Assembly (NCBI GenBank): GCA_028583405.1
Contig: CM053244.1
Span: 4,914,299-4,978,298, forward strand
Reading direction: 5' to 3'
Length of the DNA stretch: 64,000 bases
DNA from: Pogonophryne albipinna
Lineage: Eukaryota > Chordata > Actinopteri > Perciformes > Artedidraconidae
Made by a program: the position numbers and the translations under genes. Shown here piece by piece: positions 1-64,000 of this stretch. Under the pieces are notes generated by a model. It was given only the letters and a program-made list of their open reading frames with translations. It had not been told where the DNA came from and did no database searches. Position 1 is the stretch's first letter. Each line of letters begins with the position of its first letter.

Positions 1-266
1 GAGGGCGGAACTCAGTAGGTTGTCTGTAAGAGTTTTTGTATGATCTGGAAACTTAAATTAATAAAAGGAGAAAATATTATGTCAATTCTTGGACCTTCTC
101 AAATATAACATATTTAATTACAGTTTCCAGATGTTAGAAGAGGCCATGAGACGATTGGGTCACACACAAGTTAGAGAGACAATGGTCCTTCTGATTTATC
201 AAAAGATGTATTCATGTTAAGTGAGCTGACTTCGAGGTTGGAGGAAGTTCAGAGAAGACCTTAGGG
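1..266. other. Left flank, upstream part of an interrupted LTR
   Basis: No coding sequence is recognised. The segment ends at the 8-bp target duplication (CCTTAGGG, 259-266) of the hAT inserted at 267. Before that insertion it was continuous with 1648 onward, so it is probably the upstream (U3) part of the LTR that ends at 2271. The 5' limit of that LTR is not visible. Confidence 0.4.
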
Positions 267-1639
267 CAGTGACCACCAACTGGCGGCCCGCGGGCCACAT
301 CCGGCCCGCCAGACATTCTCATCCGGCCCGCACGACGGGGGTGACTGTGGCGTTGGCGGAGTGGTTACTGCGTTCGCCCCCACCCATTTTTTTTTTACAA
401 CGTCTCGTGAGTAAGGTGCAGTACCGGAGTCCAACAGAGAGGCAGCAGCTGCGGGACAGTAGACTGCGTACTGCGAAACCTTCCTTGAAGAAGAAGAAGT
501 GATCCTTCGTTGTGAAGAGTCTGCTTTGTGCGCTCCGCACCACAGCAGCAGCCCCGCTGCGACAGAGTCCAACAGAGAGGCAGGAGCTGCGGGACAGTAG
601 CCTAGAAGCAGGGTTGGGTTGTAACGGAATATATGTAACGGCGTTACGTAATCAGAATACAAAAATCAAGTAGGCTAACTGTATTCAGCTGGCGTTACAT
701 TTGAAAAACGAGTAATCTGATTACAGTTACTTTCGTAAACCTGAAGTGAATACATTTTGGAATACTTATTGGAATTATTGGTGGAAAAGTTTCCTCACAA
801 AATGTAATATTCATTACCGGCAGAACTGTGTGCACACTGCACAGCGCTGCAGCATGTCTGTGAGGCCCCGCCCCCGCACGCAGATGAGAGAGAGAGAGAG
901 ATCTCTTTTAAAATATATTGAAAGTTAGAAACGGAGATGGTTAGATAAAATGTGCAAGATAACGTTGATGTAGCATTTCTTTATTTTCGAAATGATGACA
1001 TTTATAACGGGATTAAATCAAAGTGAATGGCCTGCTGCTGCTGAATGCATGGGGCAAGTGACTGGAACAAGTTTTAAAAGTTATTAAATTGTTTCAGATA
1101 ATAATAATAATAAATAATAATGATAATTCATTCTATTTAGGGGCGCCTTTCAAAGCACCCAAGGACACCTTACAATTCATAACATATTCTAAGGAAAGGT
1201 TTACAGTAGGAGAATGCAGTCCGGGTGATGTTTTTTATGTGGGGTGCAGATGAGAGGGAGCTGTCCAGAATGACACCAAGATGTTGTGTTTGAGTTCTTG
1301 ATACGCCATTAAAACAGTAAAACAAGTGTCTCCTGCTCACCAAAACATACCCATCTGTTATGGAAAAAGAAAGTATTCCAAAAGTATTCTAAAAGTAACC
1401 TGAACACGTTTTATAAGACACAAAACTGTAACTGTATTCTGATTACTTTCAGAGCATGTATTCAGTAATCAGTAACTGATTACATTTACAAAGTAACCCT
1501 CCCAACCCTGCCTAGAAGTGATCCTTCGTTAGCGTGAAGAGTCTGCTCAGCTTTATGCAGTACCTGTAACCCCCCCAGCCCGCGATAGTGTCTATTGGAT
1601 ACATTTTGGCCCTTGGACAAATGTAGTTGGTGATCCCTG
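267..1639. mobile_element. Non-autonomous hAT transposon, 1373 bp
   Basis: The ends are imperfect inverted repeats, CAGTGACCACCAACT on the left and AGTTGGTGATCCCTG on the right. They are flanked by a perfect 8-bp target-site duplication, CCTTAGGG (259-266 and 1640-1647), which is diagnostic of hAT transposition. No transposase is encoded. Short direct repeats around 427-480, 560-600 and 1511-1550 ('ccaacagagaggcag' and the segment after it) occur on both sides of a nested element at 609-1510. Confidence 0.9.
609..1510. mobile_element. Nested non-autonomous hAT, 902 bp
   Basis: The termini are CAGGGTTGGG and CCCAACCCTG, with an 8-bp duplication CCTAGAAG at 601-608 and 1511-1518. It lies wholly inside the hAT at 267-1639, so it is the younger of the two. 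The right-terminal region (about 1440-1510) matches the left end of the fragment at 54761 in inverse orientation, so this family has at least two copies in the window. The ORF at 746-928 inside it resembles nothing and is taken as chance. Confidence 0.9.
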
Positions 1640-2271
1640 CCTTAGGGTATAAGAACAGTTAACCTTTGTTAGTTAACTAATCCTAAGGATGTCATGAGAC
1701 GATGACGTTTAAACCTATACAAGTATAGCTTTCAGACAGGAAAACATGTGACCTTTGTGTGATAGGCTGCATGATCAAATGTGTGATCCCAGCTATACAT
1801 TGGTCATCTGTTAACATCTCCTTGTAAGAAGATGGGGCGAACCAGACGGAGTCAACGGCTGCTGACTCATTGCCTAGGGTCCCGCCCAGAAGTGAAACCG
1901 GCCAATGGAGAACTACCAGCTCACGGTCTAGGGCTCTCCCAGAAGTGAAATCGCCAATAACAAATAACTAGGGAGGAGCAACCGACACAACTCCTTAGGC
2001 TGTCCCAATGTTCATACTCGGCGCTGTCTTCTGACTGACTATCCTGAGACGTATCTCACACGGTAGTAGAATTCAGCCCGGAGTGCTTTGTATTTTGTAC
2101 TGTTGCAGGGTACTCTGTATTGTGTATTGTTGCTTTTTACCATTAAACTCAGCTTATTGCTTATCTCATTCCTCGGTGTTCGAGACCTTTCCTTGTAGGA
2201 GCCTACTCATCAACGGACGGCGCGGAGCAGAGGTGAACCTTCCACCACCGCCATTGGGTGGTGCTCCAACA
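1640..2271 (+). mobile_element. LTR of an endogenous retrovirus-like element (3' part)
   Basis: The last about 60 bp (ggcgcggagcagaggtg followed by a purine/pyrimidine stretch and ending in CAACA at 2271) resemble the ends of the LTRs at 28361, 45563 and 53681. An ATTAAA polyadenylation-type signal in the same context (ttttTACCATTAAA, about 2138-2148) lies at the same relative place as in those LTRs. No primer-binding site or internal region follows; a CA repeat begins at once, so this is a solo or truncated LTR. The U3 side was split by the hAT at 267. Confidence 0.6.
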
Positions 2272-2440
2272 ACACACACACACACACACATTTTTGCATT
2301 TCAAAGTATTGCTTGTTCATACAGTTGAATGTTGGAGCTTCACTGTGCACTGCTGAATGATGTATGTGCAGAGTTTGACCCTTGAAGGCTGTTTCTTCTG
2401 CTCTGAAATGGAATATATTTGTTACATATTAACTCCAAGT
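2272..2440. other. Short CA repeat and unassigned sequence
   Basis: A (CA)n tract at about 2272-2290 directly follows the LTR. The rest shows no recognisable feature. Confidence 0.5.
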
Positions 2441-3020
2441 AGGGAATGAGTCCTTACCCCAAGTGAAGGAGTTCAAGTATCTCGGGGTCTTGTTCTCGAG
2501 TGAGGGAACAATGGAGCGTGAGATGGGCCGGAGAATCAGAGCAGCGGGAGCGGTACTGCAGTGACTTTACCGCACCGTTGTGACGAAAAGGGAGCTGAGC
2601 CAGAAGGCAAAGCTCTCTCGGATACAAACGGCCGAGATGGGTTTTCTCCGCAGGGTTGCTGGCGTCTCCCTTAGGGATAAGGTGAGAAGTTCAGTCATCC
2701 GGGAGGGACTCGGAGTTGAACCGCTCCTCCTTCGCGTCGAAAGGAGCCAGTTGAGGTGGTTCGGGCACCTAGTTAGGATGCCACCTGGGCGTCTCCCTAG
2801 GGAGGTGTTCCAGGCACGTCCAGCTGGGAAGAGACCAAGGGGTGGACCTAGGACCAGGTGGAGGGATTATATCTCTTCGCTGGCCTGGGAGCGCCTTGGG
2901 ATCCCCCAGTCAAAGCTGGTTGATGTGGCCAGGGAAAAGAAAGTTTGGGGCTCTCTGCTGGAACTGCTACCCCCGCGACCCGACCACGGATAAGCGGGAG
3001 AAGATGGATGGATGGACATA
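2441..3020 (+). pseudogene. LINE reverse transcriptase C-terminus, 5'-truncated
   Basis: Translation gives the end of a fish LINE ORF2: a KEFKYLGVLF segment (about 2470-2500), then a basic stretch with RRVAG, LRWFGHLVR, and the proline/arginine-rich tail ending LLPPRPD at about 2990. Such tails end the reverse transcriptases of non-LTR elements of the RTE/Tx1/Rex type; I cannot fix the clade. The copy is dead: a stop follows the LQ near 2562, and residues normally found between KAKLS and RIQTAEM (about 25 codons) are missing. The 3' end is gatggatggatgga, a typical simple-repeat tail. A 65-bp piece of the same region recurs at 60909-60972. Confidence 0.85.
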
Positions 3021-3778
3021 TTAATAGAATTTTAGATTTTTTTATTTGATTTTGGATTTGTGAATAGGAGGAGTTGTAGATGGAAAACATAGCAAACACT
3101 AATTATTAAAAGTAGAGTATTTCATTTTATATACGGTAATACTAAGGAGGCATAGGCCTATATGATGATATAATGTTTGACATTATTGATATTAAAAAAG
3201 TGATTTGTTTTCCATGTCATTCGTGTGTTTTTCTTATCAGAAAGTGAAGTTATTTATTTGTAAGCTCCAAATCCAAATGTTTCCCTCAATGGCCTTTGTG
3301 CCCTGGCATGTGGCCTTTGCGCCCTGAAAAAACGTGTGACACCAAAGGCCAAATGGCCTTGCCCCTAAAATGACGAAAATCCAAGCCTGGCAGCTACGCT
3401 CACTTTATTGTAAAAAGCACTCTGTCTACTCTTTATCCGGTCTTCTTGTATTTTACTCTCCTCTTCATGTATTTTACTCTCCTCTTCTTATCTTCATCAT
3501 TTTACATCTGCTCTACAACGTTGTCTCTCCTTGTCCATCTCTCTTTCTTAAATAAAAAGTAGCCTAAGGCTGTGCGGCATCCATTATGAGAACACTCGGC
3601 CAACTTCTCAACAAAGATATTTTAAAAGTTTCTTAGTGTCCAAAAAGTTCTTCACATCTTTTTAAAATGCTCTTCAGAAAATGTCCTTTGTGGTGTGACA
3701 TTTGAAGGAAATGAGAAAATAGTTTTCATGTTATTTCTCAATATAACTGAAGGTTGTTTTCCTAAGCTCTAAGCATAG
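3021..3778. other. Unassigned non-coding DNA
   Basis: AT-rich DNA without a recognisable gene. A run of repeats of the word 'tggcctttg' occurs at 3288-3360. The small ORFs here have no family resemblance. Confidence 0.5.
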
Positions 3779-3960
3779 TGTTATATTTCACACAGGCTCC
3801 GCCCTCTACTGGACTCTATGGGTACTACTCTATCATGCTGTGCGTGCTTTCACCTACTGAGTTACGTAAACGTAGCCGGCCAATCGGGGCGAGCCTACCT
3901 GAATGCGCGCGCAGGCCCACAGTATATAAAGGCGGCTACACCCGCCGCCCACTATCCTTT
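3779..3960 (+). repeat. DIRS left terminal repeat
   Basis: Begins at about gttatatttcacacagg and runs through ggctccgccctctactgg to gccgcccactatcc. The segment 3793-3957 is repeated in inverse orientation at about 9403-9570 with only a few differences. TATATAA at about 3922-3928 may serve as a promoter. Confidence 0.9.
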
Positions 3961-4017
3961 TTCTCTTCAGACGAGCTGACAACCGAAGAGTTAAACGCAC
4001 GAAGATTAGAAGGAAAA

Positions 4018-4403
4018 ATGGACTCACCATTAATGGAAGCTCGGCCATGCACCTGCCCTGGTTTGATCACGGGCGTCACCACCTCTGCTTAGAGTGTTTG
4101 GGGGACCAGGATATGGCCGAGGCGGTGCCATTCACGTCGCCATTCCAGCGGGGCGGATGGCTCCGTTTGCCGTTGTCGGTCACTTCCGGGTCCGGTCCAT
4201 GGAGGTCCACCGCCCTAGGTGATGACCATGGCGGCGGAGCGCAGCTCCTCCCAGCGGGCAGCAGGCTGGGCAGGGAGCTGAAAACAGCTCTGCCACGCTA
4301 CTGCGTGACAAGGCAACTGCAAATAAACACGGGTGTGTTGGGCATCTCCTCGCTCATTGCGGGAGATGCCCCCACCTCACCAGATCAGAGCGATTATTTG
4401 TAG
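4018..4403 (+). pseudogene. DIRS gag-like ORF remnant
   Basis: A start codon at 4018 follows the terminal repeat by about 60 bp. After one frameshift near 4045-4050 the product shows a CPWF..HHLCLECLG motif. This is the short Cys/His motif (C..C..G) near the N-terminus of DIRS gag proteins, thought to bind nucleic acid. The reading frame closes at 4403 and no longer gag ORF can be followed downstream. In intact elements gag packages the RNA. This copy is non-functional. Confidence 0.7.
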
Positions 4404-4715
4404 CTTGATCGTGGCCTCCGCCGTTGTCTGCCGTGTGATATCCCGGTGAGGGATCACGCCGCATGGCAGTTTCCAAAAGGACCGTGTTGTCCCAGGCCGG
4501 GAGCCCCCGTGTTTACGGAAGGGCTCTTTGGATCGATCTCCTTGGTTACATGGGTGAGGAGTAGTCGCAGCGTGGCTGCTTCTTGCTCATCCCCAGAGGA
4601 AATAACACTGTCCCACACTCCCCGCCCCCTCTGTAAACTCCAGTATAGGAGCCAGCAGGTGGGCGCGTGCAGGTGAGTGGAATAAACCGAAGTGCTGTCA
4701 AAACACTGCGGGTTC

Positions 4716-5815
4716 AAGAGAGAGTGATGTGTGTGTGAGAAACGCATTCAGTGAAAACGATTGCATTTATCCCAGAGTAAGAGTCATCTCTCTCCACATT
4801 TCCACTTTTCACCATAATGTCCGTTTCAAAGAGACGGCATTAGGACATAGCCGCGGCCCCATGGGAGCGTGCCGCGGTGCGTTCAAGGACCTCAGTAGAA
4901 AATCGACCCTTTTCTGTGCCAGCCCCTATGCCAAAACTCCCTTCTTATGGAAAGGTTTGGCAGCGGAGTAGGCCACCAGAGAATACTACAGCTTCTTAGC
5001 TTTGGCTCCACAGCTGCTGGCATGTCCCCTGAACACAGTTTTGTGGGGAATGGAAGCCCCACAAAAGCTGTGTACTGACAGAGTAGAGTAGAGGGGCAGG
5101 ACACTGAGACTGGGTTACTCACTCAAGCTTTGCAGCGTCCCTCCTCCATTCAGGGGCAATAGAGAGTCAAATCTATCATCCTGGGAGGAGATAGGTTTCC
5201 TTTCAACAGGAAGTCGAAAAGAGGCCCACGTATTGTAACCCTAGTTCTAGAGTGATGTGTGTGTGTGAAAAATGCATTTAGTAAAGACTATGGCATTTAT
5301 CCCAGAGTAAGAGTCATCTCTCTCCACAATTCCACATTTTCCCATAATGTCTCGTTGAGATCGGCAAGGCCGTTTTCATACGATGTTAATTGGACACCCA
5401 TTATGAGGCGCGGCCCCCGTGAGAGTGGCCGCGGTGCGTTCAGGGACCTCCGCAGAAGAACAGTGGGTTACGTAGTGTAACTCTAGTTCTAGAGTGATAT
5501 GTGTGTGTAAAATGCATTCAGTAAAAACGAGTGCATTTATCCCAGAGTAAGAGTCATCTCTCTCCACATTCCACATTTCGCCATAATGTCAGTTTCAAAG
5601 AGACGGCATTATGACGACCCCCCCCCGAGAGCGGGCTGCGGTGCGTTCATGGACAGAAGAAGCTCAGATTAATGCCTCTTTCTCTCTGAGAGAAAACAGC
5701 ATTATGGCGGCGCGCGCACTCTCACGGTGCGTGCCGTGGTGTGTTCAGGGACCTCAGTGAAAAATCGGCCGTTTTGTTCTCTGAGTGGAAACTGCATTAT
5801 AGAAAAACGGCCCTT
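4716..5815 (+). repeat. Segmental duplications inside the DIRS element
   Basis: Two kinds of block are repeated. Block A (gtgatgtgtgtgtgagaaa through tttatcccagagtaagag to the 'ccgcggtgcgttca' word) occurs at about 4724-4905, 5252-5450 and 5492-5655. Block B (about 4920-5215, encoding the start of the RT region) recurs at about 5816-6105. Divergence between copies is visible but modest. The original gag/RT junction has been expanded by unequal exchange or template switching. No intact ORF crosses the region. Confidence 0.8.
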
Positions 5816-7624
5816 TCTGTGTCAGCCCCCCATGGGTCAAACTTCCTTTTATGGAGGGTTTGACGGCGGAGTGGGCCACCAGAGAGTACCACAGCCTCAT
5901 AGCTGCGGCTCCGCAGCTGATTGCACATCCCCTAACACAATGTTATGGGGAATGGAAAATCAGTGGTGTATTAACAGGGCGGACGGACAGGACACTGAGA
6001 CTGGGTTATTCACTCCAGTTTTGCAGCATCCCTCCTCCGTTCAGAGGCATGAGAGAGGCAAATCTGTCATCCCAGGAGGAGATAGGTTTCCTCTCGGCAT
6101 GTGCACTCTCAAGTCAGAGAGAAGGGGCACTATTCCCTGTACTTCCTGGTTCCCAAGAAGACAGGAGAATTCAGGCCCATTCTGGATCTTCAAATGCCTG
6201 CACCAGCACATTGCATGCAAGAAGTTCCATATGTTAACTATGAAACAGTTACTGGGACTGGTGCAGCCAGGCGATTGGTTCACAACCATCGACCTGAAGA
6301 ACGCTTACTTTCATGGCGAAATTGCTCCAAAACACAGAAAGTATTTGCGTTTTGCCTTCCAGGGTCTACGAGTACAACAGACTGACGTTCGGCTACTCCC
6401 TATCCCCACGCACGCTACGGCGCTGCAACCGCTGCGGGACCATGACATGAGGGTGTTCTTCTATCTGGGCGACCTCATAGTCATGGCCAGGTCCAGGGAA
6501 TGGGCAATGTTTCACACAGCCCAATTGATCCTACACCTAACCAAGTTGGGTTGAAAAAGAGTTGCGGTCAATTGGAAGAAGAGCTCCCCCATACCTCACC
6601 AGCAGGTAGAATATCTGGGGGTGATGCTCGATGCAGGCAGACTACGTGCCACCCTGACAGAAAGCAGACAGGCATCCCTGCTGCGGGCAGTCTGCAGGCT
6701 GTGTCAGGGGGCGACGGTGACAGCTTTGATCATCATGCAGACTTTGGGTCTCATGACGGCTGCTCACTCCGTAGTGCCACTCGGACTTCTGCATGCACGT
6801 CGCATACAGAGGTGGCTTACCGGCCTTCGTTTAGATCTCAAGACACAAACGACGTCTGGTGATCATCCCCCCCTCAGTAGAGAGCAACCTCCGATTCTGG
6901 GGGTCCCCAGAGAATCTGCGGAGGGGAGCTCCACTGGGGCAAGTGACCTCCTATATCACAGTCTTTACAGACGCTTCAGTGACAGGATGGGGGGGGGACG
7001 TGCCAAGAGAGAGCTGTAGGTGGTTGCTGGCCTCTGACAGAGGCTCGGCACAGCAACCTCCTGGAGCTGCAAGCAGTGATGCTGGTCCTACAGCACTTCA
7101 AACCCTTAATACAGGGCAAACATGTGCTAGTGAGGAGCGACAACCGCACCACAGTGGCGTACATCAACAGGCAAGGCGGAGTCCGCTCAATAGCCTTGTT
7201 GACCGCAGCAGAGAACCTATGGTTGTGGGTTTCACAGATTGTGTTGTCTCTAAGGGCCCTGCACATCCCGGGACGGGAGAACGGGGGGGCCGACCTCATG
7301 TCAAGAGGCGGACCCCTGCCAGACGAGTGGAGGCTTCACCCGGAGGTGGTGAAGCAGTTCTGGACTCAGTTTGGGAGAGCAGAGGTGGACCTGTTCGCCA
7401 ATCGGCGCAACAGCCACTGTGCCCTGTGGTTCTCCCTGGCCCGGTGGGACAATCCGCCCTTGGGGGTGGACGCATTTGCACACGAGCCATGGCCAAGGAA
7501 GCTGCTTTACGCCTTTCCACCGCTGCACCTTATCCCCCCCCTTCTGGATAGGGTGAGGCGGGAGCAGCTGTCAGTCATCCTAGTGGCCCCAGATCGCCGC
7601 CTGGCGCCGTGGTACGCGGGGTAA
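5816..7624 (+). pseudogene. DIRS reverse transcriptase - RNase H
   Basis: RT blocks are recognisable across several frames: LRLGYSLQFC (about 5995-6030), YFLVPKKTGEFRPILDL (about 6140-6190), TTIDLKNAYFH (about 6282-6313) and the active-site box at 6462-6473. That box reads YLGD where family members have YxDD, so one catalytic aspartate is lost. RNase H follows: VFTDASVTGWGG (about 6961-6996), then the continuous ORF 7076-7624 with SDNRTTVAYINRQGG and LHIPGRENGGADLMSRG, ending with the conserved VDLFA..N segment that links to the recombinase. At least three frameshifts separate these blocks. The enzyme would copy element RNA into DNA; this copy cannot. Confidence 0.9.
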
Positions 7625-8782
7625 CACAGATGATGGTGGGCCAGCCCTGGGCTATTCCTCAGGTCTGGGGAGCGCTGTCTCAGGAAGCAGGGGCAATAGG
7701 GGCGTTACCCACTCTGGGCCAACCTCCAGGCTTGGCTCCTCAGAGGGACAGGCTGAGACAGGTGGGGCTGTCTGACAACGTTATTCAGACTATCCAAGCA
7801 GCAGGAGCAGGATCCACCACAGCCTGTTACAGGCCAAAGTGGGCAGGATTCCGGCGATGGTGTGAAGGAAGGAGTCTAGAGCCTCTGTCATGCACGCTGG
7901 GCTCTATTCTTACCTACTTACAGATACTGGTGGACAGGGGGCTGGCTCATTCCACAATTAAGGTGTATGCAGCAGCCATTTCGTCCTGCCATGAGGGATT
8001 TGGAGGCAGGTCAGCCTTCAGTCAGCCGCGTATGTCGCGGTTTTTGCAGGGGGTCAGGAGGCAGCGCCCAGTAGTGCACGCCTCCGCCCCACAGTGGGAC
8101 CTGCCGTTGGTGCTCGAGGCTCTGGTCACAGAACCATTTGAGCCCCTGGAGCTCTCCTCCCTAAAAGCACTGTCATGGAAGACAGCATTGCTACTTGCCT
8201 TGACTTCGGCCAAAAGAGTGTCCGAGCTGACCGCTCTGTCGGTGCACCCAAGCTGCCTTTTGATCCGGGGTGACCGTAGCGGGCGACACTCAGACCGAAC
8301 CCCTCCTTTACTCCTAAGAGCCTAAGGAGTTCGTTCAGGTCAAGGGCTATTCAGTTAGGTGGCTTTAATCTTCCACCCCATATTGAGGCCAGGGAGGCTA
8401 AATTGCACCTCCTCTGCCCAGTGCGTGCGCTAGCATGTTATGTAGAGCGCACGGCTGCCATTAGACGCACTGAACAGCTGTTTGTGTGCTTTGGGGATGG
8501 TGTGGCTAGAAAAGCTCTCTCCAAGAAGCGCCTAACAGGATGGATGGCTATGCGTGTGCATTACACATGCCTATGGACGGGCGGGGAGAGCCCTCCCCAC
8601 TGGGGTCCGTACGCATTCTACACGGGCTGTGTCAAACAGCCTTATTCAGCAGCGTGAGTGTAGAAGATATATGCACGTCGGCGTCTTGGTCTACGCCAGG
8701 CTCCTTCATAAAATGTTATCTCCTGGACATGTCTGGCTCCTTCTCGTCGTCTGTGCTTGCCGAGGCAACGCATGACTGGTGA
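7609..8782 (+). pseudogene. DIRS tyrosine recombinase (YR)
   Basis: The main frame (7609-8325) carries the SAM-like N-terminal half (TACYRPKWAGFRRWC, HSTIKVYAAAI) and the first catalytic arginine in SAKRVSEL (codon about 8214). After a frameshift the protein continues in 8403-8560 and then in a third frame with HSTRAVS (H and R of the HxxR box, codons about 8613 and 8622) and FIKCYLLD (probable nucleophile tyrosine, about 8716). The R-HxxR-Y set is therefore still legible but spread over at least two frameshifts. The family integrates the circular DNA intermediate without leaving a target duplication. Confidence 0.9.
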
Positions 8783-9266
8783 GAGGGGGGGTGGCTGTGG
8801 GTCAGCAGGTGTCTGACCCCCCCCCCTGGACATAAAGCACTTGTGTTTTCCCATGCTCCTGAGGGACTCGGGAGACATGGTGCGCAATCAGCCCCATACA
8901 GGGCTGGAGGCAGGCTGGGAGAGCCTTCCTCACTATTGTCCATGCCCACTCTACACGGAGCGTGTGTGAGTGTGGGGGACGTGGTGCACTTATGTTTTCC
9001 CATGCTCCTGAGGGACCTGGGGAACATGGTGCGCGGTAGGCTCCAGACGACGTCTCCGCACAGATCTTTTCCATGCACACTCTACACGAGGTAAGCGTGT
9101 GTGAGTGTGCTTTATCCAAATTGCGGCCCCAACTTCTCTACGGTTACAACCGGATGGCAGGAAGTGGGGATGCAATGGATGTTAGCCAAAAGCCGGTCAG
9201 GGACGGTGTGGTGGGTCGATGTTGTTGGATGACAGGGCGTGTATACATCGGGGCTCCGCCCACTGT
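8783..9266 (+). repeat. DIRS 3' untranslated region with internal repeat
   Basis: No coding. A segment of about 60 bp beginning ttttcccatgctcctgaggga occurs twice (8847-8905 and 8996-9055), and ACTCTACACG words recur at 8948 and 9077. The ORFs on both strands here are by-products of these repeats. Confidence 0.6.
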
Positions 9267-9373
9267 ACCCATAGAGTCCAGTAGAGGGCGGAGCCTGTGT
9301 GAAATATAACAGGGGGTTACGTATTGTAACCCTAGTTATATAAGCACAGGCGGAGCCCTCTACCTGGGGGCCC
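9267..9373 (+). repeat. DIRS internal complementary region
   Basis: 9267-9312 is the reverse complement of the left terminus (3779-3825). It is followed after a few G residues by the reverse complement of the right terminus (about 9560-9613). In DIRS elements this region templates completion of the ends and marks the junction in the circular intermediate. Confidence 0.88.
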
Positions 9374-9399
9374 TGTCTTTCCTAGTCCGCTCGCTGAAG

Positions 9400-9613
9400 A
9401 GTGTATAGGATAGTGGGCGGCGGGTGTAGCCGCCTTTATATACTGTGGGCCTGCGCGCGCATTCAGGTAGGCTCGCCCCGATTGGCCGGCTACGTTTACG
9501 TAAACTCAGTAGGTGAAAGCACGCACAGCATGATAGAGAGTAGTACCCATAGAGTCCAGTAGAGGGCTCCGCCTGTGCTTATATAACTAGGGTTACAATA
9601 CGTAACGCCCTGT
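9400..9613 (-). repeat. DIRS right terminal repeat (inverted)
   Basis: 9403-9570 is the inverted copy of 3793-3957. It is extended by a right-end-specific tail, cttatataactagggtta to acgtaacgccctgt, whose inverse is found in the internal complementary region. Confidence 0.9.
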
Positions 9614-9803
9614 TTCAGTATATGGTTAGAAGTTGTTCTACATTCATACAATATATAACTTCAGATGAGGAATTATATTGTGTTTAATATGTTTAAAATT
9701 CATTTGAACTTTATGTGAAACAACATTAAATATTAGGATGTAGAATCCCCCCTTTCTTCTGTTCCTGTATTTTCTAATAATGTAATAAAACGAAACAGAT
9801 GGC

Positions 9804-9833
9804 ATATGTGACCCGCTCTATCGAAATCAGTCG
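9804..9833 (+). repeat. Left terminal inverted repeat
   Basis: ATATGTGACC followed by CGCTCTATCGAAATCAGTCG. It matches the reverse complement of 14483-14512 at 29 of 30 positions; similarity stops abruptly after AGTCG. Confidence 0.85.
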
Positions 9834-9907
9834 GAAGTCGCAACGGCTCATTTCGAAATAAACGTGGATTTGTATAAAAAACTCGTTTTTCGGGGTTCGG
9901 GTGTTTT

Positions 9908-10231
9908 GTTTGATTTTAAATAAACAAAGTCTTGGCTTTCAGAATATGAAAATATTATTGTCAAAATCACACGATAAATACATTTTTGAAGCTTGTAAAG
10001 GGACGAAGACGGCTCTCACTCGCACTCTGCTGTTCCTCACGCCGCCCCCCCTCCCTCCGGCTGAAATTATGAATGTAAGCGTATAGTAATCATAGATAAC
10101 ACGGCAAGGTCCCGTTACAGTTTGTTTTCATCTGATTTCAAATAAACAAAGTCTTGACTCTCAGAATATTAAACTTGTTTCGTCAAATTCAGATGATAAA
10201 TATAACTTTGAAGCTTGTAACGGGAAGATGA
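9908..10231 (+). repeat. Tandem duplication of about 100 bp in the transposon 5' region
   Basis: A segment containing 'aaataaacaaagtcttg' and 'tttgaagcttgtaa' occurs at about 9908-10008 and again 222 bp further on at about 10130-10231, with scattered substitutions. It lies upstream of the first exon and could carry promoter or transposase-binding sites. That role is inference from position only. Confidence 0.7.
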
Positions 10232-10471
10232 CAGGCGGAGAACGGAGTAACGTAACGTCACAGCTGACATAACAACAGCCGCTGTTTCTTGTCAGTGTTT
10301 ACCCGGGAAACAAACACAATAGACACAAACGCAAAAATACACAAACACACACACTATACACACCAACATTATTCCTCGCGACCTTCCCCCAGTAATCCGA
10401 AACAAACATATTTTTCCTCCGTAGACCTACTACTTGATAATTTGATTAGCCGCTAACAATTAATCAGATCG

Positions 10472-13400
10472 ATGGATTCCAGAGAAGAAGAAATTGCAAG
10501 ACTGTTGAACTCCAACATTGTGAGAGGGACAGCCTCTGATGAGCAATGGGTTGAGCTGATCACAGATTACTTTCTGACGGCACCGGTTGAAGTTGCCCCA
10601 TTATCCGGCTCCGATTCAGAGTCAGACAGCCCTGACAGCAGCCCTCAGACCACAGATGCTGAAGATGAGGAAGACACCACCGAGGACGGACCACTTGTTA
10701 GTGACCCGGTGGCTGAGACCCTTCAGACAGCGGCAGGGTATTATGTGAGCGAGGACAGCGCCAACGAAACTGAAAAAGCCCGTGCGTATAGGTGTAGCTG
10801 CACTTTTAATAATGGTGTTCCCTGTTACACTCGTTTCACACCCGAGGAGATGGCCAAGACACGAGATCAGATGAATGAGATGACAAGTGGTAAGTCACGT
10901 GATTTATTTAAATGCCTTTGACTTGGGAGGGGGCTGGGTTGTGTTTAAAAGAAAAAGCTAAATGGGCAGTGATAAATCTTTGGTAGGCCAAACCTATGTG
11001 TCGAACATTATACAAGGGCAATGTGTGTACGATGGGCCTGTGTGTTTTGTAATACAAGTTAAATTTACATTTTCAGTGATGAGTGATTAACACAAAAAAT
11101 AATGCAATATTTAAAATATTTCCAGGTGAAAAGCATTTGGTCCTCATTGGAAAAATAAGCACCAACATGAATCTCTCCAAGCTGTTCAAAGAGAGGCCAC
11201 CAAAAAGACAGGAAACAGCAGAGAACGTCTTATTACATAGATGGGCAAAAAATCTGCCGGGAGACATTCAAGTTTTTACATGGGTGAGTTTGATTTTGAA
11301 TAGACATCAATTTCTGCAGTATTACTATTTTAAAATGAAGTAGTCAGTTATTAGAATTGAACTGAGTTCGAGTTTATCAGCTCACAGTTAACAACAGAAT
11401 AGAAGCAAAATATGTTAACAATAACAAATTGAAAATACGTGATTGTACATAATACAAAATATAAAATCTATAAATGTATCTTTGTGCACGTGAACCCATA
11501 CATGTATACTCATACATAAAAATGTACAAATAAAAACAGACTTACATACGATTGTATTTAAGTATTTGTTTTTATTTGTACATTTTTGCATACTTAAAAC
11601 TAAAGCAATGATAAATACAAAATATAACACAAACTAGGACCAAAACCTAATTACAATCTTCTGTAACCGACATTATCCCTTCAAAGACTTGTATTTTAAA
11701 CGTTTTCAGAATGTGTCAAGACAAGCTGACCGCGATCATTCGGTTCTATAAAGAACATGGCTTGGCACCAAGGCTGAGGCGTGGTGGTCGTGTGATGAGC
11801 AGAAGGGTGCTGTCCTTTGAAGACATCCAGCGAATCGCACATTTCATCAATAACTTTGCAGATGTATTTTCCATGCCACTTCCTGGACGGATACAAGGGT
11901 TTAAGATGACAGACATACGTGTTCTTCCAACAACCGAGACCAAGTCCTCTGTGTGGCGGAAATACAAGGCCCAGATGCAGGAGAATTGTGGGTATTTTCT
12001 TGCATCTTAATTATTTGTTTGTTTTTTACACAGAGAAGCCTGTTTTTTTTCAATGAAAACTAATGATGAGTAATCTAACAATGCCATCTTTCTCTTTAAT
12101 CACCTTCCCAGGTCACCGTGCTGCTGGTAACAACAAATTCAGGAAGCTGTGGAAGGAGCTCATTCCCAGTGTGGTGATTGGGAGACCGATGACAGACCTT
12201 TGTTGGTTTTGCCAAAAAAATAACATGGCAATTTACCGTAGCTCCAATCTTCCAGACTGCGTAAAATCTGCTAAACTGAGGAAGCAGGAAGAACACCTCC
12301 GCACCGTGGGTATAGAGCGGCAGGCTTACCAGGAGATGGTTGCTAGCTGTAAGCAAACAGTTAGTGAGCTGGGAGTGAAACTAGGACCCAACCCAACCTG
12401 TAGCAGAGAAACTACCATCCACTACAGCTTTGACTACGCACAGCAGGTGAGGCATATGATAGTGACGAATAATGTGATAATGATACATCACTTCAAGCCC
12501 CTAAACAGATGTGTTGGGTTTGTATCAATATGTATGTTCACATACATTCTTGAAGAGTGATATGTAGATGGGGAAATAAACTTATTAGGATTTTCTTAAC
12601 AAATGAAGTCGGAGTATCTGTTTTTTCCTCTACTGTTAATAGACATCACCAACACAAAAGGAAACGTACAGTCACAAAATACTGCAAATATAATTTAAAA
12701 ACTCATGTTGTCTTCCTCATTAGTCCATACATCTGTTGGTCTGGTGTTACAGGTCCACTACCCCAGTGACCCTCTCCAGCCGGGGCCCATTTACTTTCTG
12801 GTTCCCAGGAAGTGTGGAGTATTTGGTGTCTGCTGTGAAGGTGTTCCTCTACCTCATTGATGAGGCTCACTGCAACAGCATGGGCTCTATTGCTGTCATC
12901 TCGTTCCTTCACCACTTCTTCTCCCAGTATGGGCTTGGGGAAAAACATGTCCTTCTGCACTGCGACAACTGCTCTGGGCAAAACAAAAACAGGTACCTTA
13001 TCTGGTACCTAGCTTGGCGATGCATGGTGGGACTCCATACAACGATATCTTTACACTTTCTGATTGCTGGCAACACCAAATTTGCGCCTGACTGGTGTTT
13101 TGGCCTATTTAAGCAGCGGTTCCGCCGCACACCAGTGTCCTGCCTGGAGGACATCAGCCAGGCTGTCAGGGCCAGTACAGAGACTGGAATCAACATCCCC
13201 CAGCTGGTTGGGAATGAGTCAGGGGAAACCTTCCTGCCCCCAGCTTCAGACCTCTGCCAGGTATCAGAAGGTACCATCACATCCGCTTCACAAGTGCCGA
13301 GCCTGGAGTGGTTTATGCCAAGGAGCTAATGGACAATCAGGAGGTTTCCTACATGCTGCTTCGTCCAGGGGGCGTTAGTGACCGTGTAGCACGTCCTACT

Positions 13401-13522
13401 GACCTAAGTCCTCCTGGGCTTGATGGAAAACGGCAGTGGTACCTCTATGAGAGAATCAGAGAGTTCTGCACGGAGGAGGCCAAAGACATCACCTGCCCCA
13501 AACCCTCAACACTTTATTGCTA
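10472..13522 (+). pseudogene. Multi-exon DUF7869-like putative transposase gene, broken
   Basis: Exon 1 is 10472-10889 (ATG at 10472, acidic Ser/Asp/Glu-rich N-terminus, then CSCTFNNGVPCYTRF). Exon 2 is 11126-11283 (KISTNMNLSKLF). Exon 3 is about 11710-11987, exon 4 is 12112-12446 (DLCWFCQKNN, HYSFDYAQQ), and exon 5 is 12753-13522. All introns have GT-AG ends, and phases agree between exons 1/2, 3/4 and 4/5. The core has YLIDEAH, LHCDNCSGQNKNR and NTKFAPDWCFG, which look like spaced acidic positions of an RNase H-type nuclease, and ends near DITCPKPS. From memory the family is annotated in fish and invertebrates as uncharacterised DUF7869-type proteins. Breaks seen: a deletion after MCQD in exon 3 with loss of phase, a short deletion before YLIDEAH (about 12838-12850), and a one-base shift near 13240. 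Transposase function is inferred from the flanking inverted repeats. Confidence 0.75.
11290..11700. other. Intron 2 of the DUF7869-like gene
   Basis: AT-rich intron without coding. It contains an imperfect inverted repeat around 11465-11590: 'gtacaaataaaaacagac' at about 11524 versus 'tttttatttgtacat' at about 11568. Confidence 0.6.
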
Positions 13523-13986
13523 GAGAGTGAGCTAGTGAGTGAAGGCATAATTAATCATTATTATGTCATTCTTAATATTCCGTAAATACTGTAGTGATTT
13601 GTAAATATATTTCAAATTGGTTTAATGTACTTGTTTTTACTATGTTGCTTGCTTTTGCTATATTTGGATGCTGTTTTCTGCTTTTTCACTTCATTATTCC
13701 AGATGGGAAACTTGATTTGCAGTCAGAAGCGCATGATCATTTTGATTGATAATCGATATTGTACATTTTATTTATATATTATTTTGCTTGTGTGTTCACA
13801 TGCAGCTTCTTTCTGAATGAACGTGTGCCAAGTTATTGAACTGTATATAATTTGACATATTCACCAAGTATTTATTAATGCCAACTAAGTTTAATGTGTG
13901 CTTTTTTTTTTTTTTTTAATACAGGTTCCAGAATGTTATGCTTTTTACATGCCTACATGCACCTATGCTCATGTACATATCACCTC
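13523..13986. other. 3' untranslated region of the DUF7869-like gene
   Basis: AT-rich, no coding feature. A T-run at 13903-13918 precedes the foldback at 13987. Confidence 0.5.
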
Positions 13987-14166
13987 GTGCACACCCATAC
14001 CCACGTGCATGCCCATTATCACGTGCACGCTCATTAGTATACAATTTGAATGTTTGCGTGCTCAAACATGACCACTAAAATGTACACAAGTTCAACTTTG
14101 CATTCAAATTGTATATTGATGAGCGTGCACGTGACAATGGGCGTGCACGTGGGTGTGGGCGTGCAC
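13987..14166. repeat. Subterminal foldback with 66-bp arms
   Basis: The left arm 13987-14052 and right arm 14101-14166 are inverted copies of about 90% identity, separated by 48 nt. The arms are made of repeated GTGCACG/CGTGCAC and CCCA words, so smaller hairpins can form within each arm. It lies about 320 bp inside the right end of the transposon. Confidence 0.85.
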
Positions 14167-14482
14167 ATTTATATGAGTGCCTTAGTTCTAGGGATTGAAG
14201 TGTGCATGTGACAAAGGTGGAACAGTATAGTCTGTGTGTATGTGTTTGTGCAAACATGCCATGGTACATTTGTTTTATTGTTCATTTGAATAAATACCTT
14301 AAAATTGACTGCAAACTTTGAAGGCCTTTCTCTCAAAATGATGAGTCGGTGACAGTCATTATATAATGGGACATATTTTGCTTAATATTTGGAGTACGAA
14401 AACAATCCTGATATCATTAGAAAGCTAGGACTCTCCTCTTTCCAGCAGTGTATACAACTCAAAATGTGTCTTCGGGTCAATG

Positions 14483-14780
14483 CGACTGATTTCGATAGAG
14501 CAGGTCACATATACACTAAGTATATAAGTCACGGTACTACTTGGTCGGCGGTGACTATCCTCGGTGCAGTAAGTGCATAATCCCTGTGTGTCCTTGGAGT
14601 GCGGATTTATTGGTTCAGTTAGATCCTGCTCACAGGAACAAGTTTTCCTGCAGTTCTCACAGCACACTCTGGACAGGAAGTGTGTGACCATGCTTAAACC
14701 TCGGACTGTAGGGAACAGCTCCAGCTACCTGCAGCAAGCAAGGGTCAATGTGACTGATTTGGATAGAGCAGGTCACATAT
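14483..14780 (-). repeat. Right terminal inverted repeat and a second outer copy
   Basis: 14483-14512 pairs with 9804-9833. A second copy in the same orientation stands at 14751-14780. Over 39 bp (14474-14512 and 14742-14780, from gggtcaatg to cacatat) the two differ at only two positions. The 268 bp between them carry no gene. This is either a neighbouring related element or an alternative right end. Confidence 0.8.
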
Positions 14781-15101
14781 ATCATAAGACAAAAGTGTCC
14801 TCTGAATCTCCTTTGTCCTCTACCTTTAATCTCTCACTCTCTCACAGCTTTCTTTTTCAACTGAGACTTGCTTTTTTACAGTATCCATAGCAACATGCAT
14901 TTCTTGAAATTATCTGACCAGCCTTTCCCAGTAGTGCTTAAAAAAAATGACATTGTCCTCATTTAAATATTTTTCACATTGTACACATTTTATCATTATT
15001 TATGTTTAGGATGTTTGTTAGATTCACTTAGGAGGAGAGGTTTGTTAGATTCACTTAGGAGGAGAGGTTTGTTAGATTCACTTAGGAGGAGAGGTTCCAG
15101 G
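14781..15101. repeat. Unassigned DNA with a 27-bp triplet repeat
   Basis: At 15014-15094 three perfect copies of a 27-bp unit (tttgttagattcacttagga plus ggagagg) stand head to tail. The rest shows nothing recognisable. Confidence 0.8.
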
Positions 15102-15654
15102 CAGGGTTTCCGCTAGGATTTCTTCTCGCCGGTCAGAATTTATTTTCAATAATAATAAGAAGAATTGTGTAGCAGAATTTCACCGGACTATGACCGGATA
15201 TGCTGACTAGTGATGTGTCGCCCGCGAACGAGCCTTTTGTTGTTAAGTAATACAAGACAGAATGATATGATGATCTCCGCGCTACAGCTGCTCCGTGCAT
15301 GCATGCAGTGACATGTAATATCCAAGGATTAGAGACGGTTGGATGCTGCTGTTTTGAGCACTGCAATATATTTATTTTCACTATGTTATTTATTTATGAT
15401 TATCCTTAGGCTCAGAAGAGATTTGATGTCAGCTGTTGCTGTCTTTTTTTCTATAGTTAATTGTTACTGAAATAGAGCCCTGCTGTTTCGTCAGGGCCTT
15501 TTCTTTAAATATAATTTTAAAATGTCGATACAGTAGCCCCTTTTTTTAAATGTCTATGCTTACGTTTTTATAGGTGTTTGCTATCTGCTTTGTGTAGCGT
15601 GGTTCTGCAAGTCAGTGCATTCATTGGGTGGGATATCAGAGAGTCAAGGGTCTG

Positions 15655-15825
15655 TAAATAAGCCCCTCCCCCTCACAACCAACTTCCTCCTGACTGCTTT
15701 TCTGTTTTGTTTCTTTTTGGCTTTGTTTTTGTTTTGTTTGTCTACCCTCCCTCCCAAATGTAAAGCGTCTTTGGGTTCAAGAAAAGCGCTATAGAAATAA
15801 AATGTATTATTATTAAATGCAATGA
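15655..15825 (+). repeat. SINE/LINE-type retroposon tail
   Basis: The stretch ends in aaagcgctatagaaataaaa followed by a short ATT repeat, the usual 3' tail of fish L2-related retroposons. No promoter boxes are evident upstream, so only the tail is claimed. Confidence 0.55.
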
Positions 15826-16017
15826 AAACATTTGGCCACAGCAAATCATTTATATTAAACATGTAATTTTTACTTTTGAATACTTCAGTACAAAGGATGT
15901 ATTGAATAATTTAAGTGATATATGTACACATAAAAATCATTAGTCAAAACAGGGCTACATTTGATTTAATCGTAACAGTGTTTAAATTAACTTTGAATAA
16001 TAACACGGGAGAAACGG

Positions 16018-16176
<159 letters not shown>

Positions 16177-16245
16177 ACAGCCCGTCAGTTTCCCGTCAGG
16201 CGCTAAACAGTGTGCGGGGCTTCAGGTGATTATGCAGCAGCTGAT

Positions 16246-17560
16246 CTTTTATACATAACTATGAGTCCCCGGTGCGTCGGGGGACTCACGCAGCGTCAGA
16301 AATAAAACCCTTTCTCTTTTCCTCCGTACCCAAATATTTTTAAAACTGGGGTACAACGAGCGGATACAGATTTGCGGCGGACCCACAGAGAGTTGCTATC
16401 AGAAACAATGCCTGACGTGTTTTGGACGTAATATGGTATTTGTTTACATTAGCAAGCCTCGCTAACACTCAGAGCTAACCTGTACTGGAGAGCACGTGTG
16501 TTTAAAAAGCAGGAAAATAAAAAAGGAACTCACCTTGTGATAAACCTGAGAGAAAAAGCATTTGAGCTCCATACTGTTTCAGAAATAATCCTTGATGTGG
16601 TTTAAACAGGATGGCGTTTTATCACAGCAGAATTTTACTTTATCTCCGGTATAATTCTGATCAGGCATTAGCTCCGCCTCCTCTTTTGTTTTTCAAGCTA
16701 AGGACCCACAATCCTCGTTTCTCTAACAGGGCTGCAAAAGAGGGGTATGAGCAATCCAGTCTCACGGCATTTTGTGTTATAGTCACGACATTTAATCTAT
16801 GTTGGTGTTCACCAACACGATTTCCCCCTTTTTTTCGTGTCACAAACAACGATTTTAAAAGCAATGTATTTCTTCTGGTAGTGTGTTTCGTGCCTGCGTC
16901 TTTTTGTCCGGTCGGGTCTTGGAAGACCGGAAGCTGTGGGGTTCATAAAAACATGTTCTTGCTCAATATCAAGCCACGATTATTGTTTTTATTTTTAAAT
17001 CGTATAATGTCGGACTTCTTTTGTCGTCTGTGAGGAAAATAAATGGCTCAGAGCCTCAGAATACTGAAATCTGTATTTTTGAATCTTTTTTTCCTTCTAA
17101 TTTGTTATTCTTTTCTAAATAACACACTGTTATTTACTCACCAATAACACACAATTATCCTTGCTTTTATTTATTTATTTAATTCCATAATCTCAGGCTT
17201 TTTTGCCGTCCGTCAGGAACTGAATTTCAAAATAAAATAACCGGAAACAGATACAGCCACTGAACTGATTACCCAAGATCCTCAGCTATGGTTTAAGCTC
17301 GGTGATTGGATGGTTTAGCCGCAATGCACGTTGGGATATGGTGTTTATGTGATATGAAATCCGGAAAAAACAATAATTTATTCCGAGTGTTCTTGCTTTT
17401 CTCTTTGAAAGTCATCACATAACGGCATTGTAATACACGGTTCGGCTGCATTAAATATTACAGATCTGCCGTAGTTCTTTATTCATCGAGCCCTGATGAG
17501 AAGACCTCTGGACAAACAGGAAGAACTGCCACCGAAACTGAATACGTGACGTGGATCATA
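16246..17560. other. Decayed MITE-like repeats, no gene
   Basis: The interval has features of dispersed fish repeats but no clear ends: two related words, gtcgtctgtgagga (17020) and gccgtccgtcagga (17205), and the segment 16760-16860 around tctcacggcattttgtgtta. The 140-aa ORF 16611-17033 has no recognisable domain and is taken as chance. Confidence 0.4.
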
Positions 17561-19184
17561 AATATATCAGCAATTAAACAACATCTCACATTTCTCTTCA
17601 CACAATACGTCTCCTTGCAGTATCAACACTAATTCGGCTGACTTTTATATTTGATCCAATTAATAGATAGGTTATATTTACACCATAACGGTGCACAGCT
17701 GATAGAAAAGGACTTGTAGTTTTTAAAGATATTACTGATTTTCTTTGAATATAAGAATGTAAATACTGAGTTGAGAGAATAGTCAGGGGAGACACATCTA
17801 TGGAATCACAATTTCAATAGCTTACCATTAAATGACGGATATGCCTTTCTGTCTGTGATGTTTTACAAATCAGATATTAATGTGTAGAAGTAAAACATGT
17901 TAAATAGTATAGCAATATCCTGTAAAATTATGTAAAAACATGAATAAAACTACACATCTTCAGATGTTATACATACATAAGTGTCCTACACTAATTATAC
18001 AAAGTTATTATGGCTGTGTGTACCTTGTGTGCACCGCCTAGTGGTTAAAGCACGTTATTTAATTATTTTGTTAATGTTATATTTGATGAAAAAAATATTA
18101 AGAGTACATACTTTCATAGGGGGAAAGTAGAAGGTCTGTGATAGAAATATAGAATATAAAAAATCAAGAAGATACTATAAGTGATCTCTACAATAAAACA
18201 GTTTAGTTTCGGATGTACAAAGATATTAATAGGAGGAGGTGCAAAACAGAAAAACTAATTAACCTTTATTCAAACATTAAAGAATACTTTAGGTTAAGGT
18301 CTTCTTCTATCTTCAGATAAATATTAAGCCTGAGCCGGGGGGTGGGGGGCTATGGGGCAGGTTGAGCTGCTAATGCTGCTTGAAACTACCTTTTATTAAC
18401 AGTAAAGTGTACTCAAACTCAGATAAAAAATATTTCAGCAAGTGTACATAAAAACAAGAGTAAACCCATTTCCTTTTAGTTCTGATGGCAAGATGGCACT
18501 TTATATACTGTCATGCAAATGCACACCTAGAGAAGAGCTCGACAATATGTGTCTGCAGAGAGGATGTGCTCCAGCAAGCCTTTTCTGGGTGTTGACTTCA
18601 TGTTCTCCAGCTTCCTGAGAGTGAGAATAGCTTGACAGTAGCTGTGTCACACTATGCTCTCTCTTCACATGTGTGGGTGGGGAATATGAGCTTATGTTCA
18701 CCTCTATCCTTTTTCTGTGCCAGGGACTACATGCTGTGCATGTGCCGCAACCTTGTTATCCCTGCCTGGAAGACCTGTGGCTTGAAAATAGACATACGCC
18801 CCCCACCCAAAAATGAAATGGCTCTGTCTCTCTACCTTATATCACCTGGTTGCCTGGTGTTATGTGTGTGACGTACTGCTAGCCCAGGATCTAAAATAGC
18901 TTCAGTTAATCCCTCAGGTTTCAATAGCTGTCACTATACCTTATATCACCTGAGCTGAGCACGGGAAAGAGAGGAAGGAATGAAAATAGAGGATATGAGC
19001 ATCGGAGCCATAGGAAAGGGAGGGGGGGGGGGGTGACACAACAGAGGATGGCAAAGGAGGCATAAGGCGCCGTTAGGAAATGTAAAGCAAAACAAAAAGT
19101 TTCCATGTTTAATGGAAGGAAATTGAAAGAGTACTCGACTCCACTTCGAGCGATATAACTATTAACAAAGCACTTATATACTAA
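17561..19184. other. Unassigned AT-rich DNA
   Basis: No gene, repeat array or terminal repeats recognised, apart from a G-run at 19021-19033. Confidence 0.5.
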
Positions 19185-19357
19185 TAAAGGACTGGCTTAT
19201 CTAAAGCCAGTTGAGTAGCACTTGAAATGTTTGGCTCTATGAAACCTGATGTACTTTATGGTTCTGTTTTCTTCTAGTTTGTATCCTCCTGGTCGAATGC
19301 ACTTATTGTAAGTCGCTTTGGATAAAAGCGTCAGCTAAATGCAATGTAATGTAATGT
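19185..19357 (+). repeat. Fish SINE-type element, 3' part
   Basis: Ends with gtaagtcgctttggataaaa, gcgtcagctaaatgca and a TAATG repeat. This is a very common dispersed element in fish genomes. The same consensus recurs in inverse orientation at about 21120-21330. Confidence 0.7.
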
Positions 19358-20340
19358 ACTCAAAAGGCTGCAATTTAAGTCATCTATTTCTCCCTGCAGG
19401 ACGCCAGCCAGTCACTCAATCCTTCAAACAGTGGATCTCCATCAATTATTTACCCTCAGCCCTTGTACTTTTCCACTACAGATTGCAGGCTTATTGCAGA
19501 GCCCTGTAATCACATCTCCCCTGGGCCAGCGCGGGCTGAAATAGTAATGGAAGATACGTAACATCTAAAGCCACAGCATGTTGGGATGTCATCCGTGTTG
19601 TCGAGCCATCAACACTCCTCCAGCTATGACTCACCCACAGTGGCCTTGCCTTTAAAATAGCTTATAATGGCCTGCAGAAAGGCCTGTATCTCACACACAG
19701 AAGTGCTTTCAGGTTATGTGCAAGCGTCAAGAGAGGCCAAGCAGATTATGCAGTCTGGACAGGCTGCTGTCAAAGCAACAAAATAATGCCTATAATATTG
19801 TCATTGTTTTAACCCTTGTGTTGTGTTCGAAAGCTGTTACCGTTCATGGTGTTCGCGGTCAATTTTCACCCGTGATTTATTTCAGTCCAAAACACACAAA
19901 TAATGACTATCATCCAATATTGTTTTAACTATATCATAACTAACTTATTATGCATTCATAACCGTACAATCCTGTTGTAATTGTATTTTATGGCCCCAAA
20001 ACACATTACACCACATATTGCACACGTGCATGTGTGTGTTCAGGTTCAAGTGTTTGTGTACATATTCTTTGTGAAAGGTGGAGTTCCCGTGGGGGAGGGG
20101 GCAGAGGGATGGGAGACCAGGTGCATGTTGTGAACAATTATTGTTACAGTGGATGAAGGGGGAGGGGTGTCTAAAGTCAAGGATGAATTTTGATTGGGCC
20201 AAATTTGCCCCCGAGTCACCCACAACAATTCTGCCGGGTTTTCCCAGACCCGAAAACCAAATGATACACTTTTTTTTAGAGACCTTCAGACTTGGCTAAA
20301 ATTGTCATTGACATATGTCATTAGATAAATTGTCTATCAG
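19358..20340. other. Unassigned DNA upstream of the Crypton remnant
   Basis: No recognisable coding sequence. If the Crypton gene once extended upstream, its earlier exons are not recognisable here. Confidence 0.45.
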
Positions 20341-20808
20341 TTTATTTCATCTGTGGTTTATGATGGCTACACAAACCATAGCTTGAGAAGCACGGCTCTA
20401 CAACTGCTCTCTCAGGCAGGTCTTGGATCTAAAGAGATCATGTCTGTGACTGGGCACATGTGCGAGAGCAGCCTGAAGAGTTACTGGGCTCCGACAATAA
20501 CCGAAAGGGAGAAATGGAGCAACATCCTGTCCTCCAGCCCAGGATATAGCACCACATCGGGTCAGTGCCTTTCCATGTTGTCTGTCCTTACACACACATT
20601 AGCGGTAGCGATACAACTGTAGCAATATTGTTTCCCGTTTGTTTACATGTTGGGAATTGTGCTTTCAGATGTGTCATCTGCGAAACCCCCGCAAGGAGAG
20701 AGGATCGAGGACAGAAACGTCGATCTGAATATCCCTAAAGATTTCCCATTCACCATGTCACATTGCACCATTAATGGAAACGTTCAGGTCAATGTTAATT
20801 ACAGCTAA
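20341..20808 (+). pseudogene. Crypton-type tyrosine recombinase C-terminus (two exons)
   Basis: Exon 20341-20560 encodes [14 protein letters not shown], then [14 protein letters not shown]. These are the HxxR box (NHSLR), the second His (GH) and the nucleophile Tyr of the YR superfamily, in the form found in Crypton elements and Crypton-derived fish genes. A donor GTCAGT at 20561 and an acceptor TTTCAG before 20669 bracket a 108-bp intron. Exon 20669-20808 continues in phase (split Asp codon) and ends NVQVNVNYS then TAA. The first catalytic Arg and the DNA-binding half are absent upstream, so it is a fragment. No frameshift is seen in what remains; the start of the first exon rests on a weak acceptor (CTATCAG). 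Confidence 0.8.
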
Positions 20809-21119
20809 GGCTCAGAGTTAGTTGCTATCGAAGCAGTTCCTGCCGTTGCAACAGCCAAGTTCAAACATCAACAACGGACTATTTTTTGTAGCGGATGAAT
20901 GTCATTTTAAATCAGTTACAACTATGTTTTTAATCATTAAAAACATTTTCTAAATCAATAAAAGCATTTCAATTAATATCGGGACTCAAGTCGTTACTTT
21001 GTTGAGAATGTGGCCATGTAATAAGCGGGATGATGTGCAGCGACTTGGTCATTATGGGGAAAAGAACACCCGACAGGCAGATCTGCATGAATCCCTTACT
21101 ATACTGTATATTATCCCTT
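20809..21119. other. 3' flank of the Crypton remnant
   Basis: An AATAAA signal at about 20958-20963 lies 150 bp after the stop and could be the polyadenylation site. Nothing else is recognised. Confidence 0.5.
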
Positions 21120-21335
21120 ACTTATTAAGCTGACGCTTATTATCCAAAGCGACTTACATTCACTTCAATACCCTACACATGCCTACGGGAGCAATTAGGG
21201 TTAAGTATCATGCACAAGGATACATCCACGACTGCAAGGGCTGTGCATTGAACCTCTGATTGGTGAATGCCTATATACATTACATTTAATTTAGCTGACG
21301 CTTTGATCCAAAGCGACGTAGAATAGATGCACTAA
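21120..21335 (-). repeat. Fish SINE-type element, inverse orientation
   Basis: Contains attaagctgacgcttattatc, ccaaagcgacttaca and, near the other end, a second tttagctgacgcttt word at 21291. These match the inverse of the tail at 19300-19357. Two overlapping copies seem to be joined. Confidence 0.6.
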
Positions 21336-22608
21336 ACCATAAAAACTGAGAACAAGGAAAATGAAGACATATTTGCTTTATATAAGCTACACCTTTGTAG
21401 GTTCTGGTGTATTAGTTTGAAATGAACTAATTTAGAAATAATTGTGTGTTTGGTTGAATGGCCAAGGCACAAGCAAAGCAGGTTTCAGGGTCAATAAAGA
21501 TGGATGGATGGATAGATAGATAGATGGATAGATAGATAGGGATATGTGGGCCCAGCTGAAATGTGAGCAACTGCAACTATTGAAGCTGAGCGGGCACAGC
21601 ATGAGTGGTTTCCTTCTGGATAGCGCAGCAGATAAAAGGCGTTGTTTACCGTCGTGAGGTGTTGGAAGTGTGCGGGTTCACACAAAGTAACATCAGGTGG
21701 CCTGTGGCTCTTCATCTTACATCTCACTGTGGTCTCAAATTGCTTTGACAAATCACAACTGAGTCAGGGAGGCCTCTGTCAAACTTCAAAAGCAAAGAGA
21801 AGGAAAAATGAGACATGGTAGTGGTTTAAGGCTGAGTGAAAAGAGGAAAATTCAGAGATGTCACAAACTTGGATACACAAGGAAAAGGACTCAATGCACG
21901 ACCGGGAGACAGAGGTAAAGTACAAGTAATATACTTTATTTTCAAGTTGTGTATACAAAAAATTATCGACACTCTTAACGAGGTGAAAAAAAGGCTCCAA
22001 AAAGGCACACCGAAAATCGCTCACTACGTGAGGAACAAAACTTACGAAGAGTTTCAGGAGCATGAATCAGGCTTGAGACAAGATATGAAATTGCTGGTAA
22101 GCAGACTACTGGCATGGAGACAGGACAAGACAAACTGACACGAGACAAAGGAAGGCTGGGGAATTTAAGGCGAGACACGGCAGGCAAAAACACCGTTTTT
22201 CAAGCACTGGTCAATTTTGATTCTACAACATGTTTTCTTTCAGGCTTTTGGAAGGAAAACGTACAAAATACACATTTAAGTGTTTATTTTTACTATAGTT
22301 TGTGTATTTGCGTCTGTAGATTTCTCCTAAATTCTAACGTAACATAAAGTACCGCGACCGCTGTGTGCACCATGTCAACAGAGATATCGTTGGAAAGCTC
22401 CGTCTCTCCTGCACAATCTCATCGGATCCAAATATGGTCATTTCCTTTGTATCAGCAACCAATCGTGAAAGCACAAAGGGGTCTTAAACCAAGAAACAAA
22501 ATCTCATTGGCTGGTGTCAATTTCTGACAACGTGATTCGTTCAGATGCGTCACGTGGTGTGCTAAAACACTTCCTGGTTAGCTTTCCGCTAGAAATTGAA
22601 ATCTCAAA
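21336..22608. other. Unassigned repeats and a GGAT/GATA tract
   Basis: A GATG/GATA microsatellite lies at 21500-21540. Further on, 21830-22190 resembles the non-coding end of a dispersed element (agacaggacaagacaaactgacacgagac) but has no visible terminal repeats. Confidence 0.45.
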
Positions 22609-22767
22609 ATGGCAAAAGAACGGCGAAAAAAACGTTCACAGAGAAGACGACAACAATTGTCACTTGCACGAAGCAAGGTTATACAAAAAACTAATGACCC
22701 GACCATGAAATACCTTCACGGAGTGCGTCGAGGCGCAAGCTGTCATCCAAAGAACAGGAGGGTTTAG
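22609..22767 (+). CDS. Small Arg/Lys-rich ORF, unknown
   Basis: ATG at 22609, stop TAG at 22765; 52 residues. The N-terminus is extremely basic (MAKERRKKRSQRRRQQ), followed by TNDPTMKYLHGVRRG. Such basic starts are common in first exons of transposon proteins and in nuclear proteins, but I recognise no family. No donor site is obvious near the end. It may be a chance ORF. Confidence 0.25.
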   Translation: MAKERRKKRSQRRRQQLSLARSKVIQKTNDPTMKYLHGVRRGASCHPKNRRV

Positions 22768-23672
22768 CTAGCGCCTCACTGCAATCTTTAACCTGTTAAA
22801 CCCCGAACCTGTTTTTCCGGTTTCAGGCTCGAAAATGACATTCCCAGAACAAATGACCATATCTTCTAAAAGGGTTAAATTAATAATCTTTTTTCTCAAA
22901 GTAATGATAAACCTGTGAGTTGGATGTAGAAGAGTCAGAATCAATATAGATGTTTTTATTTTAAAGTAAATTCAGATTGAACATGGTAAAAAACTGTAAA
23001 TTATAGTGTCCGTCCAAAAAAAAAACATAACTTATAGTGAAAACTAACCTTGGATGATGGTAAGGTAAACTAAAAGCTTTAGGAATCCAAAGTACAACAT
23101 ATAATAAGTATCCTGTATCAAGATTGATGCAAAACAAGTGATATTTGACCTTTTTAGACAGATTTAGCCAAAGAAACCTCTTCTGGGGCCATTTGGGTGG
23201 ATTTTCCATATCTCTGGCCCCCCTTGCTGGATTTTGACATGTGACATCTCTTTCTGACCGTCAGAGCCAATGGAATCGAGGGGAACTCCCACATACTCCT
23301 TATTTGGTAATGTGTGTGTGTGAGACTGCCGCATAGCCAAGACCGGAAGCTGCGATAACTCTGATGGCTACCATTAGCAGCTAACTTTTGCTCTGCGATT
23401 TTTACATAAAAATGGAATTATGGATTATAAATTAAATAATTTTTGTATACAGACGTTAAAAACCTATGGATTAACCGATTCAGCCGCGTTTTTACCCTGA
23501 ACACAGGGTTTAATTCTGCGTGGTTAGAGTTATCTGCTTTCACAGCAAACGATGCTGGCTTACCGGGATGTTTGATATGTAGAGAGAAGTTGTCAAAGGT
23601 GCTGCAGCCTTTACGTATCGAGGAACAACACGGGAGAGGAAGACAGCTGACGATCTTCAGTCATCATTCAAT
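22768..23672. other. Unassigned DNA, possible MITE ends
   Basis: The word 'ttaacctgttaaaccccgaacc' near 22790 resembles 'ttaacctgttgaacccc' near 28490, suggesting a shared dispersed element. No terminal pair found. The 194-aa ORF 23443-24027 runs from here into the MITE at 23673 and is not considered a gene. Confidence 0.4.
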
Positions 23673-24015
23673 GGGGTATGTAATTTATTTCAGAAACACT
23701 TTTCGTTATATTCCATGGAATGCTCTTAACGTCCCGATAGCAATGAATATATTAAATACATACAAAATTAATCTGTGGAAGCCGTGGTACTGTAAAAAGC
23801 ACGACCAATCATCTGAGCCGGCTAAAGTAACTGGATGGCCTACCTGCCTGTCAGCCTTCCATCTGTGCACAAACTTATCTCGTGCCCTCATTGGTCATGT
23901 GCGCGTTGGTGTGTGTTGGAGGAGGGGCTCTGTAAGGAAGAGGCAGATTTTTTCCGGTTGTGTATTTTCAAATTCTAGCGCACTCGAGCCGGTTTCTCCA
24001 TTCTTACCTACCCTA
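23673..24015 (-). mobile_element. MITE, GGTGGGGTAGGTAAG family (inverse copy)
   Basis: The internal sequence matches the copies at 38905-39265 and 42287-42581 in inverse orientation: ccatggaatgctcttaacg on the left, then the 'gccggctaaagtaactgg' block, and gcactcgagccggtttct on the right. Its termini are the most decayed of the three. Confidence 0.8.
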
Positions 24016-24430
24016 AACTCTTTTTAGGGTGCAGCTATATGTTTTATTTATTTCAAAGTGGGCCCATTTTAATTATATATTTTTTCCTTCAAATGTGCAG
24101 AGGACTCCCCAAGTGCTGTGTTTAATTTATTTTAAAGTAGGCCTGTGTATTATTTGTAATTGTCCTTATATGAGTTCTTTGTTTCTTATTAGAGGTTAAC
24201 TGTCACGATCTGTCTTTATGGTGTCTTGTCTAGATCTGTTTTTGGTTTTCTGTCTGCGTTGTGTCTTGTTTAAATCTGTCTGTGGTTCTATTTCGATATG
24301 GCTTCGCCCTCTAAGGCTATCGCTATTGGGTTATCCCTCTACGCCCCCGCGCAGCACTGAAACACTTGTAGTCCACGCCCACCCGCCAGGTGGGCCCCAC
24401 CCTCGGGCCTCCTTCCGGTATAAATAGGAA
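24016..24430. other. Flank and LTR-like head of an Ngaro/DIRS-type element
   Basis: 24030-24200 holds nothing. From about 24300 (ggcttcgccctctaaggcta to cctccttccggtataaatag) the sequence resembles the terminal repeat and promoter of Ngaro/DIRS-type elements. TATAAAT at 24419-24425 is a probable TATA box. Confidence 0.45.
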
Positions 24431-24491
24431 GGGAGCCCGGCAATCTGCTCCCTCTTTTCTTCAGCAACCAGCACAGTACTGAAGCACAGCA

Positions 24492-25080
24492 ATGGAGAAT
24501 CATCATGACAACTGCGTCCGTGATTGTCCCTCATGTGACTCTGGGTTCATAATGAGTTATGACCAGCAGAGATAAAAGCAGTATGCGAATCCTGCCTGGG
24601 GTCAGAGCACGCGTACGCGGCTCTAAACCAGCAGGTAGCATGCACACACTGCGCTCGTCTCCCCTCGGGCGACAGGAAGCGGAGAGCGGACGCTCTTGCT
24701 GCTGTGGCCGAGGAGGACGATTGTCCCGTCCAGGTTTACGAGCCCGCGGACGGGGCCTCGTGTCCCTGGGGCCGAGTGCCAGGCAGGAGTCAGAAGAAAA
24801 GCAACTCCTGCCCCGCCTCCCTCCACGGTTCACCGTTCGGTTCTCCCCTCCCTCCTCTCCCCCGGACGGGGGAGACAGAGTCGGAGCAGGGTGCCAGCTT
24901 GGCGGCCGAACATGCTTTCCCCCTCTCCGTCAGACACAGATCCAGAGCCACCTCGGGCTGAAGTAGGCGTCTGTTACGGAGACGGCCAGAAAAGTGCTAC
25001 TGGACGCTGACCCCAGTTCCACGACATGGTGGAGTCCATGAAGACGGCCGCGGAACAGGCGGACGACATTCGCCAGCATT
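24492..25080 (+). pseudogene. Ngaro/DIRS-like gag remnant
   Basis: An ATG at 24492 begins MENHHDNCVRDCPSCDSG, giving closely spaced Cys residues as in gag proteins of tyrosine-recombinase retroelements. A stop follows after about 30 codons. The rest (24560-25010) is GC-rich with long but shifted ORFs (SPPPDGG-type and Arg/Pro-rich). Assigned by position after an LTR-like head and by the recombinase/RNase H remnant downstream. Confidence 0.45.
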
Positions 25081-25264
25081 GAGCTGCCACAGCGGCATCA
25101 ACGCCCGCAGCAGCCGCGGCGTCGAAAGCGCCCTTCGGCGGCTGCAGGGGCTCCGTCCCACGTCTCCGCTCCCCCGCCACCCCAGAGACAGGGTCTCCCG
25201 GCGGCGAGTCAAAGGGGAGGGAGGCTCGCCCGCTGCTCCGCGAGAGCCTCCGAGGACGCAGAGC

Positions 25265-26520
25265 CGGTAATTAAGCCGGCTGCCACTAATCTGTTTAAGT
25301 AGACGGCAGGGCTCCCTGCAGAAGCCTGCTGGTTTTAACCTTTCGGTTAATAACCTGCAGAGCTCGCGGCATTCCTCTGTCCGAGATACGCCTCCTACAC
25401 ACGGTCATAATAACCCATGAGCGCCGTTTTAACGCCTCATGTGGACAACACTGCGCACACCTCCACTCATCCCCTGAGCGTGTACGCGCCTCATGATGAG
25501 AGTCGGAGTGAGACGCAGCGTGTGGAGGCCCCGCGCAACCCGTTCGGTCCCAGCCCACCTGGGGTTGCCTCACGCCCTGTGTAAACCAGCTGCCTATAAC
25601 CTGTCGGTTAATAGCCAGCAGGGCTCGTTGCTAAAGCCTGGTTTTAACCTGTTGGTTAATACATTTCAGAGCACGCTAATTAAGCCGGCTGCCACTAATC
25701 TGTTGATTAAGTAGACAGCAGGGCTCCCTGCAGAAGCCTGCCGGTTTTAACCTATCGGTTAATAACCTGCAGAGCTCGCGGCATTCCTCTGTCCGAGATA
25801 TACCTCCTACACACGGTCATAATAAACCATGAGCGCCGTTATAACGCCTCATGTGGACAGCACTGCACACACCGCCACTCATCCCCTGAGCGTGTACACG
25901 CCTCATGATGACAGCCGGAGTGAAACGCAGCGTGTGGAGGCTTCCTCGCAGCCCTTTCGCCTCACGGGCAATGGCGGCGAGGGCAATGGCGTGGCTCGTC
26001 ACCATGACGACCATTACGGCACATCACAGAGAAGCCAGAACGGGGGAAGGAGCAGTATTCCAGGCTGAGTGCCCCAGCGGCAGCGCCCGCAGCGCCACGG
26101 CGTCAGGGCTCGCTGCAGAATTCTGCTGGTTTTAACCTATCGGTTAATAAACTGCAGAGCTCGCTAATTAAGCCGGCTGCCACTAATCTGTTGATTAAGT
26201 AGACAGCAGGGCTCGCTGCAGAAGCCTGCCGGTTTTAACCCCTGTTAATAACCTGCAGAGCTCGCAGCATTCCTCTGTCCGAGATACGCCTCGTACACAC
26301 GGTCATAATAAACCCATGAACGTCGTTATAACGCTTCATGTGGGCAGTACTGCACACACCTCCATCCATCCCCTGAGCGTGTACGCGCCTCATGATGAGA
26401 GAGTGAGACGCAGCGTGTGGAGGTCCCCGCGCAGCCCTTTCGGTCCAAGCTCACCTTGGGTTGCCTCACGGGCAGCGGCGGCAGGGGCTCTGGCGTGGCT
26501 CGTCACCATGACGACCAAAA
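25265..26520 (+). repeat. Three large direct repeats, 0.4-0.5 kb each
   Basis: A block starting taattaagccggctgccact and running through 'ttttaaccta/ttcggttaataac', 'gcattcctctgtccgagata' and 'catgaacg/gcgcc' to 'catgatgagag' begins at about 25268, 25677 and 26165. Spacing is 409 and 488 bp. Copies differ by small indels and substitutions, and coding is not conserved between them. This is an internal amplification within the degraded Ngaro-like element. Confidence 0.8.
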
Positions 26521-26790
26521 CACATCTCGAGCACGTGCGCCCGCTCTCAGAGTGTTTCTCAGAGTGGCAGCGCGTGGGTCTGATGGACAGATGGATGAGC
26601 AGGCTGATCAGCAGAGGATACGTCCTGCAGTTCTGGGCGCGCACACACACACGTTGCTCTCCATCAGAGCAATGTATATCCCCGGCGAATTTAACGCAGC
26701 AGCCGTTGTATGCGAGGAGTATTGAGACTCAGACCTGTGTCACGCACACTGCCGCCTCAGTGGGATTTGGCTTTGGTGTTACGCGCACTA
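26521..26790 (+). pseudogene. RNase H / recombinase remnant of an Ngaro/DIRS-like element
   Basis: In one frame the sequence gives SIRAMYIPGEFNAAA (about 26660-26704), the end of the RNase H domain in these elements. A second frame has LPPQWDLALVLRALKQSP (about 26748-26800), the linker ahead of the recombinase catalytic domain, also seen at 8090-8130 of the DIRS copy as PQWDLPLVLEAL. Everything between is deleted. The match ends at the ERV-type repeats beginning at 26802. Confidence 0.65.
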
Positions 26791-26801
26791 AAGCAAAGCC
26801 C

Positions 26802-27120
26802 ATCAGCGGACTGGAGGAGCTGGGTCGGGAGGACATCCCTCCAGCAGTCGACCCAGAAGGCGCCATCAGCGGACCGGAGGAGGAGGATCGGGAGGACATC
26901 TCTCCAGCAGTCGTCCCGGGAGGCGTCATCAGCGGGCCGGAGACGGAGGATCGGGAAGACATCTCTCCAGCATCGACCCGGAAGCCGCCATCAGCGGGCC
27001 GGAGGAGGAGGATCCAGAAGACATCTCTCTAGCAGGCAGCCCAGAAGCCGCCGTCAGCGGATCGGGGGAACAAAGACACGGCAAGCCAGGACGGCACAGG
27101 GGACTACACTCTCCGCTGAA
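26802..27120 (+). repeat. 63-bp (21-codon) tandem repeat in an ERV 3' region
   Basis: About five units begin at 26802, 26865, 26928, 26990 and 27052 with 'atcagcggaccgg', each encoding a version of ISGPEEEDREDISPAV. The reading frame is kept for three to four units. The same repeat, with 2-3 units, is found at 51034-51190 directly after an integrase C-terminal domain. Confidence 0.85.
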
Positions 27121-27138
27121 ATAGGTTGATATAGCCGG

Positions 27139-27300
27139 TGTGGAGTTTGTTTTAATATCCCATTTTTGAGGAACTTTGTTTTAATAACCCATTTTTTGAG
27201 GAACTTTGTATTAATATCCCATTTTTTGAGGAACTTTGTTTTAATATCCCATTTTTTGAGGAACTATGTTTTAATAACCCATTTTTTGAGGGAGAAGCTG
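27139..27300 (+). repeat. 30-bp tandem repeat, five units
   Basis: Units of exactly 30 bp (word 'attttttgaggaactttgtt') with anchors at 27168, 27198, 27228, 27258 and 27288. In one frame each unit encodes RNFVLISHFL or a close variant. A shorter array sits at the equivalent place of the provirus at 51245-51370. Confidence 0.9.
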
Positions 27301-27586
27301 CCCCTTCGCCTTCGTACCAAATGCCCTTGTTGGCTTACGCGTCGGAGGAGGACGAGCACGATGACTCAGCCGACAAGGACAATTTTTTTAACATATTTTG
27401 GTCTCCCTCCACTGTCATAAGAAGTTGTTATGGTGGACTGTTCCTAAAGGTTTAAAGTGCTCTAAATCCCAGCGACTGATGGATTTATATAAATGTTGGG
27501 GGACAGACAGTAGAAAAGAATGACAGTGGTTATGTTTCAAATGCTGTGTATAAGTTGATCTCTGAAGGTGAGATCAAAAGAGGGGT
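27301..27586 (+). other. ERV 3' internal end with polypurine tract
   Basis: Nearly identical to 51366-51662. It ends in AAAAGAGGGG (27577-27585), a polypurine tract directly before the LTR, which primes plus-strand DNA synthesis in retroviruses. A short Arg-rich ORF tail (LTRRRRTSTMTQPT) ends near 27420. Confidence 0.75.
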
Positions 27587-28361
27587 TAAAGCAAACAGAT
27601 ATTGTTCTAAACTGTATTAAAGTAAACAGGTATTATCTTGAACTGTATTGAAGTGAACATGTATTATTTGGGACTGTTTTAAAGTAATCCTATATATATA
27701 AACCTTCTTACATACACTCAATGACCCAGGTACCCTGCCACACACACTTCCTCTCACCAGCACTAACACATACACTCACTGACCCAGATATCAGCACACA
27801 CACACACATACACTTTCCCCCCCCCACCAGCACATGCACATGTTCTTATTCAAGGTTCTTCCTGGGGCCAGTATAATCTCAAGCACCAATATATCTGTGT
27901 ACAATGTTTGATTGTTTGGGAAAGAATAGTTTGTGTGAAATCTTTCTTGAGAAATTAAAGGAGTGAAGTTAGTTGGAAGATAAAAAGTGATTCTGACCTT
28001 GACTAGTTCCGAGGCTCTCACGCTTCACTTAGGAGTAAAATGGGACGGAAGAGCCGACCCACATCTCCGCCCCAAATATGTCCATATATACTGTTGTTTA
28101 TTCATGCAAAATGCCCCCTGTTTCTGACTGGCTGGTCCCGATACCTGTATCGCACGGCAGTGGAGCGGGGAGCCCGGAGTGCTCTGTTACAGGGCACTCC
28201 GGGTTCGTATTGTGTTTTTTACCATTAAAATCAGGTTATTGTTATAACTTTTATGCCGGTGTTTTGAACTCCTTCTCTTATTAAATCTGACCAGGCTCAT
28301 CTAACAGACGGCGCGGAGCAGAGGTGGGCTTTAAGCCACCACTACTGTGTTTGTTCCAACA
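27587..28361 (+). mobile_element. 3' LTR of an ERV (775 bp)
   Basis: Begins TAAAGCAAAC after the polypurine tract and ends CCAACA. It is collinear with the LTRs at 44768-45563 and 51663-53681. It lacks their 26-bp duplication (gtgtacaatgtttgatacca) and carries an extra 'tacagggcactccgggttcg' stretch near 28187, so it belongs to a sister subfamily. No partner 5' LTR is in the window; the internal part is replaced by the Ngaro-like DNA upstream. Confidence 0.88.
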
Positions 28362-28389
28362 CTGGCCAGGGAGCCACGGATCTTCAGCC

Positions 28390-28495
28390 TCTCAGACACA
28401 ACAGTAGCAGCAGCTTTTAGCTTTGATGGCCCGCGGATCTGGAATAAACTTCCAGAACATCTGAGGTTTGCCCAAAACTCGAGTTCTTTTAACCT
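28390..28495 (+). pseudogene. LINE ORF2 extreme C-terminus
   Basis: Encodes AAFSFDGPRIWNKLPEHLR and SSSFNLL, the short conserved end of CR1/L2/Rex1-type LINE reverse transcriptases (WN.LP..LR..SF). Only this tail is present, directly after the LTR. Confidence 0.6.
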
Positions 28496-28828
28496 GTTGA
28501 ACCCCATCCCCCCCACCCCCGGGCGGAAAAACGCGTCATCTGCAGGAAACAGCATCTGAGGGTTTCTTAATATTTAATAAACTATGAATGTTTTATATCC
28601 ATGTAAGGGGAAGAAACTCAGCTAACTGATCTTTTTTTTTTTTTAAACCCACAAAGCTAGCGCGGAGCCTCTGAATTAGCCACGAGCGAAAAAATGCTAA
28701 CGGTGCTTGCACAGAAAACACGGTATAACACTGTTATTACTTATCGTAACTGCAAATCCAACCCATCGACTAGCATCGTGAGAAGACACAGAATCGATCG
28801 GTATCTAGATCATTGCGACTTTATAAAC
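28496..28828. other. Unassigned DNA
   Basis: No gene. It starts with the 'ttaacctgttgaacccc' word shared with 22790. It continues after the hAT insertion at 29683. Confidence 0.4.
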
Positions 28829-28836
28829 AAAAATAG

Positions 28837-29674
<838 letters not shown>

Positions 29675-29682
29675 AAAAATAG

Positions 29683-30515
29683 ACATCACAACACGTGGCG
29701 CTAGGTAGCAACAACGGCAATATCTCTTACCTTCGTTGTTGTCTGGTCAAAAGTGGTCTTCAATGGCATTAAACCGATACAAATGCTGCTGAAGGTTAAT
29801 CCAATGTGTCTGTGTCACTTTGAATGATTTCTGAGAATTCATCAGCAATAAACCTACTTTTCGGTTTTCAGATTTCAAAGCTTTGCTCTGGGCAAAACTG
29901 CATGCGCGTAGTCCCCACTTTTTTTTTTGGTAACGTTGGTTTTGTTGTCGTTCTAGTTGGAGCTTTTCTTGAGGGATGAATTATTCAAAAATGCCGTGAC
30001 TGGCATTCGGGTCATCTCCTCGTGTCATAATGTACCCATTGTCGTCACTGATGTTCTTAGTACTAACTAATTTCCGAGCATTTCCACAATGACGTCTTTA
30101 GAACAGCCTCAATTTGTTGTCTGGAATGACACATCATATAGTTTTAAATGTATTCAAGCCAACAGAGAACTATTTTGACCCCGCTGTTTTTCTACTGAGT
30201 GCTTTCTCTGCCTTCATGATGCATCAAATGACGCAACATGACTATTGTGTGTTGCACTTAACCCTCCTCGGTAACTAGTTGTTTCGTTGTTGGTTTGGTC
30301 TGTGCTTCAGAAAAGGTTGTCATTCTTCCGTTCCCTTTCCTGTCTTTTCTCCACAGATGCACAACACACACAGTTTCTTTTATATAATAAACAATAAATG
30401 CATATATAAAAAACAAATGAATAATGATGATAATAATAATAATAATATCTGCATATAAACATTATGAACACTTATTTTCAAGTAACTTGTTTACATTCAT
30501 ATGTTCACACATACA
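29683..30515. other. Unassigned DNA between two hAT elements
   Basis: No gene or repeat ends recognised. A short AAT repeat lies at 30425-30445. Confidence 0.45.
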
Positions 30516-30523
30516 CAAAATAT

Positions 30524-30984
30524 TAGGGATGTAACGATACTAAAAACTCACGGTACGATATTTATCGCGATATTGAAAAATAAAGGAAAACATTTTTTTT
30601 TTTTTACTTTAACTTTTTTTTTCTTCATTAAATAATACTGTAAATCTGATTTGTACAGCATTTTAGTAGGATAGTAGTATTTTAAATTGTCAACAATATA
30701 ATAATCAGACCCTGCAAAGAATAAATCAAGTTTCACTTTAGTTTTTCAAGTAACTCAACTCTAACTCACTCACTCAGCGTCACCAAGGTTATCTTTTAGG
30801 AATATGAGCATGTCCACATGTCCAGGTAGAAGCTGGGATGTTTGGGCATTTGCAAAATCCCCTGCTGTGGAAACAACTCTCTTGCTCTCTTACAAAAAAA
30901 AATAATCGCGGTATATTTCGTCAGCCTCACGACGGTATTGAGACATCTATTTACCGCGATATTCGATATATCGTTACATCCCTA
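30524..30984. mobile_element. Non-autonomous hAT, 461 bp
   Basis: Ends TAGGGATGTAACGATA and TATCGTTACATCCCTA, flanked by an 8-bp duplication CAAAATAT (30516-30523 and 30985-30992). No coding capacity. Confidence 0.93.
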
Positions 30985-30992
30985 CAAAATAT

Positions 30993-31337
30993 ACATAAAC
31001 ACCATATGTTCAAGTGTATAAGTACACAAATGCACTCATATACACCAATATTGCAAGGCAATTTCCAGGGCTGAAATAATAATTCAACCCCATAACAATG
31101 AAAATAAATAAGAAGGAACAAATACATTAAAAGTAATTTAAACCATATTAAATAAATAAAAAAAGGATTCTGGGAATATCCGATATTTGTTAGCTGGAGT
31201 AATCTGCAAATATAATTTTTTATAATTTAGTTTTGAATGTTTGACGACAAGTGATACTTGAAAGGTCTGGGTGAACTCCATCCCACGTTCAAACTCCGTT
31301 TATGGATAAGCTGTGCTATTTGATGGTTGTTCTACAG
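30993..31337. other. Unassigned AT-rich DNA
   Basis: Nothing recognised between the second duplication of the preceding hAT and the start of the hAT transposase remnant. Confidence 0.5.
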
Positions 31338-32630
31338 CAGAGGTGCCCAGTACGCAATGCTGGTAGATCGCGAGTCATTCATAAAAAAAAACGTAAGTCA
31401 CAATTAGCTGGACAGCAGTCACTTTTCTTAAAGCCGACATCCACCGCAAAGGCAGCCACTGAAGCATCTCTACGAGTGAGTCACGCTATAATCAAACACA
31501 AAAAATCCTTTCAAGATGGAGAGATGGTGAAAGAAGCCTTCGTAGAAGCAGCAGACGCCTCGTTTCGGGATTACACAAACAAAACAGAAATAGTAAACGC
31601 TATCAAGGCCGTCCAATTATCACGGAGCACAGTCACACGTCGCTGTGAAGTCATGGCTGAGGATTTGACCCAGCAACTCAGGAAGAACATAGAAGACTGC
31701 GGGTTTCTCACTCCAACTAGACGAGTCGTGAGAGATACAGCGCAATTGTGTGTTTATATCAGGATAGTTCACAGACATGACGGCGAAAGAGGAACTACTG
31801 ACAATTCTGCCAATGAAGGAAGACACTCGGGGCGAGGACATTTTTCGGACATTCAAAAACTTTGTTGACAAATCTAAACTCCCCATGTCTAAGTTGAGTT
31901 CCATCACAACGCATGGTGCGCCTGCGATGGTGGGCCGGTGTAATGGCTTCATTGCAAAATGCAGAGAGGATGACACATTCCCTGACTTCATACACCAGTA
32001 CGCACTTTGTGCAACAATGCTGAATATGAAAGAGGTCATGGATGTGTCACTTAAAGTGGCCTGTTCTATTCGGCAAGACCTCTTCAAAGACGGCTGTTTT
32101 GTGCATATCTGGAGGATGCCGACTGTGTTCACACTGACCTCTTACTACACACCGACGTAAGATGGCTGAGGAGGGGCAATTTTCTCCAGAGATTTCGAGT
32201 GCTTCTACCGGAGATAAAGGAATTTCTCCATGACACCAACCCCGCGGAGTACGTACGTCTAGATGACGAGGAGTGGCTGTTAGATCTGGCGTTACACACA
32301 TGTTGAATGAGCTGAACTTGGAGCTACAAGGGAAAGACAGAACTGTGGTTGACATGATCAGCTCAGTTAATGCCTTCAAACGAAGACTGCATCTGCTGTG
32401 TTCAAAGCTGCGGCGCAAAAATTTGACCAATTTCCAAACGTTTTGGAACTTATTCAGAGTTGAAAAGTATCCAAACGTCAGAAAATGTGCCACCTCACTG
32501 ACCTCACTCTTCGGCTCGACTTATTTATGCGAGTCAGCCTTCTCCCAAATGAAGATAGTGAAGTCGACATACCGTTCCCAATTAACTGATGAACATTTGG
32601 AGGCCTGCCTGACTCCTCGATTCCGCCGGG
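31338..32630 (+). pseudogene. hAT transposase (GTF2IRD2/ZBED-like type), broken
   Basis: A probable left terminus CAGAGGTGCCCAGTACG stands at 31338. The first frame encodes LRVSHAIIKHKKSFQDGEMVKE and STVTRRCEVMAEDL, the N-terminal part of the hAT catalytic region in this group. A second frame from about 31783 gives KEELLTILPMKEDTRGEDIF and SSITTHGAPAMVGRCNG. A third, from about 32150, holds DVRWLRRGNFLQRF. The frame from about 32290 ends with the dimerisation (hATC) segment, KYPNVRKCATSLTSLFGSTYLCESAFSQM. At least three frameshifts and a deletion near 32080-32150 exist. The right terminus is not found. The match ends at about 32625, where piggyBac-type sequence takes over. Confidence 0.85.
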
Positions 32631-32639
32631 TCCGTCTGC

Positions 32640-32981
32640 GTCGCGTCACGGCTTCCTTCTCCATAAGGAGCTGCACAAGAGGAGGGGTGACCCCGCCAGG
32701 GCGAAGCCACTCGCACAGAAGTCCTTCAGGGAGCAGCTTGCTAAAGAACTGGTTGACTTTTCTGGAGTTCCTGCAGCAGCAGCACCCCGCCCGCCAACCA
32801 ACCCCCCTACCGCTCACATGCATGCCCGTGTTGCCACCACGGTCAGGAGGTACTGCAGGAGGTGCTCTGATGCTGGCAACAGAAGGGTGAAGACACCTGT
32901 GTACTGCAGGAAGTGTCAGGTCCCTCTGTGCTTCACTCCCAAAAAGAACTGTTACAGGGCATGGCATGACTTACTGGAGTA
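32640..32981 (+). pseudogene. piggyBac-type transposase C-terminus
   Basis: Translation of one frame gives LLHKELHKRRGDPARAK and FREQLAKELVDFSG. A cysteine-rich end follows: RRYCRRC, VYCRKCQVPLCFTPKKNCY, WHDLL, then a stop (TAA at about 32980). This is the C-terminal zinc-binding tail of PGBD-like piggyBac transposases, which helps recognise the element ends. The catalytic domain is absent upstream; hAT sequence stands there instead. An AATAAA signal lies at about 33098. No TTAA-flanked piggyBac terminus was found. Confidence 0.75.
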
Positions 32982-32989
32982 ATACTGTA

Positions 32990-34311
32990 ACATTCAGGGT
33001 TTGTATAAAGTTTTGAGTGTTTATTACCCAAAAAATGCTTGTTGCTTTTACCTAAAGTTTGGTGTTATTGTAAAGTGTGTTGCTAACATTTTTTAAATAA
33101 ATCTGCTCCAGTTGGAGTCAAATGTTTCCTAATTTTTATTGTGCAAGTAAACATGCATCTCATGCAAAGAGGGAACTTCCCACACACTCCACCCCACACA
33201 CACACACACCCACACCACGAACACCCCCCAAGTAATTGTATTAACCCACTATTTTAAGGGCATATGTCAATAAATGGCTCAAACAACACAAACGGTTCAC
33301 ATCGAGATGAACTTGAATGCAACATGTGACTCAGTCTTCTGACCCTGTTCTTGCACACATGTCAATTATCTTTCAATGCATTTGTTTTGCTGTACTACAA
33401 ATGACTGTAAATATGCGTACTCCTTCCCCTACAAAACTTTGCAACAAGCACATGTAGCATTGAAACGGCTTACATAAAATACAAAAATGACTTACTTAAT
33501 GTTGATTGCATTTCTTAGCCATTGCATGCATGTGTGTAGTTGTGCAGTCCACTTTGATGGTGGTTTTAACAATATTCGGCACAATGTGGTGCTGTTGAAA
33601 GACCAGCTTAATACTAATATTAGCATCCATCTGAAACCACTCATTTGTAATTTAAACATTACCATTGGGCCATCATTGCATTCACTAGCCTCACAATATT
33701 AACATGATTGGAAGAGGGGTGAGAGGTGAGATTAATCTGATTTCATCTGATCTGAAAATGTCTCTGAATGGCAAAGACTATTTATAAACATACTGCCTAT
33801 TAAAAAAATAAATAAAATGTTTAGTGAACTACTAGACCCCAAAACCAAACTCCACTTTACCCTCAAAAGTCAGCCACTGTGTATTATGTTCAATAATACA
33901 ATTAATTAATACAATTAAGGTGTTTCCAAAGCAAGGTACAAGAAAGGTATTTTAAGAATGACATTTCAATGGGAGCTAGGAAGAGAAAACCAAATACTGT
34001 ATGTGAGTGAAATAAAATAACTTTACAAAATATGTTCTGGTTATCACCCGTCCCCTTGTGTTATGAAGGTTTTTCTGCATGTGAACGGTCTGCAGAGTCA
34101 CTAACCCTCAAAGTGCACCCTGTAGCGAGTAAAACTCTAACACAGAGAAGACCTGTCTATGCTGCCCCAGAACGCCTCGTTGGAGATTTCTCTTTTTCCA
34201 TTGTTTACTTCCCGGGTACTGTGACGTGTGAACACCCAGAGGCCACACCCTCTGCAAGCGGAACATATATACTGTTGGAAGCTCAGGTTCAGTTCAAAAC
34301 TGTATCCAGTC
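32990..34311. other. Unassigned DNA, AT-rich
   Basis: A short CA/CCCA-rich tract occurs at 33180-33225. No gene, element end or array is recognised. Confidence 0.5.
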
Positions 34312-35182
34312 ATGCCAACGAGGGTCTGTGTCCTGTATTGTGAGGGGAAATCTTCAATGCATGCCTTACCGAGGGCAGAACCACAACGAAGTCAGTGGTT
34401 GACATTTCTTGTTAACACTGTTCCTTCAGATGTTCGAGCCGGTATTGTACTGCGTGCACGGCAGTTCACGAAACAAACCTTTCAGCGATTCATGCCGGAT
34501 ATGCACAGCGTAGGGCAGAGTCCTGCACGGGTCTGATTTTCAAGATCCGCTCCCACTCACACCCGCGACGTGCAATACCGAACCCGCCCCGCTACCCGCA
34601 CATATTGCCAATTAGTTTCGCAACCCGACCCGTCAGCACAAGATCCGCAACCCGACCCGAACCCGCATATATATGAGCAGTGAAAACGTGCAATTATTAA
34701 CACACGCAGTTGCATATTTGTCTCAAAAAGCGTGGGATGATGGTTATTTTCTCCATCTAAGATGACACCAAAAGCCTCCCAGGAAGTGTTATTGAAAATG
34801 CTGTATTCTCCGCTAGAGAGCTTCAGCTCAGCCATTTCGAATGTGGCGCGCTCAGCAGCAGATTGATGCGCTGCAGAGGTTAGGATTATGCGCGGTCCCG
34901 CGGGGGAGAGGTCTGAGGATTTAAACATTAAACTAAATTATTATTATTTAAATATATTTATTATGCAACACCCGCGACCCGACCCGCATCATCTTTGTTT
35001 TACCCAGAACCGAACCCGGAAAAAGCGTTTGAAAAAATACCACCAGCGAATCACTTTTTTTGCAGGTCACCCGTCGGGTACCCGCGGGAACCCGACCCGA
35101 TGCAGGACTCTGGCGTAGGGCACAGAAGAACAATGCTGTTCCTACTTTGTTTGGACCAGCGGGAGATTCGGGTACACAACCT
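34312..35182 (+). pseudogene. THAP-type zinc-finger exon, split by a hAT
   Basis: An ATG at 34312 starts MPTRVCVLYCEG, followed by HALPRAEPQRSQWLTF and ARQFTKQTF. This is the C..C ... W ... H pattern of THAP DNA-binding domains found in transposases and derived host proteins. A one-base shift near 34480 is needed before GYAQ. The hAT at 34516-35112 then interrupts the exon. The exon resumes at 35113 with NNAVPTLFGPAGDSG and ends at a consensus donor (CCT|GTAAGC at 35183). Downstream, a further exon of a probable THAP/YqaJ-type gene is found at 36493-36624. Confidence 0.6.
34516..35112. mobile_element. Non-autonomous hAT, 597 bp
   Basis: Termini CAGAGTCCTGCA and TGCAGGACTCTG, 8-bp duplication GCGTAGGG at 34508-34515 and 35113-35120. 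The inner parts are rich in 'acccgacccg' words on both sides, extending the inverted repeat. It disrupts the THAP exon. Confidence 0.94.
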
Positions 35183-36192
35183 GTAAGCATTCATTGTTGT
35201 TTATGTATTTATGACAAGGTATCTACCACAACTGTTTAAATGGGTAAACGTTTGTCGGGCTGCTAAGCCATTGACACAGTGCTAACTAAGTTGCTAGCGT
35301 TTCCATATATAAACTCCTATGTCAGCTCTGCTGACAGAGATGCACTTTCTCTCTTGTTTATTTCTTTACCGCGAATCACCAAATTCAGGAGTCCTTCTGT
35401 GTCAGTAGCCAGGTTTCCGGGAGCAGGCCTTCTCACATACACATATACCACTGCAAATTGTTACCATTTTAATTTGACAACATTATATTGAGTTATTACG
35501 GTTTTATCTGAGTTATATTTCTGCCGATCGGAAGCAGATCTCTCCCTTCACTCAGCACTTCTTTGTTGAAAACTCTGTGTAATGATTGGGCTGGAACTTG
35601 TGTGTTGTTAACCCTTTGTGAACTGGGATACATATGCGCAAAAAAACAAACACAATTACAATTCGATATGAACTGAGGAGCCGCATGATATTGGGCAAAG
35701 AGCTGCATGCGGCTCGAGAGCCGCGGGTTGGCCACTCCTGAACTATGGCAAGGTTTACACAATAAACATTCAATTACTAAGGAAGAAATAAAAGGGCATA
35801 TAATAGTCTATTGACTTGACGAATATGTATGGTGTATATCTTGGCATATAATGTTGTGTGCTACTGTTGGTGTTTTCAGCTAGCTGGCTACATAATGTTG
35901 TAACTGTCAGCTAGGCTACCTTTCTAATTTCTTTGCAACAGGCGTTTTCCACTTCGGTAGGCATCATGGCGCAGTGTCCACAAGTGCACCTAAATAACAG
36001 TTGTAGGTACAGTTCGGTTAGTTAGCGGACAAACGTGTTACTGTGATGTGGATACATTATGCAGTTCTAACATCTGAAATGTAAGAGCGATACTAAATAA
36101 AAACGTTCCACTGTGAAACCGTCTGCTCTAGTCTAGTTTGGGACGGTGGATCGGGTCTATCACGTTGGTCTGTCTCAGTTTCTGTACCGACG
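35183..36192. other. Intron-like DNA with a lone hAT end
   Basis: At 35697-35740 the sequence agctgcatgcggctcgagag followed by ccgcgggttggccactcctg is a typical right end of a hAT element. No matching left end with the same target duplication was found. The remaining DNA shows nothing. Confidence 0.5.
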
Positions 36193-36900
36193 CCATAGAG
36201 AGGCGAAGTCCCTCCCCTTCCTCCATGGGACCTTATTTTGGAAAAATCATGTATTGAAGTCAATGGAGAGAGAAAGATTATCTTTTGATCCCGTTTGAAT
36301 TGTGCAACGAATTACACATATGATGTTTGTCAATTTAAAAGATAATTTTGCAAGTCAAAAAAATAACAATGTGTCGTAAAACTGTGAAGTAACACTTTCT
36401 TTGTGTGAAACCGCTCAATGAACTACATCTCCCATCTCGCACCACACACCCAGATGGCCGTCACGTTGGAACATTTCACTTCTTTCTTTCAGAATGAGGC
36501 GGAAAGTATTAAACGAGGTGAAAATCACTCCAAGTCTGGGCACGTTGAGAGCTGTGCACACACACAAGGGGAGTTAGTCGGTTCCGTGAGTGCCAGCATG
36601 CGGGACCGGCTTTACAAGGTTTCGGTGAGTAACACGTAACGTTAATGTACGCGACTCTGGGATTTGTAGTCTTTCTAGTTGCGTATTTTTCATAGTCTTA
36701 TATTTCAACAGTTTTACAACAAACTGACTTTTTTGACATGGAAATTATTTTTTAAGATTGACAAACATATGTGTAATTCGTGGCACAATTCAAACGGGAT
36801 CAAAAGATAAGTTTTCTCTCTCCATTGACTTCAATACATTATTTTTCAGAAATAAGGTCCCATGGACCGGAAGTAGATGGGCGTGACTTCGCCACTCTAT
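36193..36900. repeat. Foldback element with about 195-bp arms around an exon
   Basis: The arms 36193-36390 and 36708-36900 are inverted copies (ccatgggaccttatttt...aaaactgt versus acagttttac...aaggtcccatgg) of roughly 80-85% identity with small indels. The 317-bp loop contains a complete exon with its splice sites. No clear target duplication was found at the outer ends. Confidence 0.8.
36493..36624 (+). CDS. Internal exon with SWIM/YqaJ-gene-like sequence
   Basis: A strong polypyrimidine tract and acceptor (CTTTCTTTCAG, ending at 36492) and a consensus donor (GTGAGT at 36625) delimit 132 bp (44 codons, phase-neutral). The reading frame gives SIKRGENHSKSGHVESC, then GELVGSVSASMRDRLYKVS. The pattern (RGENHYKSGHVE ... 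G.V.ASM....Y.V) is that of the exon preceding the SWIM zinc finger in fish THAP/YqaJ-type transposon-derived genes, recalled from memory. It may form one gene with the THAP exon at 34312-35182. Neither start nor stop lies in the exon. Confidence 0.5.
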
Positions 36901-38690
36901 TGTAAAACTGATGTTCCGCTCAGAGCCGAAAAATGCACTGTGTTAGACATGGGCGGAGCCTCTTTGGTGGTGGACTCATCAGAACAGAGTGGCCGAGCTG
37001 ACCAATCGGAGCACACTGGGCCCACAGGGAGGGGGGGGGCAGGAGCTCCAACAAGCCGTGTAGGACAGAGAGTGAATACACATGCTATACAGAGATGCTG
37101 TATGAGAAACCAATGTGAGTTTGGAACATTGCACAATATAAATCTATTCTAGTAGACCTCAACAATGGAATTATGATCAGTGGAAATGGCCATGACACGG
37201 GACCTTTAAGTTTATAATAAGTTTTCTGATTAATCATGATTAATCACAAAATTAAAATACTAGTATTTACTTATATTTTGGGGGTGGAATACATGTGTGT
37301 GGTAATAAGTAAATGCATGATAAACTGGTAAGATAAATATTTTTGATACATTATTACATGTTTTTTGAAATATTGACATGAAGTCCAAACATTTCGGACA
37401 CTTAGCTTAAGCATCAACAGAGCTGCTGTGATTTCCCTCTGTATAATGTGTGCTACAAAGGGCATATTATCATAATGCCATCATTATTTGTTCCTACACT
37501 AGTGACCCTACTTGCTATCTCACACCTAAAGAACGAGTGCAGTTGCCATTAGTTACCGCTGCTTTCTTTGCCTTTTGACTGCCATGTGATTCCTGGTAAA
37601 CAATGCAGAAAACAATTTGGGACAGACTCAGTAATGCGATGAATTTGCAATAAAAATGTTTAATGCATTTGTTTTTGTAAACAGCATTGCTTTTTCATTT
37701 GTAATATGTTTATTTTTTATATTTGTCTGGAGTTAAATCTCGGCCACACAGCGAGAAACACAGGCCTGTTCTGCCTCTATTGCTCTACATCTGGTTAATA
37801 ATTTATTAAGAACACATTGATATGCTTGGCACTGCTGATACTTCATACATTTTCTCTACACTGCTAGGCCAAGGAGAGAGAGAAATGAAGGAAGATCTAT
37901 GCAATTATACAGTATCAGTGCTATATATAGGATCATTAGAAAATAAATGTCAATAGCACCATTATATTTCCCCTGACATTAGATCCTTGTTACATCACCC
38001 TGAGATCAATGATTAAAATACTTGTATTATACTTGGCAGTCCTTCAAATGGTTCTAAAATACACCAATTAGTTGAACTGAATATTTTTTTACAATTGTAT
38101 TCGAGGAAATTCTAATTATAGCTCAAACGTGATCAAACAAAGAACATACAGATGTAGCACTCCAGATAGGACTCCACCCAGCGGATTCCAACCAAAAACC
38201 CAGCGGATCCCAGTGGCTGGGAGATTAAAGACCTCCCACTATTTCCTGAGAGGGCGTTGCCAGATTTCCCCATTTGTTCAATATCAGGATTTAACCATGA
38301 GATGGCGCTTCATTCACAAATACACAAAGACAACTGGGTGTTATAGACCTTAGTCTGTTTGCAATGTTTACAACTCTGCAGTTGTGTTTGCTGAATAGCA
38401 TTTAAACACTTATTTGTTATGGTTTTCACAGGCTACTATAACGAAAAAACATCAATATTTTAGATCAAATAAAGTATATCTAATCTTATTATCTTAATTG
38501 TAATTCGATAATATATAGTCTTTATATATTAAATAATCATAATAATGGAAATGTTTACACTTCTTTATTTGTTATGCTTATACTTTTACCTTTACAATAG
38601 TTTGCTTTAATATGCAGTATATTTGTTGTAATATTGTTGGGGTGTTTTTACACAGTACAGTAGATCAAAGTAAATCAACTCATACATTAA
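36901..38690. other. Unassigned DNA
   Basis: 36901-37205 has features of another MITE (gggcggagcctctttggtgg ... atgacacgggacctttaag) without a proven second end. 37206-38690 is AT-rich with no recognisable gene. Confidence 0.45.
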
Positions 38691-38890
38691 GATAAGATAA
38701 GATGGACCTTTATTAATCCCCGTGGGGAAATTCATTAGTTCAAAGAGCAACAGGGTGAGAGTGAAAAACAGGACAGCACAGATTCACACAGATTAATAAA
38801 ATCAAAAATAAGATCAGCGATAAAAATAATAATAATGAGAAACTATGAAATAAGAAATGAATAAAATAATCATATCATATATTATATAAT
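38691..38890 (-). repeat. LINE/SINE 3' tail, inverse orientation
   Basis: Starts 'taagataagatggaccttta' and 'ttaatccccgtggggaaatt', a common fish retroposon end read from its tail. The same consensus occurs in + orientation at 43552-43597. Confidence 0.65.
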
Positions 38891-38904
38891 GTATTGTATT
38901 ATTA

Positions 38905-39265
38905 AAGGTGGGGTAGGTAAGTTTGAGAAACCGGCTCGAGTGCGCTAGAATTAGAAAATACACAGCCGGAGAACATCTGCCACTTCCTTACAGAGCCCCT
39001 CCTCCAACACACACAAACGCGCACATGACCAATGAGGGCACGAGATCAGTTTGTGCACAGATGGAAGGCTGACAGGCAGGTAGGCCATCCAGTTACTTTA
39101 GCCGGCTCAGATGATTGGTCGTGCTTTTTACAATGCTACGGCTTCCACAGATTTATTGTCAAAGCACTTCAGATATTCATTGCTATCGGGATGTTAAGAG
39201 CATTCCATGGAATATAACAAAAAGTGTATCTCGAGCCGGTTTCTCAAACTTACCTACCCCACCTT
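38905..39265. mobile_element. MITE with perfect 36-bp inverted termini
   Basis: 38905-38940 and 39230-39265 are perfect inverted repeats of 36 bp (AAGGTGGGGTAGGTAAGTTT, then the GAGAAACCGGCTCGAG part). There is no coding. It is the best-preserved of three copies in the window. The flanks do not show an unambiguous target duplication. Confidence 0.92.
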
Positions 39266-39461
39266 GAACATCCCGAAAAATATGTGTGTCCCGGGCATAG
39301 ACTGTATATATAAATGGACGTAGGGTCCGTGACGTCACCCATAGGATTCTGCAGAGTTGCGGAGAAGCCCTTAATAGGCGGAGTCGGCTACTAACGGCTC
39401 GACAGTGACGTCAGAGTCTAATCCCGCCTGCTCCAAATAAGGGTAAAGAGCCGAGGCGGGA
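39266..39461. other. Flank upstream of a hAT insertion
   Basis: Contains 'atagactgtatatataaa' (39298-39315), a dispersed fish repeat word also seen at 54276. The segment 39330-39469 is contiguous in origin with 40617 onward and may be promoter or first-exon sequence of the SGNH gene. Confidence 0.4.
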
Positions 39462-39469
39462 CAGGGCGG

Positions 39470-40341
39470 TAGTGATGGGAATTCCGATTCCCTTCGGGGA
39501 CACAAATCTTTTGATTCAGTTCACTTGAAAGATTCGTTCACTGATTCGTTCACCGGTTCGCGAACGACTTCTGGTGATTTGCACGTTCGCGAACGATTCG
39601 TCTTTGTACTTAATTCGTTCAGTGAGTCTTCACTACTGCCGAAGTCCGTACAAGAAGTTTGCTGGCGTAACATGTATGATATTAAAACACATTTTACACC
39701 TCACCTTGTTGCCCCATGAAATATGCTCTGGGAATAGGCTACATATTATTTAAGAAATATAATTGGCCATTGTTAAATCTCTCATAAATGTGTGCCTGAC
39801 TATACTTTCAAACCCATGCACGTACTATGTGGCCTAACTTAAATCCCAAAGCATTAAACTCCATTTGGCCGAGTTCAAAGTGAATAAAAAAATATATCCT
39901 CTACATCGGTGACGATTTATTCATATTCTATAGTATGTACCCATCTATGTTTACCTGTAGCTAGCGGCTAAGCTAGTGGGACGCTACGGAGCCCAGCTAT
40001 CCGCCCTCTGAAGCTTTTAGGGCCGACAGGGAGAGGAGAATGTCCCGCTAACGCTGTGTGTGTGTTTCACAATAGCGGGACGCTATGGAGCTCAGGTATC
40101 CGCCATCTGAAGCTTTTAGGGCCGACAGGGGGAGGAGAATACAACGCTGTGTGTATTTATCGCTAAGCTAGCGGCTAAGCTAGCTGGACGCTACGGAGCC
40201 CAGGTATCCACCATCTGAAGCTTTTAGGGCCGACAGGGGGAGGAGAATACAACGCTGTGTGTATTTATCGCTAAGCTAGCTGGACGCTACGGTTCCGGTA
40301 TCCGTCCTCTTTATTGCGGACAGGTTGAGGAGGATGTCCCG

Positions 40342-40383
<42 letters not shown>

Positions 40384-40608
40384 GGAGCTCAGGTGAGAGG
40401 GCTCTGATTACAGTACACTGTAGGAAACAGTTCTGAACTGTTTCCGCCAGTTCTTTAAGTTTGTCGTTCGCGAACAGCTTCTCTTTAGCTTTTGGCGGAA
40501 GGCGGCGACTCAAACAAACGAATCGTTTTGTGGGAGGAATCAGTTCATCTCGTTCACTTCAAAGATTCGTTCAAAAAGAACGAATCGTTCGCGAACGACC
40601 CATCACTA
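39470..40608. mobile_element. Non-autonomous hAT, 1139 bp
   Basis: Ends TAGTGATGGG and CCCATCACTA with an 8-bp duplication CAGGGCGG (39462-39469 and 40609-40616). Multiple 'ttcgcgaacgattcgtt' words lie in both subterminal parts. The centre holds a tandem repeat and a GT tract. Confidence 0.95.
39957..40386. repeat. About 105-bp tandem repeat and (GT)n inside the hAT
   Basis: Roughly four units built on gctagctggacgctacgga, then 'tatccgccatctgaagctt' and 'agggccgacagggggaggag', at about 39960, 40070, 40165 and 40270. They are followed by a (GT)n tract at 40346-40382. Units differ by short deletions. Confidence 0.8.
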
Positions 40609-40616
40609 CAGGGCGG

Positions 40617-41995
40617 GAGCTGCTGCCAACGAGCGTGGCGTTCCAGACCTAGCTCAAGCTAAGAAGCTCTCAGTATTAAGCCAGCAACCCAGCTTGTGGT
40701 CACTGCTCCTCGTTCCTGGCATATTCTGAAGGTAAGATACCCTGTAACTTTACAAAATGTGTCCTTTTGATTGAAATGTTCTTGAACCTACACTATACAA
40801 TTGTTTTTTAAGTGCTTCACCGTTTTTCAAATATAAATGTCATTTATAACTAAACTTTGTAAACTAGCAGAGATATGGCCAGATATGTTGCGTGAATTAG
40901 CCATAGACTGTGGCCTATATGTAAAGGAATTAGCGTATTGTGAATTAAACAAAGCTTTTCCCTATGATTTAACTGTTCTTGATATTACACTATACAAGTT
41001 TAAAAACGCTTCTCCATGATTCAAATATAAACAGTGTTATATGCATGGGCTAACAAATGCAAAATGTGCATATTTATACTTTTTGACCATTAATAGTATA
41101 TACATTTAATCCAACGTCACTGTTTCAACAACGCTGTGAGAGTATAAATAAAATATGACTGTAGAAAAAGAAAGGCGCTTTTATATTGATTAAACAATTT
41201 GTATTTCTTTCAGCATTAAGAAAAAAGAAGAAGGCAACCTCCTCCACGACCTGTAAGTTGATGGTCCTGGCTTACTTTACATGACTTCAGATGGTTGACA
41301 TTACACACAAACATACTATACATATATGTATATATCTATATACATATGTGCATAATTGTAGATAAACAGCACACAGTATATAAATATATATATAAACTGT
41401 GTGCTGTTAGTCTGTTTTTTGAGGTTTTGCTCTCTTGTTACTTTTAACCATACAGGTGTGATTTCATAGTTATTTTGTATGTTATTGTCAAAGGAACAAA
41501 ATGAGCAACCCTTTATACTTCATTTGATATTCCTCATTATCTGAAGCATTTGTTACTCTCATTTATTTTCCTCCCATAGTGACTGTATGGATAATCGGAG
41601 ACAGTTATGTCCGGCGTGGAGCCCAGAGAGCTACAGAGACCATCGGCAGCAACCTTGGCCTCGACCTGAGGGTGTGCTGGTTCGGTTGGGGTGGACTGCG
41701 CTGGAGAGGTGTCCTCCCGTTCTTTTCCCACTCCCTGCGAGGAAGAGCAGTCCCGGATGTCCTCCTCATCCACTGTGGCGGCAATGACTTGGGGGATGTG
41801 CCCAGTGTTCAGGTGCTGAACCAGATGAAGGTGGACCTGCACCAGCTTCACCATCGGCACCCTGGCATGAAGATCATGCTCTCCCAGATCAACCAACAAA
41901 AAAGAAATTACATTCATATTTTCACTTCTTGTGTCTACTGCTTACTGAAAATGTTAGCTATCACATCCAAATCTGACTATCAAATGAAGGGATAA
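40617..41995 (+). pseudogene. SGNH-hydrolase-like gene fragment, three exons
   Basis: Exon A (to 40731, donor GTAAGA), exon B (41214-41252, acceptor TTTCAG, donor GTAAGT) and exon C (41580 onward, acceptor CCCATAG) splice in one frame: EALRKKKKATSSTTL is followed by TVWIIGDSYVRRG. Exon C carries SGNH blocks: GDS (Ser nucleophile, about 41593), the Gly block WFGWGGLRW, and GGND (about 41787). It then runs through HPGMKIMLSQI. The His block (block V) is absent, since similarity stops at about 41900. In exon A a stop precedes the open part and no ATG is found, so the true start is unknown. Such domains occur in fish retroelement- and transposon-linked proteins. The esterase function is inferred from the family. 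Confidence 0.6.
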
Positions 41996-42286
41996 GCTAA
42001 CCATACAATACAGAAAACATTACACATTAAGGCTCAAATCTTTTCCCAAGCCGTAGCAGTCTGAAAAGAGTCCCAAGTTTAAACACACAACATCTTGACA
42101 ATGAATACTACGCCAGAGATGGGGACTCGAGTCTGTGACTCGGACTCGAGTCGCACTTAAGTCGCCACACAACAGAGACTTCAGACTTGACTTGGACCCT
42201 GCTCAAAAGACTTTGGACTCGACTTGGGACTCGTGTTTTGGGACTCGTGAAACAATCCATTGTGTTTTTCTATTTTTGGCGTATTA

Positions 42287-42581
42287 AAGGTGGGGTTGAT
42301 AAGTTTTGAGAAACCGGCTCGAGATCGCTTAGAATTAGAAAATACACAACCGGAGAAAATCTGCCACTTCCTCGTAGAGCCCCTCCTCCAACACACCACG
42401 AACGCGCACATGACCAATGAGGGCACGAGATAAGTTTGTGCCCCGATGGAAGGCTGACAGGCAGGCAGGCCGTCCAGTTACTTTTAGCCGGGCCGGCTAT
42501 CGGGATGTTTAAGAGCATTCCATGGAATATAACAAAAAGTGTATCTCGAGCCGGTTTTCTCAAAACTTACCTACCCCACCT
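42287..42581. mobile_element. MITE, GGTGGGGTAGGTAAG family, shortened copy
   Basis: Inverted ends around AAGGTGGGG and CCCCACCT with the inner GAAACCGGCTCGAG block, homologous to 38905-39265. About 65 bp are missing from the centre (after tagccggg). It is nested in the hAT at 42114. Confidence 0.88.
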
Positions 42582-42607
42582 ATAACATTAAACATCATGG
42601 TAACACC

Positions 42608-42793
42608 ATGGCGACCGGCGGCACACCTGCAGCTGTACCGCTTGTAATGAGGTTCAACTATAAAAACTTCGAACAAAACGCCGGCGGCACCAACAAAAGG
42701 AGCGCACACTGCAAAGTCTGCAATATTAAAATCAAGGATGCTGGTGCAACAACGTCAAATTTCATCAGGCACTTGAAAAACTCACCCGGAGAG
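42608..42793 (+). CDS. BED-type zinc finger exon of a hAT transposase
   Basis: The ATG at 42608 opens MATGGTPAAVPLVMRF. Then comes the BED pattern: aromatic region (NYKNFEQ), C..C (HCKVCNIKI) and H...H-like spacing in TTSNFIRHLKN. A donor GTCAGT follows GAG at 42793. BED domains bind DNA at hAT ends. The downstream catalytic exons are missing from this copy. No stop or shift inside the exon. Confidence 0.7.
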
Positions 42794-43549
42794 GTCAGTC
42801 ACATTAACGCATATGGACGGTTAGCAAACATGTTTAGCTCAGGCATCAAGCTATGTAATGTTTAACTTAGCTTGCTACTAGCTTTGTAACTGAATATTTG
42901 AAAAAGATGAGTGAATGTTTGCTTGTCACACTTGTTGCGTTGAGTGGCGTTGGACATCCAACTCTTGACATGACATAAAAAAGGTCGGTAACGTTCATCA
43001 TTACGTTCCGCTGCCACCATCTACTGGCTAACGTTAAACGTAGAAAAAATACATAGTTACATACATAAAATACATCTGTCTGTTTATAGGGCAGGTTACA
43101 GGTTTATTGTTGACCACGTAACGTTAATGTTACAGGTTTATCAGGTTACCATTACACTGGGTTTTGAGTGAGAGGATAGAGGAATATGTTTATTTATAGT
43201 AGACTTAAAAGATGTAATTAGAGACCCCAGTGTAATTAAACAATACGGTTGCAGAGGTCAAATTTTAACATTTTTGTCCACTGGCCAAATGGCTAGCCTA
43301 GTGAATGTTGAAAATTTTACCAGCCACTCAATAGATTGCCATTGTTATTTTTGGCTGGTGCGTGCAACATACAGAACCAGCCACTTGCATGATTTACCAG
43401 CATTTGGCTGGTAAATGGTGTTAATGGCAGATATCTCTTTTGGAACAGGTCATGTTTTAATATCACCAGTTCAGTGTATTTCAGATAATAATTGCAGCAA
43501 TAGTTTTTTAGTTGCAAATGGCACAGAACAAATGTTTACTTTTAACACA

Positions 43550-43600
43550 GTTTCCCTGCGGGGGATTAATAAAGTTTTTTCCTCATATTGCATTGCAATA
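43550..43600 (+). repeat. Retroposon 3' tail
   Basis: 'tttccctgcgggggattaat' followed by aaagttttttcc, the + strand version of the tail at 38691. Confidence 0.5.
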
Positions 43601-44589
43601 GCCTGTTTAAAGTGATCATATAACCAAACAAACTAATCAGTACTGATACTGTATGCTAATAGATATAGGAGTGATAATAATACAGTAAATGCTTTGAATT
43701 TCTTAGATATAGCTGTGCAGTATTCTTAACAGACTGGGATAGCAGCAGACCAATAGAAGGCTTATTACAACCAGAAGAGACATGAGACTTTTATTTTTTA
43801 GAGACTTGAGACTTGGACTTGGACTCGTGACCAAAGACTTGAGACTTGATCAAGTCTCCACCCCACAAAGACTTGAGACTTGACTTGGACTCGTGACCAA
43901 AGACTTGAGACTTGACTTGGACTTGCAAAAAAAGACTTGTGAACATCTCTGTACTACGCTGTCATTTATCAGTGACAATGCAAACAACAAGAAGGTCTCC
44001 CCTAATCCCATCTATTTTGGCATCAAATATGTCATAAGCAGTGGCGGCCGGCCCATAGGGGCGCCGCCCCACCTCTTCCCAAAAAAAAATATTTAAAAAA
44101 AATATATATTTTATATTTTTATTTTTAATGAAAAAGGTAAATATCATCCAATTGGTATCAGTAAAATGTATAATCTACAATAAAATCTCGTTTAAAATTG
44201 TGTTACGATGTCTAAAGTTACTGATAAGTCACATGTTTCCTGCCTGGCCTTGCCCATGGCATTAGTTTATCATTAAACGGAGCCCCCGAGCCAAACAGCA
44301 GCAACCAGCACGTTGCAAAAGTCCCAATAGTAAAACTGGTGCCGCCGAAACATAATTTCAGCCAATCAGCGCAGTCAAATATTTTGGTCACGAGGGCGCT
44401 CACGTTGGCGCCCACGTTGCTTACGTGCGTTGACGTGAGTTGTTTTTTAGACTCGTGAGTGACCAAGGTGACGCAGTATTTGGATGAGAATGGTGTGCAG
44501 GTGGAGTCGCCGGACCTCGGTCCGCACCCAATTCCGTGCAAGAGCTACTCTCCAATCCTTTGGAAAGGAGAAGTTTGGGAGATAAATTG

Positions 44590-44767
44590 ATACTTAAAGA
44601 CCTTGGACCGGACCAACCCGATTTGTATATATCGCAGCAAGCTCGTGAAAAAGACAAAACGTATCAATGAGGCTTCTCACCGTAGCTGGTACACCAGAAA
44701 GGCATGGCTAGCTGGATGCAAACAGGTAAATGCTATCTTTTGTTTCCCATGCTTGCTCTTCAAACAG
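44590..44767 (+). pseudogene. TTF-type zinc finger of a hAT transposase
   Basis: One frame gives DLGPDQPDLYISQQ. After a shift, the next gives SWYTRKAWLAGCKQVNAIFCFPCLLF, matching the TTF/zf-MYM-type N-terminal domain of ZMYM/SCAND-like hATs (W..R.WL.GC ... FCFPCLLF). The provirus interrupts it immediately after this motif. 53686 onward (PGTDTICSET) looks like its continuation. Confidence 0.7.
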
Positions 44768-45563
44768 TAAAGCAAACAGATATTGTTCTAAACTGTATTA
44801 AAGTAAACAGGTATTATCTTGAACTGTATTGAAGTGAACATGTATTATTTGGGACTGTTTTAAAGTAATCCTATATATATAACCCTTTTCACTTACACTC
44901 AATGACCCAGATACCCTGACACACACACTTACACCTCCTGTCTCCAGCACACACACATACACTCACTGACCCAGATATCAGCACACACACACACATACAC
45001 TTTCCCCCCCACCAGCACATGCACATGTTCTTATTCAAGGTTCTTCCTGGGGCCAGTAATAATCTCAAGCACCAATATATCTGTGTACAATGTTTGATAC
45101 CAATATCTGTGTACAATGTTTGATTGTTTTGGGAAAGAATAGTTTGTGTGAAATCTTCCCTGGGAAAGTAAAGGAGTGAAGTTAGGTGGAAGATAAAAAG
45201 TGATTCTGACCTTGACTAGTTCCGAGGCTCTCACGCTTCACTTAGGAGTAAAATGGGATGGAAGAGCCGACCCACATATCCGCCCCAAAAATGTCCATAT
45301 ATACTGTTGTTTATTCATGCAAAGGGCCCCCCTTGTTTCTGACTGGCTGGTCCCGATACCTGTATCGCACAGCAGTAGAGCTGGGAGCCCAGAGTACTCT
45401 GTAATTTGTATTGGTGTTTTTTACCATTAAAATCAGATTATTGTTATAACTTTTATGCCGGTGTTTTTGAACTCCTTCTCTTATTAATCTGACCAGGCTC
45501 ATCTAACGAACGGTGCGGAGCAGAGGTGGGCTTTAAGCCACCACTACTGTGTTTGCTTCAACA
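44768..45563 (+). repeat. 5' LTR, 796 bp
   Basis: Starts TAAAGCAAAC, ends TTCAACA. TATATATAA (44872-44880) is a TATA-like signal, and ATTAAA at about 45425 is a polyadenylation-type signal. A 26-bp direct duplication (caatatctgtgtacaatgttt) at about 45072-45123 separates this subfamily from the LTR at 27587. Confidence 0.93.
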
Positions 45564-45566
45564 ATC

Positions 45567-45584
45567 TGGTGACCCCGACGTGAT
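45567..45584 (+). promoter_or_regulatory. Primer-binding site, tRNA-Trp
   Basis: TGGTGACCCCGACGTGAT is complementary to the last 18 nt of vertebrate tRNA-Trp including CCA. It begins 3 nt after the LTR, as expected. The same 18 nt occur at 56673-56690. Confidence 0.93.
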
Positions 45585-45689
45585 GAGTGCTTGTCTCTAG
45601 AAGGACCACCGACAGCCAGCGGACGAATTTCTGTCCAGGGGAGGACACCCGGGACACCGTTGACAACTAAACCAGGACGTCCTACATAA

Positions 45690-45765
45690 TACAAAGGTAA
45701 AACAGATACCTGTTGATTACCAAAATCTGTGATTTGGCTTTGCTACAAAATTTTAGAGTTGTCAG
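45690..45765 (+). promoter_or_regulatory. Conserved leader segment with probable splice donor
   Basis: ACAAAG|GTAAAAC near 45695, then ACAAAATTTTAGAGTTGT near 45748, are shared with 56808-56870 (CCAAG|GTAAGC and the same 18-mer). The context suggests the major splice donor used for subgenomic (env) RNA. That use is inferred. Confidence 0.6.
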
Positions 45766-45829
45766 TGCCGTTCTCAGTGTTCTTAGTCACGGTAAAAAAT
45801 ACAATACTTAAGAAAGTGTTTGTATAAGA

Positions 45830-45997
45830 GTCAGGTGTACATTCCTGACCTATAAGACACTAAGTGTGTGTAAGAGTCTGGTTTTGCATTCCAGTTCTTA
45901 GCTCACTAAAAGCAAAGTCGGTGCTCAGAGTCCGGTAGGGCATTCCGGACCGGGCATCGAGTTATATTTGTGTAGAGTCAAGTAGAGCATTCTTGAC
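45830..45997 (+). ncRNA. Array of four related stem-loops in the proviral leader
   Basis: Hairpins lie at 45830-45849 (GTCAGG/CCTGAC), 45876-45896 (GTCTGG/CCAGTT, imperfect), 45930-45950 (GTCCGG/CCGGAC) and 45977-45997 (GTCAAG/CTTGAC). All share GAGTC at the start and a loop of 8-9 nt ending CATT. Stem bases change on both sides so that pairing is kept. Spacing is 46-54 nt. In the leader, after the PBS and donor, such a structure is where retroviral packaging signals lie. That role is inference. Confidence 0.7.
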
Positions 45998-45999
45998 CT

Positions 46000-48900
46000 A
46001 GCAAAGTGAACCAGTGAGGTCTCCGTGAGGTAATCTAGTCCTGCACGGCTGACTCGCTGGGGAAATTCTGTAGACTATAGGCTGACAGAAAGCTGAAGTC
46101 GATATTATATGTGGGTATATCCAAGAGGAAATACGCAAATTTCAAAATCAATTTGGAAGGACCGGATTTCACAAACTCTTGCTGTGTGGTTGATCTGAAC
46201 AGCTAAACGTGACGATAAAGGATTTTTTTGGCTTGGGTTTAATCTCCATGTGAGGGTCACATCTCTAAAGAGAGGTGTCGAAGCGCTCTCAAAAGCCAGG
46301 ATTATCTGTTGAAATAATACATCGCACAAAAAAAGCTGGACAGAATGTATAAGGGAATAAACTCTGTGTCATTTTTTACGTCGAATCTGTGTAATAATTG
46401 AGAAAAGAGAGCATAGTGATAGGAGACAGTTTGCAGAGCTGAGAGCTTCATCAGACAGGGGAAGCTCATTTGTGGACAGCTGCTGCCCTCTGGAGGCGAA
46501 CAGGGGTGTAACATTAACCTGACTTGAATTCAGACTGTGTGCACGTCTGAATTAACAGGACATTCAAATAAATAACAATAAGGACATTAAGAGTAACGAC
46601 AAGATTTCTCCAGTGTATTGATAAATACAAAGTGAACACAGACCAACCCAGTCAGATAAAAGATACGAAGTCAATCATGGAAGAAGTGAAAGATCGAGTG
46701 ATCTGAAGTTGGAGTGAATACATTGAAAATAAATTCATCAATGTGTGATTTGAGGAAGTAGATATTGAAATAAATAAGAAACTATAATTTGTGTTTTTAG
46801 CCGTTTTTGTGGGACACAGTTACGTCACTTTGTGGTTTTATGAGAGGTTTTGAGAACTGATTGGTACCATTGCATTACATTGTGAATTTCATGGTATTTG
46901 TCATGAACTAAGGATTGTACTTAATTATATTTCAAGAAAAAATTATATTACATACAGTAACGTTAAGGGAAAGTAAAAAGTGGTTATGTATGACAGGGGT
47001 GCTTATGCCCGCTTCGGTTTTCAATGTCCGCCATCACGTTAAAACCATGGTTAAAACGGAGGATTGGTGGCATTTTCAGTTCATTGCTTACTTCCACACG
47101 CCTTTTCCCCTCCTTGTCTCTTTCATGACTTTATTTAATGCATTAGAACGATTGTTATCGTAACTTTCCGTGTTTCTAGAAGTCAAGCTCACTGTTCACA
47201 TTACGGAGTATATTTCCGGAACGGCCTTTCAAAATAAAAGCCACAGGCCGCTGTTCACCAGAGATGCCTTCACAATAAAACAGTAATTAGCTTAACAATA
47301 TATTTAACTTATATTACGTCGTTAAACATTGATTTTAATTCATTACAGTTTTCAAATACGGCGCGGATTGAATACAGTTATTTGTGTATTCTGTTACAAC
47401 CTCACCATGCTTGTAACACAACTTAGATAAACAATTTGAAAATGAATAGAATAACCAAGTAGATAAAAGATTAATCTGTGGTTAGGGAAAGTTTCCTTGT
47501 TTTGCCTATTAACTTAGAACTGAAGTAATAAAGAATAGGCAGACTACTATCATTAGTTTGTTTTAACATTCACCTGTTTCAGCATTCCTGACCTCAGCCG
47601 TTTTATTTTGTAACCCGTTGGGAGAGAGATTTAAATTGAGTTTTTCTCAGTAGCTGAAATGGCTGTGATTACAGCAGCATTGGATAGCTGTGCACCACCT
47701 TTTGGGTTCTCTGAATCAGTGTGTTGGTGAAGAGTTGCTCACTGCAAACAGAAGAAGTGTGCAAAGAACGCATCTCTGAGGAGATATTGACATTATGCTT
47801 GTGCCTCGTTGTCAAGGCAACAGTGGTGTGAAGAGGTACTGCGGTTTTGGGGGGATTTCTGATGTACAGAGGACAACGTGTGTCTGCCAAGTGATTCCTT
47901 CCCTCATCCCAATGCCAGGGAGTTTCCTTTAAGGCCACTGACCAGGGCCGGTCCTAGCTTTTTTGGGGACCCTGCCACTGACTACAGCTGCATCACTGAC
48001 TGTGCTCATTATGACAAGATCTTGAGACATGCTTGTCTCAGATGGTTCAGACTCTGAAGGAATGATGCAATGATTTTACAGCATAATTGTGCAAGAGTTT
48101 CCCAGGGGGTGGTGTAGAAACCTTAATGCTTAGTGTTTAGATAAGAGGCTGCTTGTTTAAATGATGGTCTGGAATACTGAAAAGAATAAAGTTTATTATT
48201 CTTGTTTAGCAAACAAGACATCTGATTATTATGTCACACATAATAATCTTGACATAGAAACTAGCTATGGGTAAAACGTGTGGTTGTTATACCATTGTTA
48301 TCATGAACAAAAGATAAATAAGGAAATAGTAACTGCTTAAAGATGAACGGATTTCATATCCTAGAGAGGATTAGTTATTGTGAATACTCCACAAGGTATC
48401 TACTAATGTATTTTAAAGAACCAAATTTAAAGAAATTGAATTGACTTGATAAATAAGTAAAGATAAAAAGTTGTGAAAGTGAAATGAGAACCATCCTAAA
48501 ACACACTGAGGGATAAAGGGGGAGAGTACAGTGTAGAACCATATTCTTCAATATTTTTATCATGTTTACAAATTATTCTTTAAGAGTTTTTATTGTGTGA
48601 ATTTGGTAGTGTTTTAATTTGTTACAGTATTGATCAGTTCAAAGGGAGAGTTTTAGTAACATCTCTATAAGATCAGACAAATATTTATTTATATAGGCCA
48701 TGTTGAAGGGAAAGTTAGTTCTAAACAAAATATAGTATTTCAATTTGAGGTATTGGTTTCACCATTGTGGCATATATTACTACAGGAGAACTTTTTCTGG
48801 GGAAATAACTGTTGTTTGTCGTTCAAAATGTAGAGTTTAAAATTAAATTAAAATTAAAAACAGCTAATTTAATTTTGAAAAAGCAATATAATTGGGAGTA

Positions 48901-50740
48901 AACAAATGTGGGGCCTTGGATCACCCATTGTAAAGGTGCATATTATTGACGACCAATAGGGAGAATGGGTCACTCGACCCACCCTGCAGTGGTTTTTAAA
49001 ATCTTAGTTGCAGCTTCACAGGGAGCGCACGGCACCAGATTATGAGTTTAAAAGACAAGCGTCACTACCTCCTAATGGACATCTATTTAATTAGTAATTA
49101 ACTGACATTTAGAGATGTTAAAAAGTAAAAACATACCTACCATAAGTGATCATTCCTAAATTCAACTACAAACCATTGATGAAATTACTTCTGTTTTTAA
49201 ATCCTTGATAAAGGAGGGAGTAATTGTTGCATGTTCGGACACCCAAGGTTCCACTCACTGCTAAATAATTTAACATTGTTTTTAAGTAGACCAGAATTGA
49301 AGATAAATGGGTATAATGAGCTATGAAATGCAGAGCTACACAGATCCAAGTAATGTTTTGACACAAGATAATAGTTAAGTGCACAAGTTTCTGAAATAGA
49401 TCTATTAGACATTTTAATACTAATTAGGTGTAAATGAATTGCAGTAGTAGTACTATGAGGAAGTGACATTTTTTGGCTAACACTTTTCAGGGAATGTGGG
49501 GAACAGCTGTTCCAATGAAAAGTTAGAGATATCTGGAAAATTATAGTTGTAATCGTGAATTAATAAATGATGGCGCTCCATATATGACAGATTTTTGTAG
49601 ACAAAGGATACTGGCCTATGCTGAAATATCGAAGTCTCTGCAGAGCACACACATGGCCAAAAAGACTGAGACCAACTGACCTTTGACCCTGACCGACAGT
49701 GTAACTTGAGAAGGCACTGTCAATGACTGACTCTGGGGTGACTCTGACCAGACCAAGACTTTACAACCTGACAGATGGTGTGAGTGTGAATGAATGCCGG
49801 CATGTGATCAGTGTAACTGCATGATTCTAAAACAATAACTAACCAAGCATGTTCTTGGACTAACATATTATTACCCGTTTCTAGTCCACTTGATGATATT
49901 TTACTCCCACAGGAGGTGGCAGTTTGCAGAATGTGAAACTCAAACTAAAACATGAAGATTCTGTTTCTTTTAGGACTGAAGGATGGAGAGAAACACTTCA
50001 TTTCACTGAAGTGTTTACTGTGGAAATGATGGATGTACATTTGGGAAAATGTTTGGTATTTTCTTATAATCCATGGTTACACATGAGGTTCATGTGTAAA
50101 AAGGGGGAGTGTAAAATTCACAATGTACATTTTTCATTTAGGGACTGAAAGGAACCTGCTGCCCCAACTCGATTGTTCAATCTGACCATTGATTGACAGT
50201 TTTAGAATGGACCTGCTCCATATCTGGGGATAAGATACTGTTTGATGAATGTTGACATGTTTCTAATATTGATTGAGTTATAACAGGTAACTTAGATGCA
50301 GAATCAGTGGCCAAGGGGCTACTGTGAGTGATCTTGATAATATCTCAGCACTGACAGGTAAAAGCAGTATCACCAGGAAATCATTCATTTTGTCAGCATC
50401 ATGATTTTGGTTGTTTTTGAATCCATAACATTAGTGTGTTTCTTTACCAGAAACATTAGCAGTTCATATTATATTTAGATTTTAAATGGGATCTCAAGGA
50501 TTTGATTTAAGAATAACACAGATGCTTGTCAGAAATTCAGAGCTATTGAAATATGTTATTTGGTTCACCTAGAGATGTTGGAGTTTTGTTTTGTTGCCAC
50601 AGTCCAAGTATTAAGATTCTGAAGCTGCACTAGGCAGACAGGAGGTCTACAATTAATTTAGAAAACCTGTTCACAGACGGCTGTTGTTTTAAGACACCCC
50701 ACCAACAGGCTCCAAACAGCTGAGGGCCCAGGAGCCCTGA
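46000..50740 (+). other. Proviral internal region without recognisable genes
   Basis: About 4.7 kb of AT-rich DNA in the position of gag-pro-pol. The longest ORFs (about 70-90 aa, for example 46915-47163, 47669-47938 on the minus strand and 49924-50148) show no retroviral domain. A lone hAT-like end, cagggccggtcctag, is at 47944. I cannot say where this sequence came from. Confidence 0.6.
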
Positions 50741-50774
50741 GCGTAGGCTTGAGGGATTTGTATCAGATTTCTCC

Positions 50775-51010
50775 ACACAGGTTGGTGACGCCAAAGAGGG
50801 ACCCAGGAGGCCGACACAGCGGAGTTCGTCTGGCTGAAGGTCATCAGGACAAAGTGGCTCAACCCCAGGCTCTCCGGCCCCGACCGAGTGACCCAGCGGA
50901 TCTCTCATGCCGTCCGTCTAGGAGGAAAGGGGGACAGCTGGAGCCAGTGTGCGGCGGGGAAACCACCTGCTTGGACCGTGGACGACATCAGGACGGACGT
51001 GGCCCTCGAC
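50775..51010 (+). pseudogene. Retroviral integrase C-terminal domain fragment
   Basis: One frame gives EADTAEFVWLKVIRTKW and then PRLSGPDRVTQRISHAVRLG. This is the small SH3-like C-terminal domain of integrase (W..PRL.GP..V....HAVRL), collinear with 58370-58530 of the related copy. The catalytic core is absent. It runs on into the 63-bp repeats. Confidence 0.75.
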
Positions 51011-51033
51011 GAGGAGGTCGACTCGGAAGCAGC

Positions 51034-51190
51034 CATCAGCGGACTGGAGGAGCAGGATCGGGAAGGACATCTCTCCAGCAGTCGACCCGGGAGGCGTCCA
51101 TCAGCGGACCGGAGACGGAGGATCGGGAAGACATCTCTCCAGCATCGACCCGGAAGCCGCCGTCAGCGGATCGGGGGGACAAAGACACGG
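51034..51190 (+). repeat. 63/66-bp tandem repeat
   Basis: Two to three units beginning 'atcagcggactgg' (51034, 51100, then a shorter one near 51161), the same family as 26802-27120, encoding variants of ISGPETEDREDISPAS. Confidence 0.85.
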
Positions 51191-51244
51191 CAAGCCAGGA
51201 CGGCACAGGGGACTACACTTTCCGCTGAAACAGGTTGATATAGC

Positions 51245-51372
51245 CGGTGTGGAGTTTGTTTTAATATCCCATTTTTGAGGAACTTTGTTTTTTCCCATTT
51301 TTTGAGGAACTTTGTTTTAATATCCCATTTTTTGAGGAACTTTGTTTTAATATCCCATTTTTTGAGGGAGAA
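51245..51372 (+). repeat. 30-bp tandem repeat, four units
   Basis: The same unit as 27139-27300, with one unit shortened near 51290 (ttgttttttcccattttt). In frame it encodes RNFVLISHFL. Confidence 0.9.
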
Positions 51373-51649
51373 GCTGCCCCTTCCCCTTCGTACCAAATGC
51401 CCTTGTTGGCTTACGCGTCGGAGGAGGACGAGCACGATGACTCAGCCGACAAGGACAATTTTTTTTAACATATTTTGGTCTCCCTCCACTGTCATAAGAA
51501 GTTGTTATGGTGGACTGTTCCTAAAGGTTAAAGTGCTCTAAATCCCAGCTTCTGATGGATTTATATAAATGTTGGGGGACAGACAGTAGAAAAGAATGAC
51601 AGTGGTTATGTTTCAAATGCTGTGTATAAGTTGATCTCTGAAGGTGAGA

Positions 51650-51662
51650 TCAAAAGAGGGGT
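51650..51662 (+). promoter_or_regulatory. Polypurine tract
   Basis: AAAAGAGGGG followed by T, immediately 5' of the 3' LTR, as in the copy at 27577-27586. Confidence 0.8.
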
Positions 51663-51773
51663 TAAAGCAAACAGATATTGTTCTAAACTGTATTAAAGTA
51701 AACAGGTATTATCTTGAACTGTATTGAAGTGAACATGTATTATTTGGGACTGTTTTAAAGTAATCCTATATAT

Positions 51774-52990
51774 TAGGGGTGTAACGGTTCACAAACATTT
51801 CGGTTCGGTACGTACCTCGGTTTTTAGGTCACGGTTCGGTTCGGTACGTTTTCGGTACAGCAGAAAAAATTATCACAAAACATAACATATATTTTTTTAA
51901 TTATTATTAAACTGTGAATAATGTATTCACTCAAATAAATACAAAATATAATAAAATAAACATTAAGGTGCAGCATTTCGATGAACTGAAATAATCTGTA
52001 TTTGAACTTTACTGTACTAGTAGCTACTCACAAAACATAAACTATTAGTTTTGGGTTTTTAATTATTATTAAACTGTGAATATTCACTCAAATAAATACA
52101 AAATATAATAAAATAAACATTAAGGTGCAGCTTTTCGATGAACTGAAATAATCTGTATTTGAACTGTACTGTACTAGTACCTAAGCAGCCAGTTTGACAT
52201 CATGACTTGCTTGTCATTGTATTTTCATGTTTTTTTAAAGAAAAATGAGCTTGTCCACATTGCTTGCCGAAAGGGCAGATCTGCTGGCACTAACAATGTC
52301 TCCTGCTGTGGAGAATACCCTCTCGCTAGGGACAGAGGTAGCAGACACAGCCAGGTAGCGCTTTGCTAACATGGCAACATAAGGATATTTGGCGTTTGTA
52401 ATAGCTTTGGCTCGATCTGAACTTTTTGCGAGTGGTGGAGGCTTAAATGCTAGTGGGAGTTGGGTTTGCACTTCAGTCTTTTGGTACCGGTGATATTCAC
52501 GTTCGGGTGATGCCTTTTCAAATGAGTGTGCAAGTTTGATGTATTGCCAGCCGCGTAACCAATTTTAGTTGAACAATGCCGACAAACAGCTTTGGTTCGG
52601 TCCACCTGTCTTTGTCAGTCATCCTTGTACGTAACTGCGAAACCAAAATGTTCCCAAACCGGAGACTTCAATGATGCTGGAGGATTTTCGAGCTCAACTT
52701 TATCTGCGTTCGCCATTTCGACAGTTCCTCAAATTACTGATTACATGTGAACGCATCCCTCTGACCAGCTCGTCCAATGAAATGACTTGCTCGCTCTATG
52801 ACGCGTTGAACACAATGGGAGCAAATTACTCTGAATGCTGCGACGCAGCACCTGAGATTACTTCCAAGAAGTTGTTCACGTTCTCAATTTTTTACGTTTA
52901 ACGTTATATTCGTTCGGTACACACGTGTACCGAACCGAAGGGCCCGTACCGAATAATTTCGGTACGGGTACGTGTACCGTTACACCCCTA
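51774..52990 (-). mobile_element. hAT transposon, internally deleted, 1217 bp
   Basis: Ends TAGGGGTGTAACGG and CCGTTACACCCCTA, 8-bp duplication CTATATAT at 51766-51773 and 52991-52998. A 100-bp direct repeat (about 51895-52015 and 52053-52170, word aaataaatacaaaatataat) lies in the left part. It carries a deleted transposase gene on the minus strand. Confidence 0.95.
52235..52716 (-). pseudogene. hAT transposase remnant: BED finger joined to dimerisation domain
   Basis: Read on the minus strand from an ATG at 52716: the start MANADKVELE leads into a BED-type finger (SPVWEHFGF; CRHC; GNTSNLHTHLKRHH), with an in-frame stop about 33 codons in. After a one-base shift near 52470, the hATC dimerisation segment follows (MLAKRYLAVSATSVPSERVF, then SASNVDKLIFL), ending at 52235. 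The whole catalytic core is deleted. It is typical of a ZBED-like hAT derivative now moved only in trans. Confidence 0.85.
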
Positions 52991-53685
52991 CTATATATAT
53001 AACCCTTTTCACTTACACTCAATGACCCAGATACCCTGACACACACACTTACACCTCCTGTCTCCAGCACACACACATACACTCACTGACCCAGATATCA
53101 GCACACACACACACATACACTTTCCCCCCCACCAGCACATGCACATGTTCTTATTCAAGGTTCTTCCTGGGGCCAGTATAATCTCAAGCACCAATATATC
53201 TGTGTACAATGTTTGATACCAATATCTGTGTACAATGTTTGATTGTTTTGGGAAAGAATAGTTTGTGTGAAATCTTCCCTGGGAAAGTAAAGGAGTGAAG
53301 TTAGGTGGAAGATAAAAAGTGATTCTGACCTTGACTAGTTCCGAGGCTCTCACGCTTCACTTAGGAGTAAAATGGGATGGAAGAGCCGACCCACATATCC
53401 GCCCCAAAAATGTCCATATATACTGTTGTTTATTCATGCAAAGGGCCCCCCTTGTTTCTGACTGGCTGGTCCCGATACCTATATCGCACAGCAGTAGAGC
53501 TGGGAGCCCAGAGTACTCTGTAATTTGTATTGGTGTTTTTTACCATTAAAATCTGATTATTGTTATAACTTTTATGCTGGTGTTTTGAACTCCTTCTCTT
53601 ATTAATCTGACCAGGCTCATCTAACGAACGGCGCGGAGCAGAGGTGGGCTTTAAGCCACCACTACTGTGTTTGCTTCAACAACAG

Positions 53686-54263
53686 CCGGGGACAGATACG
53701 ATCTGTTCAGAAACTAGACAAAAGTTAAACAAGTACAAACCACAGACTGCCTGTGTCATGGAGAATACAGTCGCTGGTTTATTTATGTCTCTAGGCCGTT
53801 GTGAGTGTGGACGGTCGGAGCATATATAACGTTAGCTTAGCCAAGCTCCATTCAGAAAACAAGCATTCTAAAAGGTTTTTCGCCTGCCGTCTGTCTGCAG
53901 ACTTGTCAAAGCATTAATTCATGGTTTTTACTAACCGGTATCAGTATGTTGTTACGTCGGCATCATTTAGAAACGTGCATTACAATTTAATCACGGTAAA
54001 ATATGTTCATTTTGTTGTAGTTGTAGCTCCCGAGCCAGCGCGTCTTGTTTGAATGATGCGAGTAAACACAGCTGGCAGCCGCGGTGAAACTCGAGCGACT
54101 AGTCCGGTGTGAACGCAGCATTAAAGCGAGCTCCGCGCTGCACTGGAAACGCGCCATTACATCACCAGAAGTCCTAATTTAAGGGGTCATTTCTCCCCAA
54201 AAAAAATGGTTTACTCACTATATCAACAGCCCGACCAAAAATATTTTCCACCTGCCGCCACTG
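53686..54263 (+). other. Right part of the outer hAT
   Basis: Continuation of the hAT after the provirus, without further transposase domains. It ends with the terminal repeat CCTGCCGCCACTG. Confidence 0.7.
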
Positions 54264-54271
54264 GTCATAAG

Positions 54272-54760
54272 CATACCATAGACTGTAATTATGAAGTGCA
54301 ATACCCACAATCCCTACAGGGTCGTAACGTCACAGAAGATAATACCTTTTAGAGAGTTTCGAAATTGTTCAGTATGCAGATGAATATTTGTTTTACAATA
54401 GAAACATTTTTCTCCATAAATGTTCCCACATGTTGTGAGCATCAAATTTAAATCTTTTGTCAACAAATAAAAAACATCTTAATTTCCTTTACGACAACAT
54501 TTTGTTTATAACACCACTACATTAACAATAAGCATAGGAAAATGATAAATGTCAACATTGAAGATTGTGCTTTTACTCTTTATTTAATCAGATCTATTTC
54601 ACATTGAAAATGTGATAAATACACAAGCCACATTGAAAGTTACATCTTGCATTTTATGAAAAGTAAAGGTTTCGAATCATTTTATGACTTAAGTACACTA
54701 GAAAATATATTAAAGATGTGCAACAACTGTATCAGTAATTAAAATGATATAACTTATGTA
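54272..54760. other. Unassigned AT-rich DNA
   Basis: Starts with 'ataccatagactgtaattat'. No coding or element ends recognised. Confidence 0.5.
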
Positions 54761-55159
54761 CAGGGTTGGGAGGGCTACTTGCCAAAAACACAGCCAGTAA
54801 CTTAATGTGAGTATCAAGATATAAAAGTAATGTAACCTGATAACTTTATTTTTCTTTTGGATTACCTCAATATCAAATGCAATGCAAATAAACACAGGAG
54901 AGAAGAAATATTAATATGATTTTTTTACTTAAATGTATAATATAATACCATAAAGCAGATTCAGGCAGTAGGTGTATAGATTCACAATGAAAGTATTAGC
55001 CTACAGAACAGTACCGCTTCCAGAGAAGAGATACAATTTGATCATTTTACAACAAACAGCTCTTTTTAGGTTTTGAATAAGATTGTAATCCTGAGTTTCC
55101 CTATTATTAAAAAAAAGTCAAACTAATCCGATTACATCTTTTCCTATGTAACTAAGGAT
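54761..55159. mobile_element. hAT fragment (CAGGGTTGGG family)
   Basis: The left end CAGGGTTGGGAGGGCTACTT matches the right end of 609-1510 in inverse orientation. The far end is not found. The element at 55160 inserted into it or next to it, and ggtaatccgttac-like words continue at 55885. Confidence 0.65.
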
Positions 55160-55837
55160 CAGGGTTTCCGTTAGCCAGTAAAATGTAATAAAAACCGGTA
55201 AATTCAAAACCTTCCGGTCAAAATGTCCGATGCTCCGATCGATTGGCCGCCGGTCATTATCGGCCGATATTCACACTTAATAGTTTGATCGGTGCTCTCT
55301 ATAAAGGCCGATCAGGAGAGCTGGGTCTGATCGATATGGACATAAACGCGGGTGAAGTGTAACCGGACGCGAGAGAGAGATCAGATCAGCTGCTGCACCT
55401 GAAGCCCCGGCCACTGTTTAGCGCGCTGCATGAGAAACTGACGGGCTGTCAGGAGAGAGGAAAAGAGAGCATCCGTTTCTCCCGTGTTATTGTTCGAAGT
55501 TAATGTAAACTTTTGAATAATGTAGCTCATCTAGTACAAGTAGTTTGTTTGAATGTAATAATGATGTTGTTTGTTGTGGAATCATTTATTGAAAAATTAA
55601 TCTAATCTCGATCTGTTACGATTATAAACCGAAGCAATATAAAAATGACTCCCATTAACTGAGTTTTAAACATCAGCATATCCGGTCCTAGTCCGGTAAT
55701 TACCTGCTAACGGAAACTCTGCTACACAATTCTTATTATTATTATTGAAACATGACCGGTAAGTTTCAAATTTGTCCGGTAAAATAAATTCTGTTCGGAC
55801 ATTTGACCGACGAGAAAAAATCCTAGCGGAAACCCTG
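55160..55837. mobile_element. Non-autonomous hAT, 678 bp
   Basis: Ends CAGGGTTTCCG and CGGAAACCCTG, 8-bp duplication CTAAGGAT at 55152-55159 and 55838-55845. Many 'ccggt' words occur in the subterminal regions. A second pair of internal ends (aacggaaactctgctacaca at 55708) suggests an older nested or shortened copy. It is the reference for the rearranged copy at 15102. Confidence 0.94.
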
Positions 55838-56000
55838 CTAAGGATTACACTTTCCTTTTTTCTATACGATCTTGATTCGTGTTAGATGTAATCCGTTACT
55901 ACCTACGGCAATAAAAGTCATAACTTTTGGAAAATTGTCTCAAGTTTGATGGTTTATTGATAAGGCAAAAGTAACAGAAGTAAAGATATAGTAAAACAAG
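55838..56000. other. Flank between hAT and ERV
   Basis: No feature recognised beyond the hAT duplication at 55838-55845. Confidence 0.4.
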
Positions 56001-56669
56001 CTAAAATATAATGCTGTAATCATTGAGAAGCCTCAGTGGAAATATACTGTGTGAATACTGTGTGCAACAACAACAACGATGAGTCAACCAGATTAAGAAC
56101 AGATGCATTCTGTTCTGTCCAAACTGAAATGCAACAAGGTTGCAGAACTCATTTGTTCTCACACAAAGTCTTGTGAGAACCAAGCAGGCGCAACGTTTCC
56201 CAAGGACAGTCTTGTGAGCGAAGTCTGGGCAGCAAAGGCAGATTACACCAAGAGAGAGCACCAAAGGTGGGGGCTTCACAGCATTACACCAAGAGAGAGC
56301 ACCAAAGGTGGGGGCTTCACAGCAAAAACTATAAAGAACAGGATGTTTCTATAACTCGGGGCTCTCTTTAACTGGGATCTTACTCTGACGGACCTGTCAC
56401 GGTGAGACCTCAAGAAGGAGTCCCCAAAGCGCTTTGTGGTATTGTATCAAATTGAATGTATTTGCTGAACTGTGATTAAAGTACCAAAGTAATATCAGAA
56501 CCAAATCGGAGTACGAAGTCCAGTGGTGTTTGACTGTTTGACTATTTCTAGACTATTGCCTCTGCTCTCCAGAAAAGAACGGTTCACCGGGAACATCGGG
56601 CCAGACCCTGCTCTGGCCATATCCAAACGATCTGCGCGGAGTACGGACTAGGTCCTGTGTACCCCAACA
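56001..56669 (+). repeat. 5' LTR of a second ERV (start uncertain)
   Basis: Ends CCCCAACA at 56669, 3 nt before the primer-binding site. A 41-bp direct repeat (attacaccaagagagagcac, then caaaggtgggggcttcacagc) occurs twice in tandem at 56243-56324 and is a probable U3 enhancer. CTATAAAG at about 56328 is the TATA box, and ATTAAA at about 56477 a polyadenylation-type signal. The 5' boundary was not resolved and no second LTR is in the window. Confidence 0.75.
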
Positions 56670-56672
56670 GCT

Positions 56673-56690
56673 TGGTGACCCCGACGTGAT
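56673..56690 (+). promoter_or_regulatory. Primer-binding site, tRNA-Trp
   Basis: Identical 18 nt to 45567-45584; complementary to the 3' end of tRNA-Trp. Confidence 0.93.
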
Positions 56691-56799
56691 GGTCAGAGCA
56701 GGAGGAACTGGACACCGGTGACCTTCTGAGAGTGGACGGAATAAAAAACTTCGGCTTATCAAAAATCCCCAAAACACAGCTAAACCCGGGTAGGACACA

Positions 56800-57197
56800 G
56801 AACCAAGGTAAGCACCTACCTGTTACAGCTAAATGGTGTGATTGACATATTACAAAATTTTAGAGTTGTGCTACGGGATAAAATAAGACGAATGTATAAA
56901 CCAAACGAATAAAACAAACCAGAAAAACAGATAAAAAACTATTTTGAAGTTCAGCAACTGCATAACAAATTTGTGGGAGAAGAAGCGGGTGAAACCCGTA
57001 ATTTATAAGGACTCGCCGTAGTCCAAGGGATGGTGTAAACCTGATCACCGTATCAGTTACCCAGAGCAGTATAAACCTAGTGGAGTGACACTAGTTACTA
57101 AGATAAAGCGTCAGCCTAATAACAGTCATTAGCAGCCAGGAGATATCAGACTAGGAAAGACACTAGCGACCATAGGAGAAGTAGAAAGAAAGGAAAA
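56800..57197 (+). promoter_or_regulatory. Retroviral leader with splice donor and short hairpins
   Basis: CCAAG|GTAAGC near 56808 and ACAAAATTTTAGAGTTGT near 56853 are shared with the provirus at 45.6 kb. Further down are short perfect stems: GCGGGT/ACCCGT (about 56986), GGACT/AGTCC (about 57009) and CTAGTG/CACTAG (about 57077). Confidence 0.6.
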
Positions 57198-58280
57198 ATG
57201 AAAGGTGAATTTGAGAGAGAAAGGAAGCAGGGCTTCTTGGTTCCAGCAGCCCGTGGGGTTATATGGAAAAAATGGATAGAGGAAGGACGAAAACATCTGA
57301 AGGAAGAGGATTGGAATAAATGGGAGAAAAAGGTGGCACGAGTGTACCGCAATTTGTCAGATAATGGTATCTTGACGGCATACAGGCAGAATCACGTGGA
57401 TGCACAAGGGAAGTCAATAAGAGGAAAAAGACCAGCGGAAATGTTTGAAAAAGGAAAGAAAAACATAGAGGAACAACTAAAAAGACATAATTCCACAAAG
57501 TGTGGGATGTTCGGGAGAAAAGGACACCAATATACGCGAGATAGATTAGAGGGACTAGTAAGGACTTGCCATGTCCTCATCTCAGCCGCAGGAACAGTAA
57601 CAAATAGCGGAACACCAGGGCCCACTCTACAAGCACCTCTTACAGAAGCAGCACCCAGGCCAGCCCAAATCATAGTAACTCCCCCAACAGCCACAGGCGC
57701 AGCCGTCCAAAACAGATTATATCCCGAACTCCCCAGCGACGGCCCGTTTTCGCCGCCCCCATATAGCCCGAATAATCCTTTTATTCAGGCCACACTTTCC
57801 CCGATCAAAACACCCCCTCCAGGACCAAGCACAGGGGGAGTAGGAGAAAACTTCTATCAAATACAGGGAAAGGTTAAACTAACGCCAACATCCCCACCCC
57901 AGGAAGCTAGAGCCACCTCCACCCCAAACCAGACGCCGTCGTATGGCCAGGGCAAACCTAGGTGGACAGACACACCATACCCTAAACACTTCAGAAATCA
58001 TGACCTAGCCACCGTAGAAGCTTCTCTAGGCCTGACCCACAAATTCGGGGCAGTGTACCACCCACAGTCACAGGGAAAGGTAGAAAGGATGAACCAGAAC
58101 ATGAAACAGAAACTTGCCAAAACTATGGAAGAAACAGGGCTGAACTGGTTAGAGGCGCTACCATTGGTCTTACTGGTGATTCGTAGCACCATTTGCAGAA
58201 CCACAGGTTTCTCTCCATATGAGATGACCCATGGACACCAGTTTCCTGGCCCAGGGGCAGGAACCACGGGACTATTATAA
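57198..58280 (+). pseudogene. ERV gag N-terminus joined to integrase by internal deletion
   Basis: A 360-codon ORF starts at ATG 57198. Residues 1 to about 150 are a charged, Trp-containing matrix-like region. A Pro-rich part follows with a PPPY late-domain motif (about residue 187, used by retroviral gag for budding). From about residue 255 the protein is integrase: LGLTHKFGAVYHPQSQGKVE (the Glu of the D,D-35-E triad in KVER) and TGFSPYEM. Capsid, nucleocapsid, protease, RT, RNase H and the first part of integrase including both catalytic Asp are missing. The ORF survives only because the deletion kept frame. It closes at 58280 after a shift relative to the C-terminal domain. Confidence 0.85.
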
Positions 58281-58647
58281 ACAACTAAAATGCCTTGTTG
58301 CAGATTTCGCTGACGAATCCACAGAAACACGAGCCAAGGGACATACCGAAGAAGCTGAGGGTGGCAGAGACGTGGAGTACATCCGACTGAAGACGGTCAA
58401 ACCCAAGTGGTGTGCCCCACGCTTCACCGGACCCCACAAGGTAACCCAGAGAACAGACCACGCTGTGCGACTAGAAGGAAAAGGAGACACGTGGTACCAC
58501 TGGTCCCGATGTGTGGCGGCACCAACTCCAACCAGGACCCTTGAAGACACGGCTATCGACCTAGAGGACCTCCACATCCGGTCAGCAGAAGGCACCCCGA
58601 CCCAGGACCCCACTGAGGACAACGGAGGGGGCCCATCCACAGCCTAG
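58231..58647 (+). pseudogene. ERV integrase C-terminal domain
   Basis: Overlaps the previous ORF by 50 bp in another frame. It encodes VEYIRLKTVKPKWCAPRF, TGPHKVTQRTDHAVRL and WYHWSRC, the SH3-like C-terminal domain of integrase. A Thr/Glu-rich tail follows to the stop at 58646. Collinear with 50775-51010. In a working virus this would be fused to the core in one frame. Confidence 0.8.
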
Positions 58648-58784
58648 GAGATAACAGCCGGCAAGGAGGCACGACAAGGGACCGCACCCCCTGAGCAGGC
58701 GGTACACCACACGCATTACATACACCCACCACAGTAAGAGATCCATTTAAACTGACACACAGGACTAAGACTTTGAAAAAGACA

Positions 58785-59040
58785 ATGGCAAAAGGCAAAA
58801 GGGGGAGCCCTAGCTCTCAGCTCGCATACCTCGCTCTGGCCCTAATGGGGGTAATCATGATCGGAATCCTAGTGATACTACTTGGAGAACGACCCAGAGA
58901 GATCAAAGACAACACACCAAGAAATGTCACTTCACCACCAAACCCCACACCACAAAATCACTCCAGTAAGACCCGTACAAAACGTGATGTTTCACAAACA
59001 CGTGCCACGGTGTACACAGTAAATTTCACAAAATGCGACC
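58785..59040 (+). pseudogene. ERV envelope N-terminus, truncated
   Basis: The ATG at 58785 opens a short basic segment followed by a hydrophobic stretch (YLALALMGVIMIGILVILL) that acts as leader/membrane anchor, then an Asn/Pro/Thr-rich part and a basic RTKR motif. The expected place after pol supports an envelope. Similarity stops at about 59035, where an unrelated MITE-like repeat begins, so receptor-binding and fusion parts are absent. Confidence 0.6.
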
Positions 59041-59290
59041 AAAAAGCTTCACTTAAACGCGTTTTGATTGGCTGACGCTTGGACTGGCAGATTTGCATAA
59101 ACGGGATTTGATTGGCTGACGCTTCCACCGAAGCTTCAGAAGTTGAACATTGCTCACCTTTTTGCAGCGAGCCAATCTACGCTTCGCTCCCACAATGCAG
59201 TTCGGCGAAACGTGACGTCGCCCCATTCAAAGTGAATGGGCAGAATCGTTGAAGCTTCAACGCACGCCGCTGTGTGGACGGGCCGTTACT
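59033..59290 (-). mobile_element. MITE-like element end
   Basis: Contains 'gattggctgacgctt' twice (59069, 59112), aagcttcaacgcacgccgct and ends gtgtggacgggccgtta, a form seen in fish PIF/Harbinger-like MITEs. The opposite terminus and target duplication are not clear. It truncates the env remnant. Confidence 0.5.
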
Positions 59291-59560
59291 GTCAAAAGAA
59301 ACACTCGTAACCAATGTCATGTTTTGCATTGAAATAAGAATGAGTCCCTGCACCCCTCAATATGGAGTGTGTCCTCCACGGGCATCAATGACTGCTTGAG
59401 GATGTCTCTAACTTTCTTTGTTCAGTATAGATTTATACAACCAATTCAGAATCAAAAATAGTTTTTATATAGCTTTTCACATACAAATAATTTATTTTGT
59501 GTCTGATAATGCGATGTAGGCCTATAGTGAACAGACAAGTGAAATATATATTCATTTTAG
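59291..59560. other. Unassigned, intron-like DNA
   Basis: A CACCCCTCAATATGGAGTGT segment at 59350 resembles a Tc1/mariner-like internal word, but no ends are present. It finishes in the acceptor before 59561. Confidence 0.35.
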
Positions 59561-59692
59561 GTGCGGAAGTTTGCCTATGAATTGGCAAAGGCCTACACAT
59601 GCAACTTCCCTCAAACCTGGGCAGAGAAAGAGATGGCCGGTGCTGACTGGCTCACAACGTTTTTGAAGAGGCTGTCAAGGGGAGAACTCTGA
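59561..59692 (+). pseudogene. CENP-B/pogo-type helix-turn-helix exon
   Basis: After a possible acceptor (TTCATTTTAG) the frame reads VRKFAYELAKAY, WAEKEMAGADWLTTFLKR, the second HTH (CENPB) domain of pogo/Tigger/jerky-type transposases and derived genes (..A...W....AG..W...F..R). Similarity stops at about 59688 (RLSRGEL then stop), where another insertion begins. The DDE catalytic domain is not in the window. Confidence 0.65.
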
Positions 59693-60908
59693 GGCATGAA
59701 CTCAAACGCACGACTCAAACTCAGACTCAGATAGTGTTAAAAAAATAAAGACTTTACTGGAATTTGGCACAATAACAAAACAGGTAAAACAAAAACACTT
59801 TAGAGGAAAGAACTAAGAACAAGAGCTTAAAGGTCCGTGAGCTGTCCGTGGAGTATGCTGGGACGTTGGTCCAGAATGAGGAACGAACTGGCAATGGACA
59901 GGAGGGAGCTAGCACAATGTATACCCAGGGTAAGGGGAACAGGTGGAAACAATCAGGGCGGGGAAAACAGACGCAGGAGACAGATAGGGGCGGGGAGCAT
60001 GGAGGCCTGAAATGAGAGGGAGAATTACATAAAGCACAGAACGATGGGTCATGACCAGTGGCGGATTTAGGATTGTAGGAGATCCGGGGCTTAGCCCAGG
60101 AGTTGTTGGGGGGGGGGGTGCAGGGGTACAGTGCTATTTTGTATAAGTGGGGGGTGGACCGAACATCCTTTAGGGGGGTCGTCGCCTCCTCTGGGGGGGT
60201 CCGGGGGCATGCTCCCCCGGGAAGATTTTTTTTTTAAATATTGAAGTTGAAAGCATCAATCTGGTGCACTTTGAGAGCAACATTAACCCTACCTTAATAA
60301 CACCTTAAAGCGGACAAAAGGCACTGGAGAACACTCATTAACAACCTTTAATGAAGCAAACTAATGCCTTAATTCACTCAAACAGTCGTTTACTTATTAA
60401 GATGAAACAAATGTGCGTAGAGTTTTAAAGGATGCGGATAGTCTCACCTTGATTCTGGCGCATTGCTTATCGTTTTATAGATCTATTCTCATCCACCATC
60501 TTTGTTTGTGACGTAAAAAATGTGTAAGAGTCACGTTTCTGAATCGGACACTCTGATGCATTCACAGCCAATCAGAGTCTGATTCAGAGGGTTGCCTGTC
60601 AGTTCCGTTGTTATGTGTACCGAAACGAGAGCCGGTATAATTCCACGCGCGAAAACAAAATAAAAAATGGAATACGTTATTTTAGTGTCTTAAAAGTAGA
60701 CTGAGGTATGAAGGGTTAACGTTACATCTTAGGATAATTTTTAGTCATGTGCTGTATACATACTAACATATAAGGGTATACTTAGTGTCAGTGACGTGCG
60801 GTGACGTTCATGGCTAGTGAGGCACTGACTCTTTCAGAGTCAGATTTACAAATATTATATTTTGACCTTAATCGAAATGTTCGGTTATTTTCAAAAGCTT
60901 TTTTAGTC
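59693..60908. other. Mixed dispersed-repeat DNA with two hAT-like ends
   Basis: CAGTGGCGGATTTAGGA at 60058 and CAGTGACGTGCGGTGACGTT at 60788 both resemble hAT left ends. Partner ends with matching duplications were not found. A G-rich tract is at 60108-60200. No coding. Confidence 0.45.
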
Positions 60909-60972
60909 TGATGCTGGGATCCCCCAGTCAGAGCTGGTTGATGTGGCCAGGGAAAGGAAAGTTTGGGGCTGA
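60909..60972 (+). pseudogene. 65-bp LINE fragment
   Basis: Encodes GIPQSELVDVARERKVWG, the same segment as 2900-2955 of the LINE end. Confidence 0.75.
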
Positions 60973-61812
60973 AGTCCAATAGTCCATTTAGCTTAGGAAC
61001 CTTCCTAACCGAGTGAAATGACCCAGAAGTCCCTCAGTGGCAGCCATGATAAGTGCTGTTCGAATTCTCCAAATGAAAGGAAAGGAGGTTTCAAGCTTCC
61101 TTTATAACCTCCTTTAGCTTAGGAACCACTGGACCTCCCTAACCGAAAGGAGAGGAGAAAATGCTGCCCCACAATGCATTGCAGCCGCAGCATTTGCCGT
61201 CACTCAACAGTCGGCCGTTCACGGAAACAACCGATTATGACGGAGAAATTATATCATGAAAGTTACGGTGCTTATTAAGCTTTTTAAAACGTATGTGGTA
61301 AGTTGCCAAAGTGGTTTGTTCTGAACGTTCATCAGTATTATAATCAAAAAGAGAAATATGAATGTTAGTTTTTACTGAAATGATCAAATAAAGTCAACAT
61401 TTCACAGTCTTTACTGAGCTGTGTGGGGTTTGTTCAACTTTTAAAAGATGTTTGAATGGTGATGAACACAGTGATAGATGTTAAGGACTAACGTTTATAA
61501 TAAATACATTTGTATTGATTTCAAGATATTTTCATACAATCATACGTATTGGGATCATTTGTTTTAATGTGGACCGGAGGGAGAGGGTGGCGAGCATAAG
61601 TTTCACTTTCAATTCCAACTTTGGTCATGAAGAATATGTTTCTCTGTTGTCCACGTTCATAAAGCAACAGCATCAGAGCACGGTGCAGAGTCTCTAGATG
61701 AGTCCCTCATTCTTATTAAACATCCATGTTGTAGTCCGCTGTATAGAAAACTGTAGTTTCCATAGTTTCCCCACAGCAGCAGACGCACAAAATGACGTCC
61801 GCTGGCGCATCA
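60973..61812. other. Unassigned DNA with short inverted words
   Basis: Words such as 'tttagcttaggaacc' recur (60989, 61116), suggesting a degenerate MITE. No gene. The 60-aa ORF 61515-61697 has no family. Confidence 0.4.
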
Positions 61813-62178
61813 AGAGGCGTGTTCACACCGCAGTACTTGTCCCACTTTAGTTCCGAAATGTTGCGTTCACACCAAAAAGAGCCGGAACTAAAATTGGTTC
61901 ATGAGAACCTTTTCACCCCCTTTTCCGTCCCTGCTAGAGAGCAGGGACTTTCGTGGGAGAAAAAGGTTCCTATTTCTGATTGGCTGGGCGGATTGCAAAC
62001 CACGCCCCGTAAAACTCCCAAAAAGTTTTGTGAAGCCGCCATTTTATTATCCTCGCATTAGCATTATTAGCATTAGCCCAGCGCAGAAACGCAGAGAGAC
62101 TAACTTATGGCAACACAAAAGAAAACATGGGAGCGGTGGAGATGAGGAGGTGTCGGCGTTCTGGTGATTTACTCGGAA

Positions 62179-62225
62179 GGCTTCAGTAGAAGCTGCTGGG
62201 AGTCCCAGCAGCTTCTACTGAAGCC
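62179..62225. repeat. Perfect palindrome, 23-bp arms, 1-nt centre
   Basis: 62179-62201 (ggcttcagtagaagctgctg plus gga) is exactly inverted at 62203-62225 around the single G at 62202. Confidence 0.97.
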
Positions 62226-62395
62226 AGCCCCCAACTCCGGGGACTTCCGGCCGGGGACTTTGGGCGTCAGTATACGCCGTGAAGTGGTTTGCGGCCTGCC
62301 AGTAAACCCAAAGCAGAAGAAGAAGAAGTGACGTCAGCGGCTTCATTTGCCTAATCCTCCCCCAGGGACTTATTCCGGTGTGAACGCGATCTGTA

Positions 62396-62433
62396 CTTAG
62401 TTCATGAGAACTAAAGAGTTCTCATGAACTAAG
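62396..62433. repeat. Perfect hairpin, 17-bp arms, 4-nt loop
   Basis: cttagttcatgagaact, loop aaag, agttctcatgaactaag. A third copy of ttctcatgaac follows at 62434. Confidence 0.97.
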
Positions 62434-62478
62434 TTCTCATGAACCTTTGTGCGAAAAGTACTGCGGTGTGAATGCGCC

Positions 62479-63167
62479 TATAAACACGTCGGATAGTGAA
62501 AGTGCATTCGGATTCTCTAAAGTACCGCAGTCTCTTCTCCTAAGTCCTTTTGAATTCTCCTATCCACTATCCCTTAACCCCCGTGACGTTTCACTGATGA
62601 TGAATGGACCTGTATTTCTTCTAACATGGCACCCCATGTGTTAAATATCAAAATGTTCAGGACAATCTCTGGTATTGCTATATATGCAAATGACTCACCT
62701 TAGAGTGATGTGTGATGAGATAAGTAGCTCAAAAGCTTAAAGTTTGACATCCGATTTTCGGAAAATCGTGAAAACACAAATTTACTCATGTGATCGAATT
62801 GTTTTGGTGTTTTAGATTTGGTTACAAAAGTCTTAGGATCACAAAAGTAGTGAAATATTTGAATTACACTGTATATAAATGTGTAATTCATGTCTAAAAT
62901 TAAAAAAATTAAATTCAAATTTTGAGTAAAACAGGTGTTTATCACTCTACTTTCACCACAGCAGGGACTGAGATACATTAGGACTGAATAATGACTTCAT
63001 ATTACATACCAAGGTTCATGTGATGTGTACAAATACAAATTGAGCATTCAAACTTTTTATTCAACCAACAATTTATTATAAATATGTTTTTTTCAACCAA
63101 CTATTTATGTAAATATAAGAAACTGGAAAATCTCACTATTTACAATATTGAACATCAGAACTTTCAA
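62479..63167. other. AT-rich DNA; probable 3' UTR of the minus-strand exon
   Basis: No coding. Read on the minus strand, an AATAAA signal lies at about 63056-63062, some 110 bp after the stop of the exon at 63168-63573. Confidence 0.45.
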
Positions 63168-63573
63168 TCAACTATTCATTATAAATGTCAAGACAGTGTC
63201 AAGGTCTTTGTCTGTCTTCCAAGACAGTGGGTCTGGCTGCTGTGTAGGTGGGGGTGATGGTGCATGGGCTGCTGTGTAGGTGGGGTGTACAAGTGCTATA
63301 CGAGACCTCCACGAGACCTCCTTGCTGGCTGGGTTGAAGGTGATGGCTGTGGTGGAGCCTTTGTGCTGAGGTGTATCTTGACCTGGTGGCAGCCGCAGAT
63401 GGAGGTGGAGGCAGCTGTAGTGATGCTGGTCTGCTGGTCCTTGGTGGTGATGGCTCTGGTGAAGGCCCTTGAGCCACAGTAGATCTTGACCTGGGGGCCG
63501 GCACAGATGGATGTTCTGGCTGCTGGATAAACTCCGCCTGTGGGCCACTAGGCCCAGACAGCTGTGAAACATC
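63168..63573 (-). CDS. Possible terminal coding exon, Pro/Ser/Thr-rich, unknown
   Basis: On the minus strand a good acceptor (TTTGTTTTACAG) precedes the exon at about 63573. The frame that reads RDVSQLSGPSGPQAEFIQQ continues as a Pro/Ser/Arg-rich, low-complexity protein to a stop near 63199. A second frame stays open to 63168 (ending TVLTFIMNS). An AATAAA signal follows at about 63060. The upstream exons would lie to the right of 63.6 kb but none is recognised before the window ends. Internal duplications such as 'cccaggtcaaga' / 'accaggtcaagata' suggest low-complexity growth. I do not recognise the protein. It may be a transposon-derived gene. Confidence 0.35.

Positions 63574-64000
<427 letters not shown>

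Follow-up and report, generated by a model that had tools for sequence, protein, structure and literature searches.

The interval 9808–14508 (~4.7 kb) of the analysed window, a 64,000-nt stretch of a Pogonophryne albipinna contig to which all positions refer, is very probably a dead copy of a DNA transposon. The DUF7869 domain of its gene would be the core of a DDD transposase, acting by the mechanism outlined below, and bacterial elements would belong to the same lineage. The original prediction, that the DUF7869 family is a transposase and not a host protein, is strongly supported on three counts: ends are common to gene-bearing and internally deleted copies, the predicted fold and its acidic triad are integrase-like, and paired terminal inverted repeats (TIRs) enclose 8 of 13 bacterial homologue loci.

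The predicted 30-bp inverted repeats were found at 9804–9833 and 14483–14512, with 29 of 30 positions complementary (97%). With up to three mismatches, the TIR core occurred three times in the window, compared with a mean of 0.00 across 100 shuffles. Both ends can be read as an exact 4-bp repeat (ATAT/GTGACC...GGTCAC/ATAT), with flanks at 9804–9807 and 14509–14512, the left TIR at 9808–9833 (plus strand) and the right TIR at 14483–14508 (minus strand). The TA duplication proposed earlier (9805–9806, with the left TIR starting at 9807) is also possible; the candidate target-site duplication (TSD) would be ATAT or TA. Subterminal repeats had been predicted on each side and were present: a direct repeat of 107 nt (9904–10010 and 10126–10232, plus strand, 80% identical) and an inverted repeat with 66-nt arms (13987–14052 and 14101–14166, 91%).

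The right end had been placed at 14780 and was corrected to 14512. Among the other copies, 34 have a right end; although the query ran beyond this point to 14612, the match stopped at 14512 in 26 of them, while four extended 1–7 bases further and four fell 2–3 bases short. Hence, 30 of 34 matched through 14512, and on the left side 34 of 35 copies matched from 9804 or further out. The third TIR copy at 14752–14780 (minus strand, ATAT flank, 29 bases matching the left end at 93%) is the solo end of another copy, separate from the element at 9804–14512.

A TIR search of the same genome had been proposed as a check. A 24-base TIR pattern gave 1433 matches, the reversed-pattern control gave none, and AWWT preceded the TIR in 1345 of the 1433 cases. 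A density of 1433 per 1.07 Gb predicts ~0.3 copies in 200 kb, and a genome sample of this size contained no TIR copy. In 28 internally deleted copies of ~880 bp and in five other gene-bearing copies, the ends coincided with those of the window copy or were off by a few bases, and the deleted copies retained element sequence on both sides. Copies of the gene without TIRs had been named as a sign against a transposon. Both ends were at the same points in five of the nine other gene-bearing copies, located on five contigs, while neither end was seen in two of the nine.

The gene matched Pfam DUF7869 (PF25273) with an E-value of 1.2e-11 (45 bits, cut-off 26), and its exon order and motifs agreed with those of P0001, a homologue of 648 aa from the fish Pagothenia. 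All five predicted exons were found on the plus strand: exon 1 at 10472–10889 (74% to P0001 residues 1–138), exon 2 at 11126–11283, exon 3 at 11710–11986 (83% to residues 196–284, with an uncertainty of a few bases at the donor site), exon 4 at 12112–12446 (85% to residues 286–400, with a DLCxxC motif) and exon 5, which carries the DUF7869 core, at 12753–13523. The first presumed catalytic Asp lies in YSFDYAQQ of exon 4, and the second and third in LHCDNCSGQNKN and KFAPDWCFG of exon 5. The gene is not intact: tblastn with P0001 changed frame once in exon 2 (near 11180) and twice in exon 5 (near 12849 and 13230). In addition, the GHTKF motif, whose H is kept in 95 of 95 cases, reads GNTKF in the window.

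The predicted model and the alignment place an acidic triad of the integrase type in an RNase H fold, in the order β1, β4 and the following helix. The residues are D393, D472 and D514 (P0001 numbering); as the third is Asp, the triad is DDD. An RNase H-fold nuclease had been suggested earlier from the spacing of acidic residues. The best Foldseek match (8ea3_X) had an E-value of 4.8e-4, but a TM-score of 0.18 and an rmsd of 24 mean a poor superposition. The 50 VIA structural matches listed were mostly retroviral integrases, the rest being Mos1 and IstA. Chains of hAT, P and piggyBac were absent among these 50, which does not exclude these groups, and Hermes (hAT) was present in the Foldseek list. 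A sequence search of solved structures returned only a chorismate mutase (E 0.16).

The homologue searches found 752 and 736 sequences. Among the 120 listed per search, named homologues were mostly 'uncharacterized' or 'hypothetical', and a few had apparently mistaken names, for example chaperonin and 40S ribosomal protein; gastropods and Capitella were among the sources of named DUF7869 proteins. DUF7869 is rare in bacteria: in the phylum of the bacterial genome G001, it was found in one of 395 genomes, namely G001 itself, and in the family of G001 in 3 of 86 genomes, one of them with the divergent L060 type and one with a 33-residue piece. No paired ends were found at 5 of the 13 bacterial loci, and the divergent locus L060 had no convincing TIR (best 17 nt). 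Three bacterial copies (L012, L009 and L013) were broken by stops inside the match. In IMG/VR, the TIR search gave no matches and no related loci were confirmed with P0001 or A1; tblastn of plasmids and phages with the protein of L002, a Desulfocicer element, gave no match. An AWWT flank was present at 15 of 16 bacterial element ends, replacing a 2-bp AT reading of these flanks. Equal 4-mers at both flanks occurred in three of eight bacterial elements, which is about chance level because both flanks are already AWWT. The animal–bacterial link of DUF7869 is not among the eukaryote–prokaryote pairs named in the excerpts of the literature compared, including PMC5718144.

We propose that the N-terminal cysteine-bearing helical part would bind the 30-bp TIRs. 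The D393-D472-D514 site would cut the element ends and join them into AWWT sites, in this case ATAT, and the same transposase could move the ~880-bp deleted copies in trans, by cut-and-paste. The insertion-sequence-like elements of bacteria, which share this transposase and have AWWT flanks, would be of the same lineage, itself distantly related to ISAzo13 transposases. The homologues found could then be re-annotated as transposases. With the same triad and similar target sites, the bacterial elements would offer a small system for testing the mechanism and the target duplication of the fish element.

The chances are about even that the element falls within the Sola superfamily (close to Sola2 or Sola1) and that DUF7869 is another label for the core of the Sola transposase; the transposon reading would then be refined rather than contradicted. 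A DDD triad is a defining feature of Sola, and the Asp at the third catalytic position matches it. Sola elements reportedly have 4-bp TSDs and range from bacteria to metazoans. A point against is that Sola transposases are not known to be similar to other transposases, while the cut-off of the ISAzo13 domain is passed by some relatives of DUF7869. The AWWT flanks in the window, the fish genome and the bacteria fit Sola2 target sites, as dictyostelid Sola2 elements have 4-bp AWWT TSDs (ATAT, AAAT and ATTT; PMC3627910, excerpt). A mollusc survey with Sola1–3 profiles found Sola apparently confined to bivalves (PMC10294476, excerpt), in contrast to the DUF7869 proteins of gastropods and Capitella. 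This is a weak counterpoint because the genomes and copy filters of that survey differ.

That DUF7869 elements form an undescribed animal–bacterial transposon lineage, related to ISAzo13/Zator but distinguished by its DDD triad and AWWT target sites, is a tentative proposal that we consider rather doubtful. Literature searches for DUF7869, PF25273 or the motifs found nothing relevant, and none of the titles listed in further searches dealt with this family; novelty was judged against excerpts of PMC9587614, PMC10045372, PMC9208149, PMC5718144, PMC7386202, PMC5199201, PMC3627910, PMC4455052 and PMC10294476. The earlier description of the element as undescribed is tentative: weak but repeated ISAzo13-type homology places the family near a known group, and Sola fits by description. 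It is possible that the group has been described before under a different name.

Membership of the Zator/ISAzo13 (TP36) group is unlikely. PF07592 was the only DDE transposase family among the families listed, in 10 of 58 members with the animal query (best 9.4e-5; best 25 of 32 families) and, on the bacterial side, in 3 of 37 members (best 0.0019; best 25 of 27 families). Of 99 divergent homologues, 26 carried both Pfam labels, on the same residues where checked, and PF07592 was above the cut-off in three of seven divergent-group proteins, overlapping DUF7869. Zator is described as similar to ISAzo13 (PMC10045372 and PMC5718144, excerpts). Against membership, P0001 had no PF07592 match at E 0.5. 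The NCBIfam ISAzo13 model NF033519 scored 22.3–23.7 bits in three of six proteins, with a cut-off of 200, and did not match the other three; at E 1, it was not listed for P0001 and three bacterial proteins. Moreover, Zator and ISAzo13 have 3-bp TSDs (PMC10045372, excerpt), and no 3-bp direct repeat flanks the one copy examined, that of the window.

A host gene lying by chance between unrelated MITE ends is very improbable: the two copies without visible TIRs and the nearby solo TIR would suit it, but it is contradicted by the common ends of gene-bearing and deleted copies and by the bacterial loci between TIRs.

Among other known systems, piggyBac and Kolobok have a TTAA TSD (PMC9587614, excerpt), unlike the ATAT flanks of this copy. 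At E 0.5, P0001 matched only DUF7869 and DUF7916, and no Pfam model of Tc1/mariner, Kolobok, IS481EU/Ginger or PHIS, for which reason the last three were set aside; not every transposon superfamily is known to have a Pfam model. The Tc1/mariner transposase Mos1 is only a loose match (rmsd 21.3 over 283 residues). Retroviral integrases have 11% identity, and the present element is a DNA element with TIRs, with no retroviral genes seen between them. ISAzo13/TP36 and Zator probably have a homologous catalytic domain, to judge by the PF07592/DUF7869 overlap in divergent bacterial members; they differ in the NF033519 score, which lies far under the ISAzo13 cut-off here, and in the 3-bp TSD compared with AWWT/ATAT flanks. 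Sola (Sola1/2/3, Repbase), likened by description only, shares TIRs and, reportedly, the DDD triad and an occurrence in bacteria and animals. Sola2 additionally shares the 4-bp AWWT target site (PMC3627910, excerpt), seen here as AWWT flanks and a candidate duplication.

The terminal inverted repeats (TIRs) of the window copy, 9804–9833 and 14483–14512, paired at 29 of 30 positions, as the original prediction had stated. The TIR core occurred at three places in the window (mean in shuffles: 0.00). The right end had been placed at 14780, and this did not hold. With a query extended to 14612, the matches of other genomic copies stopped at 14512 in 26 of 34 cases, 1–7 bases past it in four and 2–3 bases short of it in four. 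On the left, they started at 9804 or farther out in 34 of 35 copies and at 9807 in one. As other copies end at or near 14512, the element including its flanks is 9804–14512. The earlier placement was probably due to a separate third TIR copy (14752–14780). This solo TIR has an ATAT flank and lies 268 bp past the right end; no partner end was found for it within the window.

Elsewhere in the window, tandem consensus units of ~63 bp (similar) and 30 bp (identical) were listed at two places 24 kb apart (26800–27069 and 51018–51174; 27146–27291 and 51255–51367), which suggests that a longer, dispersed repeat is present twice. Perfect dinucleotide runs of TC, CA and GT were found at 16020–16175, 29301–29399 and 63865–64000.

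The gene predicted between the TIRs was recovered with its five exons and DUF7869 core. It was compared with P0001, a Pagothenia borchgrevinki protein of 648 aa (75% identity). Because of three frame changes with respect to P0001, and an N in place of the H that 95 of 95 aligned relatives carry in the GHTKF motif, the window copy is dead. The public names of homologues P0002, P0138 and P0266 (40S ribosomal protein S1, chaperonin and Csm2 small subunit) are misleading.

A 24-base TIR pattern with one degenerate position matched the P. albipinna genome (1.07 Gb) 1433 times (715 + 718), and its reversed control 0 times. A blind 200-kb sample held no TIR copy (~0.3 expected). The element search (40 of 3400 candidates scored, 124 matches) revealed at least nine other gene-bearing copies: five with both ends, one with the right only, one with the left only and two with neither. 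It also revealed at least 29 internally deleted copies, in which the first ~690 bp of the element are fused to ~200 bp from its right end; in 28 of these 29, the match came to within 3 bases of that end. Among the first 100 TIR matches listed (contig C1 and part of C2), all 16 pairs of opposite-strand neighbours ≤5 kb apart faced inwards, 13 of them spanning 820–919 bp. These shared ends, deleted copies and inward-facing pairs mark a transposon with non-autonomous derivatives and not a host gene. The best protein matches of the genome were from Pagothenia and Dissostichus, which are Antarctic notothenioids. A partial copy (96% identical) lay 4.2 Mb off on the same contig (C3:9125564–9129750), with neither end among the matches listed.

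A scan of GTDB contigs yielded 13 homologue loci (Desulfocicer vacuolatum, Desulfobacterales, Thiomargarita, a Legionellales MAG and others), with 29–47% identity in the best segment. Eight had recognisable paired ends, with TIR arms flanking the gene identical at up to 43/43, 39/39 and 36/36 positions; the remaining five loci were truncated or degraded, or showed no clear end pair. Loci L009, L012 and L013 are broken copies with stops within the match. The family is rare in bacteria: among 395 genomes from the phylum to which the bacterial genome G001 belongs, the one that had it was G001 itself. In the taxonomic family of G001, three of 86 genomes had it; one of these three has the divergent type seen in L060, and another has a piece of 33 residues. 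No member was found in the plasmid and phage records searched. In quick trees, where labels denote the search that retrieved a protein and not taxonomy, animal-query proteins formed one side with high support; bacterial proteins formed one side in one tree and needed two changes in another.

Many of the 120 matches listed in the search with L002, the Desulfocicer element, lay on contigs of ~2–3 kb. Contigs of ~2.0–2.6 kb, close to the length of the element, were common among the bacterial homologues, as would be expected if assembly had stopped at the ends of multicopy elements. The translated sequence next to the Desulfocicer element (L002 8895–9702) may belong to an integrase-type (IS3-like) transposase, and the flanks on either side of the element do not form a single gene.

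With the first G of each bacterial element taken as its end, a choice made after inspecting the ends, AWWT was found at 15 of 16 bacterial flanks (background 0.037; P ~5e-21). In the fish genome, it preceded 1345 of 1433 TIR matches (674 + 671), with only AWW as new information, the last T belonging to the TIR pattern. The window copy has ATAT at both flanks. Taken together, these flanks show a target preference for AWWT. The target-site duplication is putative: left and right flanks were equal in three of eight bacterial elements (AAAT, AATT and ATTT), about chance for two AWWT words.

Overall, it is well supported and very probable that the DUF7869 gene is the transposase of a DNA transposon. 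The literature search found no paper naming DUF7869 or PF25273. The only DDE transposase model among the families listed was PF07592 (ISAzo13), which at E up to 1 matched 10 of 58 animal-query and three of 37 bacterial members. Both labels were carried by 26 of 99 divergent homologues. Of seven proteins scanned, three (P0264, P0316 and P0266) scored above the PF07592 cut-off, at the residues that also match DUF7869; P0255 and P0251 scored just below it, and P0320 and L060 lacked a match. Scores against the ISAzo13 family model were far too low (22–24 bits versus 200 needed).

The source for Sola and Zator is reportedly Bao et al. 2009. In the excerpts consulted, Zator resembles ISAzo13, both having 3-bp TSDs (PMC10045372), and is placed within the IS630-Tc1-mariner group (PMC7386202); Sola2 elements have the AWWT TSDs ATAT, AAAT and ATTT (PMC3627910). 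Excerpts on superfamily pairs (PMC5718144) and Repbase classes (PMC4455052) were also used. Sola is the strongest reason against calling the element new, and we regard a new transposon lineage as possible, though rather doubtful. The useful result is that DUF7869 is tied both to bacterial TIR elements and to the ISAzo13 domain.
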